The notes beneath the pieces were generated by a model that searched no databases, had not been told where the DNA came from, and saw only the letters and a program-made list of their open reading frames with translations. Positions 1 through 64,000 of a DNA stretch of 64,000 nucleotides are shown one piece after another (position 1 is the stretch's first letter; every line of letters starts with the position of its first letter). This DNA comes from an uncultured Flavobacteriaceae bacterium (GTDB lineage Bacteria > Bacteroidota > Bacteroidia > Flavobacteriales > Flavobacteriaceae), in contig CALSMD010000006.1 of NCBI GenBank assembly GCA_943787365.1, positions 261,984 through 325,983 of the forward strand. Direction: 5' to 3'. A program made the translations under genes and the position numbers.

Positions 1-1038
1 GAATGAACCATCTGCATTAAATACATAGGTGTCGTCAAATAAACATGCTCTTGTTGTGACATCATCTGTAGTGTTTGACCACCAAGATACATTATCCAAT
101 GCTGGACCTACTCCAAGCGCACCTGCTTCTGGTGCTAATCTCCAAGTTCCATCAAGTGCTGAAGGCGCTGGAGGTGCATCTTTTACAAGTTTGAACGACC
201 AGTGTCCTCCACCTGCAACCTCGATATCTAATTCTAAAGAGTTTCCATCTTCTGAAAGTGCTGCTATATACGTAATTGAATCTGCTGCATCAGCAGGACT
301 TGCTAATTCACCGCCATTGATCACTTTAGCCAAGCCTAAGTAAGCGCCTGCTCCATTAAGTGTAAGTGCAGCTCCGCTGTATTCGTAGGTCGCTGTAGCG
401 GTTCCATCATGTGGAGCCACTGGTGTACCACATTCTTCTCCTGCTGCACCTTGCCAAGCTTCAATCCAAGTATCTGCTCCTAGAACATTCTGAAACGAAC
501 CGTCTGCACCAAATATATATTCATCATCAAATAAACATGCTCTTGTTGTCAAATCGTCGGTTGTGTTTGACCACCAAGAAATATTGTCCAATTCTGGACC
601 TACTCCAAGTGCACCTGCTTCAGGCGCTAATCTCCATGTTCCTGTTAAAGCATCTCCAGTTGGTGGTGCTTCTACTATGGTTACTGTATGTTCTTTACTA
701 ATAGACACGTCTTGTTGTCCTGGAAAAGAGGCAGTAACTGTAATAGTATAAGTGGCTGTCTCATTTGGATAATTATGAATTACCATTGGACCGCTTGTTT
801 GATATACATCTGTGTCGTCATCGGCAGTTGCTCCAAAATCAACCGTATATACTACTCTGTTGTCACCTGGAACTGTTGAGGCAAGTACCCCTGTTCTATT
901 TCCGTCAGCGTTTAGAGTTGCAATTACAAAATCTAAACCTCCAATGGTGTTTGTCATATCGTCATCTTCATGACAAGAGATCGTCGTGCTTAATAAAAGC
1001 ACTAATATCAGATACATTCCGTTTTTTAATAATTTCAT
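1..1038 (-). CDS. SusE/SusF-like outer-membrane lipoprotein, 3' end beyond window
   Basis: The reading frame is open from an ATG at 1038 to the window edge (346 codons), so the C-terminus is missing. The N-terminus is a lipoprotein signal with a lipobox ending in Cys22, followed by acidic residues. A PKD/Ig-like region (about residues 30-125) leads into a domain starting GTWRLAPEAGALGVGP near residue 131; a second copy of this domain starts near residue 295. It lies 27 bp after susD and continues the susC-susD operon, which is the usual place for a surface glycan-binding lipoprotein. The family role is binding of glycan at the cell surface; the substrate is not readable from the sequence. Confidence 0.8.
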   Translation of the reverse strand, partial: MKLLKNGMYLILVLLLSTTISCHEDDDMTNTIGGLDFVIATLNADGNRTGVLASTVPGDNRVVYTVDFGATADDDTDVYQTSGPMVIHNYPNETATYTITVTASFPGQQDVSISKEHTVTIVEAPPTGDALTGTWRLAPEAGALGVGPELDNISWWSNTTDDLTTRACLFDDEYIFGADGSFQNVLGADTWIEAWQGAAGEECGTPVAPHDGTATATYEYSGAALTLNGAGAYLGLAKVINGGELASPADAADSITYIAALSEDGNSLELDIEVAGGGHWSFKLVKDAPPAPSALDGTWRLAPEAGALGVGPALDNVSWWSNTTDDVTTRACLFDDTYVFNADGSF

Positions 1039-1065
1039 TTTTTTAATTTTTTGAGTTAATAATTT

Positions 1066-2577
1066 TTAATATCCTTGGTTTTGTCCCCATCTACCTACTG
1101 CGTTCGCTAGTTCTAGCTCTACCAATGGAATTGGGAATACTTCATTTTTATTGGCTATAAATCCTGGAATTGCAGCCGCTGCTTGACCAGTTCTAACAAG
1201 GTCAAAGAAACGGTGTCCTTCTCCAGCTAGTTCTTTACGTCTTTCTAAATAAATAGCGTCCAGTATGTCACCTTCAGCTGCTGTATAGTCATGACTGTTG
1301 TCTCCGTAAGCTCTGAATCTGACGTCGTTTAGACGGTTTTCTGCATTGGCACCACCACTTTGGGCTTCTGCTTCTGCTGACATTAATAATACGTCTGCAT
1401 AACGAATAGAACGGTAGTTGTTTGCAAAGTTTAAAGGATCTGATCCTGCTCTATCATCGGCTTTACGAGGAATGTATTTTCTATTGAATAGTCCTGTATC
1501 GTCTCTTCCTTGAGAATAGGAGTCTTGCTGATCTCTTAAATCGTAAATCGTAACATCTCTTCTGGCGTCGTCCTCATCGTAGAGGTCGTATAATTCTTGT
1601 GATGGTAAGCAAAAGCCCCATCCTGTTACAAACTCTTGATTGTCATAAGGAGATCTTGGCCCACAAAATTTAGGAAAATAACTTCCTTCACTACAGATTA
1701 TACAATTCCAACCTGCTGGTTCTACTCCCGTATATTGGATTTCGAAAACAGATTCTGTACCATTTTCTGCACTGCTTTCGAATAGATTTTGATAATCTTC
1801 TTCCAGTTTTAAGCTGTATTGCTCACTGCCAATAACATCTGCAAATGCGGATGCAGCGTCAGCAAACTTGTCTGCGTCAAAAGTTCCGTGGTATAAATAG
1901 ACTTTACCTAATAGAGCTTGTGCAGCGCCTTTAGAAACTTTGTATACTTCACTTTGTTCTAATGGCAAATTAGGAATGGCTTCTTTTAAGTCTTCTTCAA
2001 TTAGACTGTAAACCGCAGAAATACTACCAACTCTGTTGATATCGTATTGCTCACCAATGATTGTGCGTTGATCTGCAATTCTATTGACTCCGCCACGCGT
2101 TTCTACCTTTAAAGGAATGTCTCCAAAATGCTTGGCTAACTCAAACGCATAATAGGCTCTTAAAAAGTATGCTTGTGCAATGATTTGCTCCCTCCCACTA
2201 AAATCTGTTTTGTCTTTAAATTCTAATAAGTAGTTTGCTCTGTTTAGACCTGCATACATTAAGTTCCAAATGTCTCTTAATTGATTGTTGTCAGAAGGTG
2301 TATGAATCATTTGATTCACATTTTGTAGGGTTGGCTGATCGTAATTAAAAGAATCTCCACCTGCAGCGTAATCATCAGAAGCGATAACACCAAGTAATAC
2401 ATTCCAAAAAGAGGATTGTAACATATCGTAAGCACCAATTAAAGCGCTTTCATATTCTTGCTCATTGTTAAAGTAGTTGTCCGCATCTGGTCCGACCGGT
2501 TCTACTTCAATATAATCGTCACATGCTGTAAAAAACACAAGTGAGAATACCATTACTGTTTTAAATATTTTTTTCAT
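1066..2577 (-). CDS. susD: SusD/RagB-family starch-binding-like lipoprotein
   Basis: A 503-residue protein with a lipoprotein signal peptide (Cys19 in FFTACDDY) and the SusD architecture: an N-terminal TPR-like helical part (YDMLQSSFWNVL, GLNRANYLLEF, AQAYFLRAYYAFELAKHFGDIPL) and the C-terminal RagB/SusD signature (YADVLLMSAEAEAQSGG, ERRKELAGEGHRFFDLVRTG). SusD proteins sit on the cell surface and form a lid on the SusC channel to capture glycans. It is 10 bp downstream of susC and 27 bp upstream of the next lipoprotein, so the three are one transcript. The length is normal for the family. Confidence 0.95.
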   Translation of the reverse strand: MKKIFKTVMVFSLVFFTACDDYIEVEPVGPDADNYFNNEQEYESALIGAYDMLQSSFWNVLLGVIASDDYAAGGDSFNYDQPTLQNVNQMIHTPSDNNQLRDIWNLMYAGLNRANYLLEFKDKTDFSGREQIIAQAYFLRAYYAFELAKHFGDIPLKVETRGGVNRIADQRTIIGEQYDINRVGSISAVYSLIEEDLKEAIPNLPLEQSEVYKVSKGAAQALLGKVYLYHGTFDADKFADAASAFADVIGSEQYSLKLEEDYQNLFESSAENGTESVFEIQYTGVEPAGWNCIICSEGSYFPKFCGPRSPYDNQEFVTGWGFCLPSQELYDLYDEDDARRDVTIYDLRDQQDSYSQGRDDTGLFNRKYIPRKADDRAGSDPLNFANNYRSIRYADVLLMSAEAEAQSGGANAENRLNDVRFRAYGDNSHDYTAAEGDILDAIYLERRKELAGEGHRFFDLVRTGQAAAAIPGFIANKNEVFPIPLVELELANAVGRWGQNQGY

Positions 2578-2587
2578 AGTATAATTA

Positions 2588-5500
2588 TTAAAAGTTTAAA
2601 TTAATACCTAAAAGGTATGAGCTTGCTACAGGGTAGAAGCCTTTATCGATACCAGAACCTATTGGGGCTCCGTTGCTTGCTGAAGGATCGTAACCTAAAT
2701 AATCTGTAAGGGTATATAGATTGTTTCCTGAAAGATAAATTCTGAATTTATCTAATCCGAGGCTGGATAATACTTTAGCATTGAAAGAATAGCCTATTTG
2801 AACGTTTTGTAAACGTAAGAACGATGCGTCTTCTACATAAAAATCTGAGAATAAATCAGTATTTACAGATGCACCAGCCACAGCTCTTGGCACTGTATTG
2901 CTTGTTCCTGTTCCTTGCCATCTGTCTAGCATATAGGTTCCTCTGTTGGCGTATAAATCTTTACGCTCGTAATCTCTTACCATGTCATTTCCGATAGAAG
3001 CAAATGCATTGGCACTGAAATCAATATTCTTATACGTAAAACCGATGTTAAAGCCCATCGTAATGTCCGCTAAAGGATCGCCAAGGTTTGTTCTATCATC
3101 TGGATCTATATAACCGTTGCCATTTGTATCTACGAATTTTAAATCTCCTGGTGCGACACCATCATGATATTGTCCATCTATGGCAGCTGCAGGAGCATTC
3201 GCGTTTAAAGCGTCAATTTCTGCTTGTGTTTGGTATATCCCGTTTGTTTGGTAGCCATAGAAATACCCCATTGGCATCCCTGCTTGCATTCGAGAGGTTG
3301 TTTGGCTAATACCAACTCCAAATTCTCCGCCATTTACAATTCCGTTTCCTCCGACATCAACAGACAAAACTTCGTTTTGTAGCGTTGTGAAATTAAACCC
3401 AACATTAAAATTAAAGTCTTCGCTAAGGTTGTCGTTGTAGTTGATGCTAAACTCTACTCCTTTGTTTTCAACCGAACCAGCATTGACGATTGGTAGGGCT
3501 GAACCTGGAGCTGCTGCTCCTAATAACCCAGAACCGTCTGGGGCAATGAGTAGATCTTCTGTTACTTTGGAATACATATCAGCAGAGATGGATAGTTTAT
3601 TGTTGAATAAAGAAGTATCAAAACCAAGGTTTTTAGATACTTGCTCTTCCCATTTAATGTTTGGGTTTCCAATCAGACCAATGGCAACACCATTTAGTAA
3701 GTCAGAAATTCCATTTGCATTTCCTGGATCGTAAGTTGCTTCTCCTGTTAAAAGAGAGGTATATCCAAACAATCGGATTTTATCATTTCCAATAACTCCG
3801 TAACTTGCTCTTACTTTTAAATTATTGATCCAAGAACTATCTTTTAAGAATTCCTCTTCAGAAACATTCCACCCCACAGATCCTGATGGGAAATATCCGT
3901 ATTTATTATTTGGTCCAAATGCAGATGAACCATCTCTTCTCATGACTGCTGAGAGTAAATATTTTTCTTTGTAGTTATACTGCACTCTTGTAAATATTGA
4001 TGAAAGATTTTTTTCAAAAACATTGTTACCAATGGCTATTTGAGAAGGAATAAAACGTGGGTTTATAACCTCCATGTCTGCAATAGTTTGGTCTGGATTG
4101 TTGGTTGCTATCGTAGTTGATCCTTGATAGCCATAAAACTCTCCTTCTTCATGCGAAAGAGAGGCTCCTAATAAAACAGTTAGATTGTGTTTTTCGTTAA
4201 ACGTATTTTCATACGTTATATAGTTATCCCAAATGTAATCGTCATAATCTGCACCATGGTCCACAACTTCATTTCCTGTTAAATTCGCACCTCTACTAGG
4301 TCCATAATTCACTTCAGGTCTAAAGATATCATCTCTTACATTGGCATGATTCATTTGATATTTAGAACTTACTGTGAATTTATCTAAGAACGTATAATCG
4401 ACTCCTAAGCTTGCACTTATTTTATCAACACGAGCCGTATTGTAAGAGTTTTCTACTTGTGCTAAAGGGTTGATAATTTCTATCTGTCTGATGTCTTCAA
4501 CTAAGGAATAGTTTCCGTCAGCATCCGTTGTTGCTAAGTTTGGATTGATATTGACTGCGTTGTATAAGACTGCTCCAATACCTCCTTCTGGGAGGTTGTT
4601 TTTTTCTGATACTGTATGCAGTGCTGTTGCTGTTAGTTTTAAATTATCTAAGATGTTGTATTGATAATTTAATCGTGCAGTGAGTCTGCTAAAATTAGAT
4701 TTTCCTAAACCTACAATACCGTCCTGATCTAAATAAGACACTCCAAAAGAGTAGGCTGATTTTTCTGTACCACCACTGGCACTCAAGTTCACATTTGATA
4801 TGATTGCAGTTTCAAAAACCTCATCTTGCCAATCCGTACCCGTTTGTGGGTACACATAAAACTCTGGGTTTAAAGGATCGTCAACGGCATCATTTACGTA
4901 AATCGCAAAATCTGTTGGGCTTAATAAGTCCAATTTTTTACTCGTCTGTTGAATCCCTGTGTAAGAATCAAATTGAAATTTTAGTTCAGCATTTTTTCTT
5001 CCTGATTTGGTTGTAATTAAGATGACCCCATTTGCGGCTTGAACCCCATAAATACCTGCGGTTGCATCTTTTAATACATTAATGCTTTTAATGTCGCCTG
5101 GGTTGATAGCAGATAAATCTCCTACTCTAATCCCGTCAACTAAAATTAAAGGTGCACTGTCTCCGTTTGTAGAGACTCCACGAATTCGAATGTTTGATCC
5201 GGCACCAGGCGAACCTGAACCAGAGGTTACATTGACACCCGCCACTTGGCCTTGTAAGGCTTGTTCAACTCTTACAGGATTTAGTTTCTCAATTGCTTTG
5301 GATCCTAAAACTGTAACAGCTCCTGTGACTTCCTTTTTCTTTTGTGTGCCATACCCAATCACAACAATTTCGTCTAGAGTTTCGTTGTCTTCATCTAGTG
5401 AAACATTCATGTTTGCCGATGCTGATAATTCTTTAGTTTGAAACCCTATGTAGGTGAAAACTAAAGTCGCATTTGGTTGAACGTTTGTGATGGTAAAATT

Positions 5501-5674
5501 TCCATCAAAATCAGATACAGCGCCATTGCTTGTATCCTTGACAATAACGTTAACTCCTATAAGAGGGAGCCCGTCAGCGCTTGATTTTACTGTCCCGCTT
5601 ACTGTTGTATTTTGAGCAGATGCTGTAAAAGCAAACGCCAAAGTCATCAGTACGGAATAAAATATTTTTCTCAT
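2588..5674 (-). CDS. susC: SusC/RagA-family TonB-linked outer-membrane transporter
   Basis: A 1028-residue TonB-dependent transporter. Order: signal peptide (cleavage after TASAQ), carboxypeptidase-regulatory-like domain (about 25-100, VSGTVKSSADGLPLIGVNV), TonB-box region, plug domain with the SusC signatures SAPLILVDGIRVGD and ATAGIYGVQAANGVILITT (about 175-230), then a long 22-strand barrel ending in an aromatic-rich strand (LLGINLNF). It imports oligosaccharides across the outer membrane using ExbBD-TonB energy, with SusD as partner. First gene of the operon; the preceding 233 bp hold two dyads that may be operators. No domain-1 (STN) extension is present, so it is not an obvious anti-sigma-coupled transducer; control by the adjacent HTH sensor is more likely. 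Confidence 0.96.
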   Translation of the reverse strand: MRKIFYSVLMTLAFAFTASAQNTTVSGTVKSSADGLPLIGVNVIVKDTSNGAVSDFDGNFTITNVQPNATLVFTYIGFQTKELSASANMNVSLDEDNETLDEIVVIGYGTQKKKEVTGAVTVLGSKAIEKLNPVRVEQALQGQVAGVNVTSGSGSPGAGSNIRIRGVSTNGDSAPLILVDGIRVGDLSAINPGDIKSINVLKDATAGIYGVQAANGVILITTKSGRKNAELKFQFDSYTGIQQTSKKLDLLSPTDFAIYVNDAVDDPLNPEFYVYPQTGTDWQDEVFETAIISNVNLSASGGTEKSAYSFGVSYLDQDGIVGLGKSNFSRLTARLNYQYNILDNLKLTATALHTVSEKNNLPEGGIGAVLYNAVNINPNLATTDADGNYSLVEDIRQIEIINPLAQVENSYNTARVDKISASLGVDYTFLDKFTVSSKYQMNHANVRDDIFRPEVNYGPSRGANLTGNEVVDHGADYDDYIWDNYITYENTFNEKHNLTVLLGASLSHEEGEFYGYQGSTTIATNNPDQTIADMEVINPRFIPSQIAIGNNVFEKNLSSIFTRVQYNYKEKYLLSAVMRRDGSSAFGPNNKYGYFPSGSVGWNVSEEEFLKDSSWINNLKVRASYGVIGNDKIRLFGYTSLLTGEATYDPGNANGISDLLNGVAIGLIGNPNIKWEEQVSKNLGFDTSLFNNKLSISADMYSKVTEDLLIAPDGSGLLGAAAPGSALPIVNAGSVENKGVEFSINYNDNLSEDFNFNVGFNFTTLQNEVLSVDVGGNGIVNGGEFGVGISQTTSRMQAGMPMGYFYGYQTNGIYQTQAEIDALNANAPAAAIDGQYHDGVAPGDLKFVDTNGNGYIDPDDRTNLGDPLADITMGFNIGFTYKNIDFSANAFASIGNDMVRDYERKDLYANRGTYMLDRWQGTGTSNTVPRAVAGASVNTDLFSDFYVEDASFLRLQNVQIGYSFNAKVLSSLGLDKFRIYLSGNNLYTLTDYLGYDPSASNGAPIGSGIDKGFYPVASSYLLGINLNF

Positions 5675-5822
5675 AAATATTGGTTTGTATTAGTTTTTTA
5701 TAAACTTACGATAACCAATTGCTAATTCCGTAAAATTAACCGCTACAAATAATATACAACTCAAAAAAAGTGTATGAAATTTATTGAAAAATTACTTTTA
5801 TAGGTTGTAATTGATGATTTTG

Positions 5823-5904
5823 AAATCTATAATAGATTTAAGAATACAACAAAAACTACATTGTTGTAGGGGGTATGTATAGGTAAAAAAGAGAGTTGTA
5901 GGGG
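5823..5904. promoter_or_regulatory. dyad symmetries upstream of susC
   Basis: Two inverted repeats lie between the regulator stop and susC: AAATCTA-N3-TAGATTT at 5823-5839, and CTACA-N4-TGTAG at 5856-5869. The sequence GTTGTAGGGG occurs twice (5863 and 5895). The position fits an operator for the adjacent HTH regulator, but binding is inferred; no close match to the -33/-7 consensus was seen here. Confidence 0.35.
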
Positions 5905-5907
5905 TTG

Positions 5908-8712
5908 TTATATTTCTAAAATATAATTTGTTAAGCTAGATTCGTGTGGTAAATCCATTTTTTTTCGCAATCTGTATCGTTTAACTTCAACACTTCGCGG
6001 AGAGATATTTAGTAGTGGCGCTATCTCTTTGGAGGATAGGTTTAGACGCAGATAAGCACACAAACGAAGGTCGTTAGGGGTGAGTACTGGATGTTTTTCT
6101 TTAATAAGTTTGAGGAAGTCTTTATCGGCATTATTAAACGCTTCTTCAAATAGTTTCCAATCATCTGTATTGTTTAAATTCTTGTCGATAATTCGAATCA
6201 CTTTTTTAATGTCCTGTTGATTATCTTTCTCTTTCAGCTCAGTTTTGATACTGTTTAAGAACTCATTCTTTTTAATCAAACTCATTGTAGAAACGGCTAG
6301 TTCTCTGTTTTTACTTTCAATATCGAGTTTTAGTTTCTCATTTGCTAACTGCATGAATTTTTGAGAGGTTTCAAGCTCTTTGAGTGCGAGTTGTTCCTGA
6401 GATTTTTGAAGAAGAAGTTGTTGTTGTTTTCTGTAATAACTTCTGTATAGGTTATGAATTAGAATCCACAAAACGATAAAGATAATTACATAGATTGTTA
6501 TTACCGTATTTGAAAGGTACCAAGGCCGATCAATTACAAAGGAGTAGGAGGCGGCATTGAGTGTTTCGGAGTTGCCTATTTTGCCTTTAACTTTAAATTC
6601 ATAGCTTCCATAAGGAAGGTTTTCAAATACTTGATATGAATCCGATTGCCAATCAGACCAGGAGTCGGACCATCCTATTAATTTGTAAGAATATTTTTTA
6701 CTAACAATGTTGTCGTAGTGTGGAATACTGTAGTTTATATAAATATTGTTACTTTCAGAATCTAGCATTATTGGGTTTGTAGAATCGAGTTGGAATTTAT
6801 CTTCATTAATTTTACTAGCCTGAACAGAATTTATTTTTAAATTATAAAGATGATTCGGTTTTGGAGTATCTGAGTTGAAAATAAAATAACCATAGGCAGA
6901 TCCTAAAAGGTATTCATTTGTGCCAATTTTTGTAAGGTTTTCAAAACCAGAGACAACTTTTTTAAAGTTTGATATTGCAACTGGAATTATTTCAACTTTT
7001 GGTGTTTGTGTTACGCTCCCCGCACTAATTATTAAGATATTATCATCGGCAAAGCACCACTTAAGACCTTCAGAGTCCTTGACATCCATAATGGTTGTTC
7101 GTGTTGAAAAACCCTTTAAAACTTCTTTGAAAGGTTTTGATTCTGCAAATGATTTATCTGTATAGTTAAATTTATAAACGTCTTCAGAGGATGTGTAGTA
7201 ATAGTTTTTAGAGAATTTAATGAAGTTTGAGCCATTCCCCTCGGTCATCGGCGTCTTGATTGAAACTTTCGAAACTACTGTTAAATCACTGTTTAAGGTG
7301 AGTTCATATAAGCCTCTTAATTCATGGTTAACGTATATATGTTTTCCTATGTATTGATAAAAACGACTTGATATATCAAACCCTTTAATTTTGTTTTTAA
7401 AACGCCACTTCCCTTGTTTCTTCTCCAAAAGACTTAATCCGTTATAATTTCCTTGTAATATGATATTTGGATTCTCTTTTAGAGGTTTAAAGTCCCATGA
7501 ACCAAGCGATTGATTTATACTGTACTGTAATTTTTTATTTTTAATTAGTAAGGTTCCGCGATCGTGTCCACAAAAAATCTGGTTATCAATGACTTTAAGG
7601 TTCCACACCTGACCATTTGTGCCTTCAATAAAATTAAAGTCAGACTTTGTATCTCTACGTTTATAAAACAGTCCTTGGTTAGTGCCTAGGTACAAATGAT
7701 CTTCGAATAATACAGAAGTATAAACTGTTCCAATGGCACCTTTTGTATCATTATAAACAACAAATTGAGAGGAAAGATTTATGTGGCTGATCCCAATATC
7801 GAGTCCTAACCATAAGTTATTTTGATAATCTTCAAAAACCGATAATACCGTATTATTACTGAGGCCTTTCTCAAAATTAAGGTCGTATTTAAGTATGCCT
7901 TGTGGGTCTAAATGATAAAGTCCATTTGACACAGTTCCAATCACAATACTGTTGTCACTTAACTTGGTAGCACTATAAATTGTAAGTGAATTCAAATTTA
8001 CTTTAGGATCTATTATCCATGGTGTTAGTTTCTTGTTTTTCAAGAAATAAAAACCATTAGATGCTGTCATTACTAGGAGTTGATCTTTATGTTCAATTAA
8101 GCCAGCAATATTACCAGATTTCAACCTTGGGTCATCGCTAACAAGCTCTACAGTCCCGTCAAGTATTTTGTATATTCCTTTGTTTAACTGGTTGAAAAAT
8201 AATACGCCTTCCACCTCAAATATATTTGAGATGACATAATCGGATTCTATAAACGTTGTTTCTTTTGTTAGTTCATTAACTAAATAAATTCTAGAAAGAG
8301 ATTGAAATATTAACCAATTATCTAGTTTAATAATATCCCAAAACTGTTCGTCTTCGGCAAGTTCAATCTCAAACTGATCTACTAAAGAGGTGTACTCTAA
8401 GATGCTTTTATTATTTCGTTTCCAGACTCCAAAATCCATGTAACTTCCTGTGTAAATTAGGTCGCCAATTGCCTTTACAGATCTTACAATAGAATTATCT
8501 GGCACGGGATAACTGTTCCAATTCATGCCATCATACTCCAATAATCCAGAATTATTGGCAAAATACATGGTTTGATCAGAGGTCTGAGAAATACTCCAGT
8601 TTTGATTTTGAGCACCATAGGCGTCTGGATTATAGGCCATTACAGGGGGATGCTCTTGAGCAGAGATCACGAAAGTGACTAATAAAACTAAAATATACTT
8701 AATAATCCTCAT
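5908..8712 (-). CDS. Y_Y_Y-domain membrane sensor with LuxR-type HTH (PUL regulator)
   Basis: A 934-residue one-component sensor-regulator. Signal peptide (about 1-18), periplasmic two-beta-propeller region (about 20-640) with repeated motifs such as NNTVLSVFEDYQNNLWLGL, a Y_Y_Y domain (about 660-735, YSYKLIGWSDSWSDW), one transmembrane helix (about 745-765), a coiled coil (about 770-850) and a C-terminal LuxR-type helix-turn-helix (about 877-930, LSSKEIAPLLNISPRSVEVKR). It has no histidine-kinase or receiver domain, unlike the hybrid two-component systems of many Bacteroides PULs. It would sense a glycan breakdown product in the periplasm and act on DNA from the membrane. It is on the same strand immediately upstream of susC, which supports local control of the PUL. 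Confidence 0.88.
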   Translation of the reverse strand: MRIIKYILVLLVTFVISAQEHPPVMAYNPDAYGAQNQNWSISQTSDQTMYFANNSGLLEYDGMNWNSYPVPDNSIVRSVKAIGDLIYTGSYMDFGVWKRNNKSILEYTSLVDQFEIELAEDEQFWDIIKLDNWLIFQSLSRIYLVNELTKETTFIESDYVISNIFEVEGVLFFNQLNKGIYKILDGTVELVSDDPRLKSGNIAGLIEHKDQLLVMTASNGFYFLKNKKLTPWIIDPKVNLNSLTIYSATKLSDNSIVIGTVSNGLYHLDPQGILKYDLNFEKGLSNNTVLSVFEDYQNNLWLGLDIGISHINLSSQFVVYNDTKGAIGTVYTSVLFEDHLYLGTNQGLFYKRRDTKSDFNFIEGTNGQVWNLKVIDNQIFCGHDRGTLLIKNKKLQYSINQSLGSWDFKPLKENPNIILQGNYNGLSLLEKKQGKWRFKNKIKGFDISSRFYQYIGKHIYVNHELRGLYELTLNSDLTVVSKVSIKTPMTEGNGSNFIKFSKNYYYTSSEDVYKFNYTDKSFAESKPFKEVLKGFSTRTTIMDVKDSEGLKWCFADDNILIISAGSVTQTPKVEIIPVAISNFKKVVSGFENLTKIGTNEYLLGSAYGYFIFNSDTPKPNHLYNLKINSVQASKINEDKFQLDSTNPIMLDSESNNIYINYSIPHYDNIVSKKYSYKLIGWSDSWSDWQSDSYQVFENLPYGSYEFKVKGKIGNSETLNAASYSFVIDRPWYLSNTVITIYVIIFIVLWILIHNLYRSYYRKQQQLLLQKSQEQLALKELETSQKFMQLANEKLKLDIESKNRELAVSTMSLIKKNEFLNSIKTELKEKDNQQDIKKVIRIIDKNLNNTDDWKLFEEAFNNADKDFLKLIKEKHPVLTPNDLRLCAYLRLNLSSKEIAPLLNISPRSVEVKRYRLRKKMDLPHESSLTNYILEI

Positions 8713-8815
8713 AGTAAAAAGAAAGGCCCAAGATAATGAAAATTTGAAGTTTGAGCTAATCGAAAGGATGGATAACTATTAGGGCTGGATATATAGAGTG
8801 TTTCGAAAATAAAAA

Positions 8816-9112
8816 TTACCTGATATTTAAAAAGGAAACTAAATCTTCTTTTCTTCGTTTAGCAACGGGCAATATAATATCTCCTAAAAGTTGACAGTTG
8901 CTTCCATCTGAATTATTGATATTAATAATATACTTAAGGTTTATTAAGTACTTTTTATGGATTCTGAAAAAAAACTTTGGAGCTAAAATCTTGTCATATT
9001 CTCCTATGTTTTTAGAGACAAAGAAGGTTGAATTATCAGTAAGGTGAATTATTGTGTATCTTCCATCTGATTCAAAATATAAGATATTGTCTATTTTAAT
9101 GAAGTCTATTTT
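8816..9112 (-). pseudogene. LytTR DNA-binding domain remnant
   Basis: Reading the minus strand from 9112 gives about 98 residues that match a LytTR domain: IDFIKIDNILYFESDGRYT, then FFRIHKKYLINLKYI and a C-terminal LLGDIILPVAKRRK, with a TAA at 8818-8816. There is no start codon and no receiver domain. Its 5' end runs into an A9 tract (complement of 9109-9117) where it meets the OmpA-like fragment in a different frame. LytTR domains bind DNA in response regulators; this copy lacks the rest of the protein and is probably dead, unless slippage in the A9 tract joins the two frames. Confidence 0.75.
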
Positions 9113-9360
9113 TTTTTGTGGAAGGAATTACTGAACCTATACTCAAGTTCAATATTATAGTTTTCCGAGAATGCCATTTCATCAAAACTGCCTAAGAATT
9201 CAAAAGGATTCTCCTCCCCTGAACTGTCAACTAAATTTAGTCCTAATTTTAAAATTAGTCCTTTGTGAGTGTCATTTATTGAATGTGTTGATGTTCGATC
9301 TTGAGCTTGCATTGACACAAGCCCTCCAATAAAAAATAAAAATAGTGTAAATTTTTTCAT
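9106..9360 (-). pseudogene. OmpA-like protein N-terminal fragment
   Basis: The 84 residues from ATG 9360 start with a signal peptide (MKKFTLFLFFIGGLVSMQAQ) and a first beta-barrel stretch (LILKLGLNLVDSSGEE, MAFSENYNIELEYRFSNSF) typical of flavobacterial OmpA-type porins. It ends at TAG 9106 directly after an A9 run, and LytTR coding sequence continues in the +1 frame. A full barrel plus OmpA C-terminal domain would need several hundred residues. The simplest reading is a deletion that joined the front of an OmpA gene to the back of a LytTR regulator gene. An upstream ATG at 9393 is possible but would precede the clear signal peptide. Confidence 0.65.
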
Positions 9361-9469
9361 TCGAATTTGAGGTTTAATTAGCATTAGAAGCACTTTAAAT
9401 TTAATTAGGATAAAGTGTTTTCATTTCATGTATTTATCAACAAAGAAAGGTAGCTTAGAGGTAATACAC

Positions 9470-9529
9470 TAGCTCAATGTAACGAAAGGCTAATTGATGT
9501 AATAAAAGGCTTGTTGACGTAATAAACGG
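9470..9529. repeat. three tandem 20-bp repeats
   Basis: Three consecutive units of exactly 20 bp (9470-9489, 9490-9509, 9510-9529) share the core TTGAtGTAAtaAAaGG. LytTR-family regulators typically bind imperfect direct repeats about two helical turns apart, so this could be the operator of the lost LytTR system. It sits 110 bp before the OmpA-like fragment and 55 bp before the alkane-monooxygenase gene. Confidence 0.55.
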
Positions 9530-9584
9530 TCAAGTCAGCTTGTGGAAAAATAGCTTTTAATTTATTTTTTTTTACCTTTAGGAT

Positions 9585-10628
9585 GTGAAAGACTTAAAAT
9601 ACCTTTTTGCCTATACCGTACCACTTTCAGCATTCATTTCATTTGAATCCGTGGGCTTAGGAACGTACACTTCCATTATTTACGCTTTTATAATACTTCC
9701 ATTTCTAGACCTCATAACTGGAAGTCAATCTAAAAATCTATCCAAAGATGAAGTGAATAACAAAAAATCCAAATGGATTTTCGATATCATGCTATATTTA
9801 AATTTACCCATAGTATTTGGTCTTTTGTGGCTTGTTTTTTCAAGAGTTCAAACACAAGAATACGCTGCTTATGAGCTGATTGGACTCGGTCTTTCAGCAG
9901 GAATTTTATTAGCAACGAACGCCATTAATGTAGCGCACGAACTAGGACATAGAACCCCTTACTTCGAAAGATTTATGAGTAAATGCCTGTATATGCCCTG
10001 CCTGTATATGCATTTTTATATAGAGCACAACTTTGGCCACCACATGAATGTTGCGACTCCAGATGATGGTGCAACAGCTAAATACAACCAAACAGTATTT
10101 TCGTTTTGGATTAGCTCTGTTACAAAACAATATATAGATGCTTGGAAGCGTCAAATGAACCTCTTAAAATCTAAAAACTGCTCATTTATTTCTGTGAAAA
10201 ATGACATGCTATGGTATCATTTAATACAACCCATCTATCTATTTGGAGTGTTATATTTCTTTTCACTTGATGTCATGCTATTTGCCGTCGGTATTGGGGT
10301 GGTGTCTTTTCTGTTTTTAGAAAGCATCAATTATATCGAGCATTATGGATTGAGACGATTTAAAACGCCCTCAGGAAGGTACGAACGTGTCCAACCGCAT
10401 CATTCTTGGAATTCTAATTTTAATATTGGGAGAATTGTTTTGTATGAGCTCACAAGACATAGCGATCACCACTTTAAATCCTCTAAAAAATACCAACTTC
10501 TAAACAGTTATGAACAAAGCCCTACCTTACCTTTGGGATACCCCGCTTCTATTCTCTTGAGTTTCATTCCGCCACTTTGGTTTAAAATTATGAATCCATT
10601 AGTGCCTAGAGAAATGAAAACTAGCTAA
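9585..10628 (+). CDS. alkB: AlkB-type membrane alkane 1-monooxygenase / fatty-acid desaturase-like
   Basis: A 347-residue membrane protein with several hydrophobic helices and the three histidine boxes of the di-iron AlkB family: HELGHR (about 117-122), EHNFGHH (about 145-151), and a distal RHSDHH (about 297-302). An NYIEHYG segment (about 251-257) matches the AlkB signature. The family hydroxylates terminal carbons of alkanes or related chains in the inner membrane and needs rubredoxin; no rubredoxin gene is adjacent. The GTG start at 9585 is the best in-frame choice (an ATG at 9583 is out of frame). It is a single gene, with decayed regulators on one side and a mobile island on the other, so regulation is unknown. 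The substrate is inferred only from family. Confidence 0.85.
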   Translation: MKDLKYLFAYTVPLSAFISFESVGLGTYTSIIYAFIILPFLDLITGSQSKNLSKDEVNNKKSKWIFDIMLYLNLPIVFGLLWLVFSRVQTQEYAAYELIGLGLSAGILLATNAINVAHELGHRTPYFERFMSKCLYMPCLYMHFYIEHNFGHHMNVATPDDGATAKYNQTVFSFWISSVTKQYIDAWKRQMNLLKSKNCSFISVKNDMLWYHLIQPIYLFGVLYFFSLDVMLFAVGIGVVSFLFLESINYIEHYGLRRFKTPSGRYERVQPHHSWNSNFNIGRIVLYELTRHSDHHFKSSKKYQLLNSYEQSPTLPLGYPASILLSFIPPLWFKIMNPLVPREMKTS

Positions 10629-10656
10629 AAGCTGTTCAATACTCTTTAAAAAATTA

Positions 10657-10894
10657 ATTGAACTGTGTTCGAAACATATTACAAATTTTGTAGGGTGATT
10701 ATTCAGGAATGTCTAAAAAAGAAACCGACTTTAAAAGTAATAGTGGGGGTGTAGTTTTGTGTGCTTAGGCTAGATTTTTTGGCGTTTTATTCTAATTTAC
10801 CGTACAATTACCGTACAAAAAAGAAACCGCAAAACCTTTTTTAAGAAGGTAATGCGGTTCTATGTGTACACCCAATTGAGCTGTTTTCGAAACA
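10657..10894. repeat. 20-bp direct repeat pair and ACCGTACA repeats in gene-free DNA
   Basis: The 20-mer at 10657-10676 (attgaactgtgttcgaaaca) recurs at 10875-10894 with two mismatches. Between them, TACCGTACAA-type sequence occurs twice (10798-10818). No convincing gene is seen from 10629 to 11040. The pair may be an old insertion scar or attachment-site duplication at the edge of the island. Confidence 0.45.
10825..10859 (-). terminator. nested hairpin, terminator-like for minus strand
   Basis: AACCGCA (10825-10831) pairs with TGCGGTT (10853-10859), with an inner ACCTT/AAGGT pair. The A-run to its left would be a U-run in minus-strand RNA. No intact minus-strand gene ends here, so it may be left over from a lost gene. 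Confidence 0.5.
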
Positions 10895-10935
10895 AACACT
10901 CGAACTTTTAAACAGCTTTGTATAAATTTCTTAAA

Positions 10936-10964
10936 AAAATCAAACCCAAATTGAGTTTGATTTT
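10936..10964. terminator. bidirectional terminator hairpin
   Basis: AAAATCAAAC pairs with GTTTGATTTT over ten bases around a nine-base loop, with A and T runs on either side. It lies directly outside the left inverted repeat of the island and could insulate it. Confidence 0.5.
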
Positions 10965-10966
10965 TA

Positions 10967-11024
10967 AGCGCTCGAACTTCATTTTTTTAAATTGAAATTT
11001 TTCTGGAAATATCGAACCAATTAG
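10967..11024 (+). repeat. left inverted repeat of the serine-recombinase island
   Basis: The core at 10989-11024 is the reverse complement of 17905-17940 with one mismatch in 36 bases. The outer AGCG-CTCGAACTT (10967-10979) matches 17951-17964 with small differences. The two copies are in opposite orientation and bracket about 6.9 kb containing the recombinase and its cargo. Confidence 0.8.
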
Positions 11025-11052
11025 TTGTCTTTTCTTATTGATTTTTGCTTTA

Positions 11053-11160
11053 TTAACCAAACTTAAGAAAGCTATGCGACATTCATCTATAAATGTTAGT
11101 TTAACCTATTTAATAGGTCTATAGATAGCTGAAATCAAGGAAGAGGATATGCCTTTTAAA
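11053..11160 (+). pseudogene. tyrosine integrase C-terminal remnant
   Basis: Plus-strand frame from 11053 reads LTKLKKAMRHSSINVSLTYL, then IGL, a TAG stop (11122-11124) and IAEIKEEDMPFK. This lines up with the C-terminus of the intact integrase at 56982-58055 (ITKLQKAMGHSSINVSLTYL, RGLEIAELKEEDMPMV). The in-frame stop and the Gly-to-Arg change before the catalytic His show decay. It is a third copy of the integrase family that built the tRNA-Ala elements 45 kb away, and lies just inside the left inverted repeat. Confidence 0.8.
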
Positions 11161-11164
11161 TTTT

Positions 11165-11542
11165 TTATTTGATACTTTTGTTTAATATTTTATCAGAAAG
11201 AATAATTGCAAAGACATAAGACAATACATCTATTAAATCAAATGTTCCAAAATCAATTATTAATTGCAAAAACTCAAAAGATAAAAATAAAAATAAAGTA
11301 TAAATTGATATTTTTTTACTCATCCTTTCTTTTAAAAAGAAAATACATGCTGAGTGAGTTGAATATGCACTTAAAAAGTCAGGTAAATTATAAATGAATT
11401 GATTCTTTATTTTAATTTTATTAGGATTAATAAAACTAAATAAATTTTCAACCAGTGTATTTTGGCTTCTAAAAAAAACATAAATAATTACTCCAATTAG
11501 AACTGGGGCAACTACATGTAAAAGAATGAGTTTTTTTTTCAG
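11165..11542 (-). pseudogene. VanZ-like small membrane protein, start unclear or frameshifted
   Basis: The minus strand is open for about 125 codons, ending at TAA 11167-11165. It encodes several hydrophobic helices and a VanZ-like signature (FEFLQLIIDFGTFDLIDVLS; an E-x-x-Q followed by F-D-x-x-D). No good start exists: an ATG at 11557 is followed after three codons by TAA, then an A9 run (complement of 11531-11539). With one A fewer, the frame would join upstream codons reading DATINPEKK. It is the last gene of the island's minus-strand cargo. Alternatives: a CTG start at 11542, programmed slippage in the A9 run, or a sequencing error. VanZ family members are integral membrane proteins of uncertain function. 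Confidence 0.55.
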
Positions 11543-11572
11543 GATTTATCGTTGCATCTGTATTATGCTCAA

Positions 11573-12436
11573 TTAGCTAGAGGTAGCGTAAGCTAGTACA
11601 AACACAGCTACAAAAACTATAATATAGACATAAAAAGGGACCTTAGCAGCTTCTTCAATTTTAGGCGCCACATAGTCAGGCTCTATTTCTTGAACCTTCT
11701 TTATCAACATCTCTCTTTTTTTGAATATATTTTGTGGCTCGTATTTATTAGTCTTTTTATCTTTATTAAGCCATCTTATCTTATTGGCTCCTGAATATTC
11801 TATAATTACATATTTAAGAAACTCTGTGTCTTTATTACTCATAATTTGGAAAGCCACCTCTATTGTGTTAAGGTAATCAGACATTCTACTTTGCAAGAGA
11901 TTTGACCATGCTGGGGCTTTATCTAAAGTTGTGTCTGGAAGCATAGCTTCAATTTTTGCCATTGTAATTTGGCCAAGGTTAAACCCAATACCGTCTGATG
12001 CAGCTTCGTATGTTTTTGAATCAGTGTCATGTTCCTTAGAAGAATTTAGTAGAGTCACTATTTCACGTGCCTTGCTGTAAACAATTTCATCTCTGCCAAT
12101 AAAGCTTACTGAATTCCAAAAAGAGCAAATAGCTTTATTTTCCCAAACTTCTCCAATTTTTGGATTTAGTTCTAACGCCTTGTTACAATAATCGTATGCT
12201 TCAGGGTAGTTGCCAGCTTTCATTGAGCTCTCAATAATTGAGGAAATATTTATAAACTTCTCAAGATCAGCTGCTTTAAATGATTTTTTATAATTGTCAA
12301 CATCTATTGCTTTTGGTTGAAGAATTTTAACTGATGTTGAGCAATAATCACATGTTACCTCATGTTTGCCTGTAATTCCCTCAAGTTGACCTCCACAACT
12401 TGGACATGACATTGTACTTAAACTAATAGTTCCCAT
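11573..12436 (-). CDS. zinc-ribbon, TPR-like protein with C-terminal membrane anchor
   Basis: A 287-residue protein. The N-terminus has a treble-clef/zinc-ribbon with two CxxC pairs (CPSCGG at 10-15, CDYCS at 29-33). A TPR-like helix pair follows (about 55-110, AGNYPEAYDYCNKALELNPKIGEVW), then a helical region of unknown type, and one transmembrane helix at the very C-terminus (about 267-284). The topology suggests a tail-anchored protein facing the cytoplasm. It is part of the cargo operon with the SPFH protein and other TPR and membrane proteins. Zinc ribbons of this kind often accompany SPFH/stomatin proteins. The exact role is unknown. Confidence 0.75.
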   Translation of the reverse strand: MGTISLSTMSCPSCGGQLEGITGKHEVTCDYCSTSVKILQPKAIDVDNYKKSFKAADLEKFINISSIIESSMKAGNYPEAYDYCNKALELNPKIGEVWENKAICSFWNSVSFIGRDEIVYSKAREIVTLLNSSKEHDTDSKTYEAASDGIGFNLGQITMAKIEAMLPDTTLDKAPAWSNLLQSRMSDYLNTIEVAFQIMSNKDTEFLKYVIIEYSGANKIRWLNKDKKTNKYEPQNIFKKREMLIKKVQEIEPDYVAPKIEEAAKVPFYVYIIVFVAVFVLAYATSS

Positions 12437-12511
12437 AATGTATTAAATCTTTTATAAACTCAAATTTAATAAAATTTCTTGGATTAAAAAAAAAATTCTG
12501 AAATTCATGAT

Positions 12512-12964
12512 TTAGCATTCCTTTGATGAATCAATATTTTTTTTGGCAATCTCATAAAATGTTAATTTATTTTCTAAATTATCTAACACATATGATGACT
12601 TATTATATTTTTTTAGAGAATCAAGATGATATTGAATTTTATCTTTTTGATTTAAAATTAAATAACAATTTATTATTCCCAAGTGACATTTAGCAGCTGT
12701 TTTACCAAATTCACGTTTACTAAACGAATCTATGTCAGAATCAGGATATTTTTCAATGACAAGTTCAAAATAATCAATTGATTTATTGAAATTTTTTAAT
12801 TTAAAATAGCACAAACCAATGTCATAATAAACATCATCGATGTATTTACTTTCTTTATACTCTTCTGTGAAATTTTTAAATAAGTTTATTGCATCAACAT
12901 ACATCTCAAAATTTATATGTTTTAGAGCATTTTCTATTAGCTTTTCTTCTTCTTTCTCATTCAT
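12512..12964 (-). CDS. tetratricopeptide-repeat protein
   Basis: A 150-residue soluble protein made mainly of TPR-like helix pairs (YVDAINLFKNFTEEYKESKY, VYYDIGLCYFKLKNFNKSID, YFELVIEKYPDSDIDSF), in the style of BamD/YbgF repeats. There is no signal peptide, so it is likely cytoplasmic. Five bases separate it from the upstream membrane-protein gene, so the two are co-transcribed. TPR proteins act as scaffolds; the partner is probably another product of this cargo cluster, but that is inference. Confidence 0.75.
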   Translation of the reverse strand: MNEKEEEKLIENALKHINFEMYVDAINLFKNFTEEYKESKYIDDVYYDIGLCYFKLKNFNKSIDYFELVIEKYPDSDIDSFSKREFGKTAAKCHLGIINCYLILNQKDKIQYHLDSLKKYNKSSYVLDNLENKLTFYEIAKKNIDSSKEC

Positions 12965-12969
12965 ATAAT

Positions 12970-13305
12970 TTAATTTTTCCCATGTTTTTTATAGTCTTCT
13001 CTAGAAAAAACTTTTAATTTTTTTATCCTAAAAAAGTAAATTGAAAGACCAATTATAGCTGCCAAAACCACTCCAATCCATAAATCATAATAATCTAATT
13101 TATAAGAAAAGTACCCAAAAAATATTGAAAAGATTACAATTACAAAAGACCAAAAATTTGAATTAAGTGAAGAGATAAATGTAAATGGAATTATAAAAAA
13201 CAGAAAGCCAGATAAGATTTGCAACAAAGACCTACCCTCTTCATAAGAATAAATTAATATAGCTGAAACTAAAATTGCAATAATAATTCCTAAAATATTT
13301 TTCAT
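12970..13305 (-). CDS. small integral membrane protein, unknown function
   Basis: A 111-residue protein with about four hydrophobic helices (residues 3-19, 29-45, 50-67, 75-93) and a basic C-terminal tail (FRIKKLKVFSREDYKKHGKN). No family is recognised. It sits 8 bp after the SPFH gene and 5 bp before the TPR gene, which supports a common transcript. Four-helix membrane partners are common for SPFH proteins (as NfeD is for stomatins), but no NfeD motif is seen here. Confidence 0.7.
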   Translation of the reverse strand: MKNILGIIIAILVSAILIYSYEEGRSLLQILSGFLFFIIPFTFISSLNSNFWSFVIVIFSIFFGYFSYKLDYYDLWIGVVLAAIIGLSIYFFRIKKLKVFSREDYKKHGKN

Positions 13306-13313
13306 AACTAATT

Positions 13314-14288
13314 CTACATTTTATTTAGTAGTTCACTTTTCATTTTATTAAATTCTTGCTCTGTAATTGCCTCAATATCTAACAATTCCTTTAATTGTTT
13401 TATTTTTTCTAGTGGAGATTCTGTTTTTTGACCAGCCGCTCCCACGGACTGATTTATCATATTTGGCATCATAAGGCCCATACCAAGTCCAGCTCCAGCG
13501 CCCACTAATGTTCCAGCTGCCCCGCCTTCATTTTTTGCCGCATCTTCCAGAGAGGTCGCAAGCTTAAATTTTAAAAAGTCATCAAGATTTCCTAAAGCTG
13601 TAATACTAGTTCTTTGATCAATCATTTGCTGAACTTCCTGAGGTAAAGAAATAGAGTTTATGTAAAAATCGTGTAATAGCAGCCCCAAACCTTCAAAATC
13701 TTGTTTTAGAGTTGTTTGAACTGAAATATTTAAAATATCAAAATTAGAAGGCATATCAAAAACAGTTTTTAAATTTTCAGAAAGAACCGTTGTAAGCTTT
13801 GATATAATGATGCTTCTAAGATATTCTTCAATATCGTCTACAAAGAAAGTTGTCCTAGTCCCAACAACTTTATTTAAAAAAATATTACTATCTGAAATTT
13901 GTATTGAAAATGTACCAAATGCCCTAAGCCTTATCATCTTTAACTCAGTGTCTTTAAACAAAATTTGTTCAGGTGTCCCCCATTTTAAATTTGCAAAAAG
14001 TTGTTTTCCTAAAAAATAAACTTCAGCTATAAATGGTGAGCTTTCTCCGTATCCAAAAGAAGTTACCCATTTACCAATTACAGGGATGTTTTGGGTTTTA
14101 AGTATGTGTCTTCCGGATAAAAACAGTCCTTGACTCCTTCCGTCTCTCATAAAAACCGCCTCTTGGCTTTCTCTGACGGTTAGTTGAGCACCCCATTTAA
14201 TTTCAGCTGGACCAATTTCTGGAACTCGTTGACACATTACAATGCCAGTCTCGTCTGAGTATTGGATTACTTCCATTAATTTTGCCAT
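13314..14288 (-). CDS. SPFH-domain protein (YdjI/COG4260-like) with C-terminal SHOCT domain
   Basis: A 324-residue protein from ATG 14288 (MAKLMEVIQYSDETGIVMC); an earlier in-frame ATG at 14345 would overlap the upstream gene more deeply and lies outside the conserved start. Residues 1-220 are an SPFH (stomatin/prohibitin/flotillin) core of the YdjI type, with WGAQLTVRESQEAVFMRDGR and a GTFSIQISD strand. A Gly/Ala-rich segment (about 255-285) follows, then a C-terminal SHOCT helix-turn-helix (about 292-324, KIKQLKELLDIEAITEQEF). SPFH proteins form ring or cage assemblies at membranes. No zinc ribbon is fused here; the separate zinc-ribbon gene two positions downstream of the membrane gene may supply that function. 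Confidence 0.85.
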   Translation of the reverse strand: MAKLMEVIQYSDETGIVMCQRVPEIGPAEIKWGAQLTVRESQEAVFMRDGRSQGLFLSGRHILKTQNIPVIGKWVTSFGYGESSPFIAEVYFLGKQLFANLKWGTPEQILFKDTELKMIRLRAFGTFSIQISDSNIFLNKVVGTRTTFFVDDIEEYLRSIIISKLTTVLSENLKTVFDMPSNFDILNISVQTTLKQDFEGLGLLLHDFYINSISLPQEVQQMIDQRTSITALGNLDDFLKFKLATSLEDAAKNEGGAAGTLVGAGAGLGMGLMMPNMINQSVGAAGQKTESPLEKIKQLKELLDIEAITEQEFNKMKSELLNKM

Positions 14289-14298
14289 AGTTTTTTTT

Positions 14299-14760
14299 TT
14301 AAAATTTTGATATAAAGATGCTTCTGTCAAAAATGATTTTTTCAAGATCTTTTAAAAGGTCTTCAATTACAACAAAATTTTCATCAATAATTTTTTGTTC
14401 AATTTGACTTATTAAATTAAAAACATCTAAATCAATTTCATAGACCTTTAAAAGTTCATCTTCTTTAATTTCTTCGTCTGAAAAAAAACCAGTTGATCCC
14501 TGAGGAGAATACTTTATTTTTGAATTTAGAGTATTTATTTTTTTCCTGGATTTTTCCAGATTTTTCATAAAAACAAAATGTTTTGCTAATATAGCATCCT
14601 CAATTGAGCAATTTATTTTCTTTTCAATTTCATACATTTTCTTAGAAAGCTCCTCTCTTAGTGCCTTATCGGTATTTCTTCTTCCTTCTCTTTCAGAATA
14701 TCCTCTATAACCAGGAATCAAAGAACCTATTTTATCAAATATGTTTTTTTTTCTTACCAT
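14299..14760 (-). CDS. coiled-coil protein of unknown function
   Basis: A 153-residue, highly charged helical protein, taken from the ATG at 14760 (MVRKKNIFDKIGSLIPGYRGYS); an upstream ATG at 14781 adds seven hydrophobic residues and would overlap the preceding gene by 4 bp. The GYRGYS motif near the N-terminus followed by a long amphipathic helix suggests binding to a membrane or to the SPFH ring, but no family is recognised with certainty. The stop is 10 bp before the SPFH start. Confidence 0.7.
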   Translation of the reverse strand: MVRKKNIFDKIGSLIPGYRGYSEREGRRNTDKALREELSKKMYEIEKKINCSIEDAILAKHFVFMKNLEKSRKKINTLNSKIKYSPQGSTGFFSDEEIKEDELLKVYEIDLDVFNLISQIEQKIIDENFVVIEDLLKDLEKIIFDRSIFISKF

Positions 14761-14777
14761 GTGTAAATATATAAAAA

Positions 14778-15284
14778 TCACCTCTTAAAAGCAAACCCAG
14801 TAAACAACCCAAACGCCCCAGCAGCGATGCTTGTGAGCTGATTATTACTTGAAGTTCTTCTAAATTTATTATTACTTTTCTCCAACATCAAGTTTATTTC
14901 TTTTAAGCTATTCAGTTCTTCTAATTGATCGGCATTTATCGCTTTTTGCTCTTTTAGCTGGTAAGCAAACTCATCCTTTGCATTGATTGCTTTAGCAGCT
15001 CTCTCCATTTCCATCTGTACCCTAAAATCTGCATTTTCGATTTCAGCTGTTAATCTGCTATTTTGCATTTTTACTTTTCTTAAGTTTTCAGCTAATTTTT
15101 CTTCTCCAGGCGAAAGCATGCCTATGTAGTCATATTGGTTTTTAAAACACATCACCAAGTTATACATAAACTCTGATAGAGACACCTTGTACTTTTCAGC
15201 TAAACGCCTAAGCATAATCTTTTCCTCAGCCGCTACTTTGAGACTGATAGTCATGTTTCTGTACTTTACATTTTCATTTTCCAT
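14778..15284 (-). CDS. ribbon-helix-helix/coiled-coil protein with Gly-rich hydrophobic tail
   Basis: A 168-residue protein. Residues 8-45 (MTISLKVAAEEKIMLRRLAE) resemble a ribbon-helix-helix DNA-binding fold: a short basic strand followed by two helices. Residues about 60-140 form a coiled coil. The last 20 residues are hydrophobic and Gly-rich (SIAAGAFGLFTGFAFKR), possibly a membrane-dipping tail. It is the first gene of the cargo operon and faces the recombinase module across a 185-bp divergent region with a large hairpin. It could be the autoregulator of the operon, or a structural partner of the SPFH protein. Confidence 0.65.
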   Translation of the reverse strand: MENENVKYRNMTISLKVAAEEKIMLRRLAEKYKVSLSEFMYNLVMCFKNQYDYIGMLSPGEEKLAENLRKVKMQNSRLTAEIENADFRVQMEMERAAKAINAKDEFAYQLKEQKAINADQLEELNSLKEINLMLEKSNNKFRRTSSNNQLTSIAAGAFGLFTGFAFKR

Positions 15285-15304
15285 AGTAAATCTTCTTAAA
15301 TTTT

Positions 15305-15354
15305 AGAGGTATACCTAGAGAATCTATATATACAGCTCCATCAGGTAGACCTCT
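15305..15354 (-). promoter_or_regulatory. 12-bp stem inverted repeat in the cargo leader
   Basis: AGAGGTATACCT (15305-15316) and AGGTAGACCTCT (15343-15354) pair over 12 bases with one mismatch around a 26-base loop. It lies in the leader of the cargo operon, between its probable -7 box (15398-15405, TATATTTG on the minus strand) and the first ATG. It could be an RNA attenuator, an operator for the RHH protein, or a recombinase site. Confidence 0.45.
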
Positions 15355-15424
15355 AACTCTTTATTTTTAACGCCTATTTCAAGGCATTTTTATTTTTCAA
15401 ATATACGAATTTTGTTTCAAAGTA

Positions 15425-15454
15425 TTGCGTTTGTTAAAAAATTTGTTACATTTG
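15425..15454 (+). promoter_or_regulatory. Bacteroidota-type promoter for the recombinase module
   Basis: TTG at 15425-15427 is 19 bases before TACATTTG at 15447-15454, a match to the TTTG/TAnnTTTG consensus. The ATG at 15470 follows after 15 bases. Confidence 0.5.
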
Positions 15455-15469
15455 TGTAAAGTTTTAGAT

Positions 15470-16324
15470 ATGAATAATGATTTAGTTTTCAAATTAGACC
15501 TTATGGACCAGCGTTACACGCTGCCCAAGTATTTTGGTATTAGCCCACGCATGGTGACTTATTGGAAGAGTAAAGTGGTGCTTCCTTTTTTTGATACTGG
15601 AAAAAAAGGAAAAATGAATGTACCTCAGGCGCTCTGGGTATGTTTAATCCAAGAGCTAAGTACATTTGGCATCAATACCACTAAGCTTGCTGAGCTTGCC
15701 AAAATGGTATGGGATGAGCCTCGTGAGAAAGGGTATTTTAAATCTAAGCTCGAAAAGCATATTGCTTTTTTAAAAAAGCAAAATATTGTTGATTCGTCTA
15801 TTGATGCTTTTGAATTTATTTTAAACGATTCTAAGCTTCTTAGTACACATGGAATGGAGATAAACCCATTTTCCGATGCTGTTATTGATAGCATTTTGAT
15901 AGACAAAAAGCCGATGTCGTTTTATTACTTTCCTAAGACAGGAGAGTATCACATAAGAGATGGTAATAAAGCCATTACAGAAAAGTTTCTGGAGATGATA
16001 AACGATAAGGCTTATATGTGTATTCCTCTTATGCCCTTTATTGAGCAGATTGTCTCTGTTGAATTTCAAAGGGTGAAAAAAGATATTGCCTATCTCACCC
16101 AAATAGAAAATCAAATACGAGAGATTATTATGTTTAAATCTCCAAAGTATATTGAGCTTCTTGTGGATAACGATAACATCAAACCCCTTATCATTCGTGA
16201 AGACCATAAAAAGGCCAAGCAGCTAGCAGATTTCTTTTTAAATAATAAACTCCCTAAATCCGCTAGACTACTCATTGAGCCAAGAGCACAAGGCAATTAT
16301 AAGCTCACAATTTTAACTAAATAG
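15470..16324 (+). CDS. MerR-like HTH protein accompanying the serine recombinase
   Basis: A 284-residue protein from ATG 15470; a TTG at 15425 would lie upstream of the likely promoter. Residues 14-70 look like a MerR-type winged helix (LPKYFGISPRMVTYWKSKVV, then a QALWVCLIQELSTFGINTTK segment). The rest is helical with no recognised catalytic motif. It is 234 bp upstream of the recombinase gene on the same strand. Proteins in this position may act as a regulator or directionality factor; which one applies cannot be told from sequence. Confidence 0.7.
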   Translation: MNNDLVFKLDLMDQRYTLPKYFGISPRMVTYWKSKVVLPFFDTGKKGKMNVPQALWVCLIQELSTFGINTTKLAELAKMVWDEPREKGYFKSKLEKHIAFLKKQNIVDSSIDAFEFILNDSKLLSTHGMEINPFSDAVIDSILIDKKPMSFYYFPKTGEYHIRDGNKAITEKFLEMINDKAYMCIPLMPFIEQIVSVEFQRVKKDIAYLTQIENQIREIIMFKSPKYIELLVDNDNIKPLIIREDHKKAKQLADFFLNNKLPKSARLLIEPRAQGNYKLTILTK

Positions 16325-16325
16325 T

Positions 16326-16451
16326 ATGAAAACAATTGTATCACCACATCAGTTCCTGTTCTGTCAGCCTGATCAATACAGCGTAAGAGGTGGCCCGCCG
16401 CCTGCTTACCAAATGAGGCGATGCAAATTGATAAAGCAGCACAGATCTTAA
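16326..16451 (+). CDS. possible 41-residue ORF
   Basis: Starts 1 bp after the stop of the MerR-like gene (ATG 16326) and encodes 41 residues including SPHQFLFCQPDQYSVRGGPP. Its 3' end overlaps the next small ORF by 31 bp in another frame. No family is recognised and it may not be translated. Confidence 0.25.
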   Translation: MKTIVSPHQFLFCQPDQYSVRGGPPPAYQMRRCKLIKQHRS

Positions 16452-16558
16452 ATCGAAATAAAAAAGAGAAGTTTACAACTAAAGAAGTAGAAGAAATAAA
16501 ACAATTTTTAGAAAGTTATTCTAAAATCATTATCCATAACATGTTAAACGAAAACTAA
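16421..16558 (+). CDS. 45-residue helical protein coupled to the recombinase
   Basis: ATG 16421 to TAA 16556-16558, followed at once by the recombinase ATG (TAAATG). It encodes a charged helical peptide (MQIDKAAQILNRNKKEKFTT, then KEVEEIKQFLESYSK). The zero-spacing junction suggests translational coupling. Function unknown; small partners of serine recombinases exist in other elements. Confidence 0.55.
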   Translation: MQIDKAAQILNRNKKEKFTTKEVEEIKQFLESYSKIIIHNMLNEN

Positions 16559-17890
16559 ATGAAAAATGTCATTTTATATGTTCGGGTTTCCACAGACGAA
16601 CAAGCAGACAAAGGGTTTTCACTAAGAGACCAAGAAGAAAAATTACTTAAATACTGTAATGACAACAGGCTAAATATTGTTTCGATTTTTAGAGAAGATT
16701 ATTCTGCCAAAACATTCAACAGGCCTGAGATGAAAAAGCTCATTAGCTATTGCAGAAAAAACCACAAAGACGTTGACGAGCTGTTGTTTGTAAAATGGGA
16801 TCGGTTTTCAAGAAACACAGCAGAGTCTTACAACAAAATCAATCTTTTTCAAGGACTAGGAATCAATGTAAATGCAATCACTCAGCCTTTGGATATGTCC
16901 ATCCCTGAGCAAGGTATCTTATTGGCTGTGTACTTATCAGCTCCCGAGGTAGAAAACCTAAGACGCTCCCAAAACGTGATTGCTGGAACAAGACGAGCAA
17001 TGAAGGAGGGGCGTTATGTGAGTTCTCCACCTAAAGGCTATTCTATGGGCAGAGATGCGTCTAAAAAGCCTGTCTTAGTTCCTAACGATGATGCAGATTA
17101 TATACGAGATGCATTTGAACTAATGTCCTCAAGGATTTATAACCTTAAAGAAGTATTTGGCAGGCTCAAAAAGAAAGGGTTTAAATCCAGCTCAACTGCA
17201 TTTTCAAGAACAATGCGTAATCCTTTGTACTGTGGTAAAGTATATATCAAAGCATATAAAGATGAAAGAGAACAATATGTCGATGGAATCCATGAACCCT
17301 TAATAACAAAAGCTATTTTTGATAAAGTTCAAGAAATTTTAGATGGACGTAAAAAGCAAAAAGGGAAGTCTCACAAAAAAGTAAATCCTAACTTCCCGCT
17401 TCGTGGATTTGTCATGTGTCCAAAATGTGATAAGCCGCTTTCTGCAAGTACCTCAAAAGGGCGTAACAAACCCTACTCCTATTACCACTGCTTTTCTCCA
17501 TGTGATGTTCGTATTAAAAAAGATGATGTTCACTCGTGGTTTAATCATTTTTTAAAATCCATTTCACTAGACCAAAATGCATATAAATTACTCATTGAGC
17601 TTATCAAAGAAGAATTTACGAAAATTGACAAGCAAAATGGAATCGGTCCGAAGCATTATCAGAAGCTCAATAACTTGGAAGAAAAGCAACTTAAAATCCA
17701 AGACTTATACATTGATGGTGATCTTTCAAAAGAGGAGTATCAAAAAGCCAAAATGAGATGCCAAAACCTTATTGATGAGCTAAGAGAAAAAGAAAAGCAG
17801 TTGGAGAAAAAACAAGAAGTTTTTCAGTTGTATAAAAATGGTCTAAAAGGACTTGAAAGTATTGAAAATCAATACATTAAAAGTATTTAG
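16559..17890 (+). CDS. large serine recombinase
   Basis: A 443-residue site-specific recombinase. Resolvase catalytic domain (1-150) with nucleophile Ser11 in YVRVSTDEQ, and the Arg-rich KWDRFSRN motif; recombinase domain (about 165-270, with NPLYCGKVYI); zinc-ribbon region with CPKC (about 283) and YHCFSPC; C-terminal coiled coil (about 370-430) as in large serine integrases. It breaks and rejoins DNA at two short sites through a Ser-linked intermediate. Its stop is 14 bp before the right inverted repeat of the island. The complete domain set suggests an active enzyme. It could insert the island or invert the segment between the repeats. Confidence 0.93.
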   Translation: MKNVILYVRVSTDEQADKGFSLRDQEEKLLKYCNDNRLNIVSIFREDYSAKTFNRPEMKKLISYCRKNHKDVDELLFVKWDRFSRNTAESYNKINLFQGLGINVNAITQPLDMSIPEQGILLAVYLSAPEVENLRRSQNVIAGTRRAMKEGRYVSSPPKGYSMGRDASKKPVLVPNDDADYIRDAFELMSSRIYNLKEVFGRLKKKGFKSSSTAFSRTMRNPLYCGKVYIKAYKDEREQYVDGIHEPLITKAIFDKVQEILDGRKKQKGKSHKKVNPNFPLRGFVMCPKCDKPLSASTSKGRNKPYSYYHCFSPCDVRIKKDDVHSWFNHFLKSISLDQNAYKLLIELIKEEFTKIDKQNGIGPKHYQKLNNLEEKQLKIQDLYIDGDLSKEEYQKAKMRCQNLIDELREKEKQLEKKQEVFQLYKNGLKGLESIENQYIKSI

Positions 17891-17904
17891 ACAACAAAAG
17901 AAGG

Positions 17905-17964
17905 CTAATTGGTTCGATATTTCCTGAAAAATTTCAATTTGAAAATAAAAAAGTTCGAACCGCT
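17905..17964 (-). repeat. right inverted repeat of the serine-recombinase island
   Basis: Reverse complement of the left repeat (10967-11024). The 36-bp core 17905-17940 has one mismatch; the outer part 17951-17964 also matches. It starts 14 bp after the recombinase stop and is followed by 57 bp of unremarkable DNA before the tRNA-Leu terminator. Confidence 0.8.
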
Positions 17965-18021
17965 GATATTAACCCCATTTTGCACAAAATAGCCCATTTT
18001 AACAGAGTAAATCGAAAAAAT

Positions 18022-18058
18022 AAAAAAAGGGATAAATCTAAAAAAGAAGATTTATCCC
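18022..18058 (-). terminator. terminator of the tRNA-Leu gene
   Basis: GGGATAAATCT (18029-18039) pairs perfectly with AGATTTATCCC (18048-18058). The A-run at 18022-18028 gives the U-tract in minus-strand RNA, downstream of the tRNA. Confidence 0.8.
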
Positions 18059-18064
18059 GTTGTG

Positions 18065-18148
18065 TACTGAAGACGGGACTTGAACCCGTACGTCCTAATG
18101 GACATTGGATTTTAAGTCCAACGTGTCTACCAATTCCACCACTTCAGC
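18065..18148 (-). tRNA. tRNA-Leu (anticodon TAA)
   Basis: Minus strand starts GCTGAAGTGGTGGAATTGG and has the anticodon loop TTTAAAA-type region in GGACTTAAAATCC (anticodon TAA), a class II long variable arm, a GGGTTCAAGTCCC T-arm and a 3' CTTCAGT acceptor strand. CCA is not encoded. Confidence 0.93.
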
Positions 18149-18177
18149 ATCTTGGTATATTTTAAAAAAAGTTTCAG

Positions 18178-18240
18178 AGCGAAAGACGAGATTTGAGCTC
18201 CTGCCTGCGGCAGGCAGGCGCGACCTTGGTCGCTCAATAG
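18178..18240 (-). pseudogene. broken tRNA-Gly copy with inserted palindrome
   Basis: 18178-18200 matches the 3' part of the intact tRNA-Gly (18288-18310) with one mismatch. It is then interrupted by the palindrome CCTGCCTGCGGCAGGCAGG (18200-18218), and resumes as CGCGACCTTGGTCGCTC with the middle of the tRNA missing. It cannot fold as a tRNA. It is 48 bp from the intact gene, so it arose by local duplication. Confidence 0.75.
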
Positions 18241-18287
18241 CTCTTTATATAACTGTGCTCTAGTTAAAAACTAATTTAGTTAGCATG

Positions 18288-18359
18288 AGCGAAAGACGAG
18301 ATTTGAACTCGCGACCCCCACCTTGGCAAGGTGATGCTCTACCCCTGAGCTACTTTCGC
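18288..18359 (-). tRNA. tRNA-Gly (anticodon GCC)
   Basis: Minus strand GCGAAAGTAGCTCAGGGGTA with anticodon loop CTTGCCAAG (GCC), T-arm GAGTTCAAATCTC and 3' CTTTCGC acceptor pairing with the 5' GCGAAAG. Confidence 0.95.
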
Positions 18360-18447
18360 ATTTTATTAATGAACGTTCCTCTTCTAAAATAAAAGAGAGG
18401 TGCAAATTTAACACAATTCTTAGAATAGCAAAGTTTTTTTATACATT

Positions 18448-21057
18448 TTATGTGCTTTTCTTTTTGGTCAACATCCGTTTGATTTCATTCAATTTCATCA
18501 AGGCCTCAACAGGTGTTAGGGTGTCAATATCAATCGCCTCTATATCCGTTTTTAAAGCCTCTAACATGGGATCGTCTAAATTGAAAAAGCTCAACTGCAT
18601 CTCCCCCTCCATGTCTTTAACCTTAGCGGTCAACTCATCACTCGAATGAGATTTCTCCAGCTGCTTCAAAATTTGTTTAGAACGGTGTAAAACCTTTGGT
18701 GGCATCCCTGCCATTTTCGCCACATGGATTCCAAAACTGTGGTGACTGCCGCCCTTTACCAAAGTTCGTAAAAACAATACATTGTCTTTCAGTTCTTTTA
18801 CAGATACATTATAATTTTTAATGCGATTAAAGGTTTCGGTCATTTCATTTAACTCGTGGTAATGGGTTGCAAATAAGGTCTTGGCATGAGAAGGATGTTC
18901 ATGAAGGTATTCGCTAATCGCCCACGCAATTGAGATTCCGTCATAAGTGCTCGTCCCACGTCCAATTTCATCCAACAGCACCAAACTTCGCTCCGAGATA
19001 TTATTTAATATCGAAGCGGTTTCGTTCATCTCTACCATGAAAGTGGACTCGCCCATAGATATATTATCACTTGCACCTACTCTGGTAAAAAGTTTGTCAA
19101 TCAACCCAATCCGCGCACTTTGAGCAGGGACAAAACTTCCGATTTGAGCCAGTAATACAATCAACGCCGTTTGACGTAAAATGGCAGACTTTCCAGACAT
19201 ATTAGGTCCCGTAATCATAATAATTTGTTGAGTAGTTCTGTCTAAAAACACATCATTTGCCACATAAGATTCTCCAAGAGGTAATTGCTTTTCAATCACT
19301 GGGTGACGCCCTTGTTTGATGTCCAAATCAAAAGACGCATCAATTTCTGGATAAACATAATTATTTTGTTGTGCCAAATATGCAAAAGCCCCCAAGCAAT
19401 CCAATTGTGCAATCCACTGGGCATTTTGTTGGACTTCTAAAATGTACGAATGCATCCAAGTAACCAGCTCAGAAAACAACGTTTGTTCGATCTCTAAAAT
19501 ACGATCTTCAGCTCCTAATATTTTAGCTTCGTACTCTTTCAGTTCTTCAGTGATATACCGTTCGGCATTGACCAAAGTTTGCTTTCGAATCCAGTTTTCT
19601 GGCACCTTATCTTTATGGGAGTTTCGCACTTCAATATAGTAGCCAAACACGTTGTTGGAAGCAATTTTTAGCGACGTAATCCCAGTCGCTTCACTCTCTC
19701 GTTCCAACATTTTGTCTAAATAGTCCTTTCCAGAAAACGCAATCGCACGTAAACTTTCTAATTCTTCAGAAGCTGAAGACGCAATGCTATTTCCTTTGAG
19801 GATATTTACCGGTGCGTCTTCGTTAAGCGTTGCTTTAATTTTTTCTCGCAACAACTCACAACTTTGAATTTGTTCGCCAATGCGTTTTAGATCGGCATTA
19901 TCACAATTTGACGCCAAGGCTTTGATGGGTATAATGGCTTCTAAAGAGTTTTTCAATTGCACCACTTCTCGTGGATTCACTTTTGCAGTGGCTACTTTTG
20001 AAATCAAGCGTTCCAAATCGCCCACTTGTTTGATATAATTTTGGATTTTTTGAAGCACTTCTTCATGATCCAAAAAGTACTGAACCACTTCGTGACGTGC
20101 TTTGATTTTTTCTTGTGATTTTAACGGCAATGCCAACCACCGCTTTAAAAGGCGTCCACCCATTGGGGATATTGTGTGGTCAATCACATCGATTAAGGTT
20201 ACCGCATTGGCATTGGTAGAATGGTACAACTCTAAATTTCGAATGGTGAATTTATCCATCCAAACATAATCGCCTTCTAAGATGCGTTCAATACTGGTAA
20301 TATGTTGCAGCTTATGGTGTTGGGTTTCTCCCAAATAATGCATGACCGCCCCAGAAGCTATAATCCCTTGCGCCAAAGCTTCAATCCCAAACCCTTTGAG
20401 TGTTTTTGTTTTAAAATGGTTACATAACGTTTCGTTGGCATAGTCTTCTTGAAACACCCAATCTTCTAAGTAAAATGTATGAAAATCAGCACCAAAAGTG
20501 TCGTTAAAAACCGTTCGTTTTTGTTTTTCAATGAGGATTTCACTCGGATTAAAATTTTGAAGTAGTTTTCCTATATATTCAGCAGAGCCTTGTGCGGTGA
20601 GAAATTCACCCGTGGAGACATCTAAAAATGCCACCCCTATTAATTTTCCAAAATAGACGGCTGCTAAAAAATTATTAGATTTTGAGCTTAAAACCTCATC
20701 ATTTAGTGCCACTCCTGGGGTAACGAGTTCCGTAACGCCACGCTTGACAATTGACTTGGTGAGTTTTGGATCTTCCAATTGATCACAAATAGCGACACGT
20801 TCGCCCGCCTTGACAAGTTTGGGCAAATAGGTGTTGAGCGAATGGTGCGGAAATCCTGCTAGTTCGGTTTCATTTTCACTACCAGCACTACGCTTGGTTA
20901 AAATAATATCTAATATTTTAGATGCTTTTACAGCATCACTTCCAAAGGTTTCATAAAAGTCCCCTACTCGAAACAACAACAAGGCATCAGGGTACTTAAC
21001 CTTGATGGCATTGTATTGTTTCATTAAAGGTGTGACTTTTTTTGCTTTTTTTGCCAA
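18448..21057 (-). CDS. mutS: DNA mismatch repair protein MutS
   Basis: An 869-residue protein of the standard MutS length. The mismatch-binding domain holds the FYE motif (VGDFYETFG, about 31-39). The C-terminal ATPase has a P-loop ([15 protein letters not shown], about 612-626) and Walker B ([16 protein letters not shown], about 690-705), followed by a helix-turn-helix dimer region. It recognises mismatches and recruits MutL in the cytoplasm. The upstream gene is a divergent SpoU methyltransferase; downstream lies the tRNA-Gly cluster. Confidence 0.98.
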
Positions 21058-21162
21058 TGGATTTTTGATTTTTATACCTTACTTTTGTGAGGAAGTAGGA
21101 ATGCTAAAGTAACTAATTTTAGTCTTTTTATAAAGTCTAAGGTCTCAAGATTTAAAACACGG

Positions 21163-21690
21163 ATGCGAAAGTTAGAAAACAGTGAGTTAGAGCGCTTATC
21201 AGTAGAAGGATTTAAGGCGGTTAAAAAGACCCCTATAATAGTGGTTTTAGACAATATTCGAAGTTTAAATAACATTGGAAGTGTGTTTCGAACCAGTGAT
21301 GCCTTTCGGATTGAAAAAATTTACCTCTGTGGTATTACCGCCACACCGCCACACAAAGACATTCAAAAAACAGCTTTGGGAAGTACGGAGTCTGTAGATT
21401 GGGACTATGCTGCAACTACTTTAGAACTTGTTCAGAAATTACAAGCGGATGGTGTTCAGGTTCTCTCTATTGAGCAAGCAGAAAATGCAACGATGCTTAA
21501 TGAATTTACTCCCAAAACCAGCGAAACCTATGCTTTGGTTTTTGGAAATGAAGTGAAAGGGGTGTCTCAAGACGTGGTGAATTTAAGTGATGCCGTGATT
21601 GAAATTCCGCAATATGGCACCAAACATTCGTTGAATATTTCAGTGAGTTGTGGAGTGGTTTTATGGGATCTGTTTAGTAAATTGAATTAA
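21163..21690 (+). CDS. SpoU/TrmH-family RNA 2'-O-methyltransferase
   Basis: A 175-residue SPOUT methyltransferase. It shows motif 1 (LDNIRSLNNIGSVFRTSDAF, with the conserved Asn/Arg), a motif 2 region (LVFGNEVKGVSQDVV) and motif 3 (IPQYGTKHSLNISVSCGVVLWD), which together form the trefoil-knot SAM site. It methylates a ribose in tRNA or rRNA; the target cannot be told. It has no extra N-terminal RNA-binding domain, as in TrmL-like short members. It converges with folK, sharing a TTAA in which both stop codons interlock. Confidence 0.9.
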   Translation: MRKLENSELERLSVEGFKAVKKTPIIVVLDNIRSLNNIGSVFRTSDAFRIEKIYLCGITATPPHKDIQKTALGSTESVDWDYAATTLELVQKLQADGVQVLSIEQAENATMLNEFTPKTSETYALVFGNEVKGVSQDVVNLSDAVIEIPQYGTKHSLNISVSCGVVLWDLFSKLN

Positions 21691-22826
21691 GCACACATTT
21701 GTTCTAAAATCCAGAGATAATCAACTCTATTTTTAATAAAATCACGGTTTGAAATGTCAATGATTTTAACGTTAAACTCGGGGTGTTTTTGAATAAATTC
21801 CAAATAGCCAGCATTGATTTTATCTAAATAACTCGATTCAATTGTTTGTTCGTAATCACGTCCTCTAAGGCGGATGTTTTCCTGTAAACGTTCAGTGTTT
21901 TGATAGAGGTAAATGTATAAATCAGGTCGTGCAATGTCTTTATAAACTTGATAAAACAATTTTCGATACAACATAAACTCGTCTTCACTCAAAGTAATTT
22001 TAGAAAAAATAAGGGACTTAAATACGTCGTAATCACTCACAATAAAATCTTTGAATAAATCTAACTGCGATAAATCATCTGAAATTTGTTGATAACGGTC
22101 TGCCAAAAAAGACATTTCTAAAGTAAAGGCATAACGGGTCGTATCTTCGTAGAATTTTGGTAAAAAAGGATTGTCTGCAAAACGCTCTAGAATTTTTTTG
22201 GCATTAAAATCATGAGACATCATATGCGTTAAACTTGTTTTTCCTGCACCTATATTGCCTTCAATAGCAATAAAATTATAGTTTGAAAAATCGAATGACT
22301 GCATCGGATTTGTCAATTGATCGTCTAAAGGTGTCAAAAGGCTCTCATCTTCACAGGTTTCGAGCAGTTTACTAATGGTGTTTTTTAATACAGGGTGTTC
22401 AAAGTCGGCGGCGATATCCACTAAAGGTTGCAGTACAAAACGGCGTTCCTGCAGTCTGGGATGTGGCAGCTCTAAACGTTCAGATTTTGAGATCAAACGG
22501 TCATAAAACAACAGGTCTAAATCGATGGTTCGTGAATGGTACTGACCATCGTTGTGTCGGGTTCGACCCAAAGACTGTTCGATGGCTAATAGTTTGTCCA
22601 AGACTTGTGAGGCCTCCAATTGTGTAGATACTTTTAAGGATCCATTTATAAAATCTGCGCCTTCAAAACCTAAAGCTGGAGTTTGATATAATCTTGACAG
22701 TTGATCAATACTCCCAATTTGAGTATGGATTGCATCTACAGCGGACTGAAGGTAAGTTAGTCTGTCACCTGTATTGCTTCCAATGCCAATTAAAACTGTT
22801 TTTGCGTCTGTCATATGATCTAGCAA
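21687..22826 (-). CDS. folK: HPPK (FolK) fused to deoxynucleoside kinase
   Basis: A 379-residue bifunctional protein. Residues about 8-150 are 6-hydroxymethyl-7,8-dihydropterin pyrophosphokinase (LIGIGSNTGDRLTYLQSAV, TIDLDLLFYD, LPHPRLQERRFVLQPL), which makes the folate precursor. Residues about 175-379 are a deoxynucleoside-kinase domain with a P-loop (IAIEGNIGAGKTSLTHMM), DRY and a RLRGRDYEQ lid. The domains join deoxynucleoside salvage with folate/dTMP synthesis in one chain. An alternative start is ATG 22814 (MTDAKTVLIG). This fusion is known in Flavobacteriia, so it is not itself new. Confidence 0.93.
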   Translation of the reverse strand: MLDHMTDAKTVLIGIGSNTGDRLTYLQSAVDAIHTQIGSIDQLSRLYQTPALGFEGADFINGSLKVSTQLEASQVLDKLLAIEQSLGRTRHNDGQYHSRTIDLDLLFYDRLISKSERLELPHPRLQERRFVLQPLVDIAADFEHPVLKNTISKLLETCEDESLLTPLDDQLTNPMQSFDFSNYNFIAIEGNIGAGKTSLTHMMSHDFNAKKILERFADNPFLPKFYEDTTRYAFTLEMSFLADRYQQISDDLSQLDLFKDFIVSDYDVFKSLIFSKITLSEDEFMLYRKLFYQVYKDIARPDLYIYLYQNTERLQENIRLRGRDYEQTIESSYLDKINAGYLEFIQKHPEFNVKIIDISNRDFIKNRVDYLWILEQMCA

Positions 22827-22848
22827 ATTAAGTAAAAGAAAAATTAAT

Positions 22849-23589
22849 ATGATATCTTTACCAAAGTATTTATTGACAATTTACATGACGATTAAAGATA
22901 CGGTTCTCGCACGACGCATTTATTTACTTCTTGGAGTAGTATTTATTACTTCTTTGGTGGTATCGAATTTAATTTTTAAAAAATTCTTTTATTTCTATCC
23001 GATTGAAACGCCCATTTATGGCGTCAAATTGTTTGAAATTTCTGTAGGAATACTCCCTTATCCAATTACATTTCTGATTACCGATTTGATTAGTGAAATT
23101 TACGGCAAACAAAAAGCGAATGAAGTGGTGGTTGGAGGGGTTTTGGCCTCAATCTTTTCAATGGGAATTATTTACATCGCAAATTTAGTGCCCGCAACAG
23201 AGTGGTCACCAGTTTCAGACGGTATGTTTTCGGAAGTGTTTGGCAGTACTTCAATTGCTGTATTGGCAAGTATGCTTGCTTATTTATTTGCTCAATTTAT
23301 TGACATCCAAATTTACCACTTTTGGAAACAGCTCACAAAAGGGAAACACCTTTGGTTACGGAATAACTTCTCTACGTTTTTATCTCAATTTATTGACACT
23401 GCTACCGTACTATTGCTGTTGTGTTTATTTGGTGAAATTGAATGGGAATTGTTTTTAGGACTGCTCTTTGCGGGCGTTACTTTTAAAGTGATTATAGCCG
23501 CACTGGATACACCATTTTTGTACCTCGGCGTATATTGGTTTAGAAAGCGCTTTAAGCTTGAGGTAAATCAAGAATTACAGATTGACTAA
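22849..23589 (+). CDS. queuosine precursor transporter (YhhQ/VUT family)
   Basis: A 246-residue inner-membrane protein with about six transmembrane helices; likely start ATG 22885 (MTIKDTVLARRIYLLLG), since the first 12 residues are weakly conserved in type. YhhQ signatures: ILPYPITFLITDLISEIYGK (about 65-85), QFIDIQIYHFWK and NNFSTFLSQFIDT. Members import queuosine precursors such as preQ1/preQ0. It converges on the next gene with overlapping stop codons. Confidence 0.88.
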   Translation: MISLPKYLLTIYMTIKDTVLARRIYLLLGVVFITSLVVSNLIFKKFFYFYPIETPIYGVKLFEISVGILPYPITFLITDLISEIYGKQKANEVVVGGVLASIFSMGIIYIANLVPATEWSPVSDGMFSEVFGSTSIAVLASMLAYLFAQFIDIQIYHFWKQLTKGKHLWLRNNFSTFLSQFIDTATVLLLLCLFGEIEWELFLGLLFAGVTFKVIIAALDTPFLYLGVYWFRKRFKLEVNQELQID

Positions 23590-24380
23590 GAGATATTTAG
23601 TCCCACAACAAGCCCTTCATTGCTTCGTACATTAAAGACTGTATTGTCCTCAAAAATAAGGTATTGTCCTTTCACTCCTTTTAGGACTCCCGAATACACG
23701 GGTGTTTTTGTAAGGTTCAAACTTTTTGGTTTTTCTGGATAGTTCTGAACAGGGAATTCTAACTTAAGTGTTTTTTGATTGGCTAAAAAATAGGCTTTGG
23801 TTTCCTCTGGGATATAGGGTTCTAAGCGGTGTCGCCAATCTTCTAAATTTTCAACTGGTGCCGTTCCTTTGAGCATCTCACGCCAATTGGTTTTATCGCT
23901 TACATATTTCTTAAGTGCAACTTCGGTAATCCCTGCCAAATAACGGTTTGGAACCTCTACAATTTCTAAGGCTTCTTGTGCCCCTTGATCGATCCAACGT
24001 GTAGGCACTTGGGTTTTACGAGTGACTCCCACTTTCACATTACTGGAGTTTGCCAAATACACAATATGGGGTTGTAGTTGAACGCGTTTTTCATAGTCCA
24101 AATCGCGTTCTTCTTGATCGAGGTGGGCTTTACTTAATTCGGGACGCATGATCCAATCGGCTGCTTGTGGCAATTCGAAAAAACAAGATTTGCAAAAGCC
24201 TTGTCTAAAAATAGGAGCGTCACTGCTGCAATTCAAACATTGGTATTTAACAAAAGAAAGGGTGAGTTTCTTGTTTAATAGTTGGTTCATGTTTAACACC
24301 TCATTTTCTAGCACTAGAAAATATTGAATAGGATTCGAAAACTCCGTTTCCATTTTGGTCAAAACACCTTGATACAGCAT
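23586..24380 (-). CDS. DUF2797 domain-containing protein
   Basis: A 264-residue protein with a zinc-binding Cys cluster (CLNCSSDAPIFRQGFCKSC, about 48-66) and the DUF2797 segment (HIVYLANSSNVKVGVTRKTQ, PTRWIDQGA), which resembles a GIY-YIG-like fold (Y-x-A, K-x-G, T-R). The biological role is not established. It is divergent from the GH3 gene 45 bp away. Confidence 0.85.
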   Translation of the reverse strand: MLYQGVLTKMETEFSNPIQYFLVLENEVLNMNQLLNKKLTLSFVKYQCLNCSSDAPIFRQGFCKSCFFELPQAADWIMRPELSKAHLDQEERDLDYEKRVQLQPHIVYLANSSNVKVGVTRKTQVPTRWIDQGAQEALEIVEVPNRYLAGITEVALKKYVSDKTNWREMLKGTAPVENLEDWRHRLEPYIPEETKAYFLANQKTLKLEFPVQNYPEKPKSLNLTKTPVYSGVLKGVKGQYLIFEDNTVFNVRSNEGLVVGLNIS

Positions 24381-24425
24381 TAGCAGATTTTTATTACATT
24401 TAGCACTGTAAATATATGCATTTAT

Positions 24426-25937
24426 ATGGCAATTCCATTAGTAAATTCTGTGGCATCATGGGTTTTAAAGAAGCGATTTCATCAAATTGATTTGTTTCTA
24501 AAATACCCTCATGAAGTTCAAAATGAACTGCTTATGAATCTTTTGACAACATCAAAAGATACCGAGATTGGAACTACCTATGATTTTAAATCCATTCGAA
24601 ATTACCGCACGTTTTCAGAACGTATTCCTGTTTCGACTTACGAAGATTATCAAAACCTGATCGAACGCTCACGAAAAGGGGAAAAAAATATATTTTGGCC
24701 AAAACCAATCAAGTGGTTTGCAAAATCGAGTGGAACAACCAATGCCAAAAGTAAATTCATCCCTGTGAGTACAGACTCCTTAGAAGATTGTCATTATGCG
24801 GCGAGTAAGGATTTACTGTGTATGTATTTGAATAACAATGAAGACTCTGCACTGTTTAATGGAAAAAATTTACGTTTGGGAGGAAGTAAAGAGCTGTATG
24901 AAGAAAACGGAACTATGTTTGGAGATTTGTCCGCAATTTTGATTCATAATATGCCTTTTTGGGCAGAGTTTAGTAGCACCCCAAGCAACAAAGTTTCTTT
25001 GATGAGTGATTGGGAATATAAAATGCAAGCCATCGTTAATGAAACAGTCAATGAAAATGTGACCAGCCTTGCTGGGGTTCCTTCGTGGATGTTGGTGCTC
25101 CTCAATACTGTTTTAGAAACTTCTGGTAGTAAGACGATTTTGGACGTTTGGCCAAACTTGGAAGTGTACTTTCATGGTGGGGTGAGTTTTCTTCCGTATG
25201 TCGATCAATTTAAATCCATCATTCCTTCAAATTCATTTAAATATTATGAGATATACAATGCTTCCGAAGGCTTTTTTGCCATTCAAGATCGGAACCATTC
25301 TGACGAACTTTTATTGATGTTGGATTACGGTATTTTTTATGAGTTTATCCCAATGAAAACCTATGGAAGTCCTACCGAAAAAATAATTCCTTTATCAGAA
25401 GTTGAAATTGGTGAAAATTATGCCATTATTGTGACGACCAATGCGGGCTTATGGCGCTACAAAATTGGAGATACCGTGACATTTACATCTGTTGCACCGT
25501 ATCGAATCAAAGTGACTGGAAGAACCAAGCATTTTATAAATGTTTTTGGCGAGGAATTGATTATTGAGAATACAGATAAGGCGATAAAAATGGCGACCAA
25601 AAAAACAAAAAGCGAGATTGTCGATTATACAGCTGCGCCAATATTTATGGAAGGAAAGTCTAAAGGCGCTCATGAGTGGATTATTGAATTTAAAACGCCG
25701 CCTAAGGATTTACAGTATTTTGTAGAACTTTTAGACAATTCTTTAAAGGCCTTAAATTCTGATTATGAAGCTAAGCGCTACAACAGCATCACTCTTAGAA
25801 TGCCTAAGATTCATATCGCAAAAGAAGGACTGTTCTATAGGTGGATGAAACAAAACAATAAGTTAGGGGGGCAACATAAAGTGCCTCGCCTTTCAAATTC
25901 TAGACAATTTCTAGAAGAACTCTTAGAAATGAATTAA
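24426..25937 (+). CDS. GH3-family adenylate-forming protein
   Basis: A 503-residue protein of the GH3 (auxin-responsive promoter) family. Visible ANL-superfamily motifs include [20 protein letters not shown] (about 98-117), [11 protein letters not shown] (about 277) and YKIGDTVTF...[18 protein letters not shown] (about 340-380). GH3 enzymes adenylate a carboxylic acid and join it to an amino acid; the bacterial substrate is unknown. It has no co-directional partner; the clpX stop interlocks with its own in a TTAA. Confidence 0.9.
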
Positions 25938-27166
25938 GAAACGGCTTTCAAACGTTTAATTTGAGTCCGAGTCAAATGTTTTTTGACATAGGCTTCATCA
26001 ACAACCAAAGAAGTTTCATCACTGCTTGGAAGAACAAACATGGCGTCAGTTAAAATTTCTTCACATAAAGATCGTAATCCTCTTGCACCGAGTTTATATT
26101 CAATTGCTTTTTTCACAATAAAATCTAAAGCATCATCTTTAAAAGATAACGCGATATCATCCATTTCAAAAAGCTTTTTGTATTGCTTTACTAGTGCATT
26201 TTTTGGTTCTGTTAAAATCATTCTTAGAGTTTCTTCGTCTAAGGGATTCATGTACGTAAGTACTGGTAACCTTCCAATAATTTCTGGGATGAGTCCAAAA
26301 TCTTTTAAATCTTTTGGCGTGATGTATTGCACTAAATTTTTAGTGTCAATTTGCGCTTCTTCTTGAGTTGCTTTATACCCAATTGAGGACATATTGAGTC
26401 GTTTTGAAATATGACGATCTACGCCATCAAAAGCACCTCCAGCGATGAATAAAATATTTTCTGTGTTGACTTCAATAAATTTTTGATCTGGATGTTTACG
26501 ACCGCCTTTTGGTGGCACATTTACAACCGTTCCTTCTAATAACTTCAAAAGTGCTTGCTGTACCCCTTCGCCAGAAACATCACGAGTAATGGACGGGTTG
26601 TCACTTTTACGAGCAATTTTATCAATTTCATCAATAAAAACGATGCCGCGTTCGGCTTTCTGTTGGTCATAATCAGCAGCTTGTAATAAACGTGTAAGCA
26701 TACTTTCGACATCCTCTCCTACGTAGCCAGCTTCGGTTAATACCGTTGCATCGACAATCGCTAAGGGAACGTTGAGCATTTTTGCGATGGTTTTGGCCAT
26801 CAGGGTTTTCCCGGTTCCTGTTTGGCCTACCATTATAATATTACTTTTCTGTATTTCGATAGCGTCTTCGTTAGACGGTTGTAGCAAACGCTTGTAGTGA
26901 TTATAAACCGCTACAGACATTACTTTTTTGGTCTGTTCTTGCCCAATAATATAGTCGTCTAAGAAGGCTTTGATTTCTTGAGGTTTTTTGAGAATAGCAT
27001 CTGTAGTGAGTCCGCTGTCATTATCTTGTTTAGCTTCTTCAAGGACGATTCCATTGGCTTGTTGGATACAGCGATCGCAAATGTGCGCATCGATTCCCGC
27101 AATAAGCAAGTTGGTGTCTGCTTTTTTCTTGCCACAAAATGAACAGTCTAATTCTTCTTTTGCCAT
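25934..27166 (-). CDS. clpX: ATP-dependent Clp protease ATP-binding subunit ClpX
   Basis: A 410-residue AAA+ unfoldase. N-terminal zinc-binding domain with CSFCGKK and CDRC (residues 9-33), Walker A ([17 protein letters not shown], about 112-128), Walker B ([12 protein letters not shown], about 175), the IGF loop region ([11 protein letters not shown]...). It unfolds tagged proteins and threads them into ClpP. It follows clpP by 19 bp on the same strand, forming the usual clpP-clpX operon downstream of tig. Confidence 0.98.
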
Positions 27167-27185
27167 AACTGGTTTGAGTTGTTCT

Positions 27186-27860
27186 TTAACCTCGTGTTAA
27201 TATTTCGTCAATCATACCGTATTCTAACGCTTTTTCAGATTTCATCCAATAATCACGGTCACTGTCCACATAAACTTTGTCATAATCTTGCCCCGAATGT
27301 TTACTGATTATTTTGTAGAGTTCTTCTTTTAGAATTAAAATTTCACGAGCTGTAATTTCGATATCACTTGCTTGTCCTTGTGCTCCTCCTAAAGGTTGGT
27401 GAATCATCACTCTGGAGTGTGTCAGTCCACTTCGTTTCCCTTTAGCACCTGCACACAATAATACGGCTCCCATAGAGGCTGCCATTCCTGTACAGATTGT
27501 TGCTACATCGGGTTTGATTAATTGCATTGTGTCATAAATTCCAAGTCCTGCATACACACTTCCTCCAGGTGAGTTGATGTATATTTGGATGTCTTTGGTA
27601 GCGTCTGTACTTTCTAAAAACAAAAGTTGTGCTTGAATAATATTGGCAACTTGATCATTAATCGCTGTTCCCATAAAGATAATACGATCCATCATCAATC
27701 TTGAAAACACATCAAAAACCGCGACATTCATTTGACGTTCTTCAATAATGTTTGGTGTCAAACCCATTGGGGTCATGCTACTTACTATTTTATCATAATA
27801 TGTGCTGCTAATCCCTTGATCTTTGATGGCGAATTTTTTAAATTCATTTCCGTAATTCAT
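27186..27860 (-). CDS. clpP: ATP-dependent Clp protease proteolytic subunit ClpP
   Basis: A 224-residue serine protease. Catalytic Ser in [20 protein letters not shown] (about 118), His in [11 protein letters not shown] (about 143) and Asp further downstream (VDSDRDYWM) form the triad. N-terminal [16 protein letters not shown] and [16 protein letters not shown] signatures are present. It forms a tetradecamer capped by ClpX. It is transcribed after tig across a strong terminator and starts the clpPX operon. Confidence 0.98.
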
Positions 27861-27933
27861 AATGCTAATTTTAGGTTTTTAGAATGTAAATATAAAGCTA
27901 TTTCTAGTTTTATACTTGCTTTAAAGATATAAA

Positions 27934-27957
27934 AAAACACTTCCTAGGAAGTGTTTT
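27934..27957 (-). terminator. terminator downstream of tig
   Basis: AAAACACTTCC and GGAAGTGTTTT form a perfect 11-bp stem around TA, with further A residues at 27931-27933 giving a U-run on the minus strand, 21 bp after the tig stop. Confidence 0.85.
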
Positions 27958-27978
27958 GTACTTAATTATTTATAAAGG

Positions 27979-29304
27979 TTACTTCCCATAAACTTCTTTA
28001 ACGAAGGCGTCATAGGCAAGTTTTTTATCTTTAAAATTTGCGTTTTCTTTATAAAAATCTAATAATTTCTGGCTTGTTAATTGTTCAGAGATACGTTTCA
28101 CTTCGTCTTGGTTTGAAAGTACACGTGCAACAATATCTTCAATTTCCTTTTCTGTTGGGTTCATTTGACCATACTGTGCCATTTGTGCTTTGATCATCTC
28201 TGAAGTATAGGCTTTTAAATCTTCAAAATTCACTTGAAGATTGTTATCCACAATAAGTTTGCTTTCAATTAATTGATAACGCATACTTTTTTCTGACTTC
28301 TCATATTCCTCTTTGGCTTGTTCCTCATTTAGTTCTGTTTCGCCAGCTGTTTGTATCCATTTCTGAAGAAATTTAACGGGTAAGTCAAATTTTGTATTTT
28401 CTACAAGATATTCTGTAACATCGTTTAAGAATTTTTGATCTGCTTGTTGTACAAATTGTTTTTCAGCGTCTTCCGTGATTTTTGCTCTCAGTTCTGTCAC
28501 TGAATTTACAACTCCTGGTCCGAATAGTTTATCAAATAACTCTTGATCTAAGTCTGCTAATTCTCTTGTATTAACTTCGCTAATTGTAAAGGTTACTTGC
28601 ACATCAAGTCCATGAGCGGTATCGTGATCTACCTTTAGATAGGTCATTAAATCGTGTGAATCATTAAACAATCCTTTGGTCTTTAGGGTCAATACATCAT
28701 CAACCTTAGCTCCTAAAAAAGCTTTAAGGTTTGACTTCCCTTTTAATTTATCTAAAGTGATGGTTGCTGTTGCCTCAATTCCTTCTGCATCATTAAAAAA
28801 CACGCCCGTTACTTCATCTTCATCGCTAACCACCGTTTTGGAAACAAGTTTTCCGTATTGTTTTTGAATGTTAATCAATTGATCGTCAATCATTTTTTTA
28901 TCCGCAGTGATCGTATATTTAGTAAGCGCTTTTTTAGCTTTTAGTTTGATGTCAAATTCTGGACTTAATCCGATTTCAAATTCAAACGAAAAATCTTCAC
29001 CTTCCCAATCCAAATCGTCTTGAGCCACTGGAAGTGGATTTCCCAAAACATCTAATTTTTCATCTGTAAGATATTTACCTAACGCTTCTTGAAGTGTTTT
29101 ATTGACTTCGTCAGCCAACACGGATTTTCCGTATTGCTTTTTAACAAGTCCCATCGGAACTTGACCTTTTCTAAAGCCAGGAATGTTTGCAGTTTTGCGG
29201 TAATTTGTTAAAATTTTCTCTACGTTTTCAGAGTAGTCTTCTTTTGTAATATCAATCTTAACCACGGCATTTAGCGTGTCAATAGTTTCTCTTGTAATAT
29301 TCAT
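27979..29304 (-). CDS. tig: trigger factor
   Basis: A 441-residue chaperone from ATG 29304 (MNITRETIDTLNAVVKIDIT); an ATG at 29331 adds nine atypical residues. The ribosome-binding loop is present as IPGFRKGQVPMGLVKKQYGK (about 35-55), followed by a PPIase-like domain (about 145-245) and the C-terminal helical arms. It binds nascent chains at the ribosomal exit. The PPIase region lacks obvious FKBP catalytic residues, as is common in this phylum. It precedes clpP-clpX on the same strand. Confidence 0.95.
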   Translation of the reverse strand: MNITRETIDTLNAVVKIDITKEDYSENVEKILTNYRKTANIPGFRKGQVPMGLVKKQYGKSVLADEVNKTLQEALGKYLTDEKLDVLGNPLPVAQDDLDWEGEDFSFEFEIGLSPEFDIKLKAKKALTKYTITADKKMIDDQLINIQKQYGKLVSKTVVSDEDEVTGVFFNDAEGIEATATITLDKLKGKSNLKAFLGAKVDDVLTLKTKGLFNDSHDLMTYLKVDHDTAHGLDVQVTFTISEVNTRELADLDQELFDKLFGPGVVNSVTELRAKITEDAEKQFVQQADQKFLNDVTEYLVENTKFDLPVKFLQKWIQTAGETELNEEQAKEEYEKSEKSMRYQLIESKLIVDNNLQVNFEDLKAYTSEMIKAQMAQYGQMNPTEKEIEDIVARVLSNQDEVKRISEQLTSQKLLDFYKENANFKDKKLAYDAFVKEVYGK

Positions 29305-29379
29305 TGTAATGAAATAAAAATTGGGTGGCAAAAATACAATATTTTTAATGCCTTACAAACATTTTTAAACTTATGTGTA

Positions 29380-30144
29380 TCAAGTGATAAACGTGCATAC
29401 AGAATTGAAGAATTCCACTGGGTTTTCGGCATGCAACCAATGGCCTGCATTTGAAATCGTTTTGACAACTGCTGTTGGAAATTGGTGTTTTATAAGTGCT
29501 TCATCTTGAGTGGAAATATACTCTGATTTATCCCCTCTTAAAAACAGAGTGTCTTTTTGGAAATTTAAGTTGGACGGCAAGGCTTCTCCTACCTCAGAAA
29601 CATTGGTTTTAAGAACTTTTAAATTGATTCGAAGTCCTAAAACACTCGGGGAAATTCTGTAGATATTTTTCAATAAAAATTGACGTGTCCCAGCATCCGA
29701 AACATAGTTAGAAAGTTGAATTTCTGCTTCTTTTCTTGATGATATTTCTTCGAAATTTAAAGAGCACAATCCTTCCATAATAGCATCGTGATGTACAGGA
29801 TAAAATCGAGGAGATATGTCTGCTACAATTAATTTTGAGATTAGTTCTGGATAAAGAGCGGCAAAAAGCATGGCTGTTTTTCCACCCATAGAATGGCCTA
29901 AAAGCACCATATTATTTATAGTGTGATGACTGCAATACTGTTTTAAATCTGCGGCTAACACCTCATAATTAAATTCTGAGTCGTGAAAACTACGTCCGTG
30001 GTTGCGTTGATCTACAAGATGCACTTGAAAGCCTAAATTCGAAAATTGTTTTGCAAGTGTTTTCCAATTATCCCCCATTCCCAAAAATCCATGAAGAATT
30101 ATAAACGGCTTACCCTCTCCTATAATATTGGAATGTAGTACCAT
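29380..30144 (-). CDS. alpha/beta hydrolase (YbfF-like)
   Basis: A 254-residue hydrolase with an oxyanion-hole HGFLGMGDNW (about 17-26), nucleophile elbow GHSMGG (Ser about 85), and acid/His in FLRGDKSEYI and ISNAGHWLHAENP (His about 233). The order is the standard alpha/beta fold. It resembles YbfF-type esterases; the substrate is unknown. Its ATG overlaps the pdxJ stop (TAATG), so it is translationally coupled to pdxJ. Confidence 0.9.
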   Translation of the reverse strand: MVLHSNIIGEGKPFIILHGFLGMGDNWKTLAKQFSNLGFQVHLVDQRNHGRSFHDSEFNYEVLAADLKQYCSHHTINNMVLLGHSMGGKTAMLFAALYPELISKLIVADISPRFYPVHHDAIMEGLCSLNFEEISSRKEAEIQLSNYVSDAGTRQFLLKNIYRISPSVLGLRINLKVLKTNVSEVGEALPSNLNFQKDTLFLRGDKSEYISTQDEALIKHQFPTAVVKTISNAGHWLHAENPVEFFNSVCTFIT

Positions 30145-30857
30145 TATTTTAACTTATTCAAATACATGTTTATAACATTTTCTATTCCTAAATAAAGGCT
30201 CTCAGAGATAAGAGCATGCCCAATAGAAACTTCTAACAGTCCTGGTGCATTTTCTTTAAAAAACTGAATGTTATCGAGTGATAAGTCGTGACCTGCATTC
30301 AGTCCTAACTCCAGTTGCAAAGCGCGTTCTGCACATTCTGTATAGGGCAGCATTGCTTCATTATTTCCAAGTGAAAATTGATGTGCAAACGCTTCGGTAT
30401 ATAGCTCAATACGATCGGCACCGGTTGCTTTGGCTCCTTCAACTTGTTTGAGTGTTGGATCTAAAAACAACGATGTTCGGATGTCATTTTGTTTAAATTC
30501 TTGGATAATTTCGGTTAAAAACGCTTTGTGTTTTAGAGTATCCCAACCTGCATTGGAGGTAATGGCATCTTCTGCATCAGGAACTAAGGTTACTTGTGTT
30601 GGTTTGATTTTAAGAACCATGTCTATAAAGTCTGGAATGGGATTTCCTTCAATATTATATTCGGTATATACAACTGGTTTTAAATCATAGGCATCCTGAT
30701 AACGAATGTGGCGTTGGTCTGGGCGGGGATGAATCGTGACTCCTTGAGCTCCAAACTCTTGAACATCTTTGGCAAACTGAACGACATTGGGAGTATTGCC
30801 CCCTCTAGAATTTCGTAGAGTTGCAATCTTATTGATATTTACGCTTAACTTGGTCAT
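30144..30857 (-). CDS. pdxJ: pyridoxine 5'-phosphate synthase PdxJ
   Basis: A 237-residue TIM barrel from ATG 30857 (MTKLSVNINKIATLRNSRGG); an upstream ATG at 30887 is unlikely. Motifs: IHPRPDQRHIRYQD (about 45-58), TLVPDAEDAITSNAGWD, FLDPT and ELYTEAFA, and the C-terminal SIGHALI. It condenses 1-deoxyxylulose 5-phosphate with 3-amino-1-hydroxyacetone phosphate to make PNP. Its partner enzyme pdxA is in the same window about 20 kb away. Confidence 0.97.
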   Translation of the reverse strand: MTKLSVNINKIATLRNSRGGNTPNVVQFAKDVQEFGAQGVTIHPRPDQRHIRYQDAYDLKPVVYTEYNIEGNPIPDFIDMVLKIKPTQVTLVPDAEDAITSNAGWDTLKHKAFLTEIIQEFKQNDIRTSLFLDPTLKQVEGAKATGADRIELYTEAFAHQFSLGNNEAMLPYTECAERALQLELGLNAGHDLSLDNIQFFKENAPGLLEVSIGHALISESLYLGIENVINMYLNKLK

Positions 30858-30947
30858 TAAAAAATTAAATTTGCAACAAAAATACAAAGTACTTAACGCT
30901 TAAAGTATATATTTTTTGATTAATTTGCATCTGATTAAAATGAACCC

Positions 30948-31604
30948 ATGGCTTTAAATCAATTTATAATAAATGATCTAAATCCTGCAAGTCCTGAAAC
31001 ACTTGTAGAGGAGTTACAGACTGTTTTTAAGCAATTAACCTATTCACATGTTCCTGTTTTGAAGGAACAGGTCTATTTGGGGTGTTTATCAGAAACAGAT
31101 GTGTATTGTTTTGAACCCCAACAGGCCGTTTCAGAAGTACTCTATGCTATTGAAGGTTTTTTTGTACGCGATTCCTCTATGTGGCTCGATGTCTTGGAGG
31201 CTTTTGCACAAAACAACAGTAACATCATGCCTGTATTGGATGCAGAAAATAATTATATCGGCTATTACCAATTAATTGATATTATTTCATTGTTTAATAG
31301 AATGCCTTTCTTGTCAGAACCGGGTGGTATTGTTGTAATTGAAAAAGGTCATAATGATTTTTCGTTTAGTCAAATTAGTCAAATTGTAGAATCCAATAAT
31401 GCCAAATTATTGGGTGCTTTTATCTCAAAAACTGAGAATGATTTGAGCCAAATTACACTTAAAATTGGAAACATTGGACTCAGTACCATTTTACAAGAGT
31501 TTAGACGCTTTGGATATACCATTATTTCGGGTCACGAAGACGACACTTTTTTACGAACGCTTAGAGAACGATCGGCATATTTAGACACCTATTTAAATCT
31601 TTAA
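30948..31604 (+). CDS. CBS-domain pair protein
   Basis: A 218-residue protein with two CBS-like units in the first 130 residues (VEELQTVFKQLTYSHVPVLK, DVLEAFAQNNSNIMPVLDAE) and a C-terminal regulatory-like domain (LSEPGGIVVIEKGHNDFSFS, then SQIVESNNAKLLGAF), similar to the arrangement in AcuB proteins. CBS pairs sense adenine nucleotides. It lies directly before nadK (the nadK reading frame touches its stop), so a link to NAD metabolism is possible but not shown. Confidence 0.85.
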   Translation: MALNQFIINDLNPASPETLVEELQTVFKQLTYSHVPVLKEQVYLGCLSETDVYCFEPQQAVSEVLYAIEGFFVRDSSMWLDVLEAFAQNNSNIMPVLDAENNYIGYYQLIDIISLFNRMPFLSEPGGIVVIEKGHNDFSFSQISQIVESNNAKLLGAFISKTENDLSQITLKIGNIGLSTILQEFRRFGYTIISGHEDDTFLRTLRERSAYLDTYLNL

Positions 31605-31622
31605 GTGATAAAATCAATTCAA

Positions 31623-32504
31623 ATGAAAATAGCTGTTTATGGCCCCCTTTTTAATGAGCGTTCAAAAAGCACAATTCAAACCCTTATTTCGTATTTAAAA
31701 AGACGAGAGGCAAGGGTTGTTTTTGAAAAAAACTTTCATGCGTCTATTGCATCGGATTCTGATATTGATCTCAACGCCTATGCGTTTGCTACTTTTGAAG
31801 TTTTAGATGCTTCGTATGATTTGCTAATCAGTGTTGGTGGTGATGGAACAATTTTAAGAGCCATTACGTTTGTAAAAGATTTAGAAATTCCAATTGTAGG
31901 AATTAATACGGGACGTTTAGGGTTTTTAGCGACCATTCCTATGAATACCGTTCAAGAAGCGATGGATGAAATTTTTGAAGGAAATTATAGAATTTCGAAA
32001 CGCAGTTTACTGACAATTGAAGTAGATGCTAAAAACACGTCTTTGGACTTAGACTTCGCATTGAATGAAATTGCTGTCAGTCGAAAAAATACAACCTCTA
32101 TGATTTCTGTTGAAACATGGTTAGACAACGAATATCTAACGTCTTATTGGGCGGATGGACTCATCGTTTCCACCCCTACGGGTTCAACCGGTTATTCATT
32201 AAGTTGTGGAGGCCCCGTTATAATACCAGAATCCGACAGCTTGGTATTGACCCCTATCGCACCGCACAATCTTAATGCACGACCCTTAGTGATCTCAAGC
32301 GATAAGGTTATAAAATTGAAAGTCAGTGGTCGTGAAGACCAACACCTTGTGTCGTTAGATTCAAGAATAAACACCTTAGAAAACAATACCTCAATAACCA
32401 TTCAAAAAGCGCCTTTTTACATTCATATGATTGAATTAAAAGAAGATGGGTTTTTAGAAACCCTTCGAAAAAAACTGTTATGGGGCGCAGACCCACGGAA
32501 TTAA
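31623..32504 (+). CDS. nadK: NAD kinase
   Basis: A 293-residue kinase from ATG 31623 (MKIAVYGPLF); a GTG at 31605 overlaps the CBS gene. It has the GGDGTILRAI motif (about 74-83), the NTGRLGFLA motif (about 97-105), and the TPTGSTGYSLSCGGPVI segment (about 185-201) that binds NAD. It phosphorylates NAD to NADP in the cytoplasm. It follows the CBS gene and starts a run of plus-strand envelope genes. Confidence 0.97.
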   Translation: MKIAVYGPLFNERSKSTIQTLISYLKRREARVVFEKNFHASIASDSDIDLNAYAFATFEVLDASYDLLISVGGDGTILRAITFVKDLEIPIVGINTGRLGFLATIPMNTVQEAMDEIFEGNYRISKRSLLTIEVDAKNTSLDLDFALNEIAVSRKNTTSMISVETWLDNEYLTSYWADGLIVSTPTGSTGYSLSCGGPVIIPESDSLVLTPIAPHNLNARPLVISSDKVIKLKVSGREDQHLVSLDSRINTLENNTSITIQKAPFYIHMIELKEDGFLETLRKKLLWGADPRN

Positions 32505-32554
32505 GCAATATATCCTTAGAAATCAAGTTTAATGGTAAGCAAGAAAACAAATTG

Positions 32555-32583
32555 TTTGTTGCTGGTCGAAATTATTATATTTG
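32555..32583 (+). promoter_or_regulatory. Bacteroidota-type promoter
   Basis: TTTG at 32555-32558, 17-base spacer, TATATTTG at 32576-32583: an exact TAnnTTTG match. The start codon of the DUF6089 gene is at 32600. Confidence 0.7.
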
Positions 32584-32599
32584 CACTCTTAAAATTAGC

Positions 32600-33289
32600 A
32601 TGAAAACAAGTTTATACCTTTTGTATTTCCTTCTTATTTCGAGTTTGGGGTTTTCTCAAACTTACGAAATTGGTGGTTTTTTAGGGGGCAGTAATTTTAT
32701 TGGAGATGTAGGATCGACTAAATTTGTGAATCCGAATAAACTTGCGCTTGGAGGTCTCTTTAAATGGAACAGAAGTCCAAGACATTCTTTCAGAGCGAGT
32801 TTGACATATAGCACATTGTCCGCCAACGATGCGCTATCGAGTGATCCTCGACGAAAATTAAGAGCCTATAGTTTTAAAATGGACGTTTTAGAAGCCTCTG
32901 TTGGTATCGAGTTTAATTTTTTGGATTTTGATTTACACGCAGCAACGCCTATGTCCACCCCTTATATTTTTACGGGAATAAGCATGGTCAATCATCCAAA
33001 TTTTTATTTCACAAGTCTAGATTTAGTTTCAGAAAGAACAAGAAGTAATGCCTACGGGATTCCGATTACTCTTGGCTTCAAGACAACTTTGACACGATTT
33101 ATTATCCTCGCTTTTGAAGTCGGAGCACGTTATACATTTTCAGATGAGCTAGATGGAAGCGAACCTGATGCGGAGGAGTTAAAAAAAATTGTGCGTTTTG
33201 GAAATTTTAATAACAACGATTGGTACGTATTTAGTGGTTTTACCTTAACTTACACATTTGGAAGAAAACCTTGCTATTGTAATTTTTAA
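32600..33289 (+). CDS. DUF6089-type outer-membrane barrel protein
   Basis: A 229-residue exported protein from ATG 32600; the upstream reading frame to 32480 is not translated because the promoter lies within it. Signal peptide MKTSLYLLYFLLISSLGFSQ, then barrel-like strands (YEIGGFLGGSNFIGDVG, LALGGLFKWNRSPRHSFRAS, SVGIEFNFLDFDL). It matches the DUF6089 family often found next to uppS and bamA in Flavobacteriia. Probably an outer-membrane protein; no enzymatic motif. Confidence 0.85.
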   Translation: MKTSLYLLYFLLISSLGFSQTYEIGGFLGGSNFIGDVGSTKFVNPNKLALGGLFKWNRSPRHSFRASLTYSTLSANDALSSDPRRKLRAYSFKMDVLEASVGIEFNFLDFDLHAATPMSTPYIFTGISMVNHPNFYFTSLDLVSERTRSNAYGIPITLGFKTTLTRFIILAFEVGARYTFSDELDGSEPDAEELKKIVRFGNFNNNDWYVFSGFTLTYTFGRKPCYCNF

Positions 33290-33290
33290 T

Positions 33291-34031
33291 ATGAGTCTAA
33301 AATCTAATATACACCCTCAAAATATTCCTAAGCACATTGCCATTATTATGGATGGAAATGGACGTTGGGCAAAAGAAAAAGGTCGACTTAGAGTCTTTGG
33401 TCATGAAAATGGAACAAAGTCTGTTAGGACTACCGTTGAGTGCTGTGCCGAACTTGGTATAAAGAATTTAACCCTGTATGCTTTCTCTACAGAAAACTGG
33501 AATCGACCAAAATTAGAAGTAAAAACATTGATGCAGCTTTTAATTTCTTCTTTAAAAAAAGAGATGAGTACGATGCAAAAAAACAGCATTCGATTAAATG
33601 CGATAGGAAATCTTGAACATCTTCCAACGCGTGTTCGTAAGGAACTACTCCATGTAATCGATGAAACTAAGAACAACTCTCAGATGACTTTAACTCTTGC
33701 ATTAAGCTATGGTTCTAGAGATGAACTCGTGAATGCAACCAAACAGATTTGTGAGAAAGTTAAAAATAATATAATTTCAGTAGAAAGTATTGATGAACCG
33801 CTAATTAATCAGCATCTTTACACCCAGAATTTGCCAGATGTAGATTTATTGATTCGTACAAGTGGTGAAAAACGTATCAGCAATTTCCTTTTGTGGCAAA
33901 TTGCTTATGCAGAATTATATTTTACTGATGTATATTGGCCGGATTTCACAAATGAAAATTTGTACGAAGCTATTATAAATTATCAAAAAAGAGAAAGACG
34001 ATTTGGAAAAACAAGTGAACAGCTTCATTAA
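33291..34031 (+). CDS. uppS: isoprenyl transferase (undecaprenyl diphosphate synthase)
   Basis: A 246-residue cis-prenyltransferase from ATG 33291; one base separates it from the DUF6089 stop. Motifs: HIAIIMDGNGRWAKEKGRLR (about 16-35) with catalytic Asp, FSTENWNRP (about 70), SYGSRDELV and LLIRTSGEKRISNFLLWQ (about 193-210), and YAELYFTDVYWPDF. It makes the C55 lipid carrier for cell-wall synthesis. The 3' end overlaps the start of bamA. Confidence 0.97.
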   Translation: MSLKSNIHPQNIPKHIAIIMDGNGRWAKEKGRLRVFGHENGTKSVRTTVECCAELGIKNLTLYAFSTENWNRPKLEVKTLMQLLISSLKKEMSTMQKNSIRLNAIGNLEHLPTRVRKELLHVIDETKNNSQMTLTLALSYGSRDELVNATKQICEKVKNNIISVESIDEPLINQHLYTQNLPDVDLLIRTSGEKRISNFLLWQIAYAELYFTDVYWPDFTNENLYEAIINYQKRERRFGKTSEQLH

Positions 34032-36624
34032 TATAGCTTTTAGATACATAAATACAACTCTTTGCTTTTGCTTACTTTTAAGCAGTTTTGTGTTATTTTC
34101 CCAGGAAAAAAAACCAAAAACATCAACATATACCATTGCTGACATCACTGTCAGTGGGGACACCTCTTATGGTTCTGAAACCATAATTACCTACTCTGGC
34201 CTGAAAAAAGGGGAGGCTGTAATTATACCCGGGGGCGTCAAAATAAGTGCTGCTATTAAAAAATTATGGGATTCTAACTTATTTAGCAGTATCGAGGTGT
34301 TTGCCGCAAAAACCGAAGGAAGTACTGTTTACTTAGAGGTTGCCTTAAATGATTTACCAGAATTAAAAGAGGTCAAAGTTGTAGGTGTCAAAAAAGGGAA
34401 GATTAAAGAGATTATTAAAGAAAATAATCTTACTTCAGGAGTTAAGGTTACTGAAAACCTCATTACGACTACCAAAAATTATCTTGAAAATAAGTATCGA
34501 AAACTTGGGTTTTTAAATGCAAAAACAACCGTTTCAACAACTAAAGTTGTGGATTCTGTTAAAAAGTCGAGAGTTGACATGCTTGTACGAATTGACAGAG
34601 GTCAAAAAATAAAGGTTAAAACTATTACTTTTGATGGCACAGGGAAGCTCAGTGCTAAACAACTTCGTAAATCAATGAAAAATACGAAGCAAAAAAATAT
34701 ATTTCGAGTCTTGAAACGTTCTAAATATATCGAAGCCGATTATAAGGAGGATTTACAAAGCGTGGTCGATAAATATAAAGAAAAAGGTTATAGAGATGCG
34801 CGAATTTTATCAGATACACTTACTGTTAGTAATGACAATACTATAAGTTTAAAAATAAACGTAGAGGAAGGTGAAAAATATTATTACGGATCTATTAATT
34901 TCTTAGGGAATACGATTTACTCAGATGACCAACTGAACCAAGTTTTAAAAATTAAAAAAGGAGATACTTACAACGGAATTGAATTAGAAAAAAGAATCGC
35001 AGATAATTCTGATCCTGATGCATTTGATTTAACAAATTTATATCAAAATAACGGCTATTTATTTTCTACGATTACACCTGTTGAAGTAAGTACGGATGGA
35101 AACATCATTGATATGGAAATTCGTGTGACCGAAGGGAAACCTGCATACTTCAAAAATATCAGTGTTTCTGGTAATGACAAAACAAATGATGCTGTTATCT
35201 ACAGAGAATTACGAACGCGACCTGGTCAATTATACAGCAAAAGTAATGTTGTAAGAACCATCCGTGAACTCGGTCAGTTTGGCTATTTTGATGCACAGCA
35301 AATCTCACCAGATTTAAAAAATGTAAATCCTACTGACGGAACTCTAGATATTGAATATACTGTTGTTGAAAAAGGAGCAAGTCAAATTGAGTTACAAGGG
35401 GGTTATGGTGGTGGTGGATTCATAGGAACATTAGGACTTTCATTTAATAATTTTGCTATTAAAGATCTTTTCAATAAAAAAGCTTACAAGCCTTTTCCTA
35501 TGGGTGATGGTCAAAGTTTAGCATTGCGTTTACAAGCCAGTAGGTTTTTTCAAACTTATAGCTTGTCATTTACAGAACCATGGTTAGGAGGCAAAAAGCC
35601 CGTGCAATTTTCTTCATCCCTATCTCAAACCAAACAGTTTTTATACAATCCTGCTACCAGAGATGCCGATAAAAATAGAAGTTTCAATATTACAGGGCTC
35701 ACACTTGGAATTGCTAAAAAACTATCCGTACCGGATGATTACTTTGTATTATCGCAAGCGATAAGTTTCCAATACTATGATTTGAATAACTACAATACAG
35801 GTCTGTTTACATTTGGAAATGGAAATTCTAATAACTTGGCATATACTGTTGGATTGAGCCGAAACAATACGTTTAACGACCCTATATACCCCGAAGGAGG
35901 TTCTAGTTTTAGCTTAACTGCGAAACTAAGCTTCCCATACTCCTTGGTCAATAACGTAGATTACTCCGCTTTGAAAAGAGAAAGAGAAGCTCAAAATGAT
36001 CTTATCCAACAATATGCATCAACAAATCTTCCAGAAGCATCTGAAATAATGAGTGCCGCATCTGAACGAATTGGAGAAATTGATCAAGAACGTTATAAGT
36101 GGCTAGAATTTTATAAAATTAAATTTAAGGGAGAATGGTACACTAAGTTGGCTGGAAAGTTAATTCTAAAACCAACCTTTGAATTTGGGTTCCTAGGAGC
36201 CTATAACAACGATAGAGGTGTGATCCCTTTTGAACGCTTTTTTCTTGGAGGTGATGGTTTAGGAACTTATAGCCTAGATGGTAGAGAAGCCATTGCATTA
36301 AGAGGGTATCCAAATCAATCACTCTCTAGTCAGGATGGAGGGTCAATTTATAATAAGTTTTCTCTAGAATTAAGACACCCTATTACACTAGCACAACAAA
36401 CAAAAATATTTGCACTTGCCTTTTTAGAAGGAGGCTCTTCTTATAATAATTTTGATGATTTTGATCCCTTCGTAATCAAACGATCTGCAGGAGTTGGTTT
36501 ACGACTCTTTATGCCTGCTTTTGGATTGTTAGGGATTGATTTTGGACATGGATTTGATCCCTTGCCAGGAGAAACATTTAAAAGTGGATGGCAAACACAC
36601 TTTATTATAGGGCAACAATTTTAG
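34003..36624 (+). CDS. bamA: outer membrane protein assembly factor BamA
   Basis: An 873-residue Omp85 protein. Signal peptide, five POTRA domains (about 45-440, including VEEGEKYYYGSINFLGNTIY), and a 16-strand barrel (about 450-873) with the VRGF-type motif reading ALRGYPNQ (about 753-760) and a C-terminal strand ending in GQQF. It inserts barrel proteins into the outer membrane. It overlaps uppS by 29 bp and has no ATG: TTG 34003 and GTG 34015 (which gives a cleaner signal peptide) are the candidates. It precedes two OmpH/Skp chaperone genes. Confidence 0.95.
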   Translation: MEKQVNSFINIAFRYINTTLCFCLLLSSFVLFSQEKKPKTSTYTIADITVSGDTSYGSETIITYSGLKKGEAVIIPGGVKISAAIKKLWDSNLFSSIEVFAAKTEGSTVYLEVALNDLPELKEVKVVGVKKGKIKEIIKENNLTSGVKVTENLITTTKNYLENKYRKLGFLNAKTTVSTTKVVDSVKKSRVDMLVRIDRGQKIKVKTITFDGTGKLSAKQLRKSMKNTKQKNIFRVLKRSKYIEADYKEDLQSVVDKYKEKGYRDARILSDTLTVSNDNTISLKINVEEGEKYYYGSINFLGNTIYSDDQLNQVLKIKKGDTYNGIELEKRIADNSDPDAFDLTNLYQNNGYLFSTITPVEVSTDGNIIDMEIRVTEGKPAYFKNISVSGNDKTNDAVIYRELRTRPGQLYSKSNVVRTIRELGQFGYFDAQQISPDLKNVNPTDGTLDIEYTVVEKGASQIELQGGYGGGGFIGTLGLSFNNFAIKDLFNKKAYKPFPMGDGQSLALRLQASRFFQTYSLSFTEPWLGGKKPVQFSSSLSQTKQFLYNPATRDADKNRSFNITGLTLGIAKKLSVPDDYFVLSQAISFQYYDLNNYNTGLFTFGNGNSNNLAYTVGLSRNNTFNDPIYPEGGSSFSLTAKLSFPYSLVNNVDYSALKREREAQNDLIQQYASTNLPEASEIMSAASERIGEIDQERYKWLEFYKIKFKGEWYTKLAGKLILKPTFEFGFLGAYNNDRGVIPFERFFLGGDGLGTYSLDGREAIALRGYPNQSLSSQDGGSIYNKFSLELRHPITLAQQTKIFALAFLEGGSSYNNFDDFDPFVIKRSAGVGLRLFMPAFGLLGIDFGHGFDPLPGETFKSGWQTHFIIGQQF

Positions 36625-36760
36625 TGTTTGGCATGATAATTTCTATACAACGAACAGAATGAATGGAGTTGATTTGAAATATTTTAAAATATAATTCGTT
36701 AATTTGAAAAACATATATTAGAATCCTATTCCAATAATTTGAAACCAATATAAGATTAAG

Positions 36761-37882
36761 ATGAATTTATTAACTTTAAACTTCTTAAAACAGACACCCT
36801 TTAAAAAAGCAAGTCTTTTGTTTTTTTTATGTCTAATGGCTACATCTATATATGCACAAAGAAGTGTGCGTATCGGATATATAGACACTGAATATATTCT
36901 AGAAAATATTACTGAATACTCTGAAACTAATGCACAACTAGATTCTAAAATCCAGCAATGGAAAAGCGAAATTGAAACCCGATTAACAGAACTTGAGGAT
37001 CAAAAAAAACAACTCAATAATGAACGTATTCTTCTAACCAATGAACTCATCTCTGAACGTGAGGAAGATTTGCAAATCATTGAAAACGAAATTATTGAGT
37101 ACCAACAAAAGCGTTTTGGTCCAAATGGAGATTTGATGATTCAAAAAAAATTACTCATACAACCTATTCAGGATCAGATTTTTGCGGCGGTTCAAGAGAT
37201 TGCTGCCAGCAAAAAATACGATTTTATATTTGATAAATCTGCCGATGTAGTTATGCTGTATTCTGCAGACCGTTATGACATTAGCGAACAGGTATTGCGT
37301 ACCATTAACAGATCTTCTAAAAGAAAGCAAGTTAGTTCGAGAAAAGAGCGTAAAGAAGCTGAAGAAGAAGAAACAATCGTTGAAGTAGAAAGTACTAAAG
37401 ATGAACGTCAAAAATTATTAGACCAACGAAAAGCAGATCGCGAAGCATTGTTAGAAGAAAAACGACAAAAGAAATTAGAAGCTCGTGAAGCAAGAAGAAA
37501 AGAGGTCGAAGCAAAAAAACAAAAAGCACTAGAGAAACGTGCCAAGGCAAAATCTGACAAAACGGAAACAGAAACAGAAACAGAAACTAAGGATAGTAAT
37601 GAAAAATCTATAGCTACCGAAGAGACTGAAAACGTTGATCCAAGAGAAGCTCGTAAAAAAGAACTCGCAGCAAAAAAACAAAAAGCCTTAGAAAAACGTG
37701 CGAAGGCAAAAGAAACTAAAACAACTCCTAAAACAACAACTAAAGAAGATTCCAAAGCGAACAACGACAGGGAAGCACGAAAAAAAGCATTGCAAGAAAA
37801 GAAAGAAAAAGCATTAAAAGAGCGTAAGGAACGACTTGAAGCTCTCAAGAGAAAAAGAGACAGTATTAGAAACAATAAATAA
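36761..37882 (+). CDS. OmpH/Skp-family chaperone with long Lys/Arg-rich tail
   Basis: A 373-residue periplasmic protein. Signal peptide ending at about residue 33, an OmpH/Skp domain (about 38-185, RIGYIDTEYILENITEYSE, NDRG-type KYDFIFDKSADVVMLYSADR), then a tail of about 180 residues of highly charged repeats in which a KKQKALEKRAKAK motif occurs twice. Skp escorts unfolded outer-membrane proteins to BamA. Typical Skp is about 170 residues, so the tail is an extension; it could be a coiled coil or bind peptidoglycan. Confidence 0.88.
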   Translation: MNLLTLNFLKQTPFKKASLLFFLCLMATSIYAQRSVRIGYIDTEYILENITEYSETNAQLDSKIQQWKSEIETRLTELEDQKKQLNNERILLTNELISEREEDLQIIENEIIEYQQKRFGPNGDLMIQKKLLIQPIQDQIFAAVQEIAASKKYDFIFDKSADVVMLYSADRYDISEQVLRTINRSSKRKQVSSRKERKEAEEEETIVEVESTKDERQKLLDQRKADREALLEEKRQKKLEAREARRKEVEAKKQKALEKRAKAKSDKTETETETETKDSNEKSIATEETENVDPREARKKELAAKKQKALEKRAKAKETKTTPKTTTKEDSKANNDREARKKALQEKKEKALKERKERLEALKRKRDSIRNNK

Positions 37883-37907
37883 ATTTAAATTATAAAACAC
37901 AATTACA

Positions 37908-38417
37908 ATGAAACACTTAAAATCACTTTTATTAGCGGCTACGTTATTTGCTGCAACAAGTTTTACAGCGCAAGCCCAAACCAAAGTTGCACATATTAAT
38001 ACACAAGAACTAGTAGAGTCAATGCCCGAAATGCAAAGTGCAAAAGCAGAACTAGAAAAATTGGCTAAAACTTATGAAACCGATATTCAGGCAATGGCCA
38101 CTGAATTACAAAATAAAATAAAGCAATACGATAGTGAGTCTTCTACCAAAACAGATGAAGAGAATGGAAAACGCTTACAAGAAGTTCAAGGAATGGAACA
38201 AAGTATTCGTCAATACCAAACGCAAGCACAGCAAGACTTACAGAAAAAAGAGTTTGATCTCTTAAAGCCAATTACTGAAAAAGCTAAAAATGCAATCCTT
38301 AAAGTTGGACAAGCTAAAGGATTCGATTATGTACTTGATGCTTCTCAAGGGCAAGGCGTGATCTTTGCTGGTGGGACTGACTTATTAGTTGACGTAAAAA
38401 CTGAACTAGGGTTTTAA
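37908..38417 (+). CDS. OmpH/Skp-family periplasmic chaperone
   Basis: A 169-residue protein of normal Skp length. Signal peptide MKHLKSLLLAATLFAATSFT ending in AQAQ, then the Skp core (VAHINTQELVESMPEMQSAK, a long helical hairpin, GFDYVLDASQGQGVIFAGG). It follows the long OmpH gene by 25 bp and ends before a strong terminator. Together with BamA it forms the outer-membrane-protein assembly group. Confidence 0.93.
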   Translation: MKHLKSLLLAATLFAATSFTAQAQTKVAHINTQELVESMPEMQSAKAELEKLAKTYETDIQAMATELQNKIKQYDSESSTKTDEENGKRLQEVQGMEQSIRQYQTQAQQDLQKKEFDLLKPITEKAKNAILKVGQAKGFDYVLDASQGQGVIFAGGTDLLVDVKTELGF

Positions 38418-38441
38418 TAAAACACCTTTCAAATAATTTAT

Positions 38442-38473
38442 AAAAAGCTGCCATCTATTAGAGCAGCTTTTTT
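38442..38473 (+). terminator. terminator after the second ompH
   Basis: AAAAAGCTGC (38442-38451) pairs with GCAGCTTTTT (38463-38472) and is followed by a T-rich tract; 25 bp after the stop codon. Confidence 0.85.
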
Positions 38474-38486
38474 ATTTTTGTAATAT

Positions 38487-39269
38487 ATGAGTTCAAAATC
38501 CATTGGTATATTTGATTCGGGTGTGGGAGGCCTTTCTATTTGGAATGAAATCCATTTGTTGCTCCCTATGGAGTCAACTATATATCTTTCGGACTCAAAA
38601 CATGCTCCTTACGGCCCTAAAGGGAAAGAAGCTATCATTGAGCTTTCAGTTAAAAATACAGAGTGGCTTATTAATCAAGGCTGTAAACTAATTGTTGTGG
38701 CTTGTAACACTGCCACAACCAATGCCATTGATATCTTAAGAAAAAACTATTCCATTCCCTTTATTGGAATTGAACCCGCTATTAAACCCGCATCACTTCA
38801 ATCAAAATCTAAAGCTATAGGAATTTTAGCGACCAAAGGTACGCTTAGCAGTCATTTGTTTCACGAAACCTCACAGTTATACTCAAGTGATTTATTAGTG
38901 GTGGAACAAGTGGGAGACGGCATTGTAGAGCTTATTGAAAATGGCGCATTGTATTCTGATCAAATGAAACATTTACTTCAAAGCTACCTCCAACCAATGC
39001 TTGACGCTAAAATTGATTGTTTGGTTTTAGGGTGTACGCATTATCATTTTTTAACTCCAATTTTAAAACAGTTATTACCTGAACATGTCAAAATTATTGA
39101 TTCTGGGAAAGCCGTTGCTAGACAAACAAAATCAATCTTAGAAAGTAATATCTTATTAAACACAGAGACTTCTGTAGAACAGAATCGTTTTTATACAAAT
39201 GGAAACGTTAAAGTGATTGATTCACTTCTGAAATCAGAAACAGCACGTATAAAAAAAATAGACTTTTAA
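38487..39269 (+). CDS. murI: glutamate racemase
   Basis: A 260-residue enzyme with the two catalytic Cys motifs VVACNTATTNA (about 71-81) and LVLGCTHYHFL (about 179-189), and the N-terminal IGIFDSGVGGLSIW (about 6-19). It converts L-glutamate to D-glutamate for peptidoglycan. The start ATG lies 14 bp after the terminator, and the downstream gene is convergent. The length is normal. Confidence 0.97.
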   Translation: MSSKSIGIFDSGVGGLSIWNEIHLLLPMESTIYLSDSKHAPYGPKGKEAIIELSVKNTEWLINQGCKLIVVACNTATTNAIDILRKNYSIPFIGIEPAIKPASLQSKSKAIGILATKGTLSSHLFHETSQLYSSDLLVVEQVGDGIVELIENGALYSDQMKHLLQSYLQPMLDAKIDCLVLGCTHYHFLTPILKQLLPEHVKIIDSGKAVARQTKSILESNILLNTETSVEQNRFYTNGNVKVIDSLLKSETARIKKIDF

Positions 39270-39271
39270 GT

Positions 39272-40276
39272 TTAATTTACACTTGGGCATTTACAGTCGT
39301 ATTTTTCTTTCTCACACCCAAAGTTATACCCTAAAGTAATTTGATGGTATCCACCGTTATTAAAAACAACTGAATTTGCTTGGTATGAATAGGTATAAGC
39401 AAACATGAAATTATTATATTCCGCTCCAACAATTGGAGTGAAATATTGAAGTTTTTGACTGCTTACTCCCGAATCTGTGGTGAATTCAGCACCATCAAAA
39501 CTTCGTCTGTAAGAGATTCCCGCAAATAGGTTTCCGAAATCTAACTCTTTATAGGATTTAAAATTAACGTCAATAAACGATTCTTTGGTAGCATCTTTAT
39601 AGGCAAACATCAAAGAGGGCTCAAAACTCCATTCACTCCCTAATTTAGAAAATACATTTCCAGCAGAAAATAAATATGTTCTGAGGTTATCATAACTTAC
39701 GCCTTGTTCATTGATATTAACCCCTTCATTAGCTAAAACATTTTTGACGGTTGCATGTGCATAAAAATTAATAAAGTGATAAGAAAATCCAAAATCAATA
39801 TTAAAATCAGACGCACTTTGCTCAATCCCTGCAATAATAGGGTCAAACTCCAAAAAAGCAGTTTCATCTAACTTATATTGAATCAACCCCGCACTCAGTC
39901 CAAATGACAACATATTCAAGTCAATGGTGTTTCTGGAAAACATCAAATGATGTGCATAAGTCAGATAAGCCCCTGATTGAGAATGGTATCCGTTTTTGTC
40001 ATTAAAAAAAATGGCGCCAACTCCTGAAGGAGAATCACCGATTCGTCCATTTATACTCATCGTTTGTAAACTTGGAGCATTTTCATCTCCAAACCACTGT
40101 TGACGACCTGTAAGTCTAATTTTATTACAATTAGAAACACCTGCCATTGAAGGATGAAGCAAATAATAGTTATCCGTTAAGTAATCGGAATATATTGGCA
40201 ATCCTTCTTGCGCACTTACAGAGTGAGTGAATACCCCTAAAATGGCAATAAAAACAAGCTTATTAAATACTGTCAT
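39272..40276 (-). CDS. PorP/SprF-family type IX secretion membrane protein
   Basis: A 334-residue outer-membrane barrel with a signal peptide (cleaved after SVSAQ) and the PorP/SprF family signature: GLPIYSDYLTDNYYLLHPSM, an N-terminal strand with AGVSNCNKIRLTGRQQW, and a C-terminal HQITLGYNFGCEKE. PorP/SprF proteins work with T9SS and with large type-B-sorted surface proteins. The gene is 6 bp downstream of such a protein, on the same strand, so the two form a secretion/attachment pair. Confidence 0.92.
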   Translation of the reverse strand: MTVFNKLVFIAILGVFTHSVSAQEGLPIYSDYLTDNYYLLHPSMAGVSNCNKIRLTGRQQWFGDENAPSLQTMSINGRIGDSPSGVGAIFFNDKNGYHSQSGAYLTYAHHLMFSRNTIDLNMLSFGLSAGLIQYKLDETAFLEFDPIIAGIEQSASDFNIDFGFSYHFINFYAHATVKNVLANEGVNINEQGVSYDNLRTYLFSAGNVFSKLGSEWSFEPSLMFAYKDATKESFIDVNFKSYKELDFGNLFAGISYRRSFDGAEFTTDSGVSSQKLQYFTPIVGAEYNNFMFAYTYSYQANSVVFNNGGYHQITLGYNFGCEKEKYDCKCPSVN

Positions 40277-40282
40277 AAAATA

Positions 40283-43200
40283 TTATCTTTTGAGCGTAAA
40301 ATGTGCTCGTAATTGGTTATTTTTCCCTGTTACGGGATCCTCATAATCTAATACAAACCAATAATCACTTGATGGAAGTTGTACACCATTAAAGGTTCCG
40401 TCCCATCCCTCACCTGTTGGACTGATTTGTGTTAGTAATTTTCCGTAACGGTCAAATATATAAATTTTTGAGCGAGATTTCATGGTCATTCCAACGATAT
40501 TCCATGTTTCGTGATATCCATCGCCATTTGGTGTGAAAAATTTTGGGTAACCAATTACTATTTTCTTCTGCGTAATCTCGTTACAGTTTAAAAGATCCCG
40601 CACATAAATAGTATGTTCCCCTATCCTCACATTTTCAAATAGAGTTTCCCGCTGCCAAGGACCAAAATCTAAACGATACTCATATTCGCCCGTACCAACA
40701 ACGCTGACTTCGAGGATATTATTGTCTGAAAATAACTCTGATGTTACGGTTACTTCTATGGTTTCGGGAGGATAGGAGCTTACGACTTCGGTACTGGCTG
40801 GTATGCGACATCCAGAGGCCATATTAGTAGCAAGTACGGTGTAAGTCCCTTCTGAAATTGGTGAATACGAGGAATTTGTAGCTCCTGGTATTATAAAACT
40901 ACTGGGGTCTAAGTTAACTTCTTCTATACTTCCTTTATACCATTGAAAACTGTAAATGGTAGCACTTAATTGGGTGTCAATGGGTGGAGTTGGTAAAAAT
41001 GTTTGGGTTACAGAACTAATCATCTGATCGTCTTTGTTCAAACAAATCACATAACGGTCTAAAATGTCAATTTCGGGAACGGGATTAACGATTAGGGTTA
41101 ATGGTACTACTCTAAAGCAGGAATTTAATTTTGGTTTGACTCGGACATAAATATTCTGGGTTAGAATGGTAGTGTTTTCAAAATTGGTAGGATCTGCAAT
41201 AGTATTTGTGTTTCCAGACTGTGCATCTGTTTCGTCTTCATAGTAGCTGATATCAAAGTCTGCAGGGTTTAATCCGTTCAAAATTTCAGGTTCTCGTAAG
41301 CTTAGATCAAAATAATCAAAGCCATTGTTGTCTATTTCACATTCTTCTAGTGGGGATGGATTGGCGTTTAAATTTGGGTATAAAATGGTGGTTAATTCTA
41401 AGGGAATCGTTTTGGCACATTGGTTGGTAGCTGTGGCGAGCACAAGAATTGTTTTTGCGAGTGTGTTACTTGTATAACTCGTTGGGTCAAGGATCGAATT
41501 GTTACTGTCTAAGTCCTGTTGGGATTCAAAATAGGTTAAAACGATAGACGAGTCACTATTTGTGATTTGAGACGCCCGTTGTGTTAAATCATACATGGTG
41601 GCTATTTGATCGCTACATTTTATGATTGGATCAGGTGTGAATAGAATAGGGTTTAAATTTACTTGTAACTCAAAATGCATGTCGGTACGTACACATTCAC
41701 GCGCATCTAAATTCATGTTGTTGTTTGGGTCAAATTGGGCACGTACATAAATGGTTTGTGGGTTTGAAATATTTGGGTACATGCTTGGATTGGGGATGGG
41801 AATATTGTTTATCGCGTCTTGTTCACTTAAATGGTAGCTAAAGAGGATTGGGGTGGTTTGAGTTCCAATAAGCTCCGTTTCTTTAGAGGTTAAATCAAAA
41901 GAAGTTTGATTGGTGTCGCTACATAAAATATAATCTGTAATTATTTGTTTTTCAGGAAGTGAATCAACGTTGAGGGTGATGTGGTGTCCCAATCCTAAAC
42001 AGGCGTTGACGTCATTGCTATCAACCCGTACGTAGATGTTTTGAGTATTAGGACTAGTGGTATTTCTGTGATTAGAGATGTCTGGGATTGGATCGGCTTC
42101 TGCCAAAGCATCTGCCTCAGAAAGGTAATAAGTAACAGTCAGGTTTTGATTGGTTGGAAGTTGTGCAAGGACTTGAGCAGTCGCATCACTAAAATCAAAG
42201 GCGGCGACTCCGTTGGAGTTGTCATTATCAACCTGAGTATCATCACAAACAAAATATTCTAATTGAAAGGAGATAGGATCTAGGAGGGTGGCTCCTACGA
42301 CTAGATTAATTTTTGAGGTTCTAAAACAACCGTGTATTGTTTCGACTCTTGCATAGATAACACTGTTAACTGGAGTAAGGTTGGTGTAGGTGGTGGGAGT
42401 GACTATTTGATCGGATAAAAGTCCCGTTTCTGCATGAGATTCTGTAAGGTAGTAGGTGAAAGTTTCATTTAAATAATCAGTGGATATAAGTTGATTGGCT
42501 TCAGTTAGGTTAAAGTTGGTAATGCCATCGGTATCGGTATCGCATTGTTTGAGTGTGACTTCTGAATTCACTACGGGTCGTGGATTTACAATGAGTTGAA
42601 AATTCGTTGTATCAAAACAGTCAACATTTAATTTGTTTTCTATTCTTACATAAATAACCTGTGGGTTCGAGGTGTTTTGAATGGGATTGGTGATTTCTGT
42701 TCCAACAACTCCAGCAGATGCTGCAGCCTGATCGTAATAGAATTTAACATCATAATCCGATGCCAATTGTGAACCCAAAACCTCCGACACCTTAGTGCTT
42801 AAATCAAATTCTACAATACCATTGGTGTCATCTCCATCTACTGAATCATCGCAAAGGCTAAAACTAGGAGTGTTTGCAATGGGTTGTGTCCTCAGTTCAA
42901 TACCAAAACTAACTACCTTGTAACAACTTTGTGTTGTATCCGCAATACGCATCCAAATAGTTTCTGTAACTAAAGTGTTTTGATATGGAATTGTAAGTGG
43001 ATTTAAATTACCTTCTGCATTCGCCTGACTTGTATGGTAGCTAATTGGAAAGTTTGCCGCTGCTTGACTCCCTAAAACTAAGGCTTCATTAGATGAAAAA
43101 TCAAACTCTTCTGTTCCGTTGCCGTCTGTTTCACATAATAAAATATCTTCAGGTGGAGTTGTAATTTCTGGAGGGGTTGTAAATTCAATAATGACTTCAT

Positions 43201-44218
43201 CAGTTGATTCACAACCATCATTTAAAGTCACATTAAAGCTATATGTCCCATCGGTAGAAACATCTAATGTTGAGTTCGTTTCTCCTGCAATTACTGTCCC
43301 ATTTTTGAACCACTCAAATGTAACTCCAGAAATGGTGAGGTTTGCATCCAAAGTAATGGGTGTTCCAATGCACCCTGGGTTGCCATCTACAATAAGGCGG
43401 TCAACCCCTAAATCTCCGCCAATGTTAAAACTGCCGCCTTCAATAAAAATGGCTGAATCCCATGCATTATCTCCTTGATCTGCAACAACGAGTTTTATTT
43501 CATACGTAACTCCTGGAGTAACAGCCGAAGAAGCTGTTAAGGCTTTTGTACGCCCTCCATAATTGGTATTTCCTACATCATAACCCTCAAAATATTCTGT
43601 ATTGGCTCTACAATCGGGAGCATCATTTATATTCCTTACACTAACGGGGGTTTCATCCGGTAAAACTGCCAAATTTGTGTAACTTGACGTCCCAACTTCT
43701 CGTAATAAAAATGCAAAACTATCTGCATAAGTACACTCTGTATTACCGTCGTACTCTTCTGAGGCCATTATAAATCTAAAATCAATCGCATCTACTAGGG
43801 GAGTAAAATTAAATTTGATAAATGTCGCATCTTGAGTGTTCGACTGTCCTAAAGCCGCCTCCAAGTCAGAATCTCCTGAATCTCCATTTGAGGAAGTAAT
43901 CAAATCAGTAGTGTTTACTGTGTTTCCTGCTGGAAAAGCACTCCCTGTCGTTAAAACCACCCCTTCTTCAAACGGGAATGTACTTCCTGGGGGGGTTTTA
44001 AAATAGCCATAACTTTTGGTTGTTAAATCTTCTGGAGCACCATATACTTGGAAAGTGAAAGTATCTGCCGTGGAACAGGAACTTGAAATCATGACATTTT
44101 TTATGAGGTCTTCTGGATCATAGCTAGATTGAGGATCAGCAGAATCATTAATACTAAGAATCTGGGCAGATCCAAAGGAAGATACGCATAGCAATAGGAG
44201 TGAAAGTAGGAGTTTCAT
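40283..44218 (-). CDS. large secreted protein with T9SS type B sorting domain
   Basis: A 1311-residue exported protein. Signal peptide, an N-terminal choice-of-anchor-L domain (about 30-255, TTDLITSSNGDSGDSDLEAA, RFIMASEEYDGNTECTYADS), an Ig-like domain (about 270-350), then about eight repeated segments of about 100 residues each, built around a C-D-x-x-x-D-G start and ending with an IYVRV/IWMRI strand. The C-terminal 90 residues are a type B (gliding motility) sorting domain (YPKFFTPNGDGYHETWNI, IYIFDRYGKLLTQISPTGEG). It is exported by T9SS and probably anchored with the following PorP/SprF partner. Role: surface adhesion or motility is likely but not provable here. Confidence 0.93.
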   Translation of the reverse strand: MKLLLSLLLLCVSSFGSAQILSINDSADPQSSYDPEDLIKNVMISSSCSTADTFTFQVYGAPEDLTTKSYGYFKTPPGSTFPFEEGVVLTTGSAFPAGNTVNTTDLITSSNGDSGDSDLEAALGQSNTQDATFIKFNFTPLVDAIDFRFIMASEEYDGNTECTYADSFAFLLREVGTSSYTNLAVLPDETPVSVRNINDAPDCRANTEYFEGYDVGNTNYGGRTKALTASSAVTPGVTYEIKLVVADQGDNAWDSAIFIEGGSFNIGGDLGVDRLIVDGNPGCIGTPITLDANLTISGVTFEWFKNGTVIAGETNSTLDVSTDGTYSFNVTLNDGCESTDEVIIEFTTPPEITTPPEDILLCETDGNGTEEFDFSSNEALVLGSQAAANFPISYHTSQANAEGNLNPLTIPYQNTLVTETIWMRIADTTQSCYKVVSFGIELRTQPIANTPSFSLCDDSVDGDDTNGIVEFDLSTKVSEVLGSQLASDYDVKFYYDQAAASAGVVGTEITNPIQNTSNPQVIYVRIENKLNVDCFDTTNFQLIVNPRPVVNSEVTLKQCDTDTDGITNFNLTEANQLISTDYLNETFTYYLTESHAETGLLSDQIVTPTTYTNLTPVNSVIYARVETIHGCFRTSKINLVVGATLLDPISFQLEYFVCDDTQVDNDNSNGVAAFDFSDATAQVLAQLPTNQNLTVTYYLSEADALAEADPIPDISNHRNTTSPNTQNIYVRVDSNDVNACLGLGHHITLNVDSLPEKQIITDYILCSDTNQTSFDLTSKETELIGTQTTPILFSYHLSEQDAINNIPIPNPSMYPNISNPQTIYVRAQFDPNNNMNLDARECVRTDMHFELQVNLNPILFTPDPIIKCSDQIATMYDLTQRASQITNSDSSIVLTYFESQQDLDSNNSILDPTSYTSNTLAKTILVLATATNQCAKTIPLELTTILYPNLNANPSPLEECEIDNNGFDYFDLSLREPEILNGLNPADFDISYYEDETDAQSGNTNTIADPTNFENTTILTQNIYVRVKPKLNSCFRVVPLTLIVNPVPEIDILDRYVICLNKDDQMISSVTQTFLPTPPIDTQLSATIYSFQWYKGSIEEVNLDPSSFIIPGATNSSYSPISEGTYTVLATNMASGCRIPASTEVVSSYPPETIEVTVTSELFSDNNILEVSVVGTGEYEYRLDFGPWQRETLFENVRIGEHTIYVRDLLNCNEITQKKIVIGYPKFFTPNGDGYHETWNIVGMTMKSRSKIYIFDRYGKLLTQISPTGEGWDGTFNGVQLPSSDYWFVLDYEDPVTGKNNQLRAHFTLKR

Positions 44219-44289
44219 TTTTCAATATTTAATCGGGTACTCTTCAAATATACAGAAATTTCTTTATTACATTTGCAAAAATTATACGC

Positions 44290-45189
44290 ATGAAAAAAAT
44301 AACCGTTTCAATTCAGGAGACTAGTAATCCAAAAATTATAAAATTTGAAACAAATTCATTTCTTACAAAATATGAGAGTTTTGAGTTCTCAAATATTGAT
44401 GAGGCTAAAAATTCTCCCTTAGCACAACAACTTTTTCACCTTCCTTTTGTAAAGAAAGTGTATGTCTCTGGCAACTTTATTGCTATTGAACGTTATGATA
44501 TTATTCAGTGGAGCGATGTCCAAAAAGAAGTTGGAGAACAGATCGAGAATTACCTAAATGAAGACGGTGTTGTTGTTTTAAATGAAGCCAAAAAGAAAAA
44601 CCCAGTAACTGTATATGCAGAAAGCACTCCAAACCCTGGAGTTCAAAAATTTGTAGCAAATAAAAGTTTAGTTTCTCAAACATTTGAATTTACATCTATT
44701 GAAGAGGCTAAGTTATCGCCTTTTGCAACTGCACTCTTTCAGTTTCCTTTTGTGAAGGCGGTTTTTATCGACAAAAATTATGTGTCCATCACAAAGTATG
44801 ATATTGTAGAATGGGAAGCCATTACACTCGAACTAAGAGAGTTTATGAAATCCTATATCGAAGACGGTAAAGAAATGGTGTCTGCTGTTGCTGCACAGGT
44901 TTTGGAGAAAACAACAGCCCAATTGGATGGAGCTTATGAAGCCTTAGACGATACCTCAAAAGAGATTATAAATATTTTAGAAGAACACATCAAACCGGCT
45001 GTTGCTAGTGATGGGGGGAATATTGTATTTGAATCGTATAATGCCGTAACAAAAACAGTAAAGGTCATTTTACAAGGTGCTTGTAGTGGGTGCCCATCCT
45101 CTACCTTTACCCTTAAAAGCGGTATTGAGGCCATGCTAAAAGAAATGTTAGCGGGACGCGTGGAAATTGTTGAGGCTATTAATGGATAG
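44290..45189 (+). CDS. Nfu/NifU-type Fe-S scaffold with two N-terminal Nfu_N domains
   Basis: A 299-residue protein with two copies of the Nfu N-terminal domain (about 1-85 and 100-190; compare ETSNPKIIKFETNSF with ESTPNPGVQKFVANKS, and FHLPFVKKVYVSGNFIAIE with FQFPFVKAVFIDKNYVSIT) and a C-terminal NifU domain with the metal-binding CSGCPSS (about 260-266). It transfers Fe-S clusters to target proteins. Most Nfu proteins have one N domain; the duplication is visible at sequence level. The TACATTTG -7 element is at 44268-44275. Regulation is otherwise unknown. Confidence 0.92.
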   Translation: MKKITVSIQETSNPKIIKFETNSFLTKYESFEFSNIDEAKNSPLAQQLFHLPFVKKVYVSGNFIAIERYDIIQWSDVQKEVGEQIENYLNEDGVVVLNEAKKKNPVTVYAESTPNPGVQKFVANKSLVSQTFEFTSIEEAKLSPFATALFQFPFVKAVFIDKNYVSITKYDIVEWEAITLELREFMKSYIEDGKEMVSAVAAQVLEKTTAQLDGAYEALDDTSKEIINILEEHIKPAVASDGGNIVFESYNAVTKTVKVILQGACSGCPSSTFTLKSGIEAMLKEMLAGRVEIVEAING

Positions 45190-45215
45190 TTCTCTAAGTT
45201 AAAACGGAACTATCT

Positions 45216-46328
45216 CTAAAGAAACTCTGAGACTTGCTTTCCAATACTACTTCCAATAGCGATGCCCATACCCCCCATTCGGACACCACAATAGACATGA
45301 TTTGAAAGCTGTTTTACAATTGGTTTTTTTTGAAAACCAACACCCATAATTCCCGACCAGCGGTGTTCAATTTCAAACTCCCTATCGGGAAGAATTGTCT
45401 TTTTAAGCAGTGCTTCTAAAGCATTTTGAATCCGTTGCGTTTGAGAAAAATCTGTAGTATTTTCTGTCTTAAAATCTAAATTTCGACCGCCACCTAATAG
45501 AATTCGGTTATCAATATTTCTAAAATAATAATACCCACAATCTAAATGAAACGTTCCTTTGATGTGTAAGTCTTTAAGCGGCTTGGTAATTAAAACTTGA
45601 GCACGTGCTGGCTGTACATCTTCATTAATCAATTGTCGTGCAAATCCGTTTGTTGTTAAAATCAGTTTTGCAGAAGAAAACTCAAAATGATTCGTTTTGA
45701 TGACTACATTATTGGACTGTTCCGTATAAGTTTCCACCATACTATTATTTAAAATAATGACCCCCTGCTCTTGAATTTTTTTAATTAATGCCTGCATCAT
45801 TTTGCCCGTATCTATTTGGCCTTCAAATTGATTTCGTATATAGTTGTTTTGAACATTTTTAAAATCAAATGTGTTCGCTACATTTGAAAATACAGCGTCT
45901 TTAAAAATTGGTTTTAAAAGACTATTAACTTCCTGCATTTTTTGTAAACAGCGGTCATAAAGACGGCGGTCTTTTTTCAAAAATAATTCATAGCCTCCCA
46001 ATTGCTGATACTCCAACGCTTCATCTCCAAGTGTCTGCCTCAAAAGTTGAAGTCCCTGATGACGCTGATTGACAAGTTCTACAACTTCATCTGAGGTATG
46101 TGATTCTAAATCCTGTAAGATTTCACTCAGACTCCCAAAACAAGCAAAGCCCGCATTTTTAGTGCTTGCACCTTGAGGAAACAGTCCTTTTTCAAGAATG
46201 ACTATTTTGGCCTTTGGCATCTTTTTTTTAAGATGGAGCGCGGTACTTAAACCTACAATTCCACTTCCAACAATCGTATAATCGACTTTGTTTAACCACG
46301 TTTTTTGTTCCCAATAGGATAAATTCAT
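45216..46328 (-). CDS. FAD-dependent oxidoreductase (DAO family)
   Basis: A 370-residue flavoprotein with the dinucleotide-binding motif YTIVGSGIVGLSTALHLKKK (about 18-37), E-x-x-x at the end of the second strand (ILEKGLFPQGAST) and a C-terminal FAD-contact segment (GVRMGGMGIAIGSSIG, about 348-363). This is the fold of glycine/D-amino-acid oxidases. The substrate cannot be inferred. It is followed, on the same strand, by the accBC operon's terminator region, so it is probably transcribed separately. Confidence 0.88.
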   Translation of the reverse strand: MNLSYWEQKTWLNKVDYTIVGSGIVGLSTALHLKKKMPKAKIVILEKGLFPQGASTKNAGFACFGSLSEILQDLESHTSDEVVELVNQRHQGLQLLRQTLGDEALEYQQLGGYELFLKKDRRLYDRCLQKMQEVNSLLKPIFKDAVFSNVANTFDFKNVQNNYIRNQFEGQIDTGKMMQALIKKIQEQGVIILNNSMVETYTEQSNNVVIKTNHFEFSSAKLILTTNGFARQLINEDVQPARAQVLITKPLKDLHIKGTFHLDCGYYYFRNIDNRILLGGGRNLDFKTENTTDFSQTQRIQNALEALLKKTILPDREFEIEHRWSGIMGVGFQKKPIVKQLSNHVYCGVRMGGMGIAIGSSIGKQVSEFL

Positions 46329-46385
46329 GAGCTAAAATTACAAATTTTTTATTGGAGGATTTTATGCCCTTTTTTAGAATAAAAA

Positions 46386-46410
46386 AAACTCCGAAACAAG
46401 TTCGGAGTTT
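46386..46410 (-). terminator. terminator downstream of accC
   Basis: AAACTCCGAA and TTCGGAGTTT form a perfect 10-bp stem around a 5-base loop; the A-run at its left forms the U-tract. It starts 6 bp after the accC stop. Confidence 0.85.
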
Positions 46411-46415
46411 ATAAG

Positions 46416-47768
46416 TTAAGCATTTTCAAGACCATTCATTTTGAAGTCCTCCATAAATTTAGTCGTATAATTACCGGAGACATAATCTGGATGATCCATT
46501 AACTGACGATGAAATGGAATGGTGGTTTTAATCCCTTCAATTACAAATTCATCTAAGGCACGTTTCATTTTACTAATCGCTTCTTCTCGTGTTTGAGCGG
46601 TTGTGATTAGCTTCGCAATCATAGAATCATAATTCGGAGGAATACTATACCCTGCATATACATGAGTATCTAAACGAACCCCATGTCCACCAGGGGAATG
46701 TAAGGTGGTTATTTTTCCAGGAGACGGTCTAAACTCATTAAACGGATCTTCCGCATTAATTCGACACTCTATTGAATGTAATTTTGGTATATAATTTTTT
46801 CCAGAAATCGTTATCCCAGCTGCCACGGATATTTGTTCGCGTATTAAGTCAAAATCAATTACTTGTTCGGTAATTGGATGCTCTACTTGGATCCGTGTAT
46901 TCATTTCCATAAAAAAGAAATTACGATGTTTATCCACTAAAAACTCAACGGTTCCAGCGCCTTCGTACTTAATGAATTCTGCAGCTTTCACTGCGGCCTC
47001 TCCCATCTTCTTTCTAAGGGCGGGCGTCATAAAAGGGGACGGTACTTCTTCTGTTAATTTTTGGTGACGGCGCTGAACTGAGCAATCTCTTTCTGATAAA
47101 TGACAGGCTTTTCCTTTCGAATCGCCTACAATTTGAATTTCAATATGTCGTGGTTCTTCAATGAGTTTTTCCATGTACATATCATCATTTCCAAAGGCGG
47201 CTTTAGATTCCTGCCTGGCAGCATCCCAAGCCTCTTTAAGATTTTCTTTTTCCCAAACAGCACGCATCCCTTTTCCTCCACCTCCGGCAGAAGCTTTCAA
47301 CATTACAGGGTAGCCCGTTTGTTTCGCTATTTTGACACAGTCTTCAAAAGTTTCTATAACACCATCACTTCCAGGAACACAAGGAACGCCGGCGGCTTTC
47401 ATCGTTGCTTTGGCATTCGCTTTATCTCCCATACGGTCTATCATTTCTGGAGAAGCACCGATAAACTTGATACCGTGTTCTTCACAAATCTTAGAAAAAC
47501 GAGCATTTTCAGATAAAAACCCATAACCAGGATGAATTGCATCCGCATTCGTGATTTCTGCTGCTGCTATAATATTAGAAATTTTTAAATAGGATTCACT
47601 ACTGGGAGCTGGTCCTATACAAACCGCTTCGTCCGCAAATTTTACATGCAGACTTTCAGAATCTGCTGTCGAGTAGACAGCAACGGTTTGGATGCCCATT
47701 TCTTTACACGTTCTTATAACTCTTAGAGCTATTTCGCCACGATTGGCTATTAGTATTTTTTTAAACAT
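46416..47768 (-). CDS. accC: acetyl-CoA carboxylase biotin carboxylase subunit
   Basis: A 450-residue ATP-grasp enzyme: N-terminal [20 protein letters not shown] (about 3-22), ATP-binding glycine loop [16 protein letters not shown] (about 159-174), [15 protein letters not shown] (about 289-303) and RINAEDP. It carboxylates biotin on AccB using bicarbonate and ATP. It follows accB by 29 bp. No sorting or carboxyltransferase domain is fused, so this is the classical multi-subunit form; accAD are not in the window. Confidence 0.97.
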
Positions 47769-47797
47769 ACCTTTTTACGCTTTAAAAATGTAAATTA

Positions 47798-48274
47798 TTA
47801 AGATGGATCAACTAAAAATAATGGCTGATCAAATTCAACCGGAGTTGCATCATCCACAAGAACTTTTACAATTTTACCAGAAATTTCTGATTCTATTTCG
47901 TTGAACAGTTTCATGGCTTCAATGACACAAAGTACATCGCCTTCTGCAACTGTTTGACCAACTTCTACAAATAAGGGTTTATCTGGAGAAGGTTTTCGGT
48001 AAAAAGTTCCAATAATTGGAGATTTTACAGTAATGTATTTTGAATCTTCCGAGACAGCAGTTGGAGTTTCCGCCTGAACAGGTGCAACTTCTTGTGGTGG
48101 TGGTGCAATAGTTGGTTGTTGCATTGGAACAGCAGTTTGTTGTACAACAGTAGTTACTGAATCTCCAGAACCCGTTTTAATGGTGATTTTGAAATCATCC
48201 GTTTCTAATTTCACTTCACTTGTACCCGATTTAGCTACAAATTTGATTAAATTTTGAATTTCTTTTAAATCCAT
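47798..48274 (-). CDS. accB: acetyl-CoA carboxylase biotin carboxyl carrier protein
   Basis: A 158-residue carrier. N-terminal dimerisation part (EIQNLIKFVAKSGTSEVKLE), a Pro/Ala/Gln-rich linker (about 40-75), and the biotinyl domain (about 80-158) with the target Lys in CVIEAMKLFNEIES (Lys about 122). It carries biotin between the carboxylase and transferase. It lies between fabH and accC, giving the common fabH-accB-accC order of this phylum. Confidence 0.97.
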   Translation of the reverse strand: MDLKEIQNLIKFVAKSGTSEVKLETDDFKITIKTGSGDSVTTVVQQTAVPMQQPTIAPPPQEVAPVQAETPTAVSEDSKYITVKSPIIGTFYRKPSPDKPLFVEVGQTVAEGDVLCVIEAMKLFNEIESEISGKIVKVLVDDATPVEFDQPLFLVDPS

Positions 48275-48312
48275 AATTACAGTTTTATTGTTTGGTTAGT
48301 TAGTTAATACAT

Positions 48313-49308
48313 TTAGGAATTATACGCCCACTTTAGGTATATCGATCCCCAATTAAATCCGCCACCAAATGCGGCGAATATTAAATTATCTCCTTTTTTT
48401 AATTTTGATTCATAATCACTTAACAACAAAGGGAGGGTTCCTGAGGTTGTGTTGCCATATTTTTCAATATTCATCATTACCTTTTTAGGATCCAAATTGA
48501 TTCTATTTGCAGTCGCGTCAATTATTCGTTTGTTGGCTTGATGCGCTACCAGCCAATCCGTTTTGTCCTTGTCTAAATTATTACGTTCTAATATTTTTTC
48601 AGTCGCATCCGCCATATTAAATACGGCATTTTTAAAAACTGTTTTTCCATCTTGAAATACATACTGTGATTGATCTTTCAATGATTCTGATGTAATCACA
48701 TTGGAAGAACCTCCATGAGTGGCACGCAAAAATTCACGCCCCGAGCCGTCACTTCTTAAGTATTCATCTTGGACACCTAGACCTTCATTGTTGGGTTCAA
48801 AAAGAACAGCTCCTGCACCATCCCCAAAAATGATACAAGTCGCACGGTCTTCATAATTAATCATTGATGAATTTTTATCGGCCCCTATCAATAGTACTTT
48901 TTTATACATTCCGGACTCTATATAGCGTGACGCCACAGACATCCCGAATAAAAAACTAGAGCATGCAGCGTCTAAATCGAATGAAAAGGCATTAGTAGCT
49001 CCAATTTCAGAAGCTGTATAAGCAGCTGTTGAAGCGGCTTTCATATCCGGAGTTGCAGTCGCAACCACTACAAGGTCAATGGTGGTTGGATCTAAGTTAT
49101 TTTTTTGAATAAGATTTTTAGCGGCTTGAATGGCTAAAAATGAGGTGCCTTTATTGGCGCCTTTTAGAATTCTTCGTTCTTTAATCCCAGTTCTTGATGT
49201 AATCCATTCGTCGTTAGTATCGACCATGGTTTCAAGAATCTTGTTGGTTAAGACGAAGTCAGGTACATATCCACCTACAGCGGTTATTGCTGCTGAGATT
49301 TTGCTCAT
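48313..49308 (-). CDS. fabH: beta-ketoacyl-ACP synthase III (FabH)
   Basis: A 331-residue condensing enzyme from ATG 49308 (MSKISAAITAVGGYVPDFVL); an upstream ATG at 49374 gives extra hydrophobic residues unlike the family. Catalytic Cys in DLDAACSSFLFG (about 112), His in WLVAHQANKRI (about 250) and Asn in YGNTTSGTLPLLL (about 280). It starts fatty-acid synthesis by condensing acyl-CoA with malonyl-ACP. A terminator-like hairpin separates it from rpmF. Confidence 0.97.
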   Translation of the reverse strand: MSKISAAITAVGGYVPDFVLTNKILETMVDTNDEWITSRTGIKERRILKGANKGTSFLAIQAAKNLIQKNNLDPTTIDLVVVATATPDMKAASTAAYTASEIGATNAFSFDLDAACSSFLFGMSVASRYIESGMYKKVLLIGADKNSSMINYEDRATCIIFGDGAGAVLFEPNNEGLGVQDEYLRSDGSGREFLRATHGGSSNVITSESLKDQSQYVFQDGKTVFKNAVFNMADATEKILERNNLDKDKTDWLVAHQANKRIIDATANRINLDPKKVMMNIEKYGNTTSGTLPLLLSDYESKLKKGDNLIFAAFGGGFNWGSIYLKWAYNS

Positions 49309-49449
49309 AAATTCCATTTTTAGATTCACTGGTTTTGAAGCAATTACGCCAAAAACAACCAAAAAACGTGTCAAAAGTACTCAATTTTGATTAAAAAAGA
49401 CTTAAAAATTGTTTTTTTTGCGTTTTTAAAAGATATTCCAAAAACAAAA

Positions 49450-49472
49450 AAAACGCTCTTCAAAGAGCGTTT
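49450..49472 (-). terminator. terminator between rpmF and fabH
   Basis: AAACGCTCTT (49451-49460) pairs with AAGAGCGTTT (49463-49472) with a 2-base gap in the loop, between flanking A and T runs. It may end the pdxA-rpmF transcript or attenuate fabH. Confidence 0.8.
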
Positions 49473-49499
49473 TTTTAATACTGTAAAACTATTACCTAA

Positions 49500-49703
49500 T
49501 TAGGCATCGTTGTCTTCTGCAGCTGTAGAATCTACTAAAACTTGACCTCTGTAGTATAATTTCCCTTCATGCCAGTGCGCTCTGTGGTATAAATGCGCTT
49601 CTCCTGTGGTTGGGCATGTTGCTATTTGAGGCGTTGATGCCTTATAATGGGTACGTCTTTTATCTCTTCTTGTTCTTGAGATTTTTCTTTTAGGATGTGC
49701 CAT
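49500..49703 (-). CDS. rpmF: 50S ribosomal protein L32
   Basis: A 67-residue basic protein with the L32 start ([20 protein letters not shown]) and the [17 protein letters not shown] segment. The two-Cys zinc site of other L32 forms is reduced to a single Cys here (C29), as in C-minus paralogs. It lies 8 bp after the DUF177 gene, the usual yceD-rpmF pair. Confidence 0.96.
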
Positions 49704-49711
49704 TTTCTATG

Positions 49712-50251
49712 TTATTTATCCGTTAGTAATTTTTTTAATGTATCCCAACGAGGATCAATATCTTCTTGTTGGGGTTTATTTTCTAAGCTTTTTGGGCTTA
49801 ATGTTTCAAGTCTTTCGAGTAGTTCAGAATCTAATGTACCATCCTCAACTCCCGGATGAATCCGTTTTTGAGGAAGGGACAGAATAATTAATTCATAGAT
49901 GTGGTGTGCAACGTTAATTTCGTATTCGGCATGAGGAATTATCAAAATCGCCTCATTGTCGTTGTTATACTCATTCCCAAATTGAACGACTAAATCAAAA
50001 CTGGCGTTTACCGGTAAATCAAAAGGTTCGTTTGTAAGGTCACAATCTACGTTAATCGTTCCTTCTGCTAGAAATTTCAACTCTAAAAAGGTTGATTTTT
50101 TTTCAAGGTTTAGAACAATCTGAACGTTTACATCGTTAAAATCATCATACTCAAAATGCTCAAAGAACTTATAATCAATTTCGTACTCATAAACATGCTT
50201 TCCAAGCTTTAGCCCTACAAACTGTATGTCAAATGCTTTTAGTGGCTTCAT
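49712..50251 (-). CDS. DUF177/YceD family protein
   Basis: A 179-residue protein from ATG 50251 (MKPLKAFDIQFVGLKLGKHV); ATG 50275 is an alternative. The family YceD/DUF177 is linked to 23S rRNA accumulation and is nearly always encoded directly before rpmF, as here. It has a central CDLTNEPFDLPVNASFDLVV segment with one conserved Cys and a charged C-terminus (EDIDPRWDTLKKLL). The exact function is not known. Confidence 0.9.
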   Translation of the reverse strand: MKPLKAFDIQFVGLKLGKHVYEYEIDYKFFEHFEYDDFNDVNVQIVLNLEKKSTFLELKFLAEGTINVDCDLTNEPFDLPVNASFDLVVQFGNEYNNDNEAILIIPHAEYEINVAHHIYELIILSLPQKRIHPGVEDGTLDSELLERLETLSPKSLENKPQQEDIDPRWDTLKKLLTDK

Positions 50252-50323
50252 TGTTTCGCATATTTGAGCCTGCAAATATATAAAATTTTATTTATGGGAA
50301 CCCCAAAGCGTGTGTTTTTTTAT

Positions 50324-51370
50324 CTAACGCTTTTTAGATTGCTTCAATAATGGGTTTGACCTTAGTTTTTGATTCATTTTTCGATTTTTAAAAATCGTTA
50401 TTCCCGAAAAAATAGCTTCTTTAAAAGAGGTAATATCAGCCACGCCTTTTCCTGCGATTTCATAAGCAGTTCCATGATCTGGAGAGGTTCGAACTTTATT
50501 GAGCCCTGCGGTATAATTAACGCCGTTCCCAAAGGCTAACGTTTTAAAAGGAATCAACCCTTGATCGTGATAGGTTGCTATGATTGCATCGAAATTTTTG
50601 TAATTTTTTGAGCCAAAAAAACTATCCGCTGCGTAAGGTCCATAGACAAGTTGGCCTGTATTTTTGAGGGTTTCGAGTGTGGGTCTTAAAACCGTATCGT
50701 CTTCAGAGCCGATGACTCCATTATCGCCGGTATGGGGATTGATCCCTAACACAGCAATACGGGGCTTGCTAATATTAAAGTCACTGATTAAGGAGTTATG
50801 GATTATTGAAATTTTCTTTTCTATGAGTTCTGCTGTAATTTGGTTTGAGACTTCACTTACAGGAACATGGTCTGTTAATAATCCGACTTTTAAATCCTCA
50901 GAGACCATAAACATCAAACTATCGCCCTCAAGTTCTTGGGCTAAATAATCGGTATGTCCAGGAAACTTAAACGCATCTGACTGTATGTTATGCTTATTAA
51001 TTGGTGCAGTAACCAAAACATCAATCTGGTCATTTTTAAGATCTTCGACCGCCGCTTGAAGTGATTTTAGGGCGTATTCGCCAATTTTAGCGTCTTCTTC
51101 TCCAAAGTTAATTTTTACATCTTCATGCCAAACAGAAACTACATTTACTTTAGAATGCACTGCTTGACTTGCGTTTTTAATTTTATTAAATTCTAAAGAA
51201 CTTTGAAAGTGTTTTTTCAAAAATACCACTGATTTTACAGAGGCATAAACAATAGGCGTACAAAATTCAAGCATACGATTGTCCTCAAAAGTCTTGATGA
51301 CCAACTCCCCACCAATCCCATTTAAATCTCCTATAGAAATTCCAATTTTTATTTTTTCCTCTTTTTCCAT
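50324..51370 (-). CDS. pdxA: 4-hydroxythreonine-4-phosphate dehydrogenase PdxA
   Basis: A 348-residue enzyme with IGISIGDLNGIGGELVIKTF (about 8-27), the metal-binding histidines in PGHTDYLAQEL (about 138) and YHDQGLIPFK (about 267), and SPDHGTAYEIAGKG (about 295). It oxidises 4-phosphohydroxy-L-threonine in PLP synthesis, upstream of PdxJ. It is divergent from ribE, 56 bp away; TAAATTTG-like and TAATTTTG-like boxes sit in that gap on opposite strands. Confidence 0.96.
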   Translation of the reverse strand: MEKEEKIKIGISIGDLNGIGGELVIKTFEDNRMLEFCTPIVYASVKSVVFLKKHFQSSLEFNKIKNASQAVHSKVNVVSVWHEDVKINFGEEDAKIGEYALKSLQAAVEDLKNDQIDVLVTAPINKHNIQSDAFKFPGHTDYLAQELEGDSLMFMVSEDLKVGLLTDHVPVSEVSNQITAELIEKKISIIHNSLISDFNISKPRIAVLGINPHTGDNGVIGSEDDTVLRPTLETLKNTGQLVYGPYAADSFFGSKNYKNFDAIIATYHDQGLIPFKTLAFGNGVNYTAGLNKVRTSPDHGTAYEIAGKGVADITSFKEAIFSGITIFKNRKMNQKLRSNPLLKQSKKR

Positions 51371-51426
51371 TAAAAGTGACGTGTATGTTTGTAATTTTGA
51401 ATTTACAAATTTAACGAATTAAAAGC

Positions 51427-52014
51427 ATGTTTACAGGAATTATTGAAGATTTAGGTATTGTAAGAGAATTAGTGACTGAGGACGACAACTTACACATAAC
51501 GGTTGAGAGTGTGTTGGCCTCCGAGTTAAAAATAGATCAAAGTGTGTCGCATAATGGTGTGTGTTTGACGGTCGTGGCCCTAACAGAAAATAGTTATACT
51601 GTTACGGCAATTAAAGAGACGTTAGATAAAACAAACCTCAACGCTCTAAAAATTGGAGCGACTGTTAACTTGGAACGTGGGTTGAAACTTGGCGCACGAT
51701 TGGATGGACATATGGTTCAGGGACATGTGGATCAAGTTGGGACCTGTATTGGCGTAGAAACTCAAAATGGCAGTTGGGTGTATTCTTTTAAGTATGATGC
51801 ATCACTGGGAAACCTTACGATTGAAAAAGGCTCTATTACGGTCAATGGCGTAAGCTTAACTGTTGTCAATTCTAAAGATGATGGTTTTAGTGTCGCAATC
51901 ATACCTTATACCTACGAGCACACTAATTTTAATAGTTTTGAGGTCGGTACGGTTGTCAATTTAGAGTTTGATGTGATTGGAAAATATGTTGCGCGCCTGC
52001 ACAATGCACGCTAA
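51427..52014 (+). CDS. ribE: riboflavin synthase alpha subunit
   Basis: A 195-residue protein made of two similar lumazine-binding barrels: MFTGIIEDLGIVRELVTEDD (1-20) and the second starting at about 97 with GHMVQGHVDQVGTCIGVET. Signatures SVSHNGVCLTVVAL and SITVNGVSLTVVNS mark the two copies. It dismutates two lumazine molecules to riboflavin. It lies just before the convergent mscL stop. Confidence 0.96.
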   Translation: MFTGIIEDLGIVRELVTEDDNLHITVESVLASELKIDQSVSHNGVCLTVVALTENSYTVTAIKETLDKTNLNALKIGATVNLERGLKLGARLDGHMVQGHVDQVGTCIGVETQNGSWVYSFKYDASLGNLTIEKGSITVNGVSLTVVNSKDDGFSVAIIPYTYEHTNFNSFEVGTVVNLEFDVIGKYVARLHNAR

Positions 52015-52015
52015 G

Positions 52016-52435
52016 CTATTTCATTAACTTCTGATTCTGGTCTTCGAGTAGTTTTTTGATTTCGGACAGCAACTGAATGTCTGCAGGGGTAGGAACGGAT
52101 TCATCTTTTACATCGTCTGCTTTTGTTTTGAGTCTATTAATAAACTTAACAACAATAAAAATAGTAAACCCTACAATTAAAAAATCGAGAATTGTTTCTG
52201 CAAATAACCCATAATCAATGGATACTTGACTGGTGGTTTCTGTAGCAGATCTTAAAATTAGTTTCTTCTCTTGAAAATTAATGCCATCAGACAAAAGTGA
52301 TAATGGTGGTAAAATAACATTTTTAACCAGGACATTAATGACTGCATTGAAAGAAGCCCCAATAATAATTCCGATGGCCATATCAATCATATTGCCTTTA
52401 ACCGCAAAGTCTTTAAATTCTTTAAATAGTTTCAT
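52016..52435 (-). CDS. mscL: large-conductance mechanosensitive channel MscL
   Basis: A 139-residue channel from ATG 52435 (MKLFKEFKDFAVKGNMIDMA); the frame extends upstream to 52480 without need. TM1 holds the GNMIDMAIGIIIGASFNAVI motif (about 14-33) and TM2 is about residues 75-100. It opens under membrane tension to release solutes. Charged C-terminal helix (LLSEIKKLLEDQNQKLMK) is present. Confidence 0.96.
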   Translation of the reverse strand: MKLFKEFKDFAVKGNMIDMAIGIIIGASFNAVINVLVKNVILPPLSLLSDGINFQEKKLILRSATETTSQVSIDYGLFAETILDFLIVGFTIFIVVKFINRLKTKADDVKDESVPTPADIQLLSEIKKLLEDQNQKLMK

Positions 52436-52482
52436 TGTCTTGTTTTTTATTTTTGGATAAAAGTATTGAAAACTTAACAAAA

Positions 52483-52509
52483 AAAACCCACAACTAAGTC
52501 ATGGGTTTT
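52483..52509 (-). terminator. terminator after the exported protein gene at 52531
   Basis: AAAACCCA (52483-52490) pairs with TGGGTTTT (52502-52509), with A-runs to the left forming the U-tract of the minus strand. Confidence 0.75.
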
Positions 52510-52530
52510 GGTTTTGTATTAGAAAAAAAT

Positions 52531-53319
52531 TTATTTTGAATATCTAAACTCTTTAGTCTCGGGATTCATTCCTCCAATAAACGTAAGAATTTCGTCAGTG
52601 TGAGATTCAATAGAAGCCCAGAACTTTTTATCATCTTCTGTCATTGCGGCGCCTAAATTTGCTTCTTCGTAGGCTGCAAAATCTGACCATGTATTGAAAA
52701 ACTGGTATGTATGCCAGTCTGCTCCTGAACCATAAAAGTGACGGCTTGCATAGGCGGCTACTGCGTGCCCACTCTCTTGAAGCGTCTTAAGACTTCCGTT
52801 TTTGATACCATCCACAAAGTCTCTGTTTTTTCCCCATTTAGTATTATAAGTACTTACAACGACCACTTTTTGTGTACTCCAGTCCAATCCTTCTGCTTCA
52901 AAAGACATCGTTTCTAAATTTCTACTTTGCCTAATTTGGTCGGAGTGGTTGTGAACATACATTCCAACATAAGTTTGATATTCAGTCATAAGTGCTTCTT
53001 TTGCTGCGTCATCTAGTTTCAAGGCCTCCACATTTGCTTGCATTGCTGCATCTGCAAGAGCTGGGTCGTTTACTAAATCTTGTTCGTTTGCATAAAAGTC
53101 ATAAATTGCAAACGTATAATCGCCTGCAAACGCATGGGCAAACATTCCGCCGCCAACAATTGTTCGGTCTTCAGAAATTGAAAGGTTGGTGAATTTTTCA
53201 TGAAGCTCCAAAAAAGTTTCAGAGTTTTCTCTATCTACAGACACGTAGGTGATATTAACAACTTGTGCAGACATTGCAAAGCCGACACATAAACATACTA
53301 TTGTAATTAGATTTTTCAT
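52531..53319 (-). CDS. exported protein of unknown function
   Basis: A 262-residue protein from ATG 53319 (MKNLITIVCLCVGFAMSAQV); upstream in-frame codons overlap the preceding gene's end. A signal peptide is followed by two similar halves with ferredoxin-like/dimeric alpha-beta-barrel character (about 25-130 and 140-250; AGDYTFAIYDFYANEQDLVN, SGADWHTYQFFNTWSDFAAY). No catalytic motif is recognised. It is 37 bp after a related shorter exported gene. Likely periplasmic or outer-surface. Confidence 0.7.
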   Translation of the reverse strand: MKNLITIVCLCVGFAMSAQVVNITYVSVDRENSETFLELHEKFTNLSISEDRTIVGGGMFAHAFAGDYTFAIYDFYANEQDLVNDPALADAAMQANVEALKLDDAAKEALMTEYQTYVGMYVHNHSDQIRQSRNLETMSFEAEGLDWSTQKVVVVSTYNTKWGKNRDFVDGIKNGSLKTLQESGHAVAAYASRHFYGSGADWHTYQFFNTWSDFAAYEEANLGAAMTEDDKKFWASIESHTDEILTFIGGMNPETKEFRYSK

Positions 53320-53356
53320 TGTAAATTGATTAATTGGTTGATTATTTAAATTATGT

Positions 53357-53758
53357 TTACTGAGACACAAAGCCTTGTTCAAAGGACGTTCTAACTGCAT
53401 AAACAGCATCTCCGGTGTGAACCATTGGCCAGGCAGAGGTCATCATTTCAGGATACTGTGAAGCAAAATATGTTTGCGCTTGAACAGTCATGTCGTCAAG
53501 GTCATCCCAGCTATTTGCATAGGCCAAAATTTTATATTGAAATCCTGCTCCTGTGTGGTGCTGTAAAGCCCTTACATTAGTACATTTTTCGCTTTGTTTA
53601 AATCCATCGTAAAAAATAAAAAACATTTTTTCAGCCTCTAAAACAGAAGCTGATTGAGCCACTTCAAAGTGTAGTTCATAAACAAATCTGTCTTTTTCTT
53701 GAGCAGAAATTGTTAAAGTCATCAATAAAAATGACCCCATTAAGATTAGTCGTTTCAT
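53357..53758 (-). CDS. exported protein of unknown function, similar in type to its neighbour
   Basis: A 133-residue protein with a signal peptide (MKRLILMGSFLLMTLTISAQ) and a single alpha-beta unit (FVYELHFEVAQSASVLEAEK, FQYKILAYANSWDDLDDMTV). The last feature resembles the second half of the downstream 262-residue protein in type (a WxDLDD-like helix), which suggests a related fold. No family is identified. The two genes probably form one operon. Confidence 0.65.
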   Translation of the reverse strand: MKRLILMGSFLLMTLTISAQEKDRFVYELHFEVAQSASVLEAEKMFFIFYDGFKQSEKCTNVRALQHHTGAGFQYKILAYANSWDDLDDMTVQAQTYFASQYPEMMTSAWPMVHTGDAVYAVRTSFEQGFVSQ

Positions 53759-53971
53759 AATTGTATTTGTTAGTTATTATTATTTTTTGATTGATTTCAA
53801 ATTTATTTAAATTAATTGTAAAAAGCAAGTTATTTTGATTTTAATATGGAGACTTTTTTGGAAAAGCAATGCATTTGATCTCATGTCGTTATACAGCCTT
53901 TGAATTAGCTGAAAACAGACAATGGAAACTATAATGTAGTTAGTTTTTAACAACTGACGAAGAGCGCTATT

Positions 53972-53997
53972 AAAAAAGAAACCCACCTATTGGTGGG
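53972..53997 (-). terminator. terminator of the tRNA-Ala gene
   Basis: CCCACC (53982-53987) pairs with GGTGGG (53992-53997) around TATT; the A-run 53972-53977 gives the minus-strand U-tract, 38 bp beyond the tRNA 3' end. Confidence 0.75.
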
Positions 53998-54034
53998 CTT
54001 TAGTTAAATTTATGCAGTGTAGCGGTGACACTAG

Positions 54035-54108
54035 TGGAGAAGATCGGATTCGAACCGACGACCTCTTGACTGCCAGTCAAGCGCTCTAGCCAACTGAGCT
54101 ACATCCCC
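54035..54108 (-). tRNA. tRNA-Ala (anticodon GGC)
   Basis: Minus strand GGGGATGTAGCTCAGTTGG, anticodon stem-loop CTTGA-CTGGCAG-TCAAG (GGC), T-arm CGGTTCGAATCCG and 3' acceptor CTTCTCC. The acceptor stem has one T-T mismatch and a G-T pair. Its 5' half and upstream sequence are repeated 4 kb away, marking it as an integration target. Confidence 0.92.
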
Positions 54109-54142
54109 TTTTTTTGATTATCTTCTTAGAGATTGATGCGGT
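54066..54142. repeat. 77-bp direct repeat, left copy (attachment-site-like)
   Basis: Identical over 77 bases to 58111-58187. It starts at the palindromic anticodon stem-loop (TTGACTGCCAGTCAA) and covers the 5' half of the tRNA plus 34 bp upstream of it. It marks the left end of element 1. Confidence 0.9.
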
Positions 54143-54215
54143 CACTTAATTTTAAATACTTAAGAACAGTCCAAATTTACTAAAAACTGACAGACTTTGA
54201 CAGACATATTCTGTT

Positions 54216-54268
54216 CTTTTCGCTTTTAACCCTTTTCTCAACACGCTTTGTTCCAAAGCTACTGAGCT
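54216..54268. repeat. 53-bp block shared by both elements, left copy
   Basis: Matches 58250-58302 with one mismatch in 53 bases. Between the 77-bp repeat and this block lie element-specific short repeats (TGACAGA-type here). Possible integrase arm-binding region. Confidence 0.75.
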
Positions 54269-54346
54269 AATATGTACTAAACTTGAACTAATTCTATGAA
54301 ATACTTTTTGTATTTTTGAATTATACTTTAACTTTTAAATTAACCA

Positions 54347-54520
54347 ATGAGAAAAGAATTAGAAGAAATAGCGAAGAAAACAGACAGAGAACTACAAGAG
54401 GGTATTTACTTTAATATAAGACATAACTTAAGAACAAATAAGAGCATTAAGGCTTGGGTTACTATCATAGCTATTATACAACTTTTAGCAGTACTTGGTG
54501 CTATAATAGTAGCTACATAA
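54347..54520 (+). CDS. 57-residue membrane protein
   Basis: ATG 54347 to TAA 54518-54520. A charged N-terminal half (MRKELEEIAKKTDRELQEGI) precedes a C-terminal transmembrane helix (about 36-56, AWVTIIAIIQLLAVLGAIIV). A TATTTTTG box lies at 54311-54318. Function unknown; it is the first cargo gene of element 1. Confidence 0.65.
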   Translation: MRKELEEIAKKTDRELQEGIYFNIRHNLRTNKSIKAWVTIIAIIQLLAVLGAIIVAT

Positions 54521-54594
54521 ATGTCTTAATAAAGTGATTAATAATTAAATAGCCACTCAATTAGAAACATTGATAAAATACTAACTGAAAAACT

Positions 54595-55029
54595 ATGAAA
54601 AAAACATTTTTATTTTTCTCAGCCATACTCATCTTCTCTTGTAGTAGTGATGATAGTTCAAACAGTAATAATGACAACAATAATTCTTCAATTATCGGAT
54701 ACTGGAACTTTTATTCTACTCTAGGAGTTACTTTATGTGGCTCTACTGTTAATGATACTGTATATTATGACAGTGAATGCTATTGTGATGGACTATTTAT
54801 TGAATTTAATTCTGATGGTACATTTAGAGATTATTATGATTTTATAAGTGCTGGTAATCCAGGCTGTTCTGAAGAAATTTTAATAGGGACTTGGACTAAT
54901 TCTGGCAATGAGTACCAATTAAATTATAATGTTGGTTATACAGACATTTACACAATTAATATAGTTGATGATAATACTATGAGTTATGAATTTGATGGTA
55001 CAGTGTATACCTATAAAAAAGTATTATAA
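54595..55029 (+). CDS. small lipoprotein, lipocalin-like
   Basis: A 144-residue protein with a lipoprotein signal (lipobox Cys16 in ILIFSCSSDD), a Ser/Asn/Asp-rich spacer (about 17-33), and a compact region with GYWNFYSTLG, YCDGLFIEFNSDGTF and LIGTWTNSGNEYQLNYN. These resemble the lipocalin-like lipoproteins of Flavobacteriia. Cys residues (about 48, 61, 63, 90) could form disulfides. It is one base before the next gene. Confidence 0.75.
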   Translation: MKKTFLFFSAILIFSCSSDDSSNSNNDNNNSSIIGYWNFYSTLGVTLCGSTVNDTVYYDSECYCDGLFIEFNSDGTFRDYYDFISAGNPGCSEEILIGTWTNSGNEYQLNYNVGYTDIYTINIVDDNTMSYEFDGTVYTYKKVL

Positions 55030-55030
55030 A

Positions 55031-56167
55031 ATGAAAAAACTAATCTTACTCTCCGCTTTATTCATCATCGCTTGTTCAGATGACGAAGGCAATCCTTGTA
55101 TTTATGAGCCAACTCTAACTACACAAGCTGCTACTGATATTACAGAAACCTCAGCCACTTTAAATGGTGTTATAAGTATCGTTTCAGAGAATTGTGACGT
55201 ACCTAACAATACTGAACAAGGGTTTGTTTATTCTACTGAAATACAGCCCACATTAGAAGATATTCAAGTTAATGTTAATGGGACTAATATCTCTACAACT
55301 ATTGAGGGTTTAACGCCTAATACTACTTATTACGTAAGGGCATTCTTAACTAATAATTTAGGGGACTTTTATGGGGATGAGGTTAGTTTCACTACTACTG
55401 ATATTCCTTGTGATGTTGTTTATTTAGATGAAAATGGAGTTACTATAAAGGCTTGCCCTGATGCTAATGTTGGGGATGTAGGTACGGTTAATGGGGTTGA
55501 GTATACTATTGTGGATAGAGATATGCTCGACCTAATGATTGAGAATGAAGAGGATGTTACTAAAGTGTGTACATCACTGATTAGCGATATGTTATATCTG
55601 TTTTCTGATACGCCCTTTAATCAAGATATTTCGTCTTGGGATGTGAGCAATGTGACTAATATGGGTGGTATGTTTTCTGATACGCCCTTTAATCAAGCCA
55701 TTGGAAGTTGGGATGTAAGTAGTGTAACCACAATGGCATTTATGTTTTTTAATACTCCATTCAACCAAGACATAGGGAATTGGGATGTTAGTAGTGTGCT
55801 TGTAATGAATAGTATGTTTTCTGATACGCCTTTCAACCAAGACTTAAGTAATTGGGAAGTTGAAAATGTAGCTACTATGATGTATATGTTTAACAGTTCT
55901 AATTTTAATCAAGACATTGGAAATTGGGATGTGATTAGTGTAATTAATATGAAATTTATGTTTAGTGGCTCTTCATTTAATCAAGATATTAGTTCTTGGG
56001 ATGTTAGTAGTGTAGGAATAATGCAAGGTATGTTTTATGATACACCTTTCAACCAAGACTTAAGTAATTGGAGTGTAGGAAATGTAACTTCTTGCAGTAG
56101 TTTCAGTCAAGGGGCATCAGCTTGGACACTACCTCAACCTAACTTCACAAACTGTAATCCTAACTAA
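55031..56167 (+). CDS. BspA/DUF285 surface lipoprotein with Fn3-like domain
   Basis: A 378-residue protein from ATG 55031, one base after the previous stop. Lipobox Cys15 (LFIIACSDDE), a fibronectin-like domain (about 30-125, ITETSATLNGVIS, NTTYYVRAFLTNNLGDFYG), then about seven 25-residue DUF285/BspA repeats (about 190-370) with the FNQDISSWDVSNVTNMGGMF pattern. BspA repeats mediate binding to host or surface ligands. It lacks a T9SS sorting domain, so export differs from the related protein of element 2. Confidence 0.88.
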   Translation: MKKLILLSALFIIACSDDEGNPCIYEPTLTTQAATDITETSATLNGVISIVSENCDVPNNTEQGFVYSTEIQPTLEDIQVNVNGTNISTTIEGLTPNTTYYVRAFLTNNLGDFYGDEVSFTTTDIPCDVVYLDENGVTIKACPDANVGDVGTVNGVEYTIVDRDMLDLMIENEEDVTKVCTSLISDMLYLFSDTPFNQDISSWDVSNVTNMGGMFSDTPFNQAIGSWDVSSVTTMAFMFFNTPFNQDIGNWDVSSVLVMNSMFSDTPFNQDLSNWEVENVATMMYMFNSSNFNQDIGNWDVISVINMKFMFSGSSFNQDISSWDVSSVGIMQGMFYDTPFNQDLSNWSVGNVTSCSSFSQGASAWTLPQPNFTNCNPN

Positions 56168-56262
56168 AAACTAACTACTCTACTAATAGGAAGTGGTAAT
56201 TCTGTAGCTTCTACTTCATAGCTTCCATTGTCTGTTTTTAATGGTTCTGTTTGGTCTATTTG
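56164..56262 (-). pseudogene. C-terminal coding remnant shared with element 2
   Basis: Minus-strand frame reads IDQTEPLKTDNGSYEVEATE, then LPLPISRVVSF and TAG at 56166-56164, with a stop upstream at about 56270. Element 2 holds the same sequence (59854-59934) with mostly synonymous differences, so both derive from a once-coding gene downstream of the terminase-like gene. Confidence 0.6.
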
Positions 56263-56600
56263 GAACTATTTCCACCTGCCATATTACTAAAATTAAAGTT
56301 CTCGTCTAATACATTGTTATGTGTTTCAAGCACCTCTCCATTGTCTCCAATTATATTGATTTGAAACTCTCTTGGAGGTTCTTCATTTATATGTTTCTCA
56401 ATTGATAGCTTAGGTAAAGTATGCTTCAAAGCGATGTCTAATAATTTTAGTTTTTGTGTATTTGAAAGAGTGTTATAATCTATGTCCTTTAGTATGTGTG
56501 TTATTAGCGTTTTAAGGTCGCTACGGAGGTCTATGCTTAATAATTTACCTCTTTTACTAATCTTTCCTGCTTCGCTTGCTGTCGTTGAGTTAAATCCCAT
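56256..56600 (-). CDS. small terminase-like / phage-type protein
   Basis: A 114-residue protein with a basic start (MGFNSTTASEAGKISKRGKL), a helical middle (about 25-65) and a LPKLSIEKHINEEPPREFQI segment. The start and the LPK helix resemble small DNA-packaging or DUF-type phage proteins. The element carries no other capsid or packaging genes. A truncated homologue lies in element 2 (59935-60077). Confidence in a terminase role is low. Confidence 0.55.
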   Translation of the reverse strand: MGFNSTTASEAGKISKRGKLLSIDLRSDLKTLITHILKDIDYNTLSNTQKLKLLDIALKHTLPKLSIEKHINEEPPREFQINIIGDNGEVLETHNNVLDENFNFSNMAGGNSSK

Positions 56601-56663
56601 AAATCTGTGTTATTTTGTGTTATAATATATAAAGAGATATAAGTTCTTTTGTGTTTTAATAAA

Positions 56664-56813
56664 GGTGGTTGCAAACCACCGCACATAAACAACTAAAAAC
56701 AGAATACACAACCTTTGTATGTGTTTAATAATAAAACATAGTTATCCTGTATAGTAAATTTAAAGTCTTTTTATATTTATGAAGACATATTCATACGGGC
56801 GTCTGAAACGCCC
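56664..56813. other. two tight hairpins in gene-free DNA
   Basis: Region 56601-56981 has no gene. It holds GGTGGTT-GCA-AACCACC (56664-56680), a perfect 7-bp stem with a 3-base loop, and GGGCGT-CTGAA-ACGCCC (56797-56813), a perfect 6-bp stem. They may be terminators, small-RNA parts or recombination sites. Confidence 0.5.
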
Positions 56814-56981
56814 AATTAATTAAATATAAAGAATTTTTAGAAGACTGATAAGACTAAGACTTTTATAAAAAAGAATTGAGTAAAGTTAGTAAATTTATCG
56901 CAGAAAATCAAGTATTTAACCTGTAAAATAGAATAAAGTTATTGAACAATTATTAACGTCTTGTAGTGTTTTACTTACAAA

Positions 56982-58055
56982 CTAAACCATAGGCATATCT
57001 TCTTCTTTTAATTCAGCTATTTCTAAACCACGTAAATAAGTCAATGATACATTAATAGATGAATGCCCCATAGCCTTCTGTAGCTTGGTTATAGAGCCTG
57101 TTCTCTTAAAGATTTCTATAGCTCCTGAGTGCCTGAAAGAGTAGAGTGTTTGGTCTTGTTCAAGCAGTTTAGAAACCCTCTTAAATCGACCCCAAAGTGT
57201 CTTAAAATAGTCTTCATTTAATGGTTTTGTAGTGTCTGTGAATATATTGTGTTGAGGTTGACCTTTAACAAGCAATTCTCTAATATAAATAGGCACAGGA
57301 ACTATTCTGTTCTTGCCAGACTTATTTCTATTCCCAGACAAATGAATGTATGTAAGGTCATCTGAAAAGTCAGACCACGTAAGTTCCCTTATTTCTCTAT
57401 GGGGTCTTAATAAACATCCATAGGTCATTAAACAACACAGAAACAAGTTATCACTAAACAACTTAATCTCATTAAGGATGAGGCTTATATCCTTGTAAGG
57501 TTTGTGTAGTTTTGCCTTTGTTTTCTTTGCTTTTATGCTTTCCATAGGATTGCTATCCATACCTATGTTTCTTGCTTCATTAATAAGCACATTTAAGTGA
57601 CGTTTAATCGTATTATACGACACACCTAAAGCATAGTGGTTTAGATAAGATTTAACATCCTTAGAAGTGATGTTTTCATCAGTTAAGTGAGATACAAAAC
57701 CATCATAAACAAACCTCAACATAGACTTGTATTTGTCTGAATAGTCTCCTTTTAGTTTGTTGTCTAAAGCTAACTTTAAATACTGCTTATCAGACTTGCA
57801 TAGTACTCTTACAGGCTCTTGAACACTTAAGCCACTTGTTATGAATTTAAACACCTCTGCAGCTAAGAGTTGTGCTATCTCATAGCGTTTAGCTACAGGG
57901 TAAGAATTAGGAAAGAGATTAGAATTAATTTTTGAACCATTAAACAACCTATACCGTTTACCATTATTATAAAATACTACATAGAAACGTTGCTTGTTAT
58001 CAGACTTAATTTTAGGGTATTTTACACTCATTTTTGACACACTTTTGACAGACAT
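56982..58055 (-). CDS. tyrosine recombinase (integrase) of element 1
   Basis: A 357-residue integrase. N-terminal arm-binding part, SAM-like core-binding domain (about 85-165), and catalytic domain (about 175-350) with R217 (CLLRPHREIREL), R308 in YSFRHSGA, H331 in AMGHSSINVSL and the nucleophile Y340; the usual first His of the HxxR box is Tyr305. It catalyses insertion and excision at tRNA-Ala. Its 5' region contains TTTTGACA-type repeats resembling the left end of the element. The intact tetrad suggests an active enzyme. Confidence 0.95.
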   Translation of the reverse strand: MSVKSVSKMSVKYPKIKSDNKQRFYVVFYNNGKRYRLFNGSKINSNLFPNSYPVAKRYEIAQLLAAEVFKFITSGLSVQEPVRVLCKSDKQYLKLALDNKLKGDYSDKYKSMLRFVYDGFVSHLTDENITSKDVKSYLNHYALGVSYNTIKRHLNVLINEARNIGMDSNPMESIKAKKTKAKLHKPYKDISLILNEIKLFSDNLFLCCLMTYGCLLRPHREIRELTWSDFSDDLTYIHLSGNRNKSGKNRIVPVPIYIRELLVKGQPQHNIFTDTTKPLNEDYFKTLWGRFKRVSKLLEQDQTLYSFRHSGAIEIFKRTGSITKLQKAMGHSSINVSLTYLRGLEIAELKEEDMPMV

Positions 58056-58110
58056 TAATATTATCTGTTCTTGAGTGTCTGAAAATCAAGTATTTGTGTA
58101 CTATTAACAT

Positions 58111-58187
58111 TTGACTGCCAGTCAAGCGCTCTAGCCAACTGAGCTACATCCCCTTTTTTTGATTATCTTCTTAGAGATTGATGCGGT
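58111..58187. repeat. 77-bp direct repeat, right copy
   Basis: Exact copy of 54066-54142: 5' half of tRNA-Ala plus 34 bp. The tRNA 3' half is missing here, so this copy cannot give a tRNA. It marks the junction of elements 1 and 2. Confidence 0.9.
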
Positions 58188-58249
58188 ATATAGAAATACT
58201 GTTTGCGAATTTATAATATTCTTGGCACTTTAATGGCACTAATATGGCA

Positions 58250-58302
58250 CTTTTCGCTTTTAGCCCTTTTCTCAACACGCTTTGTTCCAAAGCTACTGAG
58301 CT
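58250..58302. repeat. 53-bp block shared by both elements, right copy
   Basis: Matches 54216-54268 except one base. It is preceded by three GGCACTT-type repeats (58234-58256), in place of the TGACAGA-type repeats of element 1. Confidence 0.75.
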
Positions 58303-58373
58303 TCGGATGTACTAGTTATGTACAAAAAATCATAATAAAATTAATTACATTTGAATTATAAACCAATTTAATT

Positions 58374-59765
58374 ATGAAAAATTTATTTTATTTATTTTTT
58401 GCCTTATTCATCTTCTCTTTGAGTTACTCACAAACTCAAATTACAGATGCTAATTTTCAAGATGCTATAAATACTTGTTTATCCACTAACCCAGAAAATG
58501 GTCTATGTTCAGAGAGTGGGTACGGAGAAATGCCAGACTGGGATGTTAGTGATGTTACAGATATGAGCTCAGCGTTTTATGAAGCATCATCTTTCAATGC
58601 AGATATTAGTGGATGGGATGTGAGTAATGTGAATAATATGAACTCTATGTTTGGTGGGAATGCAATTACAACTCCAGCATTTAACCAAGACATTAGTTCT
58701 TGGAATGTGGGCAGTGTAACCACGATGGAATATATGTTTGAAAATGCTTCGAGTTTCAATCAAGATATTGGCTCTTGGGATGTTTCTAGTGTGACTAATA
58801 TGGTTGGTATGTTTAGTCAAGCGCGGTCATTTAATCAACCATTAAACGATTGGGATGTTTCTAGTGTGACTAATATGGTTGGTATGTTTAGTCAAGCGTC
58901 GTCATTTAATCAACCATTAAATGATTGGGATGTTTCTAGTGTGACCGATATGGGATGGATGTTTTCCCTTACTTCTTTCAATCAACCATTGGATAATTGG
59001 GATGTTTCTAGTGTTACTAATATGATTAATATGTTTCAAGCGTCGTCATTTAATCAACCTCTAAATAATTGGGTCGTTTCTAGTTTGACTGATGCGTCGC
59101 GTATATTTATTTTATCATCATTTAATCAACCATTAAATGAGTGGGGTGTTTCTAGTGTGACTAATATGGCTGGTATGTTTGGGGGGACACCATTTAATCA
59201 ACCATTAAATGAGTGGGATGTTTCTAGTGTGACTAATATGGCTGGTATGTTTGGGGAGACACCATTTAATCAACCATTAAATGATTGGGATGTTTCTAGT
59301 GTGACCGATATGAGTAGTATGTTTTATGAAGCATCATCTTTCAATCTAGATATTAGTTCTTGGGATGTTTCGAACGTGATTGATATGAGGTATATGTTTT
59401 ATCTGAGCACTTTTAATCAAGATATATCAAGTTGGTGCGTTACAAACATTAGTTCAGAACCGCTTGAGTTTAGTAGTAATACGTTAATAGAAAGTTATGA
59501 ACCTGTTTGGGGTACTTGTCCAACTGCTGGTGTAGATGACCATAGACAATTAGTAATCTCAATTTATCCAAATCCCGTTAAGAACACTCTAACCATTAAT
59601 GGGCTGGTTGTTAAAGATATTATTATCTATTCTGTTCTTGGAAAAGTGGTATTGAAGATGAGCAATCAAAACTCAATTGATGTAAGTTCACTTTCGAAAG
59701 GGGTTTATTTTATTAAGGTTTCTGACGGCATAAATTCATCTACTAAACAATTCATAAAAAACTAA
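58374..59765 (+). CDS. BspA/DUF285 repeat protein with T9SS type A sorting domain
   Basis: A 463-residue exported protein. Signal peptide (cleaved after SYSQ), about thirteen DUF285 repeats (about 45-370, pattern FNQPLNDWDVSSVTNMVGMF) and a C-terminal T9SS type A domain (SIYPNPVKNTLTINGL, GVYFIKVSDGINSSTKQFIK). DNA of adjacent repeats is nearly identical (58790-58960, 59110-59300), which suggests recent expansion. TACATTTG at 58346-58353 may be its -7 box. It is the cargo of element 2 and is exported by T9SS, unlike its lipoprotein relative in element 1. Confidence 0.92.
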   Translation: MKNLFYLFFALFIFSLSYSQTQITDANFQDAINTCLSTNPENGLCSESGYGEMPDWDVSDVTDMSSAFYEASSFNADISGWDVSNVNNMNSMFGGNAITTPAFNQDISSWNVGSVTTMEYMFENASSFNQDIGSWDVSSVTNMVGMFSQARSFNQPLNDWDVSSVTNMVGMFSQASSFNQPLNDWDVSSVTDMGWMFSLTSFNQPLDNWDVSSVTNMINMFQASSFNQPLNNWVVSSLTDASRIFILSSFNQPLNEWGVSSVTNMAGMFGGTPFNQPLNEWDVSSVTNMAGMFGETPFNQPLNDWDVSSVTDMSSMFYEASSFNLDISSWDVSNVIDMRYMFYLSTFNQDISSWCVTNISSEPLEFSSNTLIESYEPVWGTCPTAGVDDHRQLVISIYPNPVKNTLTINGLVVKDIIIYSVLGKVVLKMSNQNSIDVSSLSKGVYFIKVSDGINSSTKQFIKN

Positions 59766-59853
59766 ATGAAAAGAGCAATTCATATAGTTAACTTTTTAAA
59801 TTACTACGGATTATACTTTGATTTGAAAATTAGCAGAACTAATTATATTAGAA

Positions 59854-59934
59854 TTAGATTGTTTTAAACCTCTCAACTCTACTATTAGGCAAAGGCAAGT
59901 CAGTAGCTTCTATTTCATAGCTTCCATTGTCTGT
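59854..59934 (-). pseudogene. C-terminal remnant, counterpart of 56164-56262
   Basis: Minus-strand frame reads TDNGSYEIEATDLPLPNSRV, then ERFKTI and TAA at 59856-59854. It follows in frame after the stop of the terminase-like remnant. Most base differences to element 1 are synonymous, so the frame was once under selection. Confidence 0.6.
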
Positions 59935-60077
59935 TTACCCTGCCAAATCTTTGAACTTAAAGTTGTCTAAACTTTTTCTGTTTACCTTTTCGTTTCCGTT
60001 ACTATCTATGATAGTGATTTGTATGTCTTGTGGTATATCTTTAGATATACGTTGTTCTATCGATTGTTTAGGAAATG
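59935..60077 (-). pseudogene. truncated terminase-like gene remnant of element 2
   Basis: Minus-strand frame reads FPKQSIEQRISKDIPQDIQI and later KSLDNFKFKDLAG, then TAA. It matches the C-terminal half of the intact 114-residue protein (LPKLSIEKHINEEPPREFQI). The N-terminal half has been replaced by sequence carrying the promoter of the next gene. Confidence 0.75.
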
Positions 60078-60090
60078 AACGTTATACAGC

Positions 60091-60121
60091 TTTGCATTTT
60101 AATTAATTTTTTTTAAATTTG
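60091..60121 (+). promoter_or_regulatory. Bacteroidota-type promoter
   Basis: TTTG at 60091-60094, 19-base spacer and TAAATTTG at 60114-60121, both exact to consensus. It drives the barrel protein starting at 60152. Confidence 0.75.
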
Positions 60122-60151
60122 TTTAAACAAAACTATTTAAATTATTCACAA

Positions 60152-60706
60152 ATGAAAAAATTATTTACAATTACAATGGCATTAGTGGCTTTCACTATTG
60201 GTGCCCAAAATGTCACTTTTGGTGCAAAAGCAGGTTTAAACTTTGCAAGTATGGTAGGCGATGATGCAGAAGGCCTTGATGGAAGAACCTCATTTCACTT
60301 AGGTGCTACTGCAGAAATTGAAATCTCAGAGTCATTTTCCATTCAACCTGAATTATTGTATTCTGGACAAGGTTTTACTGCTGATGGGGATGTTACAGGA
60401 AAAGTAGATTATATAAATCTTCCTGTAATGGCTAAATTTTATGTTGCAGATGGCTTTAGTATTGAAGCAGGGCCTCAAATTGGCTTCCTTGCAAGTGCTA
60501 AATCAGAAGTTGATGGAAATAGTACAGATATTAAAGACAATTTAAAATCTACAGACTTTGCTTTGAATTTAGGGGCAGGCTACAAACTTGATTCGGGATT
60601 GAATTTTGGTCTTCGTTATTCAATGGGACTTACTGATGTTCCTGACGTAGATTCTGACGGTTTCAAACACAGCGTAGTTCAACTTTCTGTAGGATATAAC
60701 TTTTAA
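60152..60706 (+). CDS. PorT-family outer-membrane beta-barrel protein
   Basis: A 184-residue protein from ATG 60152 (MKKLFTITMALVAFTIGAQN). A signal peptide precedes an eight-strand barrel (TFGAKAGLNFASMVGDDAEG, SIQPELLYSGQGF, ALNLGAGYKLDSGLNFGLRY) ending with LSVGYNF. Outer-membrane protein of the type annotated as 'porin family' or PorT in this phylum. It has its own promoter. It may be cargo, or host DNA captured by the element. Confidence 0.88.
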   Translation: MKKLFTITMALVAFTIGAQNVTFGAKAGLNFASMVGDDAEGLDGRTSFHLGATAEIEISESFSIQPELLYSGQGFTADGDVTGKVDYINLPVMAKFYVADGFSIEAGPQIGFLASAKSEVDGNSTDIKDNLKSTDFALNLGAGYKLDSGLNFGLRYSMGLTDVPDVDSDGFKHSVVQLSVGYNF

Positions 60707-60795
60707 ATCTTATTCATTTTAATATGATTGATAACAATTAGGGAGGGGATAACCCTCCCTTTTTTAATTACATATAAAGTTCTATTAACCGATAT

Positions 60796-61575
60796 ATGAA
60801 AAAACTACTCTTACTCTCCGCTTTATTTATCTTCGCTTGTAGTAGTGATGATGGAAGTGATGAGCAAAATGATAGTATTATTGAAACTTGTAATGATAAT
60901 TTCGTTACACAGTTTATGATATGTCGTTTTTACGAACAAGGAATTGATTCAAACAAAATAGATGTTTTTTATGAAAATAATTCTATCTCTAGCATAAATG
61001 AATATTCTTGCCAAGACTGTTCAACTGACAATTGTGAAATTGAGGAAAATTCTTGGGTAAATGAATTGATTCAGTCAGCCAATTGTGAGGATTACCCTAT
61101 TACAACATCAGGTCAAAGGATATTTAATTATAATCAAAATGGGAATTTAATATATAGCAATAATATTTTTGAGCGCTATTACACTTGGGAAAACAGTAAT
61201 TTAGTTAAGGTGGAATCATTTTTAGAGGGAGTATTAATCTCTGAGGTAACACTTAATTATAGTCAGATACTGAATAAGAGTAAATTATTTTCTGTAGCTG
61301 AGTGGAACGATAGCGGTATTACCATTTGGTTCCCTGTAGAATGGCCTATGTATGGGCGTAATAGTCAAAATTTGGTTAGCGATTGGGAATCTAAAATTTA
61401 TGACGAAAATAATAGTGAATTATATTCAGTTGTGAATACAGTTATTACTGATTATATTTTAGATAACGAAGGCAGGGTTTTAAGTGCTTATTTTATGAGC
61501 GATGGAGTTGACGTGATAAACGGAGTTGCCGTAGAAAACTCCTGGTCTTCAACCTTACAGTTTAGCTACGATTAA
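60796..61575 (+). CDS. lipoprotein of unknown function
   Basis: A 259-residue protein with a lipoprotein signal (Cys15 in LFIFACSSDDG) and a Cys-rich segment (NEYSCQDCSTDNCEIEENSW, about 72-91), followed by a strand-rich region with repeated short YxxNxN motifs. The first 20 residues (MKKLLLLSALFIFACSSDDG) nearly match those of the element 1 lipoproteins, so these leaders share an origin. No fold is recognised. Confidence 0.75.
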   Translation: MKKLLLLSALFIFACSSDDGSDEQNDSIIETCNDNFVTQFMICRFYEQGIDSNKIDVFYENNSISSINEYSCQDCSTDNCEIEENSWVNELIQSANCEDYPITTSGQRIFNYNQNGNLIYSNNIFERYYTWENSNLVKVESFLEGVLISEVTLNYSQILNKSKLFSVAEWNDSGITIWFPVEWPMYGRNSQNLVSDWESKIYDENNSELYSVVNTVITDYILDNEGRVLSAYFMSDGVDVINGVAVENSWSSTLQFSYD

Positions 61576-61581
61576 TTAATT

Positions 61582-62316
61582 TTAAACCATAGGCATATCT
61601 ACCTCTTTAAGTTCAGCTATTTCTAAACCTCTTAAGTAGGTTAAACTTACATTTATAGATGAATGTCCCATTGCTTTCTGTAGCTTGGTTATAGAGCCTG
61701 TTCTCTTAAATATTTCAATAGCCCCAGAGTGCCTAAAAGAGTACAATGTTTGGTCTTGTTCAAGCAGTTTTGAAACCCTCTTAAAACGCCCCCAAAGTGT
61801 CTTAAAATAGTCTTCATTTAAAGGTCTTATAGTGCCTGTGAATATATTGTGATGAGGTTGTCCTTTAACAAGCAATTCTCTTATGTAAATAGGCACTGGA
61901 ACTATTCTATTCTTGCCAGACTTATTTCTATTTCCAGACAAGTGAATATAACTCAAGTCATCACTAAAGTCAGACCACTTTAATTCTCTTATTTCACGAT
62001 GAGGTCTAAGTAGACATCCGTAGGTCATTATACAACACAGATACAAGTTATCACTAAACAACTTAATCTCATCAAGGATGAGGTTTATATCCTTGTAAGG
62101 TTTGTGTAGTTTAGCTTTTGTTTTCTTTCCTTTAACACCCTCCATAGGATTGCTATTCATTCCTATATTTCTAGCTTCATTTATAAGCACACTGAGGTGT
62201 CTTTTAATTGTATTATAAGATACTCCTAAGGCATAGTGGTTGAGATAAGATTTAACGTTGTTAGAAGTGATGTTTTCATCTGTTAAGTTAGACACAAAAC
62301 CATCATAAACAAACCT
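61582..62316 (-). pseudogene. truncated tyrosine integrase of element 2
   Basis: The frame matches residues about 114-357 of the intact integrase with high identity, including CLLRPHREIREL, YSFRHSGA, AMGHSSINVSL and the Tyr nucleophile. Identity ends at about 62316 inside the core-binding domain, where DUF805 sequence begins. It lacks the arm-binding N-terminus, so it is probably inactive. Confidence 0.9.
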
Positions 62317-62318
62317 TA

Positions 62319-62534
62319 GATTCAGGGTATGGCATAATCTACACGATCACAGCCGCCCTGCATTTTTTACCTGCTTTAGGCGCCGTCGTTAGAAGATTAC
62401 ATGATGTTGGAAAAAGCGGATGGATGTATCTCATTATTTTAATTCCATTAATAGGCTTTATATGGTTGCTTGTATTGCTTACCAAAGACAGCCAAGCTGG
62501 AGACAACAAGTATGGCGCTAATCCAAAAGCGTAA
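62319..62534 (+). pseudogene. DUF805 protein C-terminal fragment
   Basis: The plus strand reads ALGAVVRRLHDVGKSGWMYL, then IILIPLIGFIWLLVLLTKDS and a DNKYGANPKA end with TAA at 62532-62534. This is the DUF805 signature (RRLHD-x-GKSGW). The N-terminal half and start are missing; they were removed by the element, and are not elsewhere in the window. Confidence 0.85.
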
Positions 62535-62569
62535 TCCATAAAAAATAGTTCTTTATTTAGAACACTTAA

Positions 62570-62595
62570 AAGTCTTTACATAAATGTAAAGACTT
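62570..62595 (+). terminator. terminator after the DUF805 fragment
   Basis: AAGTCTTTACAT and ATGTAAAGACTT form a perfect 12-bp stem with a 2-base centre, followed by T residues. Confidence 0.85.
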
Positions 62596-62695
62596 TTTAT
62601 TTATATAGTAAATTTAAAAAACAGATCCCCTACTAAGGAATTATAATTTAAACTAAAGTCTTTTTCCGTACTTTTGACTCTAAATTCAACCCATT

Positions 62696-62824
62696 ATGAG
62701 CAGTAAATTTTTTGGTAATAAAACCGTAAAGCAAGTCGACACAAAAAAAGGAGGCAAGTCTAATCTTAGAAATAAAAATACGAGTAAAACTACCGCCGTT
62801 CGAAAAACAGGTCGTGGAAAATAG
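62696..62824 (+). CDS. 42-residue basic protein
   Basis: ATG 62696 to TAG 62822-62824. The product (MSSKFFGNKTVKQVDTKKGG, then a Lys/Arg/Asn-rich tail ending TGRGK) is very basic and may bind nucleic acid. It sits 5 bp before the MATE gene, so it may be a co-transcribed conserved small protein. Function unknown. Confidence 0.6.
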   Translation: MSSKFFGNKTVKQVDTKKGGKSNLRNKNTSKTTAVRKTGRGK

Positions 62825-62829
62825 AACGA

Positions 62830-64000
62830 TTGGAAACACAGATCAGCCTCAAACACATCAATACACTTGCGGTACCCGCCATTATCGCTGGTATTTCCGA
62901 ACCGATTCTTTCGCTTACGGACGCCGCAATTGTGGGGCATATTCCCATTAATGCAACCGAATCCTTGGCAGCCGTTGGAATTGTAACCACGTTTTTATCA
63001 ATGCTTATTTGGGTACTAGGACAATCGCGTAGCGCTATTTCGTCAATTATTTCTCAATATGTTGGCGCCAATAAATTAGACGAAGTCAAAAATTTACCCG
63101 CTCAAGCCATCGCCTTTATATTGGTTCTTAGTGTATTAATATGCCTGGGAACCTACCCATTTAGTACTGCTATTTTTAAACTTTATAATGCCTCGGGGCT
63201 TTTGTTGGACTATAGTGTGTCTTACTATAAAATTCGGATATTTGGACTGCCTTTTACCCTCTATACTTTCGCTGTTTTTGGTGTGTTTAGAGGCCTCCAA
63301 AACACCTATTATCCCATGCTAATCGCAATTACTGGCACATTGGTAAATATCCTTTTAGATGTACTTTTAGTTTATGGGATTCCAAATGTTATTTCGCCGC
63401 TATACCTCAAAGGTGCTGCCTTTGCGAGTGTGTTGGCACAATTTTTAATGGCAGCCCTCGCAACCTATTTCCTTCTCAAAAAAACAGAAATTCCTTTAAA
63501 ACTCTCAAAGACAATTCATAAAGAACTTCCAAAATTTCTGAATATGATTAAGCACCTCATCATTCGGACGTTGGCGCTCAATACGGCCTTATATTTTGCA
63601 GCTCGATTTGCGACGGGCTATGGAAACACCTACATCGCAGCCTATACCATTGCGATAAACCTTTGGTTTTTTGCGGCCTTTGCAGTCGATGGATATTCCA
63701 GTGCAGGAAACATCCTATCCGGAAAATTGTTTGGAGCCAAAAACTATAAACTACTCTTACAACTTAGCAACCAACTCATAAAATATGCTCTTATTGTAGG
63801 GGTCATTATGGGCGGCATTGGGGCCTTGCTATACAAACCCATTGGAATTACATTTACGAACGACTCTGAAGTGTTAGCTCAGTTTTATGACATCTTTTGG
63901 ATTGTACTACTAATGCAGCCTATTTGTGCGGTGGCGTTTGTCTTTGATGGCATTTTTAAAGGACTTGGAAATATGAAAGATCTAAGAAATGTATTATTAC
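62830..64000 (+). CDS. MATE-family efflux transporter, 3' end beyond window
   Basis: Open from a TTG at 62830 (LETQISLKHINTLAVPAIIA) to the window end, at least 390 codons, with about ten transmembrane helices. MATE features: NTLAVPAIIAGISEPILSLT, AIVGHI, LGQSRSAISSIISQYVGANK and, later, FGVFRGLQNTYYPM. MATE proteins expel cationic compounds using Na+ or H+ gradients. It follows the small basic gene with a five-base gap. TTG is the only in-frame start near the conserved beginning. Confidence 0.9.
   Translation, partial: METQISLKHINTLAVPAIIAGISEPILSLTDAAIVGHIPINATESLAAVGIVTTFLSMLIWVLGQSRSAISSIISQYVGANKLDEVKNLPAQAIAFILVLSVLICLGTYPFSTAIFKLYNASGLLLDYSVSYYKIRIFGLPFTLYTFAVFGVFRGLQNTYYPMLIAITGTLVNILLDVLLVYGIPNVISPLYLKGAAFASVLAQFLMAALATYFLLKKTEIPLKLSKTIHKELPKFLNMIKHLIIRTLALNTALYFAARFATGYGNTYIAAYTIAINLWFFAAFAVDGYSSAGNILSGKLFGAKNYKLLLQLSNQLIKYALIVGVIMGGIGALLYKPIGITFTNDSEVLAQFYDIFWIVLLMQPICAVAFVFDGIFKGLGNMKDLRNVLL

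Follow-up and report, generated by a model that had tools for sequence, protein, structure and literature searches.

Small integrase-borne islands in reverse orientation at a flavobacterial tRNA-Ala(GGC) gene, with a probable crossover in the anticodon arm

The window analysed here is a stretch of 64,000 nt (contig CALSMD010000006.1, assembly GCA_943787365.1), and all coordinates are positions in this window. It contains two elements inserted in tandem at a tRNA-Ala(GGC) gene. The elements are likely to be small integrase-borne islands in reverse orientation, with the crossover in the anticodon arm of the tRNA gene, and the symmetry of this arm would allow the orientation to switch. Both orientations are observed in one integrase family and in one gene, and the reversed islands are associated with tRNA-Ala(GGC).

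Elements of the window

The features of the two elements are listed in Table 1. A 77-bp sequence is present twice, at 54066-54142 and 58111-58187, exactly as the preliminary description had located it. The two copies are 100% identical with a spacing of 4,045 bp, and each runs from the anticodon arm of tRNA-Ala(GGC) to 34 bp upstream of nt 1. A second block is common to both elements at the same end of each (54216-54268 and 58250-58302, 53 bp, 98% identity). Element 1 (4,045 bp) is intact. Element 1 and an element of a sister species (L018) have the form of a tyrosine-integrase tRNA island, with the intact tRNA at one end and a same-strand fragment at the other. The displaced fragment is the 5' part of the tRNA and lies upstream of it, which is the feature of a reversed island.

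Table 1. Coordinates of the tRNA gene, the repeats and the genes of the two elements
Position	Strand	Feature	Basis
53884..54033	.	Possible remnant of a usual-orientation element, tRNA 3' side	Short matches: L032 (34 and 32 nt), L067, L133, L134, L022
54034..54108	-	tRNA-Ala(GGC), rebuilt: 5' half element-borne, 3' half chromosomal	ARAGORN and Rfam; origin of the halves deduced from the L018 and G011 junctions
54065..54081	-	Anticodon arm, tRNA nt 28-44, proposed crossover core; 16/17 positions self-complementary	Region common to the shared sequence of reversed elements (nt 1-43) and that of usual elements (nt 24-75)
54066..54142	-	Copy A of the 77-bp repeat, at the inner end of element 1; covers the anticodon arm, the 5' half of the tRNA and 34 bp of upstream DNA	Upstream part element-borne
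54143..54268	-	P' end of element 1, with arm-like repeats and the 53-bp block also present in element 2 and usual-orientation elements	
54595..55029	+	Element 1 cargo: 144-aa protein, lipoprotein-like start, without family match	
55031..56167	+	Element 1 cargo: DUF285/PARCEL repeat surface protein	
56256..56600	-	ORF114, small second gene of element 1	
56982..58055	-	Integrase 1, complete tyrosine recombinase, 357 aa	Pfam PF00589
58056..58110	-	P arm, between core and integrase 1	
58111..58187	-	Copy B of the 77-bp repeat, at the inner end of element 2; displaced 5' half of the tRNA plus 34 bp of upstream DNA	
58188..58302	-	P' end of element 2, with TGCCA repeats and the 53-bp block	
58374..59765	+	Element 2 cargo: DUF285/PARCEL protein with type IX secretion sorting domain	
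59866..59936	-	Remnant, 83% similar over 71 bp to the DNA next to ORF114 in element 1	
60152..60706	+	Element 2 cargo: outer-membrane beta-barrel protein	
60796..61575	+	Element 2 cargo: 259-aa protein, lipoprotein-like start, without family match	
61582..62318	-	Integrase 2, N-terminal part deleted	
62319..62539	+	DUF805 gene remnant, deletion-joined to integrase 2	DUF805 complete in G011, there after an element-type P' end

Both window integrases match PF00589. The catalytic set R, K, R, H, H and Y is aligned with that of XerA, and a Tyr occupies the usual His start of box II. The majority of the relatives of the window integrase make usual-orientation islands. Relatives of ORF114 are present at 7 of 78 related loci, and family searches of ORF114 as a candidate excisionase gave no match. 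Relaxase, mating-pair, transfer and replication genes are absent among the element proteins of the window, in agreement with the preliminary description. That description also ascribed different surface-protein cargo to the elements. This applies to the window, where each element has its own DUF285/PARCEL protein, but not to the wider family, in which the cargo includes type I restriction genes (L163, L061, L063). Searches of six window and related proteins gave no PHROG match beyond the integrase, a result that satellites without virion or packaging genes could also give. A phage or plasmid origin was rejected, as tblastn gave no match in phages, none was confirmed in viral_contigs, and plasmids gave only two distant partial matches (25-30% identity).

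Both orientations in one integrase family

Among 59 integrase relatives that could be orientated, 48 have the usual orientation, with a displaced tRNA 3' half, and 11 are reversed. According to the integrase tree, the orientation changed at least seven times, and five of the seven reversed groups are at tRNA-Ala(GGC). This gene is used by 9/11 reversed members and also by three of the 48 usual ones. The ratio of reversed to usual is 9:3 in tRNA-Ala and 2:45 elsewhere, and the p value of 9e-7 is too small because the compared rows are related. Complete reversed elements besides L018 are found in G320, G362 and G399 (tRNA-Met). At the same locus, L032 is a usual-orientation element with displaced nt 24-75. 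The stretches shared by reversed and usual elements meet in the anticodon arm. In L157 (nt 1-59, T-loop, with exact identity ending at nt 50) and L050 (nt 1-59), the fragments extend beyond this arm. These two cases, and the three usual-orientation integrases that use tRNA-Ala, count against the explanation proposed here. Two usual-orientation members, L021 and L067, have a P' arm very similar to that of the window elements, and a reversed array in G003 includes a P' end of the usual type in which the terminator is inverted. Judging from short matches, the DNA on the 3' side of the window tRNA may be a remnant of a usual-orientation element.

Among the tRNAs examined, only tRNA-Ala(GGC) has an anticodon arm that forms a near-perfect palindrome, the 7-bp loop included. 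The loop CTGGCAG is self-complementary except at the centre; positions 32-38, 33-37 and 34-36 are all complementary. The 32-38 pair is conserved in tRNA-Ala(GGC) and is a host decoding feature. In the available sections of a review (PMC8371274), the anticodon loop corresponds to the 7-bp overlap.

Displaced halves were surveyed in 369 genomes of the bacterial family. The number of genomes with displaced 5' and 3' halves is 7:16 for tRNA-Ala (the 16 are match counts, with positions not listed and contig overlap unchecked for G102, G201, G239, G361 and G402) and 1:21 for tRNA-Asn (the 21 include possible contig overlaps, unchecked, and the only 5' case, that of G390, is doubtful, since one copy is at a contig end), with p 0.047 for a comparison that left out genomes without a match to one of the two patterns. 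Extra tRNA-Ala 5' halves in G206 and G332 were overlapping contig ends, and their removal reduced nine genomes to seven. The tRNA-Asn control agrees weakly with a role of arm symmetry. In the complete genome G258, displaced halves are located on both sides of tRNA-Ala. The fetched stretches of G279, G258, G086, G034 and G036, which carry other reversed sites, gave no match to a profile of the integrase family.

The islands could be reversed for a reason unrelated to arm symmetry. Each switch would then be a rare capture, by recombination between neighbouring elements or by imprecise excision, and the tRNA-Ala excess would reflect ancestry and target preference. The two exceptions among the 11 reversed members, at tRNA-His (L050) and tRNA-Met (L160, complete in G399), have loops that are not symmetric and fit this explanation, as does the weak contrast of the independent survey; the P' end of G003 could be a rearrangement product. 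However, the repeated, separate switches, their concentration at the sole symmetric loop, and the displaced 5' halves of G086, G258 and G279, where no integrase of the family was found in the fetched stretches, argue against it, and we regard capture as unlikely.

Junctions and sites in close relatives

The genome G011 is from the same species, and its flanks are 99.9% identical to the window. In G011, the same tRNA with an element-type upstream end leads directly into DUF805 and MATE. The comparison with an element-free close relative, which had been proposed beforehand, thus gave a site without elements 1 and 2 and with unchanged flanks. The G011 site still holds a remnant of an older element, and no integrase relatives were found in this genome (82% complete) at E values up to 1e-20. 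Another candidate for the empty site, G009, was withdrawn and is not counted, because arm-like repeats persist upstream of its tRNA.

The sister species (L018) has one element in the same tRNA gene, and both junctions are present. The L018 repeat is limited to tRNA nt 1-43, both of its boundaries (nt 1 and nt 43) are sharp junctions, and the integrase is located beside the displaced half. Therefore, the rebuilt tRNA has upstream DNA that comes from the element. Chromosomal and element-borne upstream DNA differ in L018, which bears out the earlier view that the tRNA combines a chromosomal 3' half with an element-borne 5' half and upstream region. The 77-bp extent of the repeat, including 34 bp upstream, holds in the window, but these 34 bp are not in the common attachment core, as the L018 repeat ends exactly at nt 1.

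Two tandem elements had been described in the window. This is correct for element 1, whereas the outer end of element 2 is deleted: the outer attachment site and the 5' end of the integrase gene are gone, and position 62318 is the junction between the integrase gene and the middle of the DUF805 gene. The match of integrase 2 begins at query residue 112, and therefore about 111 N-terminal residues are missing. An assembly misjoin instead of a deletion, which would touch only the outer end of element 2, is improbable. The assembly is a MAG with 7.45% contamination, and the contigs of G011 also break within tRNA-Ala with a 55-bp overlap. However, over 1.7 kb the DUF805 side matches G011 at 99.9% identity and is found at the expected place between the tRNA and MATE, and the breakpoint shows an 8-bp microhomology, ACAAACCT.

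A plain partial duplication of the tRNA without mobile insertion, for which the repeat itself is the sole argument and which had been set beforehand as the refuting observation, is rejected with near certainty, as both units are absent from G011 with unchanged flanks and L018 has a single, sharply bounded unit with the integrase by the displaced half; the elements are insertions.

Proposed mechanism and relation to known islands

In the explanation that we prefer, the attachment site of the element consists, in this order, of the P' arm, upstream DNA of the element, the 5' half of the tRNA, the anticodon arm, the P arm and the integrase. Integration would strand the chromosomal 5' half beside the integrase. 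In the rebuilt tRNA, the 5' half comes from the element, together with new upstream DNA that is probably a promoter, and the 3' half from the chromosome. Promoter-like boxes are present in 11 of 12 upstream regions (1.45 expected), the sequences being related. The rebuilt gene would be the target of a later element, and entry of the later element would thus give a tandem array.

The integrase would recognise two stem arms in inverted orientation that flank a 7-bp overlap. This overlap, the anticodon loop, is the presumed region of strand exchange. Because the overlap CTGGCAG is self-complementary except at the centre, the partner sites could pair either way and the orientation could switch. 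The central mismatch would be tolerated, and the 3' half would be exchanged for the 5' half on the P' side. The back-to-front insertion is probably possible because the middle of the tRNA gene reads almost alike on both strands. More tentatively, the anticodon arm of tRNA-Ala(GGC) might be an orientation-neutral landing site. Elements would dock on either side, and a lineage would alternate between supplying a 3' end with terminator and a 5' end with promoter.

The anticodon-arm core is common to the window elements and the usual tRNA islands of the same integrase family. The usual islands supply a tRNA 3' half and a terminator-like hairpin, whereas the window elements supply a 5' half and upstream DNA. 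Tycheposons and other small marine tRNA islands are, by description, likewise small, tRNA-linked and cargo-carrying, and occur in marine bacteria as here. Among the 3,919 islands of Islander, 3,760 have a 3' fragment and 159 have a 5' fragment, according to the available text of PMC4383910, which agrees with the earlier statement that most tRNA-targeting integrases carry the 3' half. A minority of 5'-fragment islands is already known, and therefore the window islands are not a new kind but a variant with a testable cause. As in the 5'-fragment islands of that text, the tRNA is rebuilt by a tyrosine-integrase island that contributes the 5' part, and a 5' fragment remains. The differences from the islands as described there are that near integrase relatives here occur in both orientations, once in the same gene and locus, and that the target arm is palindromic. 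The pTN3-like archaeal integrases also have the attachment site in the tRNA 5' half. In contrast, they belong to archaeal plasmids and have another integrase organisation, and mixed orientation is not described in the available sections of PMC8371274. Both window surface proteins are above the cut-off of the PARCEL repeat model TIGR02167, like the PARCEL/DUF285 proteins tied to mobile DNA (PMC2996958). The mobile cases given in the available part of that paper are plasmids, whereas the vehicle in the window is a tRNA island.

The tRNA islands face almost uniformly in one direction, with few exceptions, and the literature, in its available text, offers no simple sequence explanation. This integrase family provides natural pairs, in which near relatives use one tRNA gene in both orientations. 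Should the orientation be set by overlap symmetry, this would predict the tRNA genes that can carry islands on both sides. The islands are seen to replace the DNA upstream of a tRNA gene, and they are a simple vehicle for surface-repeat proteins and restriction systems among marine flavobacteria. If the arm is indeed an orientation-neutral landing site, a host decoding feature, the 32-38 pair, would make a two-way port for mobile DNA.

Two tandem elements in the tRNA-Ala(GGC) gene

The window belongs to contig C6 of a MAG (2.3 Mb, 8 contigs, 88.8% complete, 7.45% contaminated). The 77-bp perfect repeat of the preliminary description was confirmed, and its two copies are identical (copy A, the 5' half of the intact tRNA with upstream DNA; copy B, a displaced tRNA 5' half with upstream DNA). 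In the tRNA sense, the MATE gene (reading away) comes first, followed by a DUF805 remnant and then by element 2, which consists of its broken integrase (integrase 2), its cargo, its P' arm (the arm at the element end that carries the tRNA half), and upstream DNA with the tRNA 5' half (copy B). Element 1 comes next with the same parts, namely integrase 1, its cargo, its P' arm, and upstream DNA with the tRNA 5' half (copy A), and the chromosomal tRNA 3' half is last. Judged from the sequence, the right end of element 2 is a deletion, where integrase 2 passes into DUF805. The junction shows 8-bp microhomology, scored against integrase 1 because the lost portion of integrase 2 is missing from the window. 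The conserved P'-end block contains a small hairpin (GCTTTGGAACAAAGC), and the block core is also present in 5 of 78 related loci, in both orientations.

Features of the window, its genome and related genomes
Feature	Position	Strand	Length
tRNA-Ala(GGC) gene	54034-54108	minus	
Copy A	54066-54142		77 bp
Copy B	58111-58187		77 bp
Conserved P'-end blocks	54216-54268; 58250-58302		
Integrase 2/DUF805 junction	62318		
Complete integrase with tRNA-Ala 5' half	C7:20984-22382 (L098 6984-8382)		
tRNA-Met array	C6:383672-387553 (L097)		
Integrase 3'-end fragments	C7:23335; C7:28825; C6:385128; C6:386027; C6:273033; L046; L020		~70-170 bp
Complete reversed element, G320			8,984 bp
Complete reversed element, G362			4,275 bp
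Complete reversed element, G399 (in tRNA-Met)			5,570 bp

Relatives were checked for an empty site, and the result shows insertion, as had been proposed, and not a simple tRNA duplication. Genome G011, of the same species, lacks elements 1 and 2 and keeps both flanks (left, 99.87% identity over 1,569 bp; right, 99.88% over 1,692 bp). Its contig C44 begins 8 bp past the tRNA 3' end and covers the whole tRNA, the element-type upstream region and the P' arm, followed by a complete DUF805 gene and MATE. A search of this genome (82% complete) at E values up to 1e-20 found no integrase relatives. Thus, according to the structure of C44 and this absence, G011 represents the state without the two elements; an older remnant (P' arm and DUF805) is retained. 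We infer the join to the left flank because two contigs share a 55-bp overlap inside the tRNA.

In the sister species (G012, locus L018), a single 3,941-bp element sits at this locus, in the same tRNA gene, and MATE lies on the 5' side. Sequence identity between its tRNA-derived ends is confined to nt 1-43. At its intact tRNA, the upstream DNA matches that of the window element ends, and not the DNA at its displaced half. Therefore, the tRNA upstream region is element-borne, in agreement with the preliminary description. The identity is longer in the window because both window copies are element ends.

Both orientations in one integrase family

Of 176 confirmed stretches, 80 were retained, representing 78 related loci; to these the window, the C7 copy and loci detected by searching 397 family genomes (15 with a match at E 1e-90) were added. 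Among the 67 integrases of sufficient length for the tree, 59 could be assigned an orientation from tRNA-derived sequence lying no more than 260 bp upstream of the integrase start, and 8 were unlabelled. The usual orientation, in which the element supplies the tRNA 3' half and the integrase lies beside the 3' part reading against it, accounts for 48 of the 59. In the remaining 11 (reversed), the element supplies the 5' half and the integrase lies beside the 5' part reading with it. The tree (LG+G4 without a mixture model, with a long-branch warning from the program that includes L157) requires at least seven orientation changes. The reversed members occupy seven places: the window with L018, L019 and L025; the C7 copy (L003); L043 with L047; L050; L157; L160; and L162. 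Among the titles and abstract openings surveyed, one integrase family in both orientations is not reported; the 2002 papers of Williams and of Zhao and Williams may bear on this point.

Both orientations also occur in one gene. At the window's own locus, L032 (in G001) is a usual element with the displaced 3' half (nt 24-75) beside the integrase, and the 3' half of its intact tRNA carries paired T-arm changes. In L018 the ends share nt 1-43, and in L032 they share nt 24-75; the overlap, nt 24-43, is the anticodon arm, the proposed crossover core. End identity begins exactly at nt 1 in three of the five complete reversed elements (L018, G362, G399), with 21 and 34 extra identical bases upstream in the other two; in each of the five it stops somewhere from nt 43 to nt 50. 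Compared by eye, reversed elements (window, L018) and usual ones (L021, L067) have almost identical P' arms, and the difference lies between core and P' arm: the 3' half with a terminator-like hairpin versus the 5' half with upstream DNA. Arm-like repeats, also by eye, flank both sides of tRNA-Ala in G003, G014, G320 and G362, and of tRNA-Met in G399. Within the reversed array of G003 lies a P' end of the usual type whose terminator is inverted, perhaps a relic of a 3'-for-5'-half exchange on the P' side. L021 and L032, from one MAG (W_MB240_1), have very similar integrases, one at tRNA-Asn and one at tRNA-Ala; thus the target changes more quickly than the integrase does.

Other copies are present in the window's own genome. 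On contig C7, the P' arm, upstream DNA, tRNA-Ala 5' half, core and a complete integrase (62% to integrase 1) lie together, resembling attP or a tandem junction. ARAGORN over C7:1-33000 detected no tRNA-Ala gene, only tRNA-Asn at 18329. Integrase 3'-end fragments scattered in arrays are perhaps scars of merged elements. The tRNA-Met locus, with decayed integrase copies on its 3' side (one with 23 stop codons), is a dead usual-orientation array.

Anticodon-arm symmetry and displaced tRNA halves

All tRNAs have an anticodon stem that forms an inverted repeat. tRNA-Ala(GGC) is alone among the tRNAs of the loci examined in having fully complementary loop pairs (32-38, 33-37, 34-36), and 16 of 17 positions are self-complementary in the commonest form of its arm. 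The anticodon loop corresponds to the 7-bp overlap of tyrosine integrases, according to the review PMC8371274. If the overlap is symmetric, pairing the opposite way would cost one central mismatch. The reversed:usual ratio is 9:3 at tRNA-Ala versus 2:45 at other tRNAs (Fisher p 9e-7, which is too small because related rows are counted separately). L157 and L162 were counted as tRNA-Ala, as their sequence has the GGC arm under the program label Ala(AGC). Loops are asymmetric in the other two reversed cases (tRNA-His and tRNA-Met), and therefore symmetry is not strictly required. The palindrome idea for a tRNA arm was not found in the titles and abstract openings.

Displaced halves were also surveyed independently of the integrase in 369 family genomes, using 5' (nt 1-39) and 3' (nt 33-75) patterns with up to 3 mismatches, which matched in 208 and 227 genomes, respectively, for tRNA-Ala(GGC), and in 342 and 324 for tRNA-Asn(GTT). 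Extra 5' halves of tRNA-Ala were found in 7 genomes (two contig overlaps removed) and extra 3' halves in 16, versus 1 (doubtful) and 21 for tRNA-Asn, a weak contrast (two-sided Fisher p 0.047). Against the Islander islands (159 with a 5' fragment and 3,760 with a 3' fragment; PMC4383910), the 7:16 ratio gives p 3e-5, with methods and taxa differing between the two. In G258 (100% complete), a displaced 5' half (116430), the tRNA (162201) and a displaced 3' half (~182450) lie on one contig and one strand. In other genera (L195 in G279, L201 in G036, L202 in G034), a universal stress protein gene separates MATE from tRNA-Ala; it ends ~7 bp ahead of the displaced tRNA start in L195, and is ~14 kb (L201) and ~7 kb (L202) from the tRNA.

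Cargo and element-borne upstream DNA

The 23 delimited elements (17 usual, delimited automatically at the closest intact tRNA of that type, and 6 reversed, among them the truncated element 2) hold 122 non-integrase ORFs of at least 80 aa. DUF285 was found in 9/63 and 4/59 of these, and type I restriction R subunits in L163, L061 and L063; PADLOC also matched restriction and methylase models. No replication or transfer genes were found among the window's own element proteins, as first described. In other elements, rarer ones may exist, since the Pfam view covered the commonest 25 of 43 and 25 of 52 families per set. Relatives were not confirmed in viral_contigs and not found in phages; plasmids gave two distant matches only.

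The promoter box consensus is TAnnTTTG. Of the 12 element-borne upstream regions, which are related to one another, 11 contain the exact box (1.45 in shuffles), as do 3 of 7 displaced, chromosome-side regions (0.91 in shuffles). In bacteria, according to the review PMC8371274, the original promoter is retained by the rebuilt tRNA in all but very few cases. From these boxes, we infer that the element-borne upstream DNA may supply the tRNA promoter.
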